Source: Flavobacteriaceae bacterium
GTDB taxonomy: Bacteria > Bacteroidota > Bacteroidia > Flavobacteriales > Weeksellaceae
Length of the DNA stretch: 33,992 nucleotides
Assembly (NCBI GenBank): GCA_012522185.1
Contig: JAAYKY010000050.1
Coordinates: 1 to 33,992 of the forward strand
Reading direction: 5' to 3'
The notes under the pieces were generated by a model. That model had not been told where the DNA came from. It worked only from the letters and a program-made list of their open reading frames with translations, and searched no databases. Each line of letters opens with the position of its first letter. The stretch's first letter is position 1. Shown here piece by piece: positions 1-33,992 of the stretch. Made by a program: the position numbers and the translations under genes.

Positions 1-120
1 GTTCGGATTGCATGCTTTAGCCCATAATCTTAAAAAGATGAGTGCTTAAACAAAGAGAATAGCTCATCTTTTGTGCATTGCTTGAATGTAATCACTCTTT
101 TATTCTAAATTATAGGGTAT

Positions 121-153
121 AAAAAAACCGTCCCGATTTTGTAAACGAGACGG
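121..153 (-). terminator. Rho-independent terminator of the 181-648 gene
   Basis: Read on the minus strand, an 8-bp stem (CCGTCTCG with CGGGACGG, one G-U pair) with a 10-nt loop is followed by a run of seven T. It lies 28 bp past the stop of the secreted-protein gene and so should end that transcript. Confidence 0.85.
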
Positions 154-180
154 CTTCGTAAATTCTTTTCCAATTACTCA

Positions 181-648
181 CTAAAAACTCAGTTTTCCTG
201 TTTCGTTTCCGCGTTTGGCTGTAAAGCTTTTCCGTACTCCATTCACGTCAAAAGTCACCAAATTCTGTTGATCGGAGAAAGTACTGATTAACATAGAGTT
301 TTTGATTTCAATTTCTTTGATATCACGGATATTATCTGCTTTCAGATAGATGCGAGTTGATTTGTCGTTGGTCTGTGATCCAACGTAAGTCAAGGTTACA
401 GGCGAACCATTTACCTTCAAAATCATATTTGAAGTTGCATATCCACGAGCTTTGCTATCAAAATTATCTTTAGAAGTTACACTTGCACCAACGGCTCTTT
501 CCAAATCTGCAGTAAAGAATTTTGCGGTCAACTTCAATGTTCCATTCTCATACTCCACCTTTGTGTTGGAAGCATGGAAATCCTGAGAAAAACTGATTCC
601 ACAAATTCCTATTGCAAAAAGAAACATTATTAATTTCAAATTTCTCAT
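181..648 (-). CDS. Secreted DUF6702-like protein
   Basis: 155-residue protein with a clear N-terminal signal peptide (hydrophobic residues 5-20, cleavage probably after FSQ). It should therefore be exported to the periplasm or outer membrane. The mature part is beta-rich; the pattern HASNTKVEYENGTLKLTAKF resembles the start of DUF6702, a Bacteroidota family of about 160 residues with unknown function. No catalytic motif is visible. It is a single-gene unit with its own terminator. The family assignment is by eye and only moderately sure; the secretion call is firm. Confidence 0.75.
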   Translation of the reverse strand: MRNLKLIMFLFAIGICGISFSQDFHASNTKVEYENGTLKLTAKFFTADLERAVGASVTSKDNFDSKARGYATSNMILKVNGSPVTLTYVGSQTNDKSTRIYLKADNIRDIKEIEIKNSMLISTFSDQQNLVTFDVNGVRKSFTAKRGNETGKLSF

Positions 649-746
649 ACGTTTTAATTTACATCTGATTGGTTTACAAATTCAATACCAAATGAATACG
701 GTTATTGTTAAAGTAACTCTCCGCAATTTATAAAAAATTATTGTCT

Positions 747-1298
747 TTATTGAAATCCTCGCTTAGCTAAATCTTTCTCCAACTCGATTATTGTTAACCT
801 TCCACGCGAACGAATTCCGGGGGAAGACTCTGATTTCTCCAAAATAAACTCAATGGTTGACTTTAGTTCAGGCATCAATTCCGGAAAGTCTTGCGTTAAA
901 TTATACAAAACACTCATAGAAAAGGCGCGAATGGCGATTTCTTCTTTTGGATCGATTAATAGATTATAAACAAAATCATACACCTCCGCCTTTTTATCAA
1001 CTGAAATTTCTGAATGCCGTAAAATCCGGAGAATATTTCGTTTCAGAGGATTTGAAGTTTCTGGATTTAATAGTTTTTCAATCAGAAGTGGAACATAGGG
1101 CTCGATGAGTTCTGGCGATTGATCAAAACAGTTAGAAACAACGTGTGCCGCTCTTTGCGGCACACGATAGTCTTTTGATTTTATAAAGAAACAACTCATC
1201 AGTTCCTCAAATCGATTTTCATCTTTACCGATGTATTTGATGATTTTGAGTGAATTTTCTTTGCTGTGATTATTTTCTAACTGTTTGTAGATATTCAT
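747..1298 (-). CDS. HEAT-repeat-like helical protein
   Basis: 183 residues, almost wholly alpha-helical, with repeated amphipathic helix pairs such as VPQRAAHVVSNCF, PLKRNILRILRHSEI and EEIAIRAFSMSVLYNL, typical of HEAT/ARM scaffolds. There is no signal peptide, so it should be cytosolic. The start codon directly follows the stop of the DUF3127 gene with no gap, so the two are probably co-transcribed and translationally coupled. No enzymatic motif is visible. Its partner and role are unknown; a protein-protein scaffold is an inference from the repeat pattern. Confidence 0.75.
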   Translation of the reverse strand: MNIYKQLENNHSKENSLKIIKYIGKDENRFEELMSCFFIKSKDYRVPQRAAHVVSNCFDQSPELIEPYVPLLIEKLLNPETSNPLKRNILRILRHSEISVDKKAEVYDFVYNLLIDPKEEIAIRAFSMSVLYNLTQDFPELMPELKSTIEFILEKSESSPGIRSRGRLTIIELEKDLAKRGFQ

Positions 1299-1661
1299 TT
1301 AGAAAGGAAGGTCGTCCGGTTCGTCAGTTCCAGAGTTATCGTTTCCGATGGGTGGCATTTCTGCGAATTGATTGTTTGCCATGGTATCGCCCATTTTTTC
1401 AATTCTCCAGCCTGAGATGCTATTGAAATATTTGGCTACACCTTCCGGGTTAATCCATTCTCTACCTCGAATGTTGATGGATATTTTCACTTCGTCACCG
1501 ATGGTCAAAGGGTTCAGCAATTCGATTTTATCTTGCGTAAATTCCACCAAAATATCTTGAGGATATTGTTCTTGAGTAGTCACGACAAGTTCTTTTTTAC
1601 GGAATCCACTTGCAAAGGTTTGTTCTTCAAAAATTTTCTTAATTCTTCCGCTTATTTCCAT
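1299..1661 (-). CDS. DUF3127 protein, SSB-like OB fold
   Basis: 120 residues. Residues 1-90 match the Bacteroidota DUF3127 pattern (MEISGRIKKIFEEQTFASGF near the start, then KKELVV, VEFTQDK and NIRGREW), thought to be OB-fold related to single-stranded DNA-binding proteins. The C-terminus is a flexible acidic tail ending DEPDDLPF, like the acidic-hydrophobic tip of bacterial SSB that recruits partners. A TAnnTTTG box on the minus strand (TATTTTTG, 1686-1679) lies upstream. It heads an operon with the HEAT-repeat gene. DNA binding is inferred from the family and the tail. Confidence 0.85.
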   Translation of the reverse strand: MEISGRIKKIFEEQTFASGFRKKELVVTTQEQYPQDILVEFTQDKIELLNPLTIGDEVKISINIRGREWINPEGVAKYFNSISGWRIEKMGDTMANNQFAEMPPIGNDNSGTDEPDDLPF

Positions 1662-1754
1662 TTTTTAATAATTTTTTACAAAAATAGTCCAAATAAATAA
1701 AGAGGCTATCCAAAAAGCTGAATTAATTTAAATCAAAAAATTATCTAAATAAAA

Positions 1755-1784
1755 TTTGTTGAAAAAGATTTTAATGTATATTTG
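1755..1784 (+). promoter_or_regulatory. Promoter of the tRNA-Leu gene
   Basis: TTTG at 1755-1758, then 18 bp, then TATATTTG at 1777-1784. This fits the Bacteroidota primary-sigma pattern (-33 TTG, -7 TAnnTTTG). The tRNA begins 25 bp after the -7 box. Confidence 0.75.
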
Positions 1785-1809
1785 CACACCCAAAGTATCG
1801 GGGACATTT

Positions 1810-1891
1810 GCGGGCGTGGTGGAATTGGTAGACACGCTAGACTTAGGATCTAGTGCCGCGAGGTGTGAGAGTTCGAGTCTCTCCGCCCGCA
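1810..1891 (+). tRNA. tRNA-Leu (anticodon TAG)
   Basis: The full cloverleaf can be traced. The acceptor stem GCGGGCG pairs with CGCCCGC, followed by discriminator A. The D arm contains the GGTAGAC loop. The anticodon stem CTAGA/TCTAG carries the loop CTTAGGA, giving anticodon TAG. There is a long variable arm, as in class II tRNAs, and a T arm with GTTCGAGTC. CCA is not encoded. It is flanked by its own promoter and terminator. Nothing suggests the nearby prophage uses it as an attachment site: the phage starts more than 7 kb away. Confidence 0.96.
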
Positions 1892-1896
1892 CAAAA

Positions 1897-1925
1897 AGCA
1901 GAAAGTTTGACTTTCTGCTTTTTTT
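1897..1925 (+). terminator. Terminator after tRNA-Leu
   Basis: Perfect 10-bp stem AGCAGAAAGT / ACTTTCTGCT with a 3-nt loop, followed by a T run, six bases after the tRNA 3' end. Confidence 0.9.
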
Positions 1926-1950
1926 ATGGCTAATTTTTCAGTTAAGTTCA

Positions 1951-1980
1951 TAAAAAACCGCCTCCAATGAGACGGTTTCT
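1951..1980 (-). terminator. Terminator of the T9SS cargo gene
   Basis: On the minus strand the stem CCGTCTC / GAGGCGG (7 bp, one G-U pair) is followed by six T. It lies 30 bp past the stop of the 2005-2763 gene and converges on the tRNA terminator. Confidence 0.8.
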
Positions 1981-2004
1981 GTTTTGAATTATTTCAAAAG
2001 AAAA

Positions 2005-2763
2005 TTATTTTTTCACTACTTTCAAGGTTTCCACTCCTTTTTCTGTGACAACCTGAACCACATAAACACCCGGCTTCAAATCAGACAGATTAACAGTGGA
2101 TTTTTTTCCGTTCAATTTTTGATTTTGAACCAATTGACCCGTTGTGCTAAAGATTTTCACTTCCTGAATGTTTTGGTCTGAATTCAGATTTAACTGGTTT
2201 ACAACCGGATTGGGATAAGCCTGAACTTTTGAAGTCTGAACGTCATTGACACCAGCCGTAACTGCCTGCAAAGTAAAATTGTCAATTCCCGCTGCACTGT
2301 GAGGGGTAACTGTAGAAATTTTAATTGCAATATATTTAGCTTCACCTGAAAAACTTACCGGAGTCTCAATTGTTTGAAAAACATTATTCAAAGCAACCGC
2401 CTCGCTTACCGCTACATAAGAAGAAGTGTCTTCATTTGAAGTCAAGGTTCCTACCTCAACTGTAACACCTTCTGGTTGTTCACCTGCAAGTGAGAAAGTT
2501 CCGGCGTCGAAAGTCAAGACATAATCACCATTAACAATTTCAGGAGAAATCAGGAACATACTGATGTTTGGACTCATAAAGCTATAGAAGGTCACGTTTT
2601 CTTCTGCGTAAACCATCCCTCCATTACTTACTACGTTCCAACATGGATCAATTTCTGACCAAGTGTCGAAGTTTTCATTTATTTCATTTACGGCTTCACA
2701 TTGTGCAGAAGCATAAATTGCTATAAAAGCAAAAAGCAAAGAAAATATACTTTTTTTCATCAT
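2005..2763 (-). CDS. T9SS type A sorting-domain protein
   Basis: 252 residues. Residues 1-20 are a signal peptide ending YASAQ. The middle (about 25-165) resembles the choice-of-anchor-J jellyroll: it starts EINENFDTWSEIDPCW and ends AGIDNFTL, with several extended strands. Residues 180-252 are a type IX secretion C-terminal sorting domain, with YPNPVVNQLNL, the core GQLV, LKPGVYVVQV and a basic end KVVKK. The protein should be exported through Sec and then the type IX system and released or anchored at the cell surface. No catalytic motif is seen; adhesion or glycan binding is possible. It is divergent from the haem-uptake operon. Confidence 0.88.
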   Translation of the reverse strand: MMKKSIFSLLFAFIAIYASAQCEAVNEINENFDTWSEIDPCWNVVSNGGMVYAEENVTFYSFMSPNISMFLISPEIVNGDYVLTFDAGTFSLAGEQPEGVTVEVGTLTSNEDTSSYVAVSEAVALNNVFQTIETPVSFSGEAKYIAIKISTVTPHSAAGIDNFTLQAVTAGVNDVQTSKVQAYPNPVVNQLNLNSDQNIQEVKIFSTTGQLVQNQKLNGKKSTVNLSDLKPGVYVVQVVTEKGVETLKVVKK

Positions 2764-2800
2764 TTAATTTTTTGATTAATACTTGATTTTTATCACAGCG

Positions 2801-2808
2801 CAAATATA
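2801..2808 (-). promoter_or_regulatory. -7 box for the T9SS cargo gene
   Basis: CAAATATA on the plus strand reads TATATTTG on the minus strand, a Bacteroidota -7 box 37 bp before the start codon. No clear -33 TTG was found. Confidence 0.5.
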
Positions 2809-2815
2809 ATTTTTA

Positions 2816-2848
2816 TTTGGATTAAGTCTAAATAAATTATTAATTTTG
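2816..2848 (+). promoter_or_regulatory. Promoter of the haem-uptake operon
   Basis: TTTGG at 2816-2820, a 20-bp spacer, then TAATTTTG at 2841-2848, fitting TTG/TAnnTTTG. The ATG of the receptor is 28 bp downstream. No Fur-like box was identified by eye. Confidence 0.65.
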
Positions 2849-2875
2849 CCCCGGTTTCTAAGAAAAATCATATTT

Positions 2876-5041
2876 ATGAAGAAAGTTTGGGGAGTTTGTT
2901 ATGCTCTGTTTTTGGGTTCGCAAATAGCTTATGCTCAGCAAGATGAATTAATCGATTCGATTGATTATGTAGGGTTGGAAGATGTAGTAATTACGGGGCA
3001 GTTTTCTGCACAGTCTGTGGACAAATCCATTTATCAGGTGGAAGTAATCAGTTCAGAAGACATAAAAAATCAGGCAGGAAACACTATTGCTGACGTTTTG
3101 AACCAAAACCTCAACATTCAGATAAATCCGAGTAGTGGTTCGGGAGATTCCCAAATTACGATGATGGGTCTAAATGGAAGTTACGTAAAAGTTTTGGTAG
3201 ATAATATTCCTTTGGTTTCGGATTCGGGATTTGGGAACAATATAGATTTGACCAAAATCAATCTGGACAACGTCGAGCGGATTGAAATCGTGAAAGGTTC
3301 TATGGGCGTAGATTATGGAAACAATGCTTTGGCGGGGATTATCAACATTATCACCAAAAAGACAGCCAAATCTGATTGGAAAATCAATTTTATGGTTCAG
3401 GAAGAAACCGTAGGAAAAGAATATGACTGGTACGAAGATGGTGGCGTGGGAAAAGGAAAGGGCCGACATATACAAGCGCTGGATGTAAGCAAAAAGATTT
3501 CAAACAACTGGTACATTAATGCCGGTGTCAACCGAAATGATTTTCAAGGTTTTTGGGGCGTTAAAAAAGGAAAAAAATATTTTGAGCAGGACAATAATCG
3601 GGGATATGAATGGCTTCCCAAAGAACAATGGAACACCTATGGTTCACTCCATTTCAAAAAAGGAAACTTCAGTGCGTTTTATAAATTGAGCTATTTATCG
3701 GAAGAAATCAACAAATATGATTCGGTTGTAAAATCCCGGGTTTTTCCGGGCGGAGAAAGAACTTTCTTTGCTTCTGATCGGGATTATTTCACCAAAAGAT
3801 GGACGCATCATTTGAATTTGAATGCCAAATTATTTAATCAAATTAAGTACAACGGCGATTTCTCCTACCAAACCCAAGAAAGAAAATTCCAGGATTATGA
3901 ATATGATATTCCGGCAAGAACGGAAACTTTGAGAAAAGACGAAAACATTTATTTGTCCACCAAAGCCTACTATTCCAGAGGAACTTTTACCAATTTCACC
4001 AACCGAAAAGATCTGGATTACCAGTTGGGATATGAATTGGATTTCAACAAAGGTTTTGCCAATGCTTTTGCAGATTCTTTCGTTTTTGATGAGAATTTGG
4101 ACAAAGAAATCGGGTCGTATGCCGGATTTGTTTCAGCGGAGATTCACACAAATTCAGGACTTTCCTTACGTCCGGGATTCAGAGCGAGCTTCAGTAATAA
4201 ATTCAAGCCTCAGTTTAGTTATTCCTTGAGCTCAAAATATGATTTGACCGATCATTCTTCCATCCGAGCGGTCATCGGAACGGCGAATCGCTATCCGGAT
4301 TTTACCGAATTATACACCTATCAGGTGGACAGTAACCACAATATTTTGGGTGATGAGAACTTAACGCCGGAAAACGGTTATTCGACTTCCATTCAGTGGA
4401 ACAACAGAAGCCGATTTGGAAATTTCAGAATGGAGAATAACGTCACTACACTTTATTTGGATGTCGATGACAAGATTGATTTGGTGAATTTTGGCGGTGC
4501 GAATTACAGATTTATGAACATCGATAAATACAAAACCTGGGGCATTTCGACGGATCATCGTTTTACCTGGAACCGTTTAAGTTTAGGTTTGGGCGCTTCT
4601 TTATTTGGAGAATCCCAGACTTTGAGTAGTCAAACTTATTCGGCAGATCAAAAAACAGAAGATGAATATCGTTATCATTTTCAGGGAAATGCTTCTCTGA
4701 ATTATCAAATCCCCAGTTGGGCGACTACCTTTTCGATTTATTATAAATACACGGGCAAATCCTCACAGTTTCTTCTTGATTATGAAAACAGTACGCAGGA
4801 AAACACTTACTTCACTCTGGCCAAAAGAGACGATTTCAATATGTTGGATGCCTCCATCCGAAAAGGCTTTTACGATGACCGTTTTGAAGTGACAATCGGA
4901 GCAAGAAATATCTTGGATGTAACTTCAATCGATGACGATGCCTACATCGGGCAAGGTCATACCGGAACGGGTGGCGGAAATGTTCAACTTTTTTACGGTC
5001 GATCATACTTTTTAAAACTAGTTTACAATCTTGAATTTTAA
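2876..5041 (+). CDS. TonB-dependent outer-membrane receptor, HmuR-like
   Basis: 721 residues from ATG 2876. An upstream TTG at 2846 would lie inside the promoter -7 box, so it is not used. The signal peptide ends around AYAQ. A TonB-box-like VVITG precedes the plug domain (about residues 40-150), which ends with RIEIVKGSMGVDYGNNALAG and INIITKK, as in most TonB receptors. The rest is a 22-strand-type barrel. It contains a YPDFTELY segment followed by ENLTPENGY, close to the NPDL-type motif of haem receptors, and ends in an aromatic F. There is no carboxypeptidase-like N-terminal domain, so it is not a SusC type. The HmuY gene 12 bp downstream makes haem the likely substrate; specificity is inferred from that neighbour. 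Confidence 0.88.
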   Translation: MKKVWGVCYALFLGSQIAYAQQDELIDSIDYVGLEDVVITGQFSAQSVDKSIYQVEVISSEDIKNQAGNTIADVLNQNLNIQINPSSGSGDSQITMMGLNGSYVKVLVDNIPLVSDSGFGNNIDLTKINLDNVERIEIVKGSMGVDYGNNALAGIINIITKKTAKSDWKINFMVQEETVGKEYDWYEDGGVGKGKGRHIQALDVSKKISNNWYINAGVNRNDFQGFWGVKKGKKYFEQDNNRGYEWLPKEQWNTYGSLHFKKGNFSAFYKLSYLSEEINKYDSVVKSRVFPGGERTFFASDRDYFTKRWTHHLNLNAKLFNQIKYNGDFSYQTQERKFQDYEYDIPARTETLRKDENIYLSTKAYYSRGTFTNFTNRKDLDYQLGYELDFNKGFANAFADSFVFDENLDKEIGSYAGFVSAEIHTNSGLSLRPGFRASFSNKFKPQFSYSLSSKYDLTDHSSIRAVIGTANRYPDFTELYTYQVDSNHNILGDENLTPENGYSTSIQWNNRSRFGNFRMENNVTTLYLDVDDKIDLVNFGGANYRFMNIDKYKTWGISTDHRFTWNRLSLGLGASLFGESQTLSSQTYSADQKTEDEYRYHFQGNASLNYQIPSWATTFSIYYKYTGKSSQFLLDYENSTQENTYFTLAKRDDFNMLDASIRKGFYDDRFEVTIGARNILDVTSIDDDAYIGQGHTGTGGGNVQLFYGRSYFLKLVYNLEF

Positions 5042-5053
5042 TCATTTAGAATA

Positions 5054-6148
5054 ATGAAAAACATATTTTTAACACTAACAGCCGGAATTCTTTTTATCAC
5101 TACTTCTTGTTTGAAAGAAGACGACGAAAACATCCTTATACCACCACTCGAAGGCGCAACTGTAGCCCCGGAAGTAGGTGGAGCTGCCCAACCCAATCAA
5201 GTTTGGATTGATTTATCCAATCCTGACAACCCTTCTACTTCTACGCTGCGCACTGATTGGGATTTGGGATTTTACAACGGAACTGAATTCCGGGTTATCC
5301 TGAACAATTCCATTCTGATGGCTGCCGCAGCCATTGAATCAAATGATATTGACGCAGTCGGGCAAAGTGATTTTTCTTCGCTTGTCAATATTTTGGATCC
5401 TGCCGCCGGTTGGTCTGAAGAATACATTGATGATGTAAGTGGAAATTTCCTTGGAGAAAACGGAACTGCGATCGATGCAATCAGTCTTGATACAAATGAA
5501 AACAAAGTTTATCTGATTAAACTTGGTTATGATACCTATCAGGGAAATGACATTCCGCCCTATTCTGTCTATACAATTGGAGAGGCGCGTGGATATAAAA
5601 AAGTTCGAATTTTAAGAGAAGGTGCAAATGCTTATAAAATTCAATATGCTGATTTGGACGCCACCACTCATTCTGAATTCATTGTGGAAAAAAATGATTC
5701 CCATAACTTTTCCTTCTTTAGTTTCGACACAGAAAATTTAGCTCAAATTCAGCCCAAAAAGAAAAACTGGGATTTCTGTTTTACCATTTTTAACAATCTG
5801 ATCGAAGGATTTGGTACTTATACTTATTCCGATTTCATTATCAATAACACGATGGATGGCGTGAAATCCTATCAAATAACCACAAATGCTCTTACATTGG
5901 AGTCGGATTATAATAATTTCACGCTAAATGATGTGGATGAGTCCCTGTTCGTAGTAGATGACCAAAGAACTATTGGTGGTACATGGCGCTCCACTGTTTC
6001 TGGGACTACTTCTACGCCAGTTGTCTATGGAGATCGATTTTATGTTTTAAAAGATCCTGAAGGAATTATCTATAAAATACGATTTCTAAGTATGTTGGAT
6101 GAAAACAATATGCGCGGTTATCCGACATTTGAATACGAACCTCTATAA
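5054..6148 (+). CDS. HmuY-family haem-binding lipoprotein
   Basis: 364 residues. A lipoprotein signal peptide ends ITTSC, with Cys19 as lipidated residue, and the acidic KEDDEN that follows resembles a Bacteroidota export signal for surface display. The HmuY pattern is present: VWIDLSNPD, then DWDLGFYNG with VILNN, and late in the protein NWDFCFT with a YSDFIINN segment. HmuY proteins capture haem outside the cell and pass it to the partner TonB receptor, encoded just upstream. At 364 residues it is longer than the classical Porphyromonas protein. Haem ligands could not be assigned without alignment. Confidence 0.85.
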   Translation: MKNIFLTLTAGILFITTSCLKEDDENILIPPLEGATVAPEVGGAAQPNQVWIDLSNPDNPSTSTLRTDWDLGFYNGTEFRVILNNSILMAAAAIESNDIDAVGQSDFSSLVNILDPAAGWSEEYIDDVSGNFLGENGTAIDAISLDTNENKVYLIKLGYDTYQGNDIPPYSVYTIGEARGYKKVRILREGANAYKIQYADLDATTHSEFIVEKNDSHNFSFFSFDTENLAQIQPKKKNWDFCFTIFNNLIEGFGTYTYSDFIINNTMDGVKSYQITTNALTLESDYNNFTLNDVDESLFVVDDQRTIGGTWRSTVSGTTSTPVVYGDRFYVLKDPEGIIYKIRFLSMLDENNMRGYPTFEYEPL

Positions 6149-6164
6149 TGTTTTTATAATCATC

Positions 6165-6193
6165 AAAAAATCCTGAGCAATTCAGGATTTTTT
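6165..6193. terminator. Bidirectional terminator between hmuY and dinB-like genes
   Basis: AATCCTGA / TCAGGATT stem with a short loop, an A run on the left and a T run on the right. It serves the plus-strand haem operon and, read the other way, the minus-strand gene that ends at 6196. Confidence 0.85.
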
Positions 6194-6195
6194 TT

Positions 6196-6729
6196 TTAAT
6201 TAATATTTTTGCTTAACGCCTTGATGTATCCCAGATGCAAAGATTCATGCAGATTATTGAAACGAATCGCATCTTCAATAGTTTCCAAATGAATTCCAAA
6301 ACTGGTTTGATACGGTCGGAAATTCGATAGGTTTTCATCGAAATAATCTTTTCGTAACCGAACCTGAGTAGTCTGAAGAAGTTTAATCAAAGTTCGCACA
6401 TCCTCATCATTTAAATTCTGATCACCAAAACTTCCTTTTTTGAAACGCATCACCCAATCATTTTCCACCAACATTTCATTCCCCGAAAGATAATAAGTCA
6501 TCAATTGTTGCGTAACGAGCGCATGAGCGCAATTCCAAAAAATATGGTTTTTAAAACCCATTGGGATGTAGGTCAGTTCATTTAATTCATAATCATACAA
6601 ATAATTGATAAAATGCTGACGAATTGCTGTCAAATCTTCGAAATACTTTTCCATAAATTCAGTTCTTCTTTCAAAATTATAAAAACATTCATAGAAAATA
6701 GCATCATAATCAAAATCATTAGTCTGCAT
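6196..6729 (-). CDS. DinB-like four-helix protein
   Basis: 177 residues with the DinB/YfiT helical-bundle pattern. Potential metal-binding histidines lie in NHIFWNCAHALVTQQL and in the C-terminal NNLHESLHLGYI, which matches the HExxHxGxI-type ending of the family. Many members bind a divalent metal and some are thiol S-transferases, but most have no known substrate. The first 25 residues look like an optional extension: Met26 (position 6654) fits the usual family start better, so the true start may be there. It stands alone, convergent with hmuY and divergent from mrp. Confidence 0.8.
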   Translation of the reverse strand: MQTNDFDYDAIFYECFYNFERRTEFMEKYFEDLTAIRQHFINYLYDYELNELTYIPMGFKNHIFWNCAHALVTQQLMTYYLSGNEMLVENDWVMRFKKGSFGDQNLNDEDVRTLIKLLQTTQVRLRKDYFDENLSNFRPYQTSFGIHLETIEDAIRFNNLHESLHLGYIKALSKNIN

Positions 6730-6752
6730 TTTTATAAGCCTTTTTAAATCCG

Positions 6753-6760
6753 TAAATTTG
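6753..6760 (+). promoter_or_regulatory. -7 box before mrp
   Basis: TAAATTTG, matching TAnnTTTG, 18 bp before the ATG of the Mrp gene. The -33 element is not clear. Confidence 0.55.
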
Positions 6761-6778
6761 TAGCTAAATCAATAAGAA

Positions 6779-7879
6779 ATGAGTAATTTAAAGAATCAGG
6801 CCATTGGTTTATTGGAAGAGCTTGGAGTTGAGAAATGGATGAAAAACATTCAGGTAATGGGTGATGAAATCATCCTTGACATTGTTTCTCATTCGCCAGC
6901 GATGCACGAACGAAAACGTTTGGAACAAGCTCTAAAAGCAGCTTTTGCTGAACAACTTCCTCAAGCCAATCTGAAATTAAATATATTAATTGAAACTCCC
7001 GAAAAACCACAGGAAATCAAAGGAAACGAAATTCCCGGCGTGAAGAACATCATCGCGATTTCCTCGGGGAAAGGAGGCGTTGGAAAATCAACTGTCTCTG
7101 CCAATCTGGCTATCAGTTTACAAAAAATGGGCTTCAAAGTCGGACTTTTAGATGCTGATATTTATGGGCCTTCTATGCCGACGATGTTTGATGTGGAAGG
7201 CGCGCAACCACATTCAGTCCAAGTGGATGGAAAGTCCAAAATGAAACCAATTGAAAGCTACGGCGTAAAACTCCTTTCCATCGGATTTTTTGCAGGAACC
7301 GATCAAGCAGTGGTTTGGAGAGGCCCTATGGCAGCCAAGGCATTGAATCAAATGATCCGCGATGCACATTGGGGTGAATTGGATTTCCTATTGGTAGATT
7401 TACCTCCGGGAACGGGTGATATTCATTTGTCAATTGTTCAGCAAATTCCGATTACAGGAACCGTGATTGTGAGTACGCCTCAGAACATCGCGTTGGCAGA
7501 TGCAAGAAAAGGAGTTGCCATGTTTAAAATGGATGCAATCAATGTCCCGGTACTAGGAATCATTGAAAACATGGCGTATTTCACGCCGGCTGAATTACCT
7601 GAAAATAAATATTATATATTCGGACAAAATGGCGCGAAAAATCTTTCAGAGAAACTTGATGTGCCTTTCTTGGGAGAAATTCCTTTGGTTCAAAGCATTC
7701 GAGAAGCAGCAGACATCGGTCGTCCGGCAGCATTACAGGACAATACGCCTGTTTCGATTAATTATGAGAAAATCACTCAGAATATGATTGTAAGCCTAGT
7801 CGAAAGAAACGACACGCTTCCACCGACTGAGGCAGTGCGAATTACGACGATGGCAGGTTGTTCGGCAGTTAAAAAATAA
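6779..7879 (+). CDS. Mrp/ApbC-type Fe-S carrier ATPase
   Basis: 366 residues. Residues 1-75 form a DUF59 (MIP18-like) domain. The NTPase follows, with the deviant Walker A GKGGVGKST at 97-105, switch region GLLDADIYGPSMP, and Walker B-like LLVDLPPGTGD. Family members carry [4Fe-4S] clusters to apo-proteins in the cytosol. The CxxC found before the last third in enterobacterial Mrp is absent; the matching place reads ENMAYFTPAELPENKYYIFG, which I believe is usual in Bacteroidota. The nfu-like gene 14 bp downstream supports a joint Fe-S assembly role. Confidence 0.93.
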   Translation: MSNLKNQAIGLLEELGVEKWMKNIQVMGDEIILDIVSHSPAMHERKRLEQALKAAFAEQLPQANLKLNILIETPEKPQEIKGNEIPGVKNIIAISSGKGGVGKSTVSANLAISLQKMGFKVGLLDADIYGPSMPTMFDVEGAQPHSVQVDGKSKMKPIESYGVKLLSIGFFAGTDQAVVWRGPMAAKALNQMIRDAHWGELDFLLVDLPPGTGDIHLSIVQQIPITGTVIVSTPQNIALADARKGVAMFKMDAINVPVLGIIENMAYFTPAELPENKYYIFGQNGAKNLSEKLDVPFLGEIPLVQSIREAADIGRPAALQDNTPVSINYEKITQNMIVSLVERNDTLPPTEAVRITTMAGCSAVKK

Positions 7880-7880
7880 T

Positions 7881-7888
7881 TATCTTTG
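7881..7888 (+). promoter_or_regulatory. Possible internal -7 box before nfu
   Basis: TATCTTTG fits TAnnTTTG and ends only 5 bp before the ATG at 7894. If used, it would give a leaderless or almost leaderless transcript. It may be chance. Confidence 0.35.
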
Positions 7889-7893
7889 TGCTT

Positions 7894-8151
7894 ATGGAAA
7901 ATGATACTTTAATCCAAAGAATTGAAAATGCTTTGTCTGAAATCAGACCCTTTCTGAACAATGACGGAGGAGACATCGAATTGGTATCAGTAGAAGATGG
8001 GGTGGTAAATGTCAGACTATTGGGAACTTGCACTTATTGTACAATTAACCAAATGACTTTGAAATCGGGTGTGGAAATGACTATCAAGAAACACGCTCCC
8101 GAAATCAGTAAAGTAATCAATTTGGACTCCCTAACCCCTACAATTAACTGA
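7894..8151 (+). CDS. NifU-type Fe-S scaffold protein (Nfu)
   Basis: 85 residues from the ATG at 7894; a GTG two codons earlier is less likely. It is a stand-alone Nfu C-terminal domain, with ALSEIRPFLNNDGGDIELV followed by the cluster-binding CTYC (Cys46 and Cys49). Nfu proteins hold a [4Fe-4S] cluster between two subunits and deliver it to targets. It sits 14 bp after mrp, giving a two-gene Fe-S delivery unit. Confidence 0.93.
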   Translation: MENDTLIQRIENALSEIRPFLNNDGGDIELVSVEDGVVNVRLLGTCTYCTINQMTLKSGVEMTIKKHAPEISKVINLDSLTPTIN

Positions 8152-8222
8152 TAACCAAACCATTCAACGGACACTCTGAATTTTGGCAAACTGTTTGTTT
8201 AAATTTGGGAAAACCAATCCAA

Positions 8223-8993
8223 ATGAAGAGAATTTTCTTGTTGTTGACGACCTCCACCATCTTGATGTCTTTTGTTTCAAGTGATTCAAATAATTTCAAA
8301 TCAGGAGAATATTTGCAATACCGGATTCACTATGGAATTCTAAATGCCGGATTTGCTACACTTGAAGTTAAAAACACAACTTATGAAGGAAAACCTCATT
8401 TTCACGTGGTGGGAAAAGGCTCCTCTTCAGGAGCAGTTCGAGCTTTTTATAAGGTAGATGACGTTTACGAAAGTTACATTGACCAAGCGACTAATAAACC
8501 TTCAAAATTCGTCAGAAACATCAGCGAAGGTGGCTATACACGCGATCAGATTTTCACATTTGATCATGATAAAAAAACAGTCACCATCAACGACAGGAAA
8601 GAGCAAAAGGTTACCTATAAAAACTTTGAAGGAAATATTCAGGATTTACTTTCGGCATTTTATTATTTAAGAAATTACGATACCGACAATCTAAAAACCG
8701 GTGATTTTATCAATTTGAATATTTTCATGACCGATGATACCTATCGTTTCCGTTTGAAAATTTTGGGAAGAGAAACGATGAATACGAGATTCGGAAAAAT
8801 TAAAACCATTAAAATTCGTCCTTATGTACAGTCCGGGCGGGTTTTTAAAGAGTCAGAAAGTGTGACGATGTGGGTTACGGACGATAAAAACCACATTCCG
8901 ATTCAAATCAGAGCTCAATTAACCGTAGGTGCTTTGAAAGCCGATTTACACGACTATCGGAACACAAAGTACACACTTCATTTTACGAAATAA
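8223..8993 (+). CDS. DUF3108 exported protein
   Basis: 256 residues from ATG 8223. The upstream TTG at 8205 lies inside a TAAATTTG box (8200-8207), so the ATG is preferred. It has a signal peptide (KRIFLLLTTSTILMSFVSS) and the DUF3108 pattern: FKSGEYLQYRIHYGILNAGF, KVDDVYESYID, FFYYLRN-like and IKIRPYVQSGRVF segments, ending with MWVTDDKNHIPIQI. DUF3108 proteins are lipocalin-like periplasmic beta-barrels of unknown function, often near Fe-S or cell-envelope genes in Bacteroidota. It is the last intact host gene before the phage region. Confidence 0.85.
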   Translation: MKRIFLLLTTSTILMSFVSSDSNNFKSGEYLQYRIHYGILNAGFATLEVKNTTYEGKPHFHVVGKGSSSGAVRAFYKVDDVYESYIDQATNKPSKFVRNISEGGYTRDQIFTFDHDKKTVTINDRKEQKVTYKNFEGNIQDLLSAFYYLRNYDTDNLKTGDFINLNIFMTDDTYRFRLKILGRETMNTRFGKIKTIKIRPYVQSGRVFKESESVTMWVTDDKNHIPIQIRAQLTVGALKADLHDYRNTKYTLHFTK

Positions 8994-9003
8994 TTTAATT
9001 AAC

Positions 9004-9026
9004 TAATAATCTGAATTCGATTATTA
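9004..9026. repeat. AT-rich hairpin after the DUF3108 gene
   Basis: TAATAATC / GATTATTA (8 bp) around a 7-nt loop, 10 bp past the stop. There is no T run, so a terminator role is doubtful. Confidence 0.35.
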
Positions 9027-9196
9027 AAATACAGTTAACTAATTAGATTTCAATGTTTCAAATTTCAGGGAAAACTTTTCTTTATACCTCAACCCCAATA
9101 AAACCCCAGTCCGGTTCGACTATTTCTAAAGTACAACCCATTTTCTGTACCACAATTAGGCTGATTTAATTTGAATTGTTCTTTCAAATTTATATA

Positions 9197-9269
9197 GGTA
9201 GTATCCCACTAATTTTGGAACATAACTGAGTCACACGATACAATCGTGTGTCAGCGGGAAAATGCTACC
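9197..9269. repeat. Nested palindrome, possible structured RNA or IS remnant
   Basis: Three nested pairings share one centre: GGTAGT with GCTACC (9197-9202/9264-9269), TCCC with GGGA (9204-9207/9256-9259) and a perfect CACACGAT / ATCGTGTG with a 3-nt loop (9232-9250). No coding frame covers it. The shape suggests a cruciform, a structured transcript, or a leftover transposon end. Function is unknown. Confidence 0.55.
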
Positions 9270-9284
9270 TCATTTCTTTTAAAA

Positions 9285-9437
9285 TCAAAAACCTTCATTA
9301 ACCATTTTAGTGTAGCTTAAATAGTTTCCGTTCTTGTCTTTCTGATATTCAGTGTAATATTCCTCAATCCCATTGCTGAAAAAGGATTCTTTTATTATAA
9401 TCGGCAAAACCAAAAGTATAAAAATCGCAAACGAGTT
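9285..9437 (-). pseudogene. C-terminal remnant of a host gene at the phage border
   Basis: An open frame without ATG runs on the minus strand from 9437 to a TGA at 9285-9287, 50 residues. Its last part reads like real protein: GIEEYYTEYQKDKNGNYLSY, then TKMVNEGF. The upstream part becomes hydrophobic and AT-rich (FAIFILLVLPIII), where the three phage-end-like repeats begin. The simplest reading is the 3' end of a host gene cut by phage insertion, with the rest lying beyond the other phage end. It could also be chance; there is no start codon in the visible frame. Confidence 0.45.
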
Positions 9438-9455
9438 TCACTATAAAATCGCAAA
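9396..9455 (+). repeat. Three spaced TATAA..TCGCAAA repeats at the phage end
   Basis: Units start at 9396 (TATAATCGGCAAAAC), 9417 (TATAAAAATCGCAAAC) and 9442 (TATAAAATCGCAAAAAG), spaced 21 and 25 bp. Direct repeats of about this length and spacing at a terminus are what MuA-type transposases bind in Mu-like phages. The first unit is less well conserved. TG dinucleotides at 9374 and 9377 could be the terminal bases. Confidence 0.45.
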
Positions 9456-9460
9456 AAGTT

Positions 9461-9486
9461 AAGCCACCTAATCGGTGGCTTTTTTG
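9461..9486. terminator. Bidirectional terminator ending the minus-strand late operon
   Basis: Perfect 8-bp stem AAGCCACC / GGTGGCTT with a 5-nt loop. It has T runs on both sides: seven T on the plus strand and CTTTTTG on the minus strand. It overlaps the last codons and TAG stop of the methylase gene. It insulates phage late transcription from the host side. Confidence 0.85.
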
Positions 9487-10289
9487 TGCAACATTATATC
9501 CGTATAGGATGAGTTATAATTCACACTTCCTCCAGTCGTGGTCATAGTCGATCCAAAAAAAGGATTCCCCGTATAAGTTCGCGTTTCTATCCACTCACAC
9601 AACTCCACTATTTGAGACTTGTTTGATGTGAAATAAAAGTAGCTGGAACCATCTAAAACCGTCAATACATCTAAATAATCACGAAGCTTCCAGTAGGAAC
9701 TACCATAAGTTTTTGTATCTGTGCTCAAATAAGGCGGATCAACCAAAAACACCACACCAGGAACGTCTTTAAATTGCTGATGAACGTCCTTATAATCTCC
9801 ACGAATACGCTCCACGCCCTTCAAATAACCTTCAGCAAAGTACGGTGATTGACGCACTACATTATAAAACGTTTCTTTGGATAACTGACTAAAATCGGTC
9901 ATATACTTTCCGGAAAACAGTATATTGCTTGACAAAGTCACATAATCGACATATTCATGCTTTGCTACTAATTTTAATATTTCATGCCTAACTTCATCCC
10001 TTACCTTTTTATCTTTCAACTCATCAGCCAATAGCAAACGCACCTCGGTTATTAAGTCATTTGTAGTATTGATATTATCGAGACGTTCCTGAAAATTATC
10101 AAAGTCATTCCAAACAACTCGTGCAGACGGATAGAACTGTTTGACAGTATGACTCAGCAAGCCAGAACCGCCAAACAAATCAACAAATACAGCATCTTCA
10201 GGATAATCCTTCAATGCCTCGATAAACTTCTTTAAAAATCGCCGTTTTTGACCCTGAAACGGCAAAGGTGATTGATTGTAATTTTTCAT
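9468..10289 (-). CDS. D12-class DNA adenine N6-methyltransferase
   Basis: 273 residues with the Dam/D12 motif order: SAM-site PFQGQKR (10-16), motif I FVDLFGGSG (35-43), and catalytic DPPY (184-187) within VVFLVDPPYLSTDT. The motif order and compact length fit a phage orphan methylase that modifies phage DNA against host restriction. It is the last gene of the minus-strand arm, ending inside a terminator. It is divergent from a small plus-strand gene. No restriction enzyme is nearby. The recognition site cannot be read from sequence alone. Confidence 0.9.
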   Translation of the reverse strand: MKNYNQSPLPFQGQKRRFLKKFIEALKDYPEDAVFVDLFGGSGLLSHTVKQFYPSARVVWNDFDNFQERLDNINTTNDLITEVRLLLADELKDKKVRDEVRHEILKLVAKHEYVDYVTLSSNILFSGKYMTDFSQLSKETFYNVVRQSPYFAEGYLKGVERIRGDYKDVHQQFKDVPGVVFLVDPPYLSTDTKTYGSSYWKLRDYLDVLTVLDGSSYFYFTSNKSQIVELCEWIETRTYTGNPFFGSTMTTTGGSVNYNSSYTDIMLHKKATD

Positions 10290-10301
10290 TTTATATATTT
10301 G
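10272..10301 (+). promoter_or_regulatory. Own promoter of the small plus-strand gene
   Basis: TTG at 10272-10274, a 19-bp spacer and TATATTTG at 10294-10301, a good match to the Bacteroidota housekeeping promoter. It lies over the start of the methylase gene and drives the opposite strand. Confidence 0.6.
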
Positions 10302-10315
10302 ATTAAACTTAATTT

Positions 10316-10630
10316 ATGAAATACTTTATTTTAGAATTCTTTAAAGGCTCTTTTTGGATTGGTGAAAAACTAAATGAGTATAATTCTATAATTCATGACT
10401 TTGAAAAACCCCCTTTTAAATCCGTGGAAGAAGCATTGAATTATGTAGTGGAAAATTACGAACATCCAAACCCCGAAAAGTCTCAATCTTTAAGAGCAAA
10501 CACAACAATTTTTTATAAGAAGACCGATAATCCCATTGAGAAATTAGAAGTCTTGCAGAAAATTGATGCCTATTTTAAGGATTTAAACAAAGAACATATA
10601 ACTCCTGATTTTGATGTATTTGGTGATTAA
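10316..10630 (+). CDS. Small unknown protein, candidate phage moron
   Basis: 104 residues, acidic, no signal peptide or membrane segment. It starts MKYFILEFFKGSFWIG and ends DFDVFGD. The family is not recognised. It is the only plus-strand gene within the minus-strand late arm, has its own host-type promoter, and ends one base before the stop of the convergent TS-like gene. A gene with its own promoter and opposite direction in a late cluster is typical of morons expressed in the lysogen, for example exclusion or defence factors. That role is inference. Confidence 0.7.
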   Translation: MKYFILEFFKGSFWIGEKLNEYNSIIHDFEKPPFKSVEEALNYVVENYEHPNPEKSQSLRANTTIFYKKTDNPIEKLEVLQKIDAYFKDLNKEHITPDFDVFGD

Positions 10631-10631
10631 A

Positions 10632-11267
10632 TCAAACATTTAAATTAAACTTAATTTTATTCCCATTGAGCAACTTTTGGGTTGCGCCTATATTATTCTC
10701 ATAAATGTGCACATTGCCCAAAAACAGCGTAATTGAGCGCAATGGCACATCTATCTGCCTGCTCATTAGGTACAAGTGGTAAATATCCGCCGGAAGCCCC
10801 AAATTCGCATCACTGGAACGCTGATATGCCGACACCAAAAGCTTTCCCTTATCGATTTGAAATTGAACAAGAGACAGGCAAGGTTGCTGATTGCTTTCCG
10901 CTCCCGTTTCGCCCAAGAAAAGCACGTAATTCTTACTATTTCGTTTCTCACGATTAATCTGCTCGATCAAACGCGGTAAGCGTTCAAAATAAGTCGGATA
11001 ACTATTCACCAAGATCGGACCGCAATAGTCCCACCAGTCAATTCCTGCCTCTCTGTACGCTTCTGTTAATCGTTCCCCGCGTTGGAATAACTCCAGTTCT
11101 GCCTTTAGTTTGTTTCTGGCTATTCCGTGGCATTCAAAAATATCCAACAAATCGCCTGGCTTCATACGTAAAACCTGATCTGTTAGATAGGTTATATTTC
11201 CCTTCTTGTTTTTCTGAACCTTTCCTTTGTCCAGAATTTTCGTTAAAATTTGATTGTATTTGTTCAT
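10632..11267 (-). CDS. Thymidylate-synthase-fold enzyme, predicted dCMP (hydroxy)methylase
   Basis: 211 residues from ATG 11267; an upstream GTG at 11294 would add nine residues. The thymidylate synthase landmarks are present in order (numbered from the GTG): a GIDWWDYCGP segment like the TS GVxIWDxW, catalytic Cys139 in QQPCLSLVQF, phosphate-binding QRSSD (158-162), LGLPADI (165-171) and LGNVHIYEN (192-200). The usual His after the catalytic Cys is Leu. In TS the LGLPFNI Asn recognises dUMP; here the place holds Asp (D170), as in dCMP hydroxymethylases such as T4 gp42. Substrate dCMP is therefore predicted, giving 5-hydroxymethyl- or 5-methyl-dCMP for modified phage DNA. It lies next to the adenine methylase. 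It is shorter than TS (about 264), so an altered or lost activity is possible. Confidence 0.8.
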   Translation of the reverse strand: MNKYNQILTKILDKGKVQKNKKGNITYLTDQVLRMKPGDLLDIFECHGIARNKLKAELELFQRGERLTEAYREAGIDWWDYCGPILVNSYPTYFERLPRLIEQINREKRNSKNYVLFLGETGAESNQQPCLSLVQFQIDKGKLLVSAYQRSSDANLGLPADIYHLYLMSRQIDVPLRSITLFLGNVHIYENNIGATQKLLNGNKIKFNLNV

Positions 11268-11284
11268 TATTGTAAATTTGAAAT

Positions 11285-11380
11285 CTCTTATCACATTAGA
11301 TTAAATAATCAAGCCGATAGCTGGAAGATTTTACGTCCTCCGGTGAGCTATCGGCTTTAATCGTTAAAATGTGGTAAGAG
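11285..11380. repeat. Large interrupted palindrome between lysis and TS-like genes
   Basis: The outer stem CTCTTATCACATT (11285-11297) pairs with AATGTGGTAAGAG (11368-11380) at 12 of 13 positions plus a G-U. The middle GATTAA pairs with TTAATC. The inner AAGCCGATAGCT (11311-11322) pairs perfectly with AGCTATCGGCTT (11346-11357). The apical loop holds TCCTCCGGT, complementary to ACCGGAGGA at 11392-11400. No long T run follows either stem, so it is not a plain terminator. Confidence 0.75.
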
Positions 11381-11393
11381 ACTTTTAATGAAC

Positions 11394-11414
11394 CGGAGGA
11401 TTTTTTAACCTCCG
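11394..11414. promoter_or_regulatory. Second hairpin competing with the large palindrome
   Basis: CGGAGG (11394-11399) pairs with CCTCCG (11409-11414) over a T-rich loop. The same CGGAGG can instead pair with the loop of the palindrome at 11336-11344, so the two structures exclude each other. Confidence 0.5.
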
Positions 11415-11437
11415 TTTAAGTGGCGTTTAAAACCCTT

Positions 11438-12022
11438 TTAAATCTTTAAAAAAGGCCGAACGGTTTTACTTATTTTTCGCATCCGCCATTCGACCCAAAC
11501 AATAAAAATGAGGAGCATTAATACTATGCCACCAAGGATATATACACCGGCTTGAAAACCGGTCAATTCTTTTTGAACTTTCTTTTCCTTTTCAAGATTT
11601 TCTATTCGTGCTTCGTAATCAATGAATTTAGAGTTCATCTGAGCGATCAGAGCTGTGTATTCGGCTTTCCAATCTGCTTTAGTTTCTGAATTTTCCTGAT
11701 TAATTATTCCGGAAGCAGTTGCGGTTCCAATGCCTTCAGCACCTGCTTCAAAACCTGATTCGGTTTGTTTCATATACAGCCGTAAACCGTCACTGACTTG
11801 CTGGCCATTGAACGCCATTTCCCAATCACCAAAAAACTGCCGGAAATCATAAGCGGTTAAACTTGAGCTTTGCGCCGCTGCTTGAACGTCCGATTTGCTC
11901 GTTTCTTCCGATTGCAACTGTTCAGTTACGGCCGTTTTTTTCTTCGAAATATCGACCGCCTTTTTTTTTGTCACACAGCCACAAAGGACGAACGCCAGCA
12001 ATAAAACTACTTTCCAATCCAT
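11438..12022 (-). CDS. Candidate unimolecular spanin (lysis lipoprotein with C-terminal TM)
   Basis: 194 residues. The N-terminus is a lipoprotein signal, with hydrophobic VVLLLAFVLCGC and Cys16 as lipidated residue. The middle is polar and partly coiled-coil (about 125-150, IENLEKEKKVQKEL). Residues 155-178 (GVYILGGIVLMLLIFIVWVEW) are a strong transmembrane helix, followed by a basic tail. An outer-membrane lipid anchor plus an inner-membrane C-terminal helix in one chain is the design of u-spanins such as T1 gp11, which fuse the two membranes at lysis. It overlaps the muramidase gene by 16 bp. The spanin role is inferred from topology and position. Confidence 0.7.
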   Translation of the reverse strand: MDWKVVLLLAFVLCGCVTKKKAVDISKKKTAVTEQLQSEETSKSDVQAAAQSSSLTAYDFRQFFGDWEMAFNGQQVSDGLRLYMKQTESGFEAGAEGIGTATASGIINQENSETKADWKAEYTALIAQMNSKFIDYEARIENLEKEKKVQKELTGFQAGVYILGGIVLMLLIFIVWVEWRMRKISKTVRPFLKI

Positions 12023-12576
12023 TTCTTTGCTTCTTTTTCTAATGAGATATTATACGGTTCACGCTTCAATCGGCGCGCCAATGCCACATATCCGGCACCG
12101 TTGTACTTCACAGCGATCATGTGCCAATTACGAGTTCTGACGGCGCTCAAAAGCGTTGCATCCGTCAAAATGAAACGAACCAAAGCACACAATTGCTGAT
12201 ATTCGCCACGCTTGAAATCATCCCACATAGCGCCAACGTTGGCGTAACCAAGGCGTTTCCAATGAAAGCCCATAATCTGAGGTAATCCAATTGATGTACT
12301 TTCCATTGCCGCGTTGGGATTGATTGCAAAAGCATCATTGAACGCCGGCCATTCCCGGGATTGAATGTCCACTTTGTTTTGTGACCAAACACCTGAGCGT
12401 GCTTTAGGTGCTAATTTTTTAAACCAGGAAGGTTCAAATTGGATTAGCAATTTTCCGGTTCTTTTATCAAACCCATAGCCCGGGGTTTCGACTTTCACAA
12501 TAGCCATGAGCACATCAAAGGGTAGTTTATTTACCCTCGACAGTTCACGAATGTGATTTATATTTTCTGTTTTCAT
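12007..12576 (-). CDS. N-acetylmuramidase endolysin
   Basis: 189 residues matching the N-acetylmuramidase (DUF3380) family over its whole length. It has a likely catalytic Glu30 in AIVKVETPGYGF, then LIQFEPSWF (44-52), STSIGLPQIMGFHWK, and NGAGYVALARRL near the end. These enzymes cut the MurNAc-GlcNAc bond in peptidoglycan. There is no signal peptide, so it needs a holin to cross the inner membrane. Overlaps with the membrane protein upstream and the spanin candidate downstream show a coupled lysis cassette. Confidence 0.9.
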   Translation of the reverse strand: MKTENINHIRELSRVNKLPFDVLMAIVKVETPGYGFDKRTGKLLIQFEPSWFKKLAPKARSGVWSQNKVDIQSREWPAFNDAFAINPNAAMESTSIGLPQIMGFHWKRLGYANVGAMWDDFKRGEYQQLCALVRFILTDATLLSAVRTRNWHMIAVKYNGAGYVALARRLKREPYNISLEKEAKKWIGK

Positions 12577-12931
12577 CGAAATAATAAATAGATTTTATGG
12601 AATGATTTTCATCAAAGAAGTCCAAAATTTTGTCAAGTGTTTTACCGTTTTTATTGAGTGTTCCGGCCACTTTGTTTTTACCAATTACACTTGAAATAGT
12701 TTCGCGGAAATCTCCGAACTTGTAGCCATCATCTGTTATGAGTAACACGTTGAATAGGCTACGAAATTCATAGTTTCCGAATCGGTCAATGTTTACAGCA
12801 AGGTTGCGCCAATAACCGGTAATTCTTGACCACTTGAAACGCTTTTTAAATAGTGTCACATAAACAAAGCTGATAGGTTCCAGGACAACGAAAAGCAAAA
12901 CGGCCAGCATAACAAGAATAAGATTTGTCAT
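12545..12931 (-). CDS. Membrane protein, holin candidate
   Basis: 128 residues from ATG 12931, chosen because GGAGAA lies just before it; longer starts run into the upstream gene. Residues 3-30 are strongly hydrophobic (NLILVMLAVLLFVVLEPISF, then VYVTLF), giving one or two membrane spans. A soluble part of about 95 residues follows, rich in Lys, Asp and Phe. It overlaps the muramidase start by 32 bp, which puts it where a holin is expected. The long soluble tail is unusual for a holin, so the call is tentative. Confidence 0.65.
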   Translation of the reverse strand: MTNLILVMLAVLLFVVLEPISFVYVTLFKKRFKWSRITGYWRNLAVNIDRFGNYEFRSLFNVLLITDDGYKFGDFRETISSVIGKNKVAGTLNKNGKTLDKILDFFDENHSIKSIYYFDENRKYKSHS

Positions 12932-12941
12932 TTCTCCAATT

Positions 12942-13349
12942 CTAAAAATTAAATGCGCCCTTTTCATCATCATTCAAAACATTGATCGACAACAAAGTCA
13001 ATAAAGGCACTTGATTAGCAAGTATCAAACTATGGAAGTAATCAAATGCCGGCATCGTTAGGAATTCCGAAACATCAGGGTTTTCTTCCGGATCATATTC
13101 CGGATTGGGAATGGGTTCATTATTCTGATCCCTTACCACGACTTGATAATGATTTCCAACAATCCAATTTTGAATTCTTGTCTTAAAATTAGAACTTACA
13201 TCTTGACCGTCTTTTTCATACTCCAACCGGGCATCAATGACGATTTGAGCCACGTCTGCGTTTTCTGCAATTCTGTCAATTACTACGAATCGTTCCACGT
13301 CTTCAAATAGTGGATGATTACTTATTTTTTGTCTTAAAATTTCTGCCAT
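12942..13349 (-). CDS. Unknown phage protein between fibre and lysis genes
   Basis: 135 residues, soluble, acidic, not recognised. It starts MAEILRQKISNHPLFEDVER and contains a proline/acid-rich stretch NPEYDPEENPDVSEF. It sits 2 bp after the tail fibre gene and ends 10 bp before the holin candidate start. Position suggests a fibre chaperone or accessory tail protein. No motif supports a specific role. Confidence 0.7.
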   Translation of the reverse strand: MAEILRQKISNHPLFEDVERFVVIDRIAENADVAQIVIDARLEYEKDGQDVSSNFKTRIQNWIVGNHYQVVVRDQNNEPIPNPEYDPEENPDVSEFLTMPAFDYFHSLILANQVPLLTLLSINVLNDDEKGAFNF

Positions 13350-13351
13350 GA

Positions 13352-14959
13352 TTAAAATGTATAAGCTTTGATTATTTGTGCTGAAAATGTTTCCTTTTGA
13401 CTTCTATTTGGTACTTGTAGAAATATGGAATAACCCGAATTATTTGAGATGGTTTCCGACCAAGTTTGTGTACCTGAAATTACCGTTAAAAGATTTCCTT
13501 GTTTAATAAATATCACAGACCCCGAAAGCGGATTGGGAACATAAACCGTACTCGTTCCGAGTAGCTTTTTACCTATTCCGCCACCTGAATAACTTGTATT
13601 GGTAGCCAAATAATTCAGCTGTGAATAAGCCAACTGATTTACAGTTGAAGAGTAACCAACGCCTATCCTTGAATGGTAGTTGGATGTTGGCGATATAGCA
13701 GCAAACGAATTGTCAATTAACAATTCTAAATACCAATCTTCGCCCATCGCAAACAATTCGCTTGATTTAGCGGAAAAAATGGGAGTTGATGTAACGGAGC
13801 CTTGAATTTCATTTTCAAAAACGACCGTATCGGGAGTTCCATAACTTAAAGTATTTGGATAGCTTGTAAGTATATCAAATACGTTTGTCTTTAAATCAAT
13901 GTTGGTAATTTTACTTACAATCTGAAAATTCAATGAGGTCACATAGGCGGAAACCCCTGATGTGAGTCTTAATTTATAGGTGCCTACTCCAAGCGAGTAA
14001 AAGTTGTAGAAAAAAACAAGCTCAGTCCCGGAAGCATAGGTTTGAATTTGAGATACCGGAACTTCCGCCAATACTGCTTGAGTGGTGGCGTTTAAAATTT
14101 CAATTTTTCTATTGGTAGGATGCAGGTTTAAATTTGCACCCCGCAAAACAAGGTAAATGTTATTGTTTTCAAGTTCAAAGATGGGAGGCGAAATCAAATT
14201 GACCGCCATCGTTCCGGTTGAGAAACCGCCGTTAAGTATTTGAGTGAACTCTTGCTTTTGCGCAGAAGTCCAATTTTCAGCCTGCAACTTGAAAGCCGGA
14301 TAACCTATTTTAGCAACTTGTCCAGTTGCGTTTTTACCCATAAAATCGGTAAAAGTCGCATCGGTTGATTTATTGGGTAATTCAGCTATTGAAAAGGGAA
14401 ATCCGTTAGTATCTAATACTCGAGGTTCTAAAATTTCCAGATCAGTATTTCCAATGTTTTTTCCTAAATCATTAGCCGGAAGCTTTGCCACATCACCCTC
14501 TTCATCCATGCCTATGACATATTGATAATCTTCAGAAGATCCTTCATTTTCCGGCTTTGACATTTTATTTCCAATTGCCTCATCTTGCGACTCAAACTTC
14601 GTGGCCACCGTTTCATTGAAATCAGCTTGGTTGTTTTCGGCTGTCAATCCCAAATATTCGTGATCTTCTGTGAGCCCCACCTCATCATCATTCACTTCTG
14701 CTGAAAGATTCAGCGCCGACTGCCACGCCGCAACGTTTTCCTCAGTCAAATTAGATGCATTTATGTCTGCATACCCATCATGACCGTGGTCAGTGTCTGA
14801 CTTATTTCCCAAAGCTTCGTCCAGTCCACCAATAGAACTAATAGGAATTTCGTCCTCTTTATGCCAATACGAGTCCATCCAATGCCAAAAGTGTTCCTGT
14901 GCTGGTTTCAGCCCGTTTTTAAACCAGTTTTTAATTTGATTTATAGATGTTACTGCCAT
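13352..14959 (-). CDS. Tail fibre / receptor-binding protein
   Basis: 535 residues. The N-terminus (INQIKNWFKNGLKPAQEHFW, then HWMDSYWHKEDEIPISSIGGL) is the pattern I associate with virion-attachment ends of tail fibres in Bacteroidota phages. A repetitive linker follows. The remaining 350 residues are beta-rich and end in a compact aromatic domain (YSIFLQVPN to KAYTF), likely the receptor-binding tip. It lies directly after the collar-domain fibre gene with a 2-bp gap. The host surface target is unknown. Confidence 0.78.
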   Translation of the reverse strand: MAVTSINQIKNWFKNGLKPAQEHFWHWMDSYWHKEDEIPISSIGGLDEALGNKSDTDHGHDGYADINASNLTEENVAAWQSALNLSAEVNDDEVGLTEDHEYLGLTAENNQADFNETVATKFESQDEAIGNKMSKPENEGSSEDYQYVIGMDEEGDVAKLPANDLGKNIGNTDLEILEPRVLDTNGFPFSIAELPNKSTDATFTDFMGKNATGQVAKIGYPAFKLQAENWTSAQKQEFTQILNGGFSTGTMAVNLISPPIFELENNNIYLVLRGANLNLHPTNRKIEILNATTQAVLAEVPVSQIQTYASGTELVFFYNFYSLGVGTYKLRLTSGVSAYVTSLNFQIVSKITNIDLKTNVFDILTSYPNTLSYGTPDTVVFENEIQGSVTSTPIFSAKSSELFAMGEDWYLELLIDNSFAAISPTSNYHSRIGVGYSSTVNQLAYSQLNYLATNTSYSGGGIGKKLLGTSTVYVPNPLSGSVIFIKQGNLLTVISGTQTWSETISNNSGYSIFLQVPNRSQKETFSAQIIKAYTF

Positions 14960-14961
14960 TT

Positions 14962-15816
14962 CTATATTCCTTTAAATTGAATGAAAGCTAAAACATAGTA
15001 GGGTGGGCGATTTTCATGCGCTTGACCGCCACCTTTTGCCCCAGTCGTAAATGTATGGGTATGCGCGCCAGCTGTGGATGTGGCGGCCGAGCTGACGGAC
15101 ACATAATCAAAACTTCCATTGTCTTTTCCACGCCTGCCAATAGTGGAAGCTTTACTGTAAGAATGTGTATGATTTCCGTCCAAACTTGTTGTTCCCCCGT
15201 GTGAATGCGAGGGCATCTGCGCCTCTGTCAATGTGACGGTTTTTGCGCCGCCTGTTTTCCCTATTGTATCATAATCACCATCAGAAGGATTTAAACCAAC
15301 CACGAAACGTGAACGCAAATCAGGAGTTCCATTTTGTCCGTTGCATAGCGCATAGCCGTCAGGTAATTCTGCTGCCGAACCCGCCCACATCATAATGGCG
15401 CCGACCGGTACTACTTTACCCATAAGCTCATTCACATCAGCTGTCAATTGCTTTGCCGATTTGATTCGAACGAAACTGCTCCAATCAATGCTCTTGCCCG
15501 GGCTGGTGCCGAAACCTATCCAACGTCGATTGAAAACTACTTTTGTAGTTCCATCTTCGAATTCTCGCATTTCGCTTTCTTCAAAAACGCGACAAGCATT
15601 TTGAACAGAGCCACCGCGAAATTCAAATAATTCGCCGTTGTAAAAGACCACGCCATCGGATATGTTTGAACCGGTTTGCACGCATCCTGAGATAATAGTA
15701 GCGTTGCCCGCTATGAAGCCCAGATCATTGAGAAGCTGGTAAGTTTGTTGCATAAATTCGAGCGTGTCCGTTTCCAGTGGAAAACCGCCCGTTTGTTGTA
15801 CATTCAATTGATTCAT
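14962..15816 (-). CDS. Tail collar domain fibre protein
   Basis: 284 residues. Residues 135-180 are a phage tail collar domain: VPVGAIMMWAGSAAELPDGY, then ALCNGQNGTPDLRSRFVVG. The C-terminal part has paired-histidine segments (SHSHGG, NHTHSY, AHTHTF) and ends HENRPPYYVLAFIQF, like short-fibre tips that chelate metal ions in trimers. It probably forms a baseplate fibre or an adaptor for the longer fibre downstream. It overlaps the preceding gene by 4 bp. Confidence 0.88.
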   Translation of the reverse strand: MNQLNVQQTGGFPLETDTLEFMQQTYQLLNDLGFIAGNATIISGCVQTGSNISDGVVFYNGELFEFRGGSVQNACRVFEESEMREFEDGTTKVVFNRRWIGFGTSPGKSIDWSSFVRIKSAKQLTADVNELMGKVVPVGAIMMWAGSAAELPDGYALCNGQNGTPDLRSRFVVGLNPSDGDYDTIGKTGGAKTVTLTEAQMPSHSHGGTTSLDGNHTHSYSKASTIGRRGKDNGSFDYVSVSSAATSTAGAHTHTFTTGAKGGGQAHENRPPYYVLAFIQFKGI

Positions 15817-16334
15817 GGTGTTTGATTTTGATTTAATGCTCCAGCCAAATTGATTATATTATAGCGTGGCCCCGCCATTTTATAGAAGTCAACAAGGGCG
15901 CGTATATCATATATATTTCCAGATGCACCGTTAAAATTGACCGTAAAATCCATCCCGGAACCGTCCAGTTCTGCCGACGTACGCAAATACATCGTTCCTA
16001 AAAATTTCGGTTTGTTCTCAGATTGTGTGTAGATATATTTATTCAAATGAATATCGGGCTCATCAATGGTGATTCGTCTTAACTGTGGATCAAATTCGTC
16101 GTTCAAAGCCGATTCCATGTAGCACTTCATCCAGTTATGGCTAATTCGGTAAAGGTTTTTAAGCCTGTTTATTTTCCATTCGTAATGGATTCTTTTCAGT
16201 GGTTTGGCCAGCGTTTGCAGATAGGCGATTCGTTTTGGAAAACGCAGATATGTACGCAACAATAAAATTACCAACTTATCTACATTCAAATCGAACCACG
16301 AATTACTTCTTGAACTTTCTGCACTATACGACAT
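15813..16334 (-). CDS. Putative baseplate/tail protein, gpI position
   Basis: 173 residues, not recognised by sequence. The first 90 residues are helical and basic, the remainder beta-rich (SGMDFTVNFNGASGNIYDIR). It overlaps the baseplate J-like gene by 11 bp and the collar fibre by 4 bp. In Mu and P2 the gene between gpJ and the fibres encodes the baseplate-fibre linker (Mu gp48, P2 gpI), so this is the likely role by synteny only. Confidence 0.65.
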   Translation of the reverse strand: MSYSAESSRSNSWFDLNVDKLVILLLRTYLRFPKRIAYLQTLAKPLKRIHYEWKINRLKNLYRISHNWMKCYMESALNDEFDPQLRRITIDEPDIHLNKYIYTQSENKPKFLGTMYLRTSAELDGSGMDFTVNFNGASGNIYDIRALVDFYKMAGPRYNIINLAGALNQNQTP

Positions 16335-17160
16335 AACTTATACCTGTAAAATCAACAATCTTAAAATAGCCGGATGCAGGGATAGTCCTTACATCTATGG
16401 CTTCAAAATCTCCATAGCTTCCATTATCAGCATCCAACCATGCAGTTTCAGCCGAATCGACCTGAACCAAACGAACGCCGTCCGTTGCTTCAAGTTTATT
16501 GGCTAATTCTTGCAGTTGTAATTCTCCATTGAAGGGTAGTTCCTTCATAAATTGCATCAACGCAACTTCAACCGGCTTGGTTCCGTTTACCCGGTGAATG
16601 CCGTTTGCTGTCAATACAAGCGGATCACGGAAAATCCGTATGTTCAGTCTCAACAAATCCGGCAAATAGTTAATTACCGTATAAGGCACGCCAGGCGGTT
16701 TTATCTCTTTCACAAATTCTACAACTGCTTCCAATTGTTCCTCAGTAATAGGCGATAGTTCATCATCGTTTTCAGTCGCTATCTTGCAGATCACGCGTTT
16801 TTCATCATCGGACTCAACGACTGCTGCATACTTTATAATTTTGGAGGTTTCAATTTCTTCATCGGTTGCGGTTCCGTTCATCCATTCGTCCGTTCCGGGA
16901 ATTAAACTGAAGCCATATTGAAAGTCCAATAATGTCTGTCGGATTTGCGGCGATCTGTGAACCTTCTGATTGCGAATAGCCGTTTCCGTTTCTTCCTTGT
17001 GGGTTGTGAACATTTGGCTTAACAAATGACAGATATAGGAAATAATCCAGGCGAATTCCTTCCAGTCTGACGTTCTGCTATCAGAAGTCAGTTCCTGTAA
17101 TTCTTCCCGGTTTTCCTTTTCCGTCAGAATTTCTTCATATATGGCGTTTCTATCACTCAT
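16324..17160 (-). CDS. Baseplate J-like wedge protein
   Basis: 278 residues. The second half resembles the baseplate J / Mu gp47 C-terminus: a segment LLRLNIRIFRDPLVLTANGI, then a helical VEVALMQFMKELPFNGELQL and the late DGVRLVQVDSAETAW before a short beta tail. The N-terminal 130 residues are helical and highly charged. The protein would form the baseplate wedge ring around the hub. Position between the LysM protein and the gpI-like gene agrees with this. Confidence 0.72.
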   Translation of the reverse strand: MSDRNAIYEEILTEKENREELQELTSDSRTSDWKEFAWIISYICHLLSQMFTTHKEETETAIRNQKVHRSPQIRQTLLDFQYGFSLIPGTDEWMNGTATDEEIETSKIIKYAAVVESDDEKRVICKIATENDDELSPITEEQLEAVVEFVKEIKPPGVPYTVINYLPDLLRLNIRIFRDPLVLTANGIHRVNGTKPVEVALMQFMKELPFNGELQLQELANKLEATDGVRLVQVDSAETAWLDADNGSYGDFEAIDVRTIPASGYFKIVDFTGISYVV

Positions 17161-17171
17161 TTACATTTTCA

Positions 17172-17471
17172 TTATGGTGAAACAACAAAATCTACATTTA
17201 CAGCCCAATAGCTGATACCTTCAGGCCGTGGTTGATAAACTGAAGTAGCCGGGTTCCAAGCTGTAGCCGGGCGGTGGTTACTTTGTTTATAGAATTGTAC
17301 GTTTTCTTTCAGTCCATAGTCTTTATCCGTCAACAGCAATTGCTGGCCGGCTTCCAAATCATCGGTAAGGCTAATATTGTTGAGCAATGCCAAATCATAA
17401 GCCGCCGCCACCGTTCCATAAACCTGAATGGCGATATCAAATAATGATTGATTATGGTGTACTACTATCAC
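17172..17471 (-). CDS. LysM tail protein (gpX-like)
   Basis: 99 residues. Residues 1-50 form one LysM: HHNQSLFDIAIQVYGTVAAA, then LLNNISLTDDLEAGQQLLL. In contractile phages such small LysM proteins (P2 gpX type) glue the baseplate hub to the tube. It overlaps the next upstream gene by 4 bp. The C-terminal 50 residues are aromatic and polar with no known motif. Confidence 0.82.
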   Translation of the reverse strand: MIVVHHNQSLFDIAIQVYGTVAAAYDLALLNNISLTDDLEAGQQLLLTDKDYGLKENVQFYKQSNHRPATAWNPATSVYQPRPEGISYWAVNVDFVVSP

Positions 17472-17818
17472 TTGACTGACAATTCTTTAATTCTTTCTTC
17501 TTTTTCCTTCAGCTCACCTTTTAATGATTTAACTTGCTTTCTAAGCAACGTAATTTCATCTTTTAGGATTCTGATTTTATTATTCATCATCGTTTCGTAT
17601 TCCTGGTATCTATCTTCGTAACGCTTTTTCAGATCGTCCAGGATTTCACGATAATGCTCGCTTAACTTCACATCATTTTCAATTTTCGTAGCCTGAACGC
17701 TTTCCAACGTTGCAGCTACTTCAGCGTTAAATTTTCGGCGTTCCAAAAACCAAAATACAAGGCCACCCGCGCCAAAGAGATAACCAATCATTGTGATGAT
17801 GATTTGATACAAGTCCAT
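17468..17818 (-). CDS. Membrane-anchored coiled-coil protein inside the baseplate cluster
   Basis: 116 residues. Residues 4-24 are a hydrophobic segment (YQIIITMIGYLFGAGGLVFW), then from about 40 to the end an almost unbroken charged coiled coil (KKRYEDRYQEYETMMNNKIR, LRKQVKSLKGELKEKEERIK). This topology fits an inner-membrane lysis protein or i-spanin-like subunit, but the gene lies among baseplate genes far from the lysis cassette. The family is not recognised. Confidence 0.75.
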   Translation of the reverse strand: MDLYQIIITMIGYLFGAGGLVFWFLERRKFNAEVAATLESVQATKIENDVKLSEHYREILDDLKKRYEDRYQEYETMMNNKIRILKDEITLLRKQVKSLKGELKEKEERIKELSVK

Positions 17819-18106
17819 TTATATGTTAATTACAATGTTTTCAATTCCTTTACTGTCATCGATTTGAGCATTTACATACTTATCGTATTCCAGTTGTATT
17901 TTCAAGTCCCGGCGGAACTCATTTTTCGTCACACTTCTTTTTAAATAATTCACAGCGCCAAACCCACACAATGGCCATTGCTTGATTTCGCCCATCTGAC
18001 CGATGAAAATATCACCTACATGTTGCTGATCACTTTGGCCGGTCACAAAATCACCGTCTTTAATTAGGATATCACCGTCTTCATCTCTTAAAAAATCCTG
18101 TCTCAT
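17819..18106 (-). CDS. gp25/gpW-like baseplate sheath initiator
   Basis: 95 residues with the usual layout of phage gpW/gp25/Mu gp46 proteins: an N-terminal loop with an acidic repeat (DEDGDILIKDGDF), a middle GQMGEIKQWPLCGFGAVNYL, and a helical C-terminus. These proteins start sheath assembly at the baseplate. The assignment rests on size, pattern and position between the spike and the J-like gene. It overlaps the upstream small gene by 4 bp. Confidence 0.65.
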   Translation of the reverse strand: MRQDFLRDEDGDILIKDGDFVTGQSDQQHVGDIFIGQMGEIKQWPLCGFGAVNYLKRSVTKNEFRRDLKIQLEYDKYVNAQIDDSKGIENIVINI

Positions 18107-18297
18107 TGTATCGTTCCGGTTATAGGACCGCCCATGCTGTCGGTGCCGATTACTGTTGCTGTTTTTACATACTCATCAATTGCCGTACTTATCATTTCGG
18201 CATATTTCTCAATTGCTGCTGTTTGATCTACATCATCTTTCAAATCGTTTAGCATTGCCTTTATGGAAGCTTTCAGTTGTGTTTTATTCAAAGCCAT
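18103..18297 (-). CDS. Small helical tail protein
   Basis: 64 residues, helical, ending in a flexible TDSMGGPITGTIQ tail. It is not recognised beyond a general likeness to short baseplate-cluster proteins. It starts 1 bp after the spike gene stop and overlaps the gp25-like gene by 4 bp, so it is surely translated with them. Function unknown. Confidence 0.65.
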   Translation of the reverse strand: MALNKTQLKASIKAMLNDLKDDVDQTAAIEKYAEMISTAIDEYVKTATVIGTDSMGGPITGTIQ

Positions 18298-18298
18298 A

Positions 18299-18784
18299 TC
18301 ATTGCATTAATTGATTTAACAATTGGTTTTGCTGAACCAATACCGCTACATCATCCGGTGAAAAACTTCCCGGTCCACTGGGTGTAATTATGATTGCATT
18401 TTGAAGGGTTTCAAATGTTGTATTTAAAATTCCCTTCAGATCAGCCACATTGTTTTTGATTGAAAACTTTCCGTCTTTCATTTCAAAAATCTGATCACCC
18501 ATTTTTATAATTACCCTGTCTATTTCTGAATACTTCAGTATGAATGGGGTGTCTTCATTTTCAATTTTACCCAGTAGAACTTTGCTGCCGACTTTTGGGT
18601 ATACGGTGATTTGACTATCCAGGTCATCAATGATCGAATTCAATCGCACTTCTTCGATGTCATCAACTTGACAAGTATCACCATCAATGGATTTCACTAC
18701 GCCGATTCCGGTTTGGTGCTTCATCCGAGTACCGGCATTTCTGCTTTTGCTCACAGCTTCTTTGAATACTTCTGCAAAACTCAT
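18299..18784 (-). CDS. Baseplate spike protein (gpV / Mu gp45-like)
   Basis: 161 residues. An N-terminal OB-fold-like region has alternating strands (TGIGVVKSIDGDTCQVDDIE, then VYPKVGSKVLLGKIEN), followed by a repetitive beta segment (VIIKMGDQIFEMKDGKFSIK) like the beta-helix of puncturing spikes, and a helical end. It would form the trimeric tip that crosses the outer membrane on sheath contraction. It overlaps the hub gene by 4 bp, matching the Mu gp44-gp45 order. Confidence 0.75.
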   Translation of the reverse strand: MSFAEVFKEAVSKSRNAGTRMKHQTGIGVVKSIDGDTCQVDDIEEVRLNSIIDDLDSQITVYPKVGSKVLLGKIENEDTPFILKYSEIDRVIIKMGDQIFEMKDGKFSIKNNVADLKGILNTTFETLQNAIIITPSGPGSFSPDDVAVLVQQNQLLNQLMQ

Positions 18785-19788
18785 AGCTTATAAGAAAGTT
18801 TATTGGTTCTACGTATTCCGGAATCACCGTTTAAATCAATAGTGACCGCTTCTATAAAATACCGACCGTTTTGATGACCATCTTCATAAATCGGTCGATA
18901 TATTTCGGCTGAATCACCCGGCTGCGTTCTTGGTTCACACCAGGAATTCAAGCTACCTTCAAAACCATCTATTGAACGACTTTTATAAATTTGTTCCGCC
19001 CACTTTTTCAGATCAGCTTTGGTCATATTTGGAACCATTGACATATTGACTGTGTTTCCGCCTTTTTCGCCAACGGTTTCCGATAATTCTTCACCGTTTT
19101 TTTGCCGTGATTTAACAGTCACTTCCAAAAGCTTATCATCTTTCCGCTCAAAACTCAAATCAGTATCGCGGCGAACGTTTTCGCTGAAATTAAACTGATG
19201 AACATCGCGCGGTTTAAAATCCACTTTCATTCCTACACTTAATGTATCGGGCGTTATAAAATAAGCGCGTAAACCTGTGCGTTCTTTCAGTTCTTCCAGG
19301 ACTTCATAGGGTGTAGCATTGTCAATGTGCCAGGAACCGTAATTGTAGTCTTCATTCAATTCAATATTGTATTTGGAAGGAATGACAGCTTTCAATATTT
19401 CAATCAGGCTTCCGGATTTGATGTATTTAGTTATACGCGGTGCTTTTTTCAATTGATACATTTCGTCTTCACACTCCAAAACCAATGGCGTATCCGCGCC
19501 GATTTTCGTGATATATCCCTGGAATTCTGTTTGGTTGTTACCATCATAGCCCAAAGAAATTTGTATAGAATCACCGCGCTTCATAAAGTCCAAAATGGAC
19601 TTATAAGAAAAGTCCAATGGATTACCATTTGAATCTTCACCATTCTTGAATTCTCGCGGCAATGTAATTTTGGCTGTGTTGGTCAGAACTTCCACACTCT
19701 TTTCGATTTTGATGGATTCGCATACATCAAAAACAAGATTGTTAGCGATGATAACCTGCATTGTGATATTGAAAAACAAGTAATTCAT
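18781..19788 (-). CDS. Baseplate hub protein (gpD / Mu gp44-like)
   Basis: 335 residues, beta-rich, with the layout of tail hub proteins: an initial strand set, SIQISLGYDGNNQTEFQGYI, a LKKAPRITKYIKSGSLIEIL insert, TPYEVLEELKERTGLRAYF, and late YKSRSIDGFEGSLNSWCEP with RTQPGDSAEI, which is typical of the gpD family. The start overlaps the upstream stop as TGATG; Met10 is a less likely alternative. The trimer would cap the tube and hold the spike. Confidence 0.82.
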   Translation of the reverse strand: MNYLFFNITMQVIIANNLVFDVCESIKIEKSVEVLTNTAKITLPREFKNGEDSNGNPLDFSYKSILDFMKRGDSIQISLGYDGNNQTEFQGYITKIGADTPLVLECEDEMYQLKKAPRITKYIKSGSLIEILKAVIPSKYNIELNEDYNYGSWHIDNATPYEVLEELKERTGLRAYFITPDTLSVGMKVDFKPRDVHQFNFSENVRRDTDLSFERKDDKLLEVTVKSRQKNGEELSETVGEKGGNTVNMSMVPNMTKADLKKWAEQIYKSRSIDGFEGSLNSWCEPRTQPGDSAEIYRPIYEDGHQNGRYFIEAVTIDLNGDSGIRRTNKLSYKL

Positions 19789-20396
19789 CAGCTTATTCCC
19801 ATATTTGGATTCAACAAAGTAAAGTTGACAGCCTTGATGCTTTTCGCTTCGATATTTACCTGGATAGTGTCCTGAAACCCTTCAACCGGCGCAAACTCAA
19901 TCCGGGTAAAATAAATGCTATCAATGTCCTTTTCTTCGAACTGCACACCGATTGCTTTCACAACTCCGTTATGCTTCCAGTTTTGATTGAGTCGACGTAT
20001 TTCATCACTTGGATAAATTCTGTTATCCACATCAATCAAAATTCCGCGAATGCTCAAATCATAAGGTTTGGTTCCCCAACGTTCGATAACGATCCCATCC
20101 GAATCGTTTACTTCAGTTTCGACTAAAGTTTTTTCCTGGCTAAATGTGATAATTAAAGGAGGCGCAAAGATGTTTCCAGATTCTCCTTTTAGTAAGGTTC
20201 CAAACTCTAAAGGTTCCAGTTCCGGAACTTCAAACTTGATGTATTCAAAATCCGGCTCTTCGAAAGGATATGATTCCAGTCCGTATTCTTTTGGAGCGCC
20301 CTGAAGCCTTTCAGCAACCGAATTGGAAATATAGCCAACTGCTAACATTCCGAAAGCGGCGGCATATCTTTCCTTTAAATTAATTGTTCGGCTCAT
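19788..20396 (-). CDS. DUF6046 tail protein
   Basis: 202 residues matching what I know as DUF6046 of Bacteroidota phages: FEPDFEYIKF-like pattern, APPLIITFSQEKTLVETEV, RWGTKPYDLSIRGILIDVDN and YPSDEIRRLNQ. It sits between the frameshifted chaperone and the hub, the place of Mu gpN (tail/DNA circulation protein). Its ATG directly follows the stop of the chaperone extension. The role in tube-baseplate joining is inferred from position. Confidence 0.75.
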   Translation of the reverse strand: MSRTINLKERYAAAFGMLAVGYISNSVAERLQGAPKEYGLESYPFEEPDFEYIKFEVPELEPLEFGTLLKGESGNIFAPPLIITFSQEKTLVETEVNDSDGIVIERWGTKPYDLSIRGILIDVDNRIYPSDEIRRLNQNWKHNGVVKAIGVQFEEKDIDSIYFTRIEFAPVEGFQDTIQVNIEAKSIKAVNFTLLNPNMGIS

Positions 20397-20594
20397 TTAC
20401 TGTAATTCTTCTTTTGTGGGAAAAAACGTTCGTCTTATATACCTTGCCTGTGCCCATTTAGCAGCCCAGGTATCATCATCCAGCTGTTCCGGAAAGGGAA
20501 TGTGGAGTAGATGGCTAATCATTGCATCAATGATAAAAATGCTGTCTAATCCACTTTCACTGGATAGTTCCGGCCAGCTGTCTAATACTTTTTT
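20397..20594 (-). CDS. Tail chaperone extension made by -1 frameshift (T part)
   Basis: A 65-codon open frame with no plausible own start upstream. It begins at the slippery heptamer A AAA AAG (20594-20588), two codons before the end of the 110-residue chaperone. After a -1 slip the ribosome reads K-K-V-L-D-S-W-P and continues through SISHLL-like helices, LDDDTWAAKWAQARYIRRTF and KEELQ to a TAA that abuts the next ATG. The fusion would be about 172 residues. This copies the G / GT tail-chaperone logic of lambda and Mu gp41-42. Confidence 0.85.
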   Translation of the reverse strand, partial: KKVLDSWPELSSESGLDSIFIIDAMISHLLHIPFPEQLDDDTWAAKWAQARYIRRTFFPTKEELQ

Positions 20595-20914
20595 GTCTTA
20601 CCGTCTCTGATTGGGATTAATTCAGAGATTTGAGACACAGCTGTAAAGAATAAATGATCATCTCCTAACACCTGATCTTTGTGCGTTAATACGCAGTTTT
20701 TAACCAGGATCTCAAACGCCTTTTTGGGGTTGGTTTGCTGAAAACGCAGGTATTGCCCCATGACATTTCTATCAGGTACGCACACAACTATTTCCAAAAA
20801 TTCAGAATTACTTTCATCAAGCGGTAATTCTACACGTCTAAGATTTGCAACGCCACCAGCTTTTTCAATTTCTGAAGCTGAAAGTTCCGTTACTTTAATT
20901 TCCTCTTTTTTCAT
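20582..20914 (-). CDS. Tail assembly chaperone (G part)
   Basis: 110 residues, soluble, starting MKKEEIKVTELSASEIEKAG, with a beta segment VRRVELPLDE-like followed by helices (MGQYLRFQQTNPKKAFEILV). This is the pattern of phage tail chaperone G proteins that coat the tape measure before tube assembly. The last codons ACA AAA AAG TAT TAG contain a classic -1 slippery site leading into the extension frame. It lies after the tube gene, as expected. The tape measure, usually next, is absent here and found in the other arm. Confidence 0.82.
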   Translation of the reverse strand: MKKEEIKVTELSASEIEKAGGVANLRRVELPLDESNSEFLEIVVCVPDRNVMGQYLRFQQTNPKKAFEILVKNCVLTHKDQVLGDDHLFFTAVSQISELIPIRDGKTKKY

Positions 20915-20920
20915 TGTTTT

Positions 20921-20945
20921 ATTGTTTTTAAATTTGGTTTAAACT
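20921..20945 (-). promoter_or_regulatory. TTTAAA-pair leader element before the chaperone
   Basis: The minus strand carries TTTAAACC followed by AAATTTAAAA, close to the exact element found before the portal gene and the last plus-strand gene. It may be a translation enhancer or regulator site. Confidence 0.35.
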
Positions 20946-20949
20946 TGAA

Positions 20950-21366
20950 TTAAACATTCAGGTTAACTTCCATCGCAAACATTTCGTACGATAGTTTTAA
21001 ACCCATTTCACCGGTTACTTCACGACCTTCTCTTTGGAACTGAAGCAACAGCGTATCCTGAACCACTTCATTGAATTCGTTAGCGAAAACAATCACCACA
21101 TCAAAGGGTTTGACGTTGAGCAAACCACCAACAGAGGCGGCGGCTTTTTCCAAAGGCGCAATGTCATGCATCATGATACCCATCGTACAGCTTGGAGTAA
21201 TTTTACCACGACTCCAGGAAGTAGCTTTGTTTTTCAATGTGTGATTCAATTGCTTTTCCTGCTCGTTTCCGTAACTGATGTCAGTCAATTCTATTTCCAC
21301 ACCGTTGATGTACGCAGTTGCATCACCGCTGTCATAGGCCTTTCCGTTTCTGATAATTGTAGCCAT
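20950..21366 (-). CDS. Tail tube protein (Mu gpM-like)
   Basis: 138 residues with a tube-fold pattern. It starts MATIIRNGKAYDSGDATAYI and VEIELTDISYG, then KITPSCTMGIMMHDIA and a final beta set KLSYEMFAMEVNLNV. It directly follows the sheath gene (one shared base at stop and start), as in all Mu/P2-like phages. Hexameric rings stack inside the sheath to form the inner tube. Confidence 0.85.
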   Translation of the reverse strand: MATIIRNGKAYDSGDATAYINGVEIELTDISYGNEQEKQLNHTLKNKATSWSRGKITPSCTMGIMMHDIAPLEKAAASVGGLLNVKPFDVVIVFANEFNEVVQDTLLLQFQREGREVTGEMGLKLSYEMFAMEVNLNV

Positions 21367-22610
21367 TAGATTCTTTGTTTTAGATTAATAGTTCCATTCA
21401 GATAACCAATTACACCGGTTGGCTGTAGGTTGAAGCCTACAATCAATTCCTTTTCTACCATGATATCGCTATCCGGATCAATCGTTGTTTTTCCATTAGA
21501 GATTTCAGCAGCATTCTGCATATCACCAAAAACAGCATCACCCACTAACTCCAGGGAGGTTCTTACACCCACTGGAAGTTTACCGTCGGTTCCTACCGGA
21601 TAAGTCTTTTTGATTTTCGGCAAATAAACGGTTCTCAATTGGCGGCGTGCATCATCAAGGATTCGCCCATACGCAATAGTGTGCTCGTTCATGTTACCTT
21701 CCTGGTCAATCTCAATCGGCGCGCAAACGTGATCATTATTAATTCTCACGCCAGCAAGCCCGGCGTATTCCAAACCGAAAACATAACCCTTGTCTTCAAA
21801 GGTTTGAAGCTGTGAATAAACTTCATCGTTTTTCTTGTGGTTTGACAAGCCGGGTACCATCCAGGCATTTCGGGTTGCATCAGTCAAATCAAACTCTTCG
21901 TTATCACCAATGTTTTGATTAATACGAGCGGCTGAACAAACTCCAAGCACAGTTCCGACATCTGCAAACTTTTGCGCGATTCCGGTTTTTGTTTCGGCAT
22001 AAGCCCAATCCTGACCGATCACATAAGTTACCTTTGTGGCTTTTACGTTTTCGATATCTCTCAGATCAGGAACCACGTTTGCAGCACCTGAAAGGTTGTG
22101 ACCTTCTAAGAATATCTGCAAAGGCATGTGATTTTCATCAGCCCATGCATACAAGCCCTGAGCGGCCGCGATAGCTGTTAATGCATCATCAGGCAGGCCG
22201 TCGACCGGCGTGGGAGTTTCATCCGGATTTAGACATACACCCAATTGGCGAACATCGTGCTTAGCAAATGCCAATAGCCTTTTAGCCATTGTTTCGGAAG
22301 CATCGGCCAAAATAGTTCCAAATGTTTCCGCTTGATCTACCAGCATGAAATGTAATTCTGTGCCAGCGCCTGCCATTCTGAAAAATTCAGAAAAATGTCG
22401 GTAAACGTTTAAGTTGTTTGTGCTGTCAAATTCAGGTGTGATCCCGTATTGTTCAAGGTCTTCAATATTATACACCGTTTGTGGTGTATTTAAAGCCAGG
22501 TCGGCAGAAGCAACCGAACCGATAATGAGTGCAGAAACTGCACGTTTAACGTTCCGGCGGTTTGCTCCCACCTTTCCTTTCTGTATTGTTACTCCATTAA
22601 TGTTGCTCAT
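21366..22610 (-). CDS. Contractile tail sheath (DUF2586)
   Basis: 414 residues. N-terminal VTIQKGKVGANRRNVKRAV, a middle domain with FRMAGAGTELHFMLVDQAET, and a C-terminal part with AYGRILDDARRQLRTVYLP and PTGVIGYLNGTINLKQRI match the DUF2586 sheath family of Mu-like phages in Bacteroidota. It proves a contractile (myovirus-like) tail. A 27-bp gap separates it from the acidic protein gene upstream. Confidence 0.88.
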   Translation of the reverse strand: MSNINGVTIQKGKVGANRRNVKRAVSALIIGSVASADLALNTPQTVYNIEDLEQYGITPEFDSTNNLNVYRHFSEFFRMAGAGTELHFMLVDQAETFGTILADASETMAKRLLAFAKHDVRQLGVCLNPDETPTPVDGLPDDALTAIAAAQGLYAWADENHMPLQIFLEGHNLSGAANVVPDLRDIENVKATKVTYVIGQDWAYAETKTGIAQKFADVGTVLGVCSAARINQNIGDNEEFDLTDATRNAWMVPGLSNHKKNDEVYSQLQTFEDKGYVFGLEYAGLAGVRINNDHVCAPIEIDQEGNMNEHTIAYGRILDDARRQLRTVYLPKIKKTYPVGTDGKLPVGVRTSLELVGDAVFGDMQNAAEISNGKTTIDPDSDIMVEKELIVGFNLQPTGVIGYLNGTINLKQRI

Positions 22611-22639
22611 TGCAAATTATTAAAATGGTTAATAGCTTC

Positions 22640-23056
22640 TTACTGATCTTTGTCGGTTTCTTCACCGTTGGCATCAGATTCTTCCTTTGTTCCCTCACCG
22701 GATTCTTTGCCAGCGTTTGCAGCCAATTCAGCTTCCTTTTCAGAAATTCTTTGGCTGATCGTTTCGTTTCTTGAATTCTTTGCCGGCTCTTTTCCATACA
22801 ATTCCTTGTATTTAGCAACCAGTTCAGCGCGGATCGCTTCATCCTCATCGTTGGTTCCGGATTCAGTTTTGTCTGATTTTTCATCCGCCCGGAAAAACTC
22901 ATAAGAGGCTTCACCCTTTTTTAGTGAGTTCTGAAGTGCATTTTTCGAAGTGAAGAATTCACCGCGTGCATTGGCAAACAATGTCGTTTCGCTTCTGTTT
23001 TTAAGCAGTTCCTGGGCTTTCTTTTCCAGTTCTGCTTTTGAATATGATTTGTTCAT
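22640..23056 (-). CDS. Acidic head-associated protein (Mu gp35-like position)
   Basis: 138 residues. The N-terminus YSKAELEKKAQELLKNRSET is helical, then FFTSKNALQNSLKKGEA resembles short head-decorating proteins. The C-terminal third is a disordered acidic Glu/Asp/Lys-rich tail ending EETDKDQ. It lies between capsid and sheath, where Mu has gp35. Function is unknown; head decoration or capsid binding is likely. Confidence 0.65.
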   Translation of the reverse strand: MNKSYSKAELEKKAQELLKNRSETTLFANARGEFFTSKNALQNSLKKGEASYEFFRADEKSDKTESGTNDEDEAIRAELVAKYKELYGKEPAKNSRNETISQRISEKEAELAANAGKESGEGTKEESDANGEETDKDQ

Positions 23057-23088
23057 TTTATTAGTTTTAGATTAAAAAAACTCTGATA

Positions 23089-23104
23089 CGTTGGGGTTTA
23101 ACTT
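23089..23104 (-). repeat. 16-bp element shared with the tape-measure leader
   Basis: On the minus strand AAGTTAAACCCCAACG, identical to 30621-30636 on the plus strand. Both copies lie in the short noncoding leader of a late gene (70 to 80 bp before the ATG). Confidence 0.55.
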
Positions 23105-23126
23105 GTTATATCTGATAATGGTTTGC

Positions 23127-24209
23127 TTATTCGTTAGCAGTTACCAAAGCAGCAACTCCGCGTGCTTTCTTTGGAGAAACTAAATAACGGTGAGTGAAAT
23201 TAACTGCTGAAGCATGGTATTGGGTATCAGGCTCGTCGTAATACATGATTGTACTACCCGTACATTTAAACATATCCGGAGCGTAAAAAGCTACAGAAGC
23301 TCTATTGTGAACGTCTTCATCAAATACAGTCCCATAGCTGGCTTTTGCAGTACCTGCATAGAATGGATTATTACTATAAGTATATACCTTGAACCCATAA
23401 AAACGGGCTTTAACTGTTCCGGCTTCAATGTTCACATACTTATCGTAAAACCTATCGTCTTCTAAAAGAAGATCATACAAGTGCCATTCATCTAGTATCA
23501 AAACCCGACGTCCATCATTTGGAATGCCAGCTACGGTCATGGCTCTTGCAGTTCTAATAATATCTGCTTTAGAGGCTCTTTTCTTACCTGCCTCTGTGAC
23601 ACCAGTAGTTAGGATTACTGGAGTATTAGAGGTATCCGTCATTGGCGCCAGCGCATGAGTTCCCTTTCCAAATTTGGCGCCTAAAATTGCATCCTTATGA
23701 GTTCCATTCACTTTAGCGACTTTGTCATAAGAAATGGCATATAGCTCATCCGCTGTTACCCTTGTAGCTTTCGTATCGTATGTGTCAAGCTTAAACGCTA
23801 TATCCCCATCCTCTAATTCTGTGTAGCCTATAGGATATGTGTTGTTGTTTATAAGTACTTCAGGATCGGCACCTATATCCACTAAATGAATAAACTCATA
23901 TTCTCCACCTTTTGACTGAGAAACCTTTTCAGAATAATCTTTAATCTCATTTAAAAATGAAGCTTCCAAATGTGGCTTAAAGGATTCTACTAATTCGCCA
24001 GTCCAAATTTCACGATAAACGCCCGCCATGAACGCGCCTTTAGGTAATTCCATACCTAAAAATTGCAATCCGGTGCCGGCACCAAATACCACAGCGGTCG
24101 GAATGATGGGGTCAACCCCCACGGTAACGTGAAATACAAACCCTACAAGGATTGCCAATAAAAGGTTGGTAAAAACCGCGCTTATGTTTAATTTTCTTTT
24201 AGTTTTCAT
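23127..24209 (-). CDS. Major capsid protein
   Basis: 360 residues with the order and length of a Mu-like HK97-fold capsid protein. There is an E-loop-like region with YREIWTGELVESFKPHLEAS, a long middle with AKFGKGTHALAPMTDTSNTP, a hinge-like RRVLILDEWHLYDLLLED, and a C-terminal beta region with DTQYHASAVNFTHRYLVSPK. It follows the protease/scaffold gene. Unusual for a capsid is a hydrophobic N-terminus (residues 10-34), discussed separately. Confidence 0.85.
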   Translation of the reverse strand: MKTKRKLNISAVFTNLLLAILVGFVFHVTVGVDPIIPTAVVFGAGTGLQFLGMELPKGAFMAGVYREIWTGELVESFKPHLEASFLNEIKDYSEKVSQSKGGEYEFIHLVDIGADPEVLINNNTYPIGYTELEDGDIAFKLDTYDTKATRVTADELYAISYDKVAKVNGTHKDAILGAKFGKGTHALAPMTDTSNTPVILTTGVTEAGKKRASKADIIRTARAMTVAGIPNDGRRVLILDEWHLYDLLLEDDRFYDKYVNIEAGTVKARFYGFKVYTYSNNPFYAGTAKASYGTVFDEDVHNRASVAFYAPDMFKCTGSTIMYYDEPDTQYHASAVNFTHRYLVSPKKARGVAALVTANE

Positions 24210-24241
24210 TGTCTGAATGATGTTTGAGTTAAATACTTAGA

Positions 24242-25381
24242 TTACTTTTTGAATTTTGCGTTCAACACTTCCTGAAACTTTTCAGGGTTTGACGTTGCCA
24301 ATGCTTCCCATCCGCGAGGATCTTCTTTTTGCCATTTGTCAAAATCCCAGTTATCACGTTCGGCTGAAAATTCCTGTGAATCTTTCCCAGCGTTAAACTG
24401 CTGTGAAATCGGGTTTCTTTTTTGCGTTGGCGTTAGTTTTGCCAATACAGTTTGAAGTGATTCAACCCCAGCGGTCAGACCGATGTTCTTGTAAGTTTCC
24501 TTTTCAGAATCGGAAAACTTTTGAGTTTTATCAGCTTCAGCGATCAATGCATTTACGGTTGATTCCGTTTGCGCCTTCAATTTTCCTTCAGCGTCTTCAC
24601 GCTTGGTTTTTTCAGTCTGTAAATCAGCTGAAAGTTTTTGTTCTTTTTGTTGAATGTGGTTTTTAACCGCTTCAATGACTGCTGTATCACTTGATTCAGC
24701 AGACACACCTACAAGCGCTAAGGCCTGAATAAGTTGTAATTTCATATTAGGATTTTCAATTTTTGGATTTTCGTTTTCAGTTTGGGTTTCGCTGGTTGGC
24801 AAAAGCAAGGCGGCAAATCGGTTGTACGTTTCTTCCGTGCCTACCTCTTTAGGATCAAAGGCTTCTATTTCAGTTTCAGGTTCGATAATTCCACTAATTA
24901 GGCCTTCATCCAAAGCGGCTTCAGCATCAAACCAATTATCACCGGAAAGCCACTTTTTAACGTGGTTTTCAGGCTTGCCGGTTTTGGCCATCAGTTTTTT
25001 CAGGAAGTTCTTTTCAATGGATCGCAAAAGTTTTGCGTTGTTTTCGTGATCACTTGCCGTTCCATAGGTGCCACCGCTTGGAGCGTGCACCATCAGGAAT
25101 CCGTTTTCAACCAGGAACACTTTTTTCCGGGATAAGGCAATCACCGCCCCCATTGAAGCAGCTACTCCTAAAATTTGGATTTCAATATCAGATTTGGAAT
25201 TCTGAATAGCATTATAAATAAGATTTCCGTCAAATACGGAACCGCCAAACGTGTGAAGCTTTACCACAATATTGGTGTGCTGGCTTTCCATACTATTGAA
25301 AACCGATAAGAAGTGAACGCCGTCACCTTCCCAAATTCTTCCTATTGCATATAGGATGTTTCCCTGTGTTCTTAAAATCAC
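24242..25381 (-). CDS. ClpP-like head maturation protease with scaffold domain
   Basis: 379 residues from a GTG; an in-frame TAG just before it rules out a longer start. Residues 1-170 are a ClpP/S14-type protease: the HTFGGSVFDG oxyanion segment, nucleophile Ser76 in GVAASMGA, and His99 in LMVHAPSGG. The C-terminal 165 residues are a scaffold: a coiled coil (QKEQKLSADLQTEKTKREDA), then a Gln/Lys-rich end DSQEFSAERDNWDF. The protease trims scaffold and capsid during maturation. An in-frame ATG (codon 213, 24745) may give scaffold alone, as gpZ within gpI in Mu. Confidence 0.87.
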   Translation of the reverse strand: MILRTQGNILYAIGRIWEGDGVHFLSVFNSMESQHTNIVVKLHTFGGSVFDGNLIYNAIQNSKSDIEIQILGVAASMGAVIALSRKKVFLVENGFLMVHAPSGGTYGTASDHENNAKLLRSIEKNFLKKLMAKTGKPENHVKKWLSGDNWFDAEAALDEGLISGIIEPETEIEAFDPKEVGTEETYNRFAALLLPTSETQTENENPKIENPNMKLQLIQALALVGVSAESSDTAVIEAVKNHIQQKEQKLSADLQTEKTKREDAEGKLKAQTESTVNALIAEADKTQKFSDSEKETYKNIGLTAGVESLQTVLAKLTPTQKRNPISQQFNAGKDSQEFSAERDNWDFDKWQKEDPRGWEALATSNPEKFQEVLNAKFKK

Positions 25382-25504
25382 GTTCTAAATGCTTTTTCAC
25401 GCAAATATTTATCAGTTGCATCAAGGAAAAAAGATTGTTTGCAAGGCTTGCAAACATTTTAGAATTAGCGGTTTTAGAAACGGACTTTTGCGAATAAAAC
25501 CCTT
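25382..25504. promoter_or_regulatory. Divergent late promoter region
   Basis: 123 bp between the GTG of the protease (minus) and the ATG of the small terminase (plus). It should hold the promoters of both late arms. It contains a perfect palindrome and a direct repeat TTTTAGAA (25457-25464 and 25472-25479, 15 bp apart). No TAnnTTTG host box is clear on either strand, suggesting that a phage activator is needed. Confidence 0.7.
25436..25456. promoter_or_regulatory. Perfect palindromic operator candidate
   Basis: Left arm TGTTTGCAAG and its exact reverse complement flank a single G: 10 + 1 + 10 bp. It sits near the middle of the divergent promoter region, ideal for one dimeric regulator to control both arms. 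Confidence 0.7.
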
Positions 25505-25975
25505 ATGGCAAAGAAGTCTGAAACCCGCGGAAATAATGTGAGCAATAAGCTTAAAAAGGAAATGGCGGAACGCATGTTTATTGAAGAAGGAATGACTGCC
25601 AAAGCCATTGCAGCTACTTTGGATGTAAGTGAGCAAACTTTGAGCCGGTGGCGCAAAGGATATGAGATAGACGGTGAAAAGTCCTGGGATGACAGACGTG
25701 CTGAATTTGTTACTTCACCACATAAAATCCGAGAAGTACTGATGCGTGAATTGAAAACGGTGGCTGAAGGCGGCATTTCCACAATCGACGCTGATTCTTT
25801 GGCAAAAATCAATAAAGTCCTGGAAACGGTTTCTGATAAAATCAACCCTCAGGTTATCTTTTCTGTTTTCAAAGAATTTGATAACTGGATGGCTGACCAG
25901 GAACCGCAAACGGCTGTACTTTTTACCCAGTGGCACAAACAATTTTTACTTTATAAAATCAACCAGGCTTCCTAA
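25505..25975 (+). CDS. Small terminase (Mu gp27 / DUF1804-like)
   Basis: 156 residues. A helix-turn-helix lies at about 20-50 (MFIEEGMTAKAIAATLDVSE, then QTLSRWRKG), followed by a long helical region for oligomerisation (SLAKINKVLETVSDKINPQ). Small terminase subunits bind the packaging start and regulate the large subunit, encoded 2 bp downstream. The HTH alone could also suit a regulator, but position and length favour terminase. Confidence 0.82.
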   Translation: MAKKSETRGNNVSNKLKKEMAERMFIEEGMTAKAIAATLDVSEQTLSRWRKGYEIDGEKSWDDRRAEFVTSPHKIREVLMRELKTVAEGGISTIDADSLAKINKVLETVSDKINPQVIFSVFKEFDNWMADQEPQTAVLFTQWHKQFLLYKINQAS

Positions 25976-25977
25976 TT

Positions 25978-27555
25978 ATGGCAATGACAAAAGCATTTGA
26001 AAAGCTTCTTAAAGACTACGAACTTCATTGTAAGAAAGTGGAACAATCCACTACAATACGGCTAAATGAATCACCAGCCGATAAAATGAAGCGGATCAAA
26101 AAGACGGAACAAGACTATGCCGAATGGTTTGAATATTACTTTCCCATGTATGCTAAGTCTAAATGTGCAAAGTTTCACAAGCGAATGGCTAAGCTGATAA
26201 TTGAAAACAGAATAATTGATCTGCTGGCCGAAATTTACAGATCGGGTGCGAAATCCGTGCATTTAGACATGGGCGTTCCTATGTATTTATATCTGGTTAA
26301 AAAAGATTTGAAATTTATGCTTTTGATCGGCCAAACGGTTGACAAAGGAAAGAAACTAATATCGGACGTACAAAGCCAGTTGCAGTATAACCAACGGATC
26401 ATTAACGACTATGGCAAACGATATAAATACGGTGATTGGTCTGAAGGTGATTTCACCACAATCGATGGTGTGAAATTCGTCAGTCGTGGTTTCCGCCAGT
26501 CAGTTCGTGGACTTCGTGAAGCATCGGAACGACCTGATTACATTGTAGTCGATGACGTTGACAGCAAGGAGCTTTGTAACAATGAAAAACGAAGCCGAAA
26601 AGCGGTTGAATGGGTTTGGGAAGATTTGAAAGGAACTTTTGATGAAGGTTCTGATCGCCGACGGTTTGTTGTGGCTAATAACTATTTCCACAAAAACACT
26701 ATCATAAACCAGCTAAAGCAGGAATTCAAAAGGATAAACGAAAAGGCAAAAGAAGCAAAACGGAAAGTAAAGCATTTTGTCATTACGGTCACAGCTGTTA
26801 AAAACTTAAGTTCATTTGAACCCAACTGGCCAGAAAAAACCACAGCCGAATACTGGAAAGAAAAATACGAAAATACGCCTTACCGTTCCTTCATGCGTGA
26901 ATATATGCACATTCACATTCAGGACGGTGAAATCTTTAAGCCGGAACATATCCAATATAAGAAAATGCTACCCCTAAATCAATATGACGCTTTATGCTTC
27001 TATGGAGATTTATCCTATAAAGAAGCGGCGGATTACAAGGGTATGGGACTAATAGGTAAGGTAGGCAATGAATATCATTTGATTTACTGTTTTCTAAGAC
27101 GCGCCTCGAGAAAAGCTGTAGCGGAATGGCTTTACGATCTGGTGGAAAAACACAACTTATTAAAACATAACATCTCATATCAGATTGAGGGCTTGTTTGC
27201 TATGGATGAATTCGTGAATGATTTTGATTTAGTTGGTGAAGAACGTGGATTCTACGTGCCTGTTACCGCTGATAAAGAAGCTAAAATTAACAAGTTTGAC
27301 CGAATTGAATCAATGGCTGGTTTTTTTGAAAGATTAAATGTCTTTTTCAACATTCTATTTAAAGGAAGTAATGATTTCAACACAATGGAAGATCAATTGT
27401 ATTCATTCGAAAAAGGCTCAAATGCAAACGATGACGGTCCCGACTTCCTTCAGTCTGGAATGTCCAAAGTAAACAAATCCGCATTCGTTACAAAATTCCA
27501 ACCCAAAACGCACAGCCGCAAAAGTTTAATTGAAAAACGCAAAAACAGATTTTAA
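25978..27555 (+). CDS. Large terminase (Mu gp28-like)
   Basis: 525 residues. The ATPase has a divergent Walker A, RSGAKSV (88-94), and a good Walker B, DYIVVDDVDS (187-196). The nuclease domain begins at about 335 with FYGDLSYKEAADYKGMGLIG (Asp344 likely a metal ligand) and has further acids around AMDEFVND. It packages DNA into the prohead and cuts it. The missing Gly-Lys-Ser/Thr classic P-loop is shared by related terminases of Mu type, which read GxAKS. A second ATG two codons in is an alternative start. Confidence 0.88.
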   Translation: MAMTKAFEKLLKDYELHCKKVEQSTTIRLNESPADKMKRIKKTEQDYAEWFEYYFPMYAKSKCAKFHKRMAKLIIENRIIDLLAEIYRSGAKSVHLDMGVPMYLYLVKKDLKFMLLIGQTVDKGKKLISDVQSQLQYNQRIINDYGKRYKYGDWSEGDFTTIDGVKFVSRGFRQSVRGLREASERPDYIVVDDVDSKELCNNEKRSRKAVEWVWEDLKGTFDEGSDRRRFVVANNYFHKNTIINQLKQEFKRINEKAKEAKRKVKHFVITVTAVKNLSSFEPNWPEKTTAEYWKEKYENTPYRSFMREYMHIHIQDGEIFKPEHIQYKKMLPLNQYDALCFYGDLSYKEAADYKGMGLIGKVGNEYHLIYCFLRRASRKAVAEWLYDLVEKHNLLKHNISYQIEGLFAMDEFVNDFDLVGEERGFYVPVTADKEAKINKFDRIESMAGFFERLNVFFNILFKGSNDFNTMEDQLYSFEKGSNANDDGPDFLQSGMSKVNKSAFVTKFQPKTHSRKSLIEKRKNRF

Positions 27556-27556
27556 T

Positions 27557-27985
27557 ATGGCATTTATAGAAGAAGCGGATTACACAGTATTGATTCGCGA
27601 TGAAATAAAAAACATTCTCCTGGAAGATTACACACCGGCAAAGATGAAACGCGCTGAAGACATGGCCATTTCTCAAATCAAACAATACATATCGGGCCGA
27701 TATGATGCCGGAATTATCTTTTCGGCCACCGGTGCTGATAGAAATGACTATATCATAATGATTGCGATTGATTGTGCACTCTATCACTTGTACACCAGTA
27801 TTGCCCCCAATAAAATGCCGGCACACAGATCGGAGCGATATCAGGATGCAATGGAATGGCTCAAAATGATAGCTTCCGGTGATGCTTCATCTGCCGATTT
27901 GCCACCCATTACAGATGAAGACGGTGAAGTTAAACCCTCGGTTAGAATTTCAAGTAAATACAAACCGCAAAACAACAAGTGGTAG
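27557..27985 (+). CDS. gp36-like head-tail protein (DUF1320)
   Basis: 142 residues from ATG 27557; a TTG 9 codons upstream overlaps the terminase and is unlikely. The helical pattern, with MAFIEEADYTVLIRDEIKNI, DMAISQIKQYISGRYD and IMIAIDCALYHLYTSIAP, is that of DUF1320 / Mu gp36, a small head-tail joining protein. It is followed by a 58-bp gap before the portal gene that contains a repeated element. Confidence 0.82.
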   Translation: MAFIEEADYTVLIRDEIKNILLEDYTPAKMKRAEDMAISQIKQYISGRYDAGIIFSATGADRNDYIIMIAIDCALYHLYTSIAPNKMPAHRSERYQDAMEWLKMIASGDASSADLPPITDEDGEVKPSVRISSKYKPQNNKW

Positions 27986-27991
27986 TATTCC

Positions 27992-28012
27992 GATTTAAAA
28001 CCGATTTAAAAT
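27992..28012 (+). repeat. TTTAAA tandem element, copy 1
   Basis: Two GATTTAAAA units separated by CC, ending in T. An identical 21-bp copy lies at 32943-32963. Both are just upstream of a gene start. Confidence 0.6.
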
Positions 28013-28043
28013 TGATTTTTAGAAACTATATGAATAAAATAGT

Positions 28044-29384
28044 ATGAAAGTATTTGGATTAGAATTTAAGCGCTTAAAGGGGCAGAAAATTGATTCCGGT
28101 GTTTTGCCAAAAACCACCATTGTAAACAAAGCGGAAACAACGCCGTTGCGAAACAAAAAAAACAAAAACCTGGAGGCGATTATCGAAAAAATTGCCAAAT
28201 CATTTAAAGACCGTTCCCGGAAAGATATCGACAAATGGCGAATGGCGTTAATGGCTGCCGAACGATGGGATAATCCAAGGTTCAATATTTTTCACGATTT
28301 AGTTGATGATCTGAAAACAGACGGTACATTCCGTACGCAGGTTCAATTAAGAGAATCTGCAACGCTCAGCGTTGGCTTCCAGATCCGGAATCAGAAGACC
28401 GGTGAAATCAATGAAGAAGCAACCGGGTTATTTAACCAGCAATGGTTTTACAAGTATTTGGCCGCATATCTTACTTCAGTGATTTTCGGCACACGCGTGA
28501 TAGAATTCTTTGAGTTCAACGGCCATAACATTTCCTTTGGAATTGTGCCACCTCGAAACGTGGTTCCGGTTCAAAAAAGAATATACCCGGATTTAAACAG
28601 CACGAAATTCATTGATTACTCAAGCCCGGAACATACCGACTGGGTTGTGGAATTGAATGGTGAAAATCCGCTTGGAATTGTAAATGATATTGTTCCTAAC
28701 TTGATTTGGAAAAGAAATGTTGCACAGTCCTGGATGGAATTCTGTGAAAAATTCGGCAATCCATTGGTTTCGGCTACAACTAATAACAGCAATCAAGATC
28801 ATTTGGATAATGTGGAAAAACAATTGCTGGCATTAGCTGAAGCGAGCGTGGGCGTTTTCCCTGAAGGAACAACCATTAAGTTCGATGAGGCAAAAAGAAC
28901 GGACGCGTACGGTCTGTACTCTGAATTCATAAAGTTTAATATCAATGAGATTTGTGGCGCAATCGTTGGTTCCAATACGTTATCCAATGACAATGCCAAC
29001 CGTTCTCAGTCAGAAGTCCATGAAAGAACCTTGGATTACAAAATCTCGCAGGCTGACCGCCGGGATATTAAATTTAACGTCAATGATATTTTAATTCCAT
29101 TGCTTGTGCAGCATGGCTATTCATTTTTAAGCCATGATGATGTTTTTGAATGGGTTGAATCAAAGGAAGAAATTGATATCAATCAATACTGGGACATCGT
29201 AAATGGGATGCTTTTAAATGGCTATGAAATAGAAGAAGAATGGTTAAGCGAAACGTTCAACGTTCCTATTACCGGTAAAAGAAGAATTTTCCAAAATCAA
29301 AATTTAACTGATGAAGAAGCAAATTCCCAGCAAGATGATCCCGATCAACCGGGTGCAACTTGGAATCGACCGGAATATTCGTAA
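28044..29384 (+). CDS. Portal protein (DUF935, Mu gp29-like)
   Basis: 446 residues. Diagnostic segments are RWDNPRFNIFHDLVDDLKTD, FNQQWFYKYLAAYLTSVIFG, IVPPRNVVPVQKRIYPD, SWMEFCEKFGNPLVS and ICGAIVGSNTLSNDNANRSQ, all typical of DUF935. The dodecamer forms the portal vertex through which DNA is packed and the tail attaches. It overlaps the MuF gene by 74 bp. Confidence 0.9.
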   Translation: MKVFGLEFKRLKGQKIDSGVLPKTTIVNKAETTPLRNKKNKNLEAIIEKIAKSFKDRSRKDIDKWRMALMAAERWDNPRFNIFHDLVDDLKTDGTFRTQVQLRESATLSVGFQIRNQKTGEINEEATGLFNQQWFYKYLAAYLTSVIFGTRVIEFFEFNGHNISFGIVPPRNVVPVQKRIYPDLNSTKFIDYSSPEHTDWVVELNGENPLGIVNDIVPNLIWKRNVAQSWMEFCEKFGNPLVSATTNNSNQDHLDNVEKQLLALAEASVGVFPEGTTIKFDEAKRTDAYGLYSEFIKFNINEICGAIVGSNTLSNDNANRSQSEVHERTLDYKISQADRRDIKFNVNDILIPLLVQHGYSFLSHDDVFEWVESKEEIDINQYWDIVNGMLLNGYEIEEEWLSETFNVPITGKRRIFQNQNLTDEEANSQQDDPDQPGATWNRPEYS

Positions 29385-30627
29385 TTGTTCACATTTGCCC
29401 ACGGCGGCTTCCAGTAATAAATTGTTGGATGAACTTTCTGAATTGCTGGCAGCAGGAATTTGGGAAGGTGAAAACACAGATTTAACTGAAGCTTCCTTAA
29501 TTGTAGAAGAAACTAAACATTTAGCTGAAGGGTTAAAGTCCGGTTATGGCACTTTCGTAGCTTACAATACACCTGATGTTTTGGCTTATCAGCTGATGGA
29601 ATACAACTTGTTTGAATTTTCTGCAAGCAAAACAGAAGCAAGGCTGGCCGCAATGACTGATTTGCTAATTGACAAAAAAAAGCAACAAATCAGATCGTTC
29701 AGCGAATTCAAGGAACTGGCTATGAAAGAAGTTAAATCCTTCAATGCTGATTGGCTATTGACTGAATATAATCTTTCCATTGCAGTAGGTCAGAGTTCAG
29801 CCGCTTACCATCGATTCAAAGCTGAAGAAGATACGGTTACACAATACGTTCAATACCAAACGGTAGGTGACACCAAAGTTCGGGATCAGCACGCTTTGTT
29901 AAATGGGAAAGTGTTCAGTTTGAAAGACAAAGAAGCTATGCAACTATGGCCGCCTAATGGTTATGGTTGCCGATGTGAAATGATTCAATTCATTCATGAT
30001 CCGGAAGAAGTTATGAGTGGTGCTGAAGGAAAACGTTTGTTCAGTAATTCGGATATGACCTGGAAAGATTCGCAATTTGCAATCAATCGCGGTGATCTGA
30101 AGGAAGTTTTTACAACAAAACAATTCTACTCTAAAAGAGGAATCGACGGCAAGTTTTCTGATCTGACTTATGACAAACATAAACTTCCTTCCTGGAATAA
30201 GTTTAAATCAGATTTAAACCCGCTTAAACTGGATGACACCATTACCGCCGATAATGTTTCTGAACTATTCAAACCTTCCGGAAAAATAGGCAAAGAAGAC
30301 TTTATGGGATTTGATGATTATTTCGGCCGAAAGTTAATTCTGAACCGAAAAACATTTGACATTCACACGAAAGGAAAGTATTTAAAAGAGAATCGACACA
30401 AATATTTTCCACATGTAAAAGACATTTTAGAAAATCCGGATGAAGTGTGGTTGATCAATGAATCCGATAATAAATTTCAGACCCTCCGATATGTTAAGTT
30501 CTACAAAGATAAAACGCTTGTAGTAACGAATAGAGTTTCAAAAAATCATGTGGAGATTAAAACCTGGTACGAAATGAAAGATGAAAAGAAAACGCGAACC
30601 GGATTATTAATAAACAAAAAAAGTTAA
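29311..30627 (+). CDS. MuF head morphogenesis protein with C-terminal nuclease-toxin-like domain
   Basis: 438 residues; Met9 (29335) is an alternative start. Residues 40-230 are the Mu gpF-like head morphogenesis domain, with VRDQHALLNGKVFSLKDKEA (190-209) and the closing WPPNGYGCRC (213-222). A linker follows. Residues 340-438 do not belong to MuF proper; they look like the PBECR group (phage barnase-EndoU-colicin-RelE-like nucleases): FDIHTKGKYLKENRHKYF, ILENPDEVW, YVKFYKDKTLVVTN and EIKTWYEMK. MuF-toxin fusions are packaged in virions and may act in the infected cell. No immunity gene follows; the next gene is the tape measure. Confidence 0.82.
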   Translation: MKKQIPSKMIPINRVQLGIDRNIRNCSHLPTAASSNKLLDELSELLAAGIWEGENTDLTEASLIVEETKHLAEGLKSGYGTFVAYNTPDVLAYQLMEYNLFEFSASKTEARLAAMTDLLIDKKKQQIRSFSEFKELAMKEVKSFNADWLLTEYNLSIAVGQSSAAYHRFKAEEDTVTQYVQYQTVGDTKVRDQHALLNGKVFSLKDKEAMQLWPPNGYGCRCEMIQFIHDPEEVMSGAEGKRLFSNSDMTWKDSQFAINRGDLKEVFTTKQFYSKRGIDGKFSDLTYDKHKLPSWNKFKSDLNPLKLDDTITADNVSELFKPSGKIGKEDFMGFDDYFGRKLILNRKTFDIHTKGKYLKENRHKYFPHVKDILENPDEVWLINESDNKFQTLRYVKFYKDKTLVVTNRVSKNHVEIKTWYEMKDEKKTRTGLLINKKS

Positions 30628-30681
30628 ACCCCAACGGTGCGACGTTATGCGTAAAGCAGTGAACCCCGCGAGTTTAACTTT
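30620..30681 (+). repeat. 10-bp inverted repeat in the tape-measure leader
   Basis: AAAGTTAAAC (30620-30629, covering the MuF stop) and GTTTAACTTT (30672-30681) enclose 42 nt that are GC-rich compared with the surroundings. The left arm belongs to the 16-bp element shared with 23089-23104. Confidence 0.55.
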
Positions 30682-30708
30682 AGACTACAAAGATATAAAA
30701 AATAAATT

Positions 30709-32475
30709 ATGGCCGCAAAATCAAAATTAGAACTAATACTGGAGTTGTCAGATAGGCTGTTTAATAATAAGCTGAATCGGGTAACTCAAAAGCTTGATGG
30801 CGCCGTTAATCGTATGCAAGGCAGATTGAGCCGATTCCGAAATGTGGCGGCGGCGGAGTTGTCCCGGCCAATTGATGTTTGGAGTGGTTTAGGCTTTGGT
30901 ATTCTCGCAGGTGTGGGTATGTCAATATTGACAATGGTCACGGGCGCCATAAGTGGTTTAGCCGGTGAAGCGATTAATTCGGTCGATGCTTTAAAGAAAT
31001 TCGAATCAACCATGGGGTTTGCCGGCTTCAATCCGGGCGTTATTCAAAACGCCGCCGCCGATGTCAAAAAATATGCCGATGATACCGTGTATGATTTGAC
31101 TACAATTGCCAACACGACGGCACAGCTGGCGGCCAATGGAATCAAAGATTTCACGGGATTGACACAAGCTGCCGGAAACTTAAATGCTGTGGCCGGTGGG
31201 AATGCGAACACATTCCGTTCGGTGGCAATGATGTTGACACAAACAGCCGGTGCAGGAAAATTAACGACTGAAAATTGGAACCAATTGGCCAATGCCATAC
31301 CTGGGGCTTCAGGAAAACTCCAGGAAGCTTTGCGACAAAATGGTGCCTATACCGGAAACTTCCGGGATGCTATGGAAAAGGGGTTGATTACAGCCGATAA
31401 GTTTAACGCTGCCATTATGCAGCTTGGCATGGACCCAATAGCAGTTGAGGCGGCTAAATCTACCGAAACCTTTGAAGGGGCATTGGGACAATTGCAGGCA
31501 AGTATAGTTGATGCATTTTCCGGATTAATTGAAAAAATTGGAATGGATAACATTACTGGCGCTATTAATTATTTGACCGAATCGGTTGGGAAAGTGGCCG
31601 GTGCTATAAATTGGCTCATTGATGAATTCAATGCCGGAAATCCTATAATTGGAATGACTGTAGGCATTCTCACCGCTTTAATTACGGGTATAATTGCTTA
31701 TAAACTGTACATCGGTGCAATTACATTGGTCACACAAGCATGGACAGCCGCGCAATGGTTGTTAAATATAGCAATGGATGCAAATCCAATTGGATTGGTA
31801 ATATTGGCCATTGCTACCCTAATTGCATTGGTTTATACGGCAATACAGAAATACGACGAATGGGGAGCCGCCTTGCTTCAGTTTATGGGACCGATAGGGA
31901 TGGTGATAAATGCTTTCAAATCCATTTATGATCATTGGGAAAGCATCAAAGAAGCTTTCAAAACAGATGGAATAATTGGTGGCCTTAAAAGGTTACGGCT
32001 TGTGTTAATAGACGCCGTTTTGAAACCTATTCAGCAGATATTTCAAATGATTGCTGAATTCGACCCAACTGGAATGGCTGACAAAGCTTTGGAAAGAATC
32101 AAAGCCTTCAGGGAAGGAAACAATCTTGTAACTGAAGGCGAACGTATGGCCAACCAAGGCGATCAGGTTGCTTTTAATCCATTGGGCTTCTATAATATGG
32201 GCAAAGAAGCCATCAATATGTATGCTGCAAGAACGCCCGATTCCGGAACCGGAAAAGGACGTGCTGAAGGTGTGAAAAAGGCTAAAGATGATATCAATAA
32301 AGTGTCCGGAAAATCAAACCAGGTGCGTTATATGAATATCAAATTTGAAGCTTTTAATAAAGGCGATATCAATGTGAACAACGGTTCAGGAACCAGTGGA
32401 ATGACGCCTGATGATTTGGAAAGATGGTTTACCGAAATGATGATGCGTGTAATTGCAAATGCCGAAAATGGATAA
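30709..32475 (+). CDS. Tail tape measure protein
   Basis: 588 residues. The tape-measure core is clear at 95-270: LKKFESTMGFAGFNPGVI, TIANTTAQLAANGIKDFTGL, FRSVAMMLTQTAGAGKLTTE and NWNQLANAIPGASGKLQEAL. Hydrophobic segments (IIGMTVGILTALITGIIAYK, then a second at about 355-385) follow, as in proteins that insert into the host membrane. Its length should set the tail length. It is oddly placed in the head arm, on the opposite strand from chaperone and tube. Confidence 0.9.
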   Translation: MAAKSKLELILELSDRLFNNKLNRVTQKLDGAVNRMQGRLSRFRNVAAAELSRPIDVWSGLGFGILAGVGMSILTMVTGAISGLAGEAINSVDALKKFESTMGFAGFNPGVIQNAAADVKKYADDTVYDLTTIANTTAQLAANGIKDFTGLTQAAGNLNAVAGGNANTFRSVAMMLTQTAGAGKLTTENWNQLANAIPGASGKLQEALRQNGAYTGNFRDAMEKGLITADKFNAAIMQLGMDPIAVEAAKSTETFEGALGQLQASIVDAFSGLIEKIGMDNITGAINYLTESVGKVAGAINWLIDEFNAGNPIIGMTVGILTALITGIIAYKLYIGAITLVTQAWTAAQWLLNIAMDANPIGLVILAIATLIALVYTAIQKYDEWGAALLQFMGPIGMVINAFKSIYDHWESIKEAFKTDGIIGGLKRLRLVLIDAVLKPIQQIFQMIAEFDPTGMADKALERIKAFREGNNLVTEGERMANQGDQVAFNPLGFYNMGKEAINMYAARTPDSGTGKGRAEGVKKAKDDINKVSGKSNQVRYMNIKFEAFNKGDINVNNGSGTSGMTPDDLERWFTEMMMRVIANAENG

Positions 32476-32944
32476 TTCTTTTCTTGCAAAAGTTGAACGA
32501 TTAAAACGCATGCGTACACGGTTCCCGGAAATTGCAGCCGTTGAAGCCGTGAATTTTAGCAAAGAACGATTTGTTCAAAAGAATTGGCTGAGTCGGACGC
32601 GTGAACCCTGGAAAAAAAGAAGCAAAGAAGATCGTGGAAGTCTCATGGTGCGTTCCGGGCGATTGAAGCGTTCCATCCGCAAAATAAAAGTTACGCCAAA
32701 CAGCGTGACAATCGGAACGGACGTTCCCTATGCTCGCATTCACAACGAAGGCGGAATACTTAACAGAACTGTAAACGTACGCCAACACACAAGAACGCGT
32801 AAAGGCAGGGCTGAAACCGTCAAAATGCACAGAAGAAAAATGAACACTAAAATGCCAAAGCGGCAATTTATAGGCGAATCTGCCATTCTTTTGAGACGTA
32901 TTGAACGCCTGATGGAAAAAGAGATAAAGAAAGCTTTACGATGA
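32468..32944 (+). CDS. Virion morphogenesis protein (Mu gpG-like)
   Basis: 158 residues from ATG 32468, overlapping the tape-measure stop; an ATG at 32459 is also possible. It is very basic, with EPWKKRSKEDRGSLMVRSGR, then SIRKIKVTPNSVTIGTDVPY and ARIHNEGG, which is the signature of the gpG / phage virion morphogenesis family. The C-terminus is MPKRQFIGES, also typical. The role is tail or head-tail joining assembly. Confidence 0.87.
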   Translation: MDNSFLAKVERLKRMRTRFPEIAAVEAVNFSKERFVQKNWLSRTREPWKKRSKEDRGSLMVRSGRLKRSIRKIKVTPNSVTIGTDVPYARIHNEGGILNRTVNVRQHTRTRKGRAETVKMHRRKMNTKMPKRQFIGESAILLRRIERLMEKEIKKALR

Positions 32945-32963
32945 TTTAAAACCGATTTAAAAT
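32943..32963 (+). repeat. TTTAAA tandem element, copy 2
   Basis: Identical to the element at 27992-28012. Here it overlaps the start codon of the next gene. Confidence 0.6.
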
Positions 32964-33519
32964 GAAAGAATTTTATAAGAAACTTTGCCAAAAATTTGAT
33001 GCTTCCAATTCAGAAACGCAGGCGCGTTTTCAAGAATTTGGATTGACAGCTCCAAGATATATTGACCTGTACGCACAGCAAGATTTAAACGAAGAAAATT
33101 TTGAACTTTTTCACGGAAACGCCTTGCTGGTCGAATGGATGATAAACTATGAAGAATCGCCAGCCATTGCAACCATTGAATTGCGTGTGTGCTTTGAACA
33201 ATTAAGAAGCACTGCCAATATTTCGGCCAATATGGATGTGGCGCTGAAAAGTATGGATTACAATCATTTGGTTGATCAATTGGTTCAGACTATTACAACC
33301 GAATCAACGGGCAAATTAAAACTGGTTTGGGAAGGAAGCAACCGCCTGGATAGCATCGTGGACATTTACATATTTCGCTATGAATGCCAATACGTGAAAA
33401 GAGCGCCGGAACCTGAATATCCAAATACCGGCAAGTTTGAAGATTTGGAAATCAATGGCCAATTGGTAGAAAAAATAAACTCCGTAACTGAAGCTACGGA
33501 GTTTGAATGGGATTTATAA
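32962..33519 (+). CDS. Unknown late protein, possible tail terminator or connector
   Basis: 185 residues, soluble, mixed alpha/beta, not recognised. It starts MKEFYKKLCQKFDASNSETQ; the middle VEWMINYEESPAIATIELRV and KLKLVWEGSNRLDSIVDIYI resembles the alternating pattern of small head-tail connector or tail terminator proteins. It lies 17 bp after the gpG-like gene. Its TAA lies in a 6-bp overlap with the convergent gene. The role is inferred from position. Confidence 0.72.
   Translation: MKEFYKKLCQKFDASNSETQARFQEFGLTAPRYIDLYAQQDLNEENFELFHGNALLVEWMINYEESPAIATIELRVCFEQLRSTANISANMDVALKSMDYNHLVDQLVQTITTESTGKLKLVWEGSNRLDSIVDIYIFRYECQYVKRAPEPEYPNTGKFEDLEINGQLVEKINSVTEATEFEWDL
33477..33504 (+). 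terminator. Hairpin at the end of the plus-strand arm
   Basis: Perfect 10-bp stem AAACTCCGTA / TACGGAGTTT with an 8-nt loop inside the last codons of the preceding gene. Only a GTTT tract follows, so termination may be weak. Confidence 0.45.
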
Positions 33520-33834
33520 TTCTATAAGTTTTTCGGGAAACTCTTTTTCTTTTAGATAGAGTTTTCCGTTTCTTTTGACAAGCCGTACGGTGTAGGTTCC
33601 AGGCGATGTGAAACCGCGTGGATTTGTTTTTAAAAACTTTGTGATTTTGTCTTTAATTTCACCTGAAACGGATCGGTCAAAATTAATGCCGTATAAAGTT
33701 TTTTCAAAGGTTACAGTTCCGGATTCAGAAACGCGCTCTGTTGGATTATCCGCAACCGGCTTAAAGGTTTTATCTTCCTGGGCAATGCCAATTGAAAAAA
33801 CTAAAATGAACGATATTTTAAAAAGGTTTTTCAT
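33514..33834 (-). CDS. Small secreted protein of unknown function
   Basis: 106 residues with a signal peptide (MKNLFKISFILVFSIGIAQE), then a basic mature domain with TVTFEKTLYGINFDRSV and GTYTVRLVKRNGKLYLKEKE. It is not recognised. The start overlaps the stop of a fragmentary frame upstream as TAATG, so it was translated together with that gene. It converges on the phage arm with overlapping stop regions. It may be the first host gene beyond the phage or a phage-carried moron. Confidence 0.7.
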   Translation of the reverse strand: MKNLFKISFILVFSIGIAQEDKTFKPVADNPTERVSESGTVTFEKTLYGINFDRSVSGEIKDKITKFLKTNPRGFTSPGTYTVRLVKRNGKLYLKEKEFPEKLIEL

Positions 33835-33944
33835 TAATCAGTAAATGCAATATCTTTCATAGGTATAACCCGTAGTGCATTATAAGAAAGGTTGCCCAAA
33901 TCACTAAAAATTAGTATATTGTATTGACTGACAATCAAATACAA
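33834..33944 (-). pseudogene. C-terminal fragment of a gene coupled to the secreted protein
   Basis: An open frame without start runs from 33944 to TAA at 33834-33836. It encodes 36 residues ending ALRVIPMKDIAFTD, and its stop overlaps the next ATG by one base. That coupling suggests a real gene whose upstream part was lost. The likely break is near 33885-33895, where a possible insertion-sequence end begins. Family unknown. Confidence 0.45.
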
Positions 33945-33946
33945 TT

Positions 33947-33992
33947 ATGAGCAACCTAGAAGCAAGTTACAAATTAATTTTAGAAGAATTAA
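33947..33992 (+). CDS. Start of an unidentified gene, cut by the window edge
   Basis: Fifteen codons, MSNLEASYKLILEEL, from the ATG at 33947 to the end of the window. GGTTGC (33890-33895) and its inverse GCAACC (33951-33956) flank the leader, and an ACTAA/TTAGT hairpin lies between. The short leader after an apparent junction with a truncated frame is what one sees at the end of an insertion sequence, so a transposase is possible. The fragment is too short to identify. Confidence 0.5.
   Translation, partial: MSNLEASYKLILEEL

Follow-up and report, generated by a model that had tools for sequence, protein, structure and literature searches.

Our goal was to decide whether a small gene in the tail region of a Bacteroidota phage is made in two forms, the longer one by ribosomes that would shift back by a single base near the gene end and go on into an overlapping frame. 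The phage lies on the window, by which we mean the whole stretch of DNA that was analysed, one whole contig of 33,992 bases from a 2.55 Mb genome, and it is a Mu-like phage of a Bacteroidota bacterium. Its minus-strand late genes include a protease, the major head protein, the sheath (DUF2586), a tube-like protein, the gene in question (G), the frame behind it (T), a DUF6046 gene and the baseplate hub, and the plus strand carries the terminase, portal, head morphogenesis and 588-aa tape measure genes. The two protein forms are very probably produced here by a -1 slip at the gene end, a trick already known from phage lambda, and we regard it as highly likely that G and its -1 extension T are a tail-assembly chaperone pair of the lambda G/GT type. 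The frameshift is of the ordinary G/GT kind and well supported, and the family in which it occurs is unnamed in the libraries searched. The genes that surround it are these:

21366 to 22610, minus strand: tail sheath (DUF2586), from profile matches
20950 to 21366, minus strand: tail tube-like protein, 5' of G (phrog_4579, tail protein, E 4.9e-8)
20582 to 20914, minus strand: G, the zero-frame putative tail assembly chaperone, 110 aa (phrog_19076, E 5.6e-6, and place)
19788 to 20396, minus strand: next gene, DUF6046 and baseplate hub-like, with its ATG (20396-20394) abutting the T stop
18781 to 19788, minus strand: baseplate hub (phrog_4930, E 8.2e-55)
30709 to 32475, plus strand: tail tape measure protein, 588 aa (PHROG tape-measure families; tblastn to annotated tape measure proteins)

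G sits between the tail tube-like and baseplate genes. The gene 5' of it has a better match to phrog_9206 (E 6.1e-13), which carries the label major head protein, and its role in the tube is suggested by gene place. The tape measure gene is found among the plus-strand head genes, about 10 kb from G/GT and on the opposite strand, a point that the sequence-only reading had left unmentioned.

The end of G and the frame behind it

In the zero frame the 3' end of G reads GGT AAG ACA AAA AAG TAT TAG, and the following features are found in and around it:

20598 to 20600, minus strand: TAA that closes the -1 frame on its upstream side, seen in the sequence
20588 to 20594, minus strand: slip heptamer A AAA AAG in the zero-frame register (ACA AAA AAG), seen in the sequence
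20582 to 20584, minus strand: zero-frame stop TAG, one sense codon past the heptamer, seen in the sequence
20397 to 20588, minus strand: T extension, 63 codons and TAA, to be read after a -1 slip, seen in the sequence and with dN far below dS in relatives
20397 to 20914, minus strand: GT fusion predicted from the frames, 172 aa (109 G residues and 63 more)

The -1 frame opens at GAC, 13 nt ahead of the G stop. The upstream TAA shuts it there, and thus the two frames can be joined only by a shift within these 13 nt, of which the heptamer fills seven. T ends at a TAA (20399-20397) that directly abuts the ATG of the next gene, and its translation in the -1 frame is KKVLDSWPELSSESGLDSIFIIDAMISHLLHIPFPEQLDDDTWAAKWAQARYIRRTFFPTKEELQ. 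The +1 frame past the G stop is open for 8 codons only. The sequence-only reading had placed the locus at 20397-20914, which is right, on the minus strand, and the A AAA AAG heptamer at the end of G and the abutting TAA that it had described are both present. Its frame of 65 codons is indeed open up to that TAA, but the count includes two lysines ahead of the slip, which itself adds 63 residues. It had also called T an extension that has no start codon. The frame holds a sole ATG/GTG/TTG codon, an ATG that lies 62 nt beyond the stop of G and upstream of the HIPFPEQLDDDTWA core.

In the mechanism that we propose, most ribosomes would halt at the TAG and release the 110-aa G. For a minority, tRNA-Lys(UUU) on the AAA and AAG of the heptamer would slip back one base, and these ribosomes would pass the TAG and read T to give the 172-aa GT, so that the efficiency of slippage would set the ratio of G to GT. 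By analogy with lambda, where neither G nor GT stays in the tail, G may form a coat on the tape measure protein, and GT may recruit tail tube subunits through its T part. The slippage is presumably translational, as in the lambda G/GT mechanism described in a review (PMC5009743), and the roles given to G and T are putative ones borrowed from that phage.

An open frame behind a gene is not in itself strong evidence. From a random position, 62 open codons were reached in 72 of 5000 dinucleotide-shuffled trials, thus the openness of the T frame alone is only mildly unusual. The junction control in the window, which covered its 21 minus-strand late genes and considered those where the -1 or +1 frame stays open for at least 50 codons, is the stronger of the two. 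Every other such junction has an ATG or GTG at -44 to +5 of the stop, which is the ordinary next gene, and G is the sole exception. It is conservation among relatives that, as far as sequence can tell, settles the reality of the T frame.

Conservation and selection among relatives

Relatives were collected from both halves of the locus. The search with G gave 15 places in 14 of 197 family genomes, own genome included, 23 places in 21 of 395 order genomes, and 14 places, 3 of them new, in 395 phylum genomes; phage records were searched as well. T was searched in the 395 order genomes (17 places) and in phage records. Together these gave 45 distinct places, window included, of which 37 have a -1 T, five have no T, two have an extension in the +1/-2 frame and one (L038, a 447-aa unrelated protein) is a false match. 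When only the 42 homologous loci found through G are counted, again with the window, the -1 T is present in 35, absent in 5 and replaced by the +1/-2 frame in 2. The two further -1 T loci, L057 and L058, came from the search with T, and it is by position that G is recognised in them.

The T-first search of the order genomes is a useful cross-check on this. Fifteen of its 17 places were T's already found through G, one was new (L057, a -1-frame T behind a G-like ORF) and one (L056) was a chance match and was dropped. The T profile recovered all 14 non-self -1 T's of the order-wide G search. One T, that of L073, is cut at the contig end after 39 codons and was assessed by eye. Beside FPSV-S1, the FPSV records H3, H4 and H6-H9 were not counted, and L061 was left out of the set. 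Two of the relatives' contigs come from Empedobacter tilapiae and E. sedimenti, which belong to the same family as the window genome (Weeksellaceae, Bacteroidota).

A further set of named and viral contigs has the -1 T in 11 of 11 loci, with ten canonical slip sites and one G GAA AAG. Seven of these loci were found through T and therefore test its frame and site, not its presence; the other four were found through G, among them L096, which is 92% identical in DNA to L020. The G of L094 is cut by the contig start. These 11 loci are what was counted of 21, after ten were dropped as copies or near-copies (L080/L008, L082/L009 and L084/L093 compared by script, the rest judged from how closely they matched, from the length of their contigs or from the printed results).

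The sequence-only reading had staked itself on relatives not placing the second frame behind a start codon of its own, and what they carry is the -1 extension, two overlapping frames at the same offset, which is a trait of G/GT pairs. Over the same 15 loci the mean column identity is 49% for T and 44% for G. In ten pair comparisons nonsynonymous change per site in T is below synonymous change, with dN/dS of 0.03/0.83 (L011/L012), 0.11/1.92 (L019/L020), 0.07/1.42 (L006/L008) and 0.15/1.06 (L008/L009). The ratio is at most 0.14 in all six pairs with finite dS, and in the remaining four pairs dS is saturated. T is under purifying selection as a protein. The relatives decide the frameshift reading, and the observation is confirmed by them: the anatomy, the conserved -1 frame, the selection on T and the slip sites can all be read from the sequences.

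One alternative is that T is a separate small protein that starts in its own frame by re-initiation after the G stop. The record of phage fF4 has such an ORF (QHJ72924, 47 aa), whose GTG start lies 50 nt downstream of the G stop, and the window has the ATG mentioned above. The start positions are not conserved, however. In 20 of 37 loci the part of the frame beyond 14 codons upstream of the core proline holds no ATG/GTG/TTG, in 33 of 37 it holds no ATG, and three loci (L022 and L027 of the 37, L098 of the further 11) have none of these codons anywhere in the T frame. Conservation of T starts at the slip site, and a separate protein leaves the slip sites unexplained. We consider this explanation very improbable.

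There are also counterpoints to the frameshift itself, in that T is absent in five relatives and in another frame in two. The T-less G-like genes (L028, L029, L030, L031 and L039) all come from one genus, and they possibly belong to a tail-like particle that does without GT. L029 was counted as lacking T because its 304-codon -1 frame belongs to the gene that follows, which has an ATG of its own 41 nt beyond the stop; in L030 the relative of that next gene lies in another frame. In L030 the G-like gene is preceded by a DUF2586 sheath and a gene of tube size, and the protein encoded after it has a transglycosylase match below threshold. The two loci with the +1/-2 extension, L037 and L040, have 58 and 59 codons that look alike by eye. 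In these G ends GAG TTT TTT CGC GCT TAG, the -1 frame stays open for only 15-18 codons, and the extension is followed by an apparent tape measure start.

Slip sites, hairpins and decoding

The slip signal at the end of G differs much more between relatives than its place does. A AAA AAG is found in 17 of the 37 loci, G GAA AAG in seven, G GGA AAG in four (L004, L005, L007 and L017), which we take to be the lambda heptamer, and A AAA AAT in three; A AAA AAC, T TTT TTG, A AAT TTT, G GTA AAG, G GTT TTT and G GGG GAA occur in one locus each. The site is a canonical XXXYYYZ in 27 of 37 loci and a weaker one in 10, where it is the most plausible site as chosen by the analyst. These ten are a further counterpoint, with poor re-pairing of the P-site tRNA to be expected at sites like G GAA AAG. 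The sequence-only reading had looked for conservation of heptamer and offset in relatives. The offset and the place are kept, but the exact heptamer is not.

In the window and most relatives there is thus a canonical slippery sequence in the zero-frame register within the overlap, as in other G/GT pairs. The Z base is 3 nt ahead of the stop in 30 of 37 loci, and the A AAA AAT of L074 lies 15 nt before it. For comparison, the mean distances from slip site to stop given for two phage sets in the PRFect paper are 26 and 36 nt, perhaps from another measuring point (PMC10885494). Of 34 loci, 20 have an XXXYYYZ within their final two codons, where 0.8 would be expected, and 24 have one within the final five (1.9 expected), while a YYYZ is present within the final five codons of all 34 (14.4 expected). 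The expectation was taken from the rest of the same genes, and the counts overstate independence because the loci are related and the lysine-rich ends of G were left uncorrected. A tree was built from 34 G proteins without their last ten residues; 13 of its 31 inner branches are weak, and L035, L036 and L058 were left outside for their longer G. The site type needs at least 14 changes on this tree. The mean for shuffled types is 18.6, thus the types are also clustered on the tree.

These sites also bear on a second alternative, in which RNA polymerase slips on the A run so that some transcripts carry an indel joining G and T. The A run is six long in the window and longer in L074 and L075, and slippage on long A runs is known in bacteria, but six is short when transcriptional realignment is placed at A runs above 7 (PMC3711429 for both points). 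The relatives with G GGA AAG, G GAA AAG and T TTT TTG keep the same offset, mostly without long runs, and we find slippage in transcription no easier to believe than the separate protein. That T is a decayed or mis-assembled gene end, with a real or sequencing indel splitting one gene, is the least credible of all, since the two frames do resemble one gene with a one-base shift but the same break and offset recur, in roughly the same position, in 37 loci that fall into 24 clusters and in the 11 more, separately sequenced phages included, and purifying selection on T contradicts decay.

With ribosomal frameshifting as the preferred reading, what is unusual is that the slip signal turns over while the frame offset stays fixed. 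We give about equal weight to accepting and to doubting a broader interpretation, in which a Bacteroidota-wide chaperone family keeps the -1 offset and the place of the shift while the slip signal (ten types), the hairpins and even the frame turn over. The frameshift would then outlive each particular signal that causes it, weak sites like G GAA AAG included, hairpins would be re-formed in different registers or be absent, and some branches would have gone to +1/-2 or have no T.

Hairpins were sought downstream of the sites. An ungapped stem that starts 4-9 nt past the site and is matched by at most 5% of shuffles is present in 14 of 37 loci, where about 2 would be expected. Eleven of the 28 far loci and three of the 9 close ones have such a stem; that of L026, for instance, is 12 bp long. 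In the 28 far relatives the mean folding z of 50-nt windows starting -15 to +8 nt of the site is -1.0 to -1.5, and elsewhere it is between -0.5 and +0.3; just past the site in the nine close loci, window included, it is -0.2 to +0.9. The contrast of close and far loci is descriptive, the split having been chosen after the first structure results. In the window and its nearest relatives the folding scans gave no clear downstream structure. One candidate of the window may be listed:

20559 to 20578, minus strand: weak possible hairpin of 5 bp (20578-20574 with 20563-20559), 9 nt past the heptamer, role doubtful

Two per cent of 60 shuffles give a stem as good as this one, and folding of the region is ordinary, with a z of -0.55 for the whole region and -0.17 for the 85 nt from the heptamer; only weak hairpins follow, as the sequence-only reading had said.

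Several other candidates for a stimulator were tried and set aside. A pseudoknot in the close clade is not convincing, with 15% of shuffles as good in the window and 0 to 57% in the other eight loci. Covariation in the hairpin of L019, L020 and L096-L098 (four distinct sequences) amounts to two double-changed pairs, a level reached in 59 of 500 shuffles, and is weak. The Rfam search returned only a sub-threshold microRNA match. An SD-like upstream stimulator is not clearly enriched, with a mean of 3.15 over a background of 2.70. Bacteroidota make little use of Shine-Dalgarno pairing. That the frameshift works in such hosts is part of the broader interpretation, and here too we are evenly divided.

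The decoding of the heptamer depends on the lysine tRNAs. When tRNA-Lys(UUU) is the only one, AAG is read by a tRNA that re-pairs well on AAA, which in E. coli is the condition for the slip at A AAA AAG. A tRNA-Lys(UUU) of the host was found by ARAGORN at the place indicated by a pattern search, and one pattern search of the host showed no tRNA-Lys(CUU) anticodon arm. The pattern search showed CTCTTAAT arms in 2 of 21 genomes searched. An earlier pattern pair had missed the real UUU gene of the host, so its silence counts little.

Function and comparison with known systems

The sequence-only reading had called G a tail chaperone, a putative role suggested by position and arrangement; neither G nor T matches anything named as a chaperone in PHROGs, Pfam, NCBIfam or PDB sequences. 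Among PHROGs, G matches phrog_19076 only, whose function is unnamed, as do all 15 aligned members; it has nothing plausible in Pfam and nothing in NCBIfam or PDB sequences. T has no PHROG match in 15 members and no PDB chain, the T of the window has no Pfam family, and in NCBIfam one of 18 T's weakly matches XkdX (E 0.0029). Gene finders miss the T half of the family.

Lambda is among the nearest known counterparts, and the pair shares with it the -1 offset and a small putative chaperone gene beside tail tube genes; in the relative FPSV-S1 the G/T stands just before the tape measure as well. According to the review, the lambda tape measure is bound by gpG and the tube protein by the T part (PMC5009743). 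The pair of the window differs from lambda in having no match to a named chaperone, in its A AAA AAG one codon before the stop, and in a tape measure on the other strand and far away. That the tape measure is not adjacent is another counterpoint, and because it is encoded elsewhere in the window GT cannot rely on being synthesised beside it. The fF4 paper reports that the place of the tape measure gene varies and that the contractile tail is about 95 nm (PMC7761591).

Phage Mu is like the window in its phage type, the window being Mu-like with a sheath gene. The Mu chaperone, however, uses a -2 shift according to the same review (PMC5009743), which bears out the earlier remark that Mu uses a different slip, whereas the shift is -1 in the window and +1/-2 in the relatives L037 and L040. 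E. coli dnaX has the A AAA AAG heptamer too, and several relatives of the window add a downstream hairpin as it does. It differs in its product and purpose and in its upstream SD-like stimulator (PMC3711429), a signal that here is not clearly above background.

A further comparison is with the Flavobacterium phages fF4 and FPSV-S1 (Winoviridae), which have G and a -1 T in a similar gene neighbourhood. The slip site is G GGA AAG in fF4 and A AAA AAG in FPSV-S1. The order in FPSV-S1 is sheath, a further gene, G by position (QCW20334), an unannotated T and the annotated tape measure, and the T profile matches the stretch between QCW20334 and the tape measure with an E-value of 1.3e-17. In the window G also follows a sheath and a tube-like gene, with the tape measure elsewhere, while that of FPSV-S1 directly follows T. 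The fF4 record names part of T as the 47-aa ORF (L017 6330-6473), and in FPSV-S1 T has no annotation (L058 3978-4162). A term search of the main text of the fF4 paper did not return the word frameshift (PMC7761591). In the open literature searched, which took in PMC8776804 and PMC8008677 and left most subscription papers outside, no report of a frameshift in this G/T family was found. The GeneTack frameshift scan covered 22 Bacteroidetes genomes (PMC3711429).

The suggestion that G-GT logic extends to a Bacteroidota phage with a -1 site is supported by the conserved -1 frame, the selection on T and the slip sites, and these carry the arrangement firmly into the phages of this phylum. They also point to a likely function for the unnamed family phrog_19076 and for the T domain, which is unnamed in the searched libraries and is missed or mis-called in two public records. 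The slip sites of the relatives, some followed by hairpins and others not, form a natural series that could be used to measure what determines frameshift efficiency in Bacteroidota.

As a minor observation, an AT-rich repeat of about 34 nt lies just 5' of G (20924-20957) and again at 14915-14948 and 27991-28024. Its copies are 71-74% identical to the reference copy, and the repeat may be due to chance.
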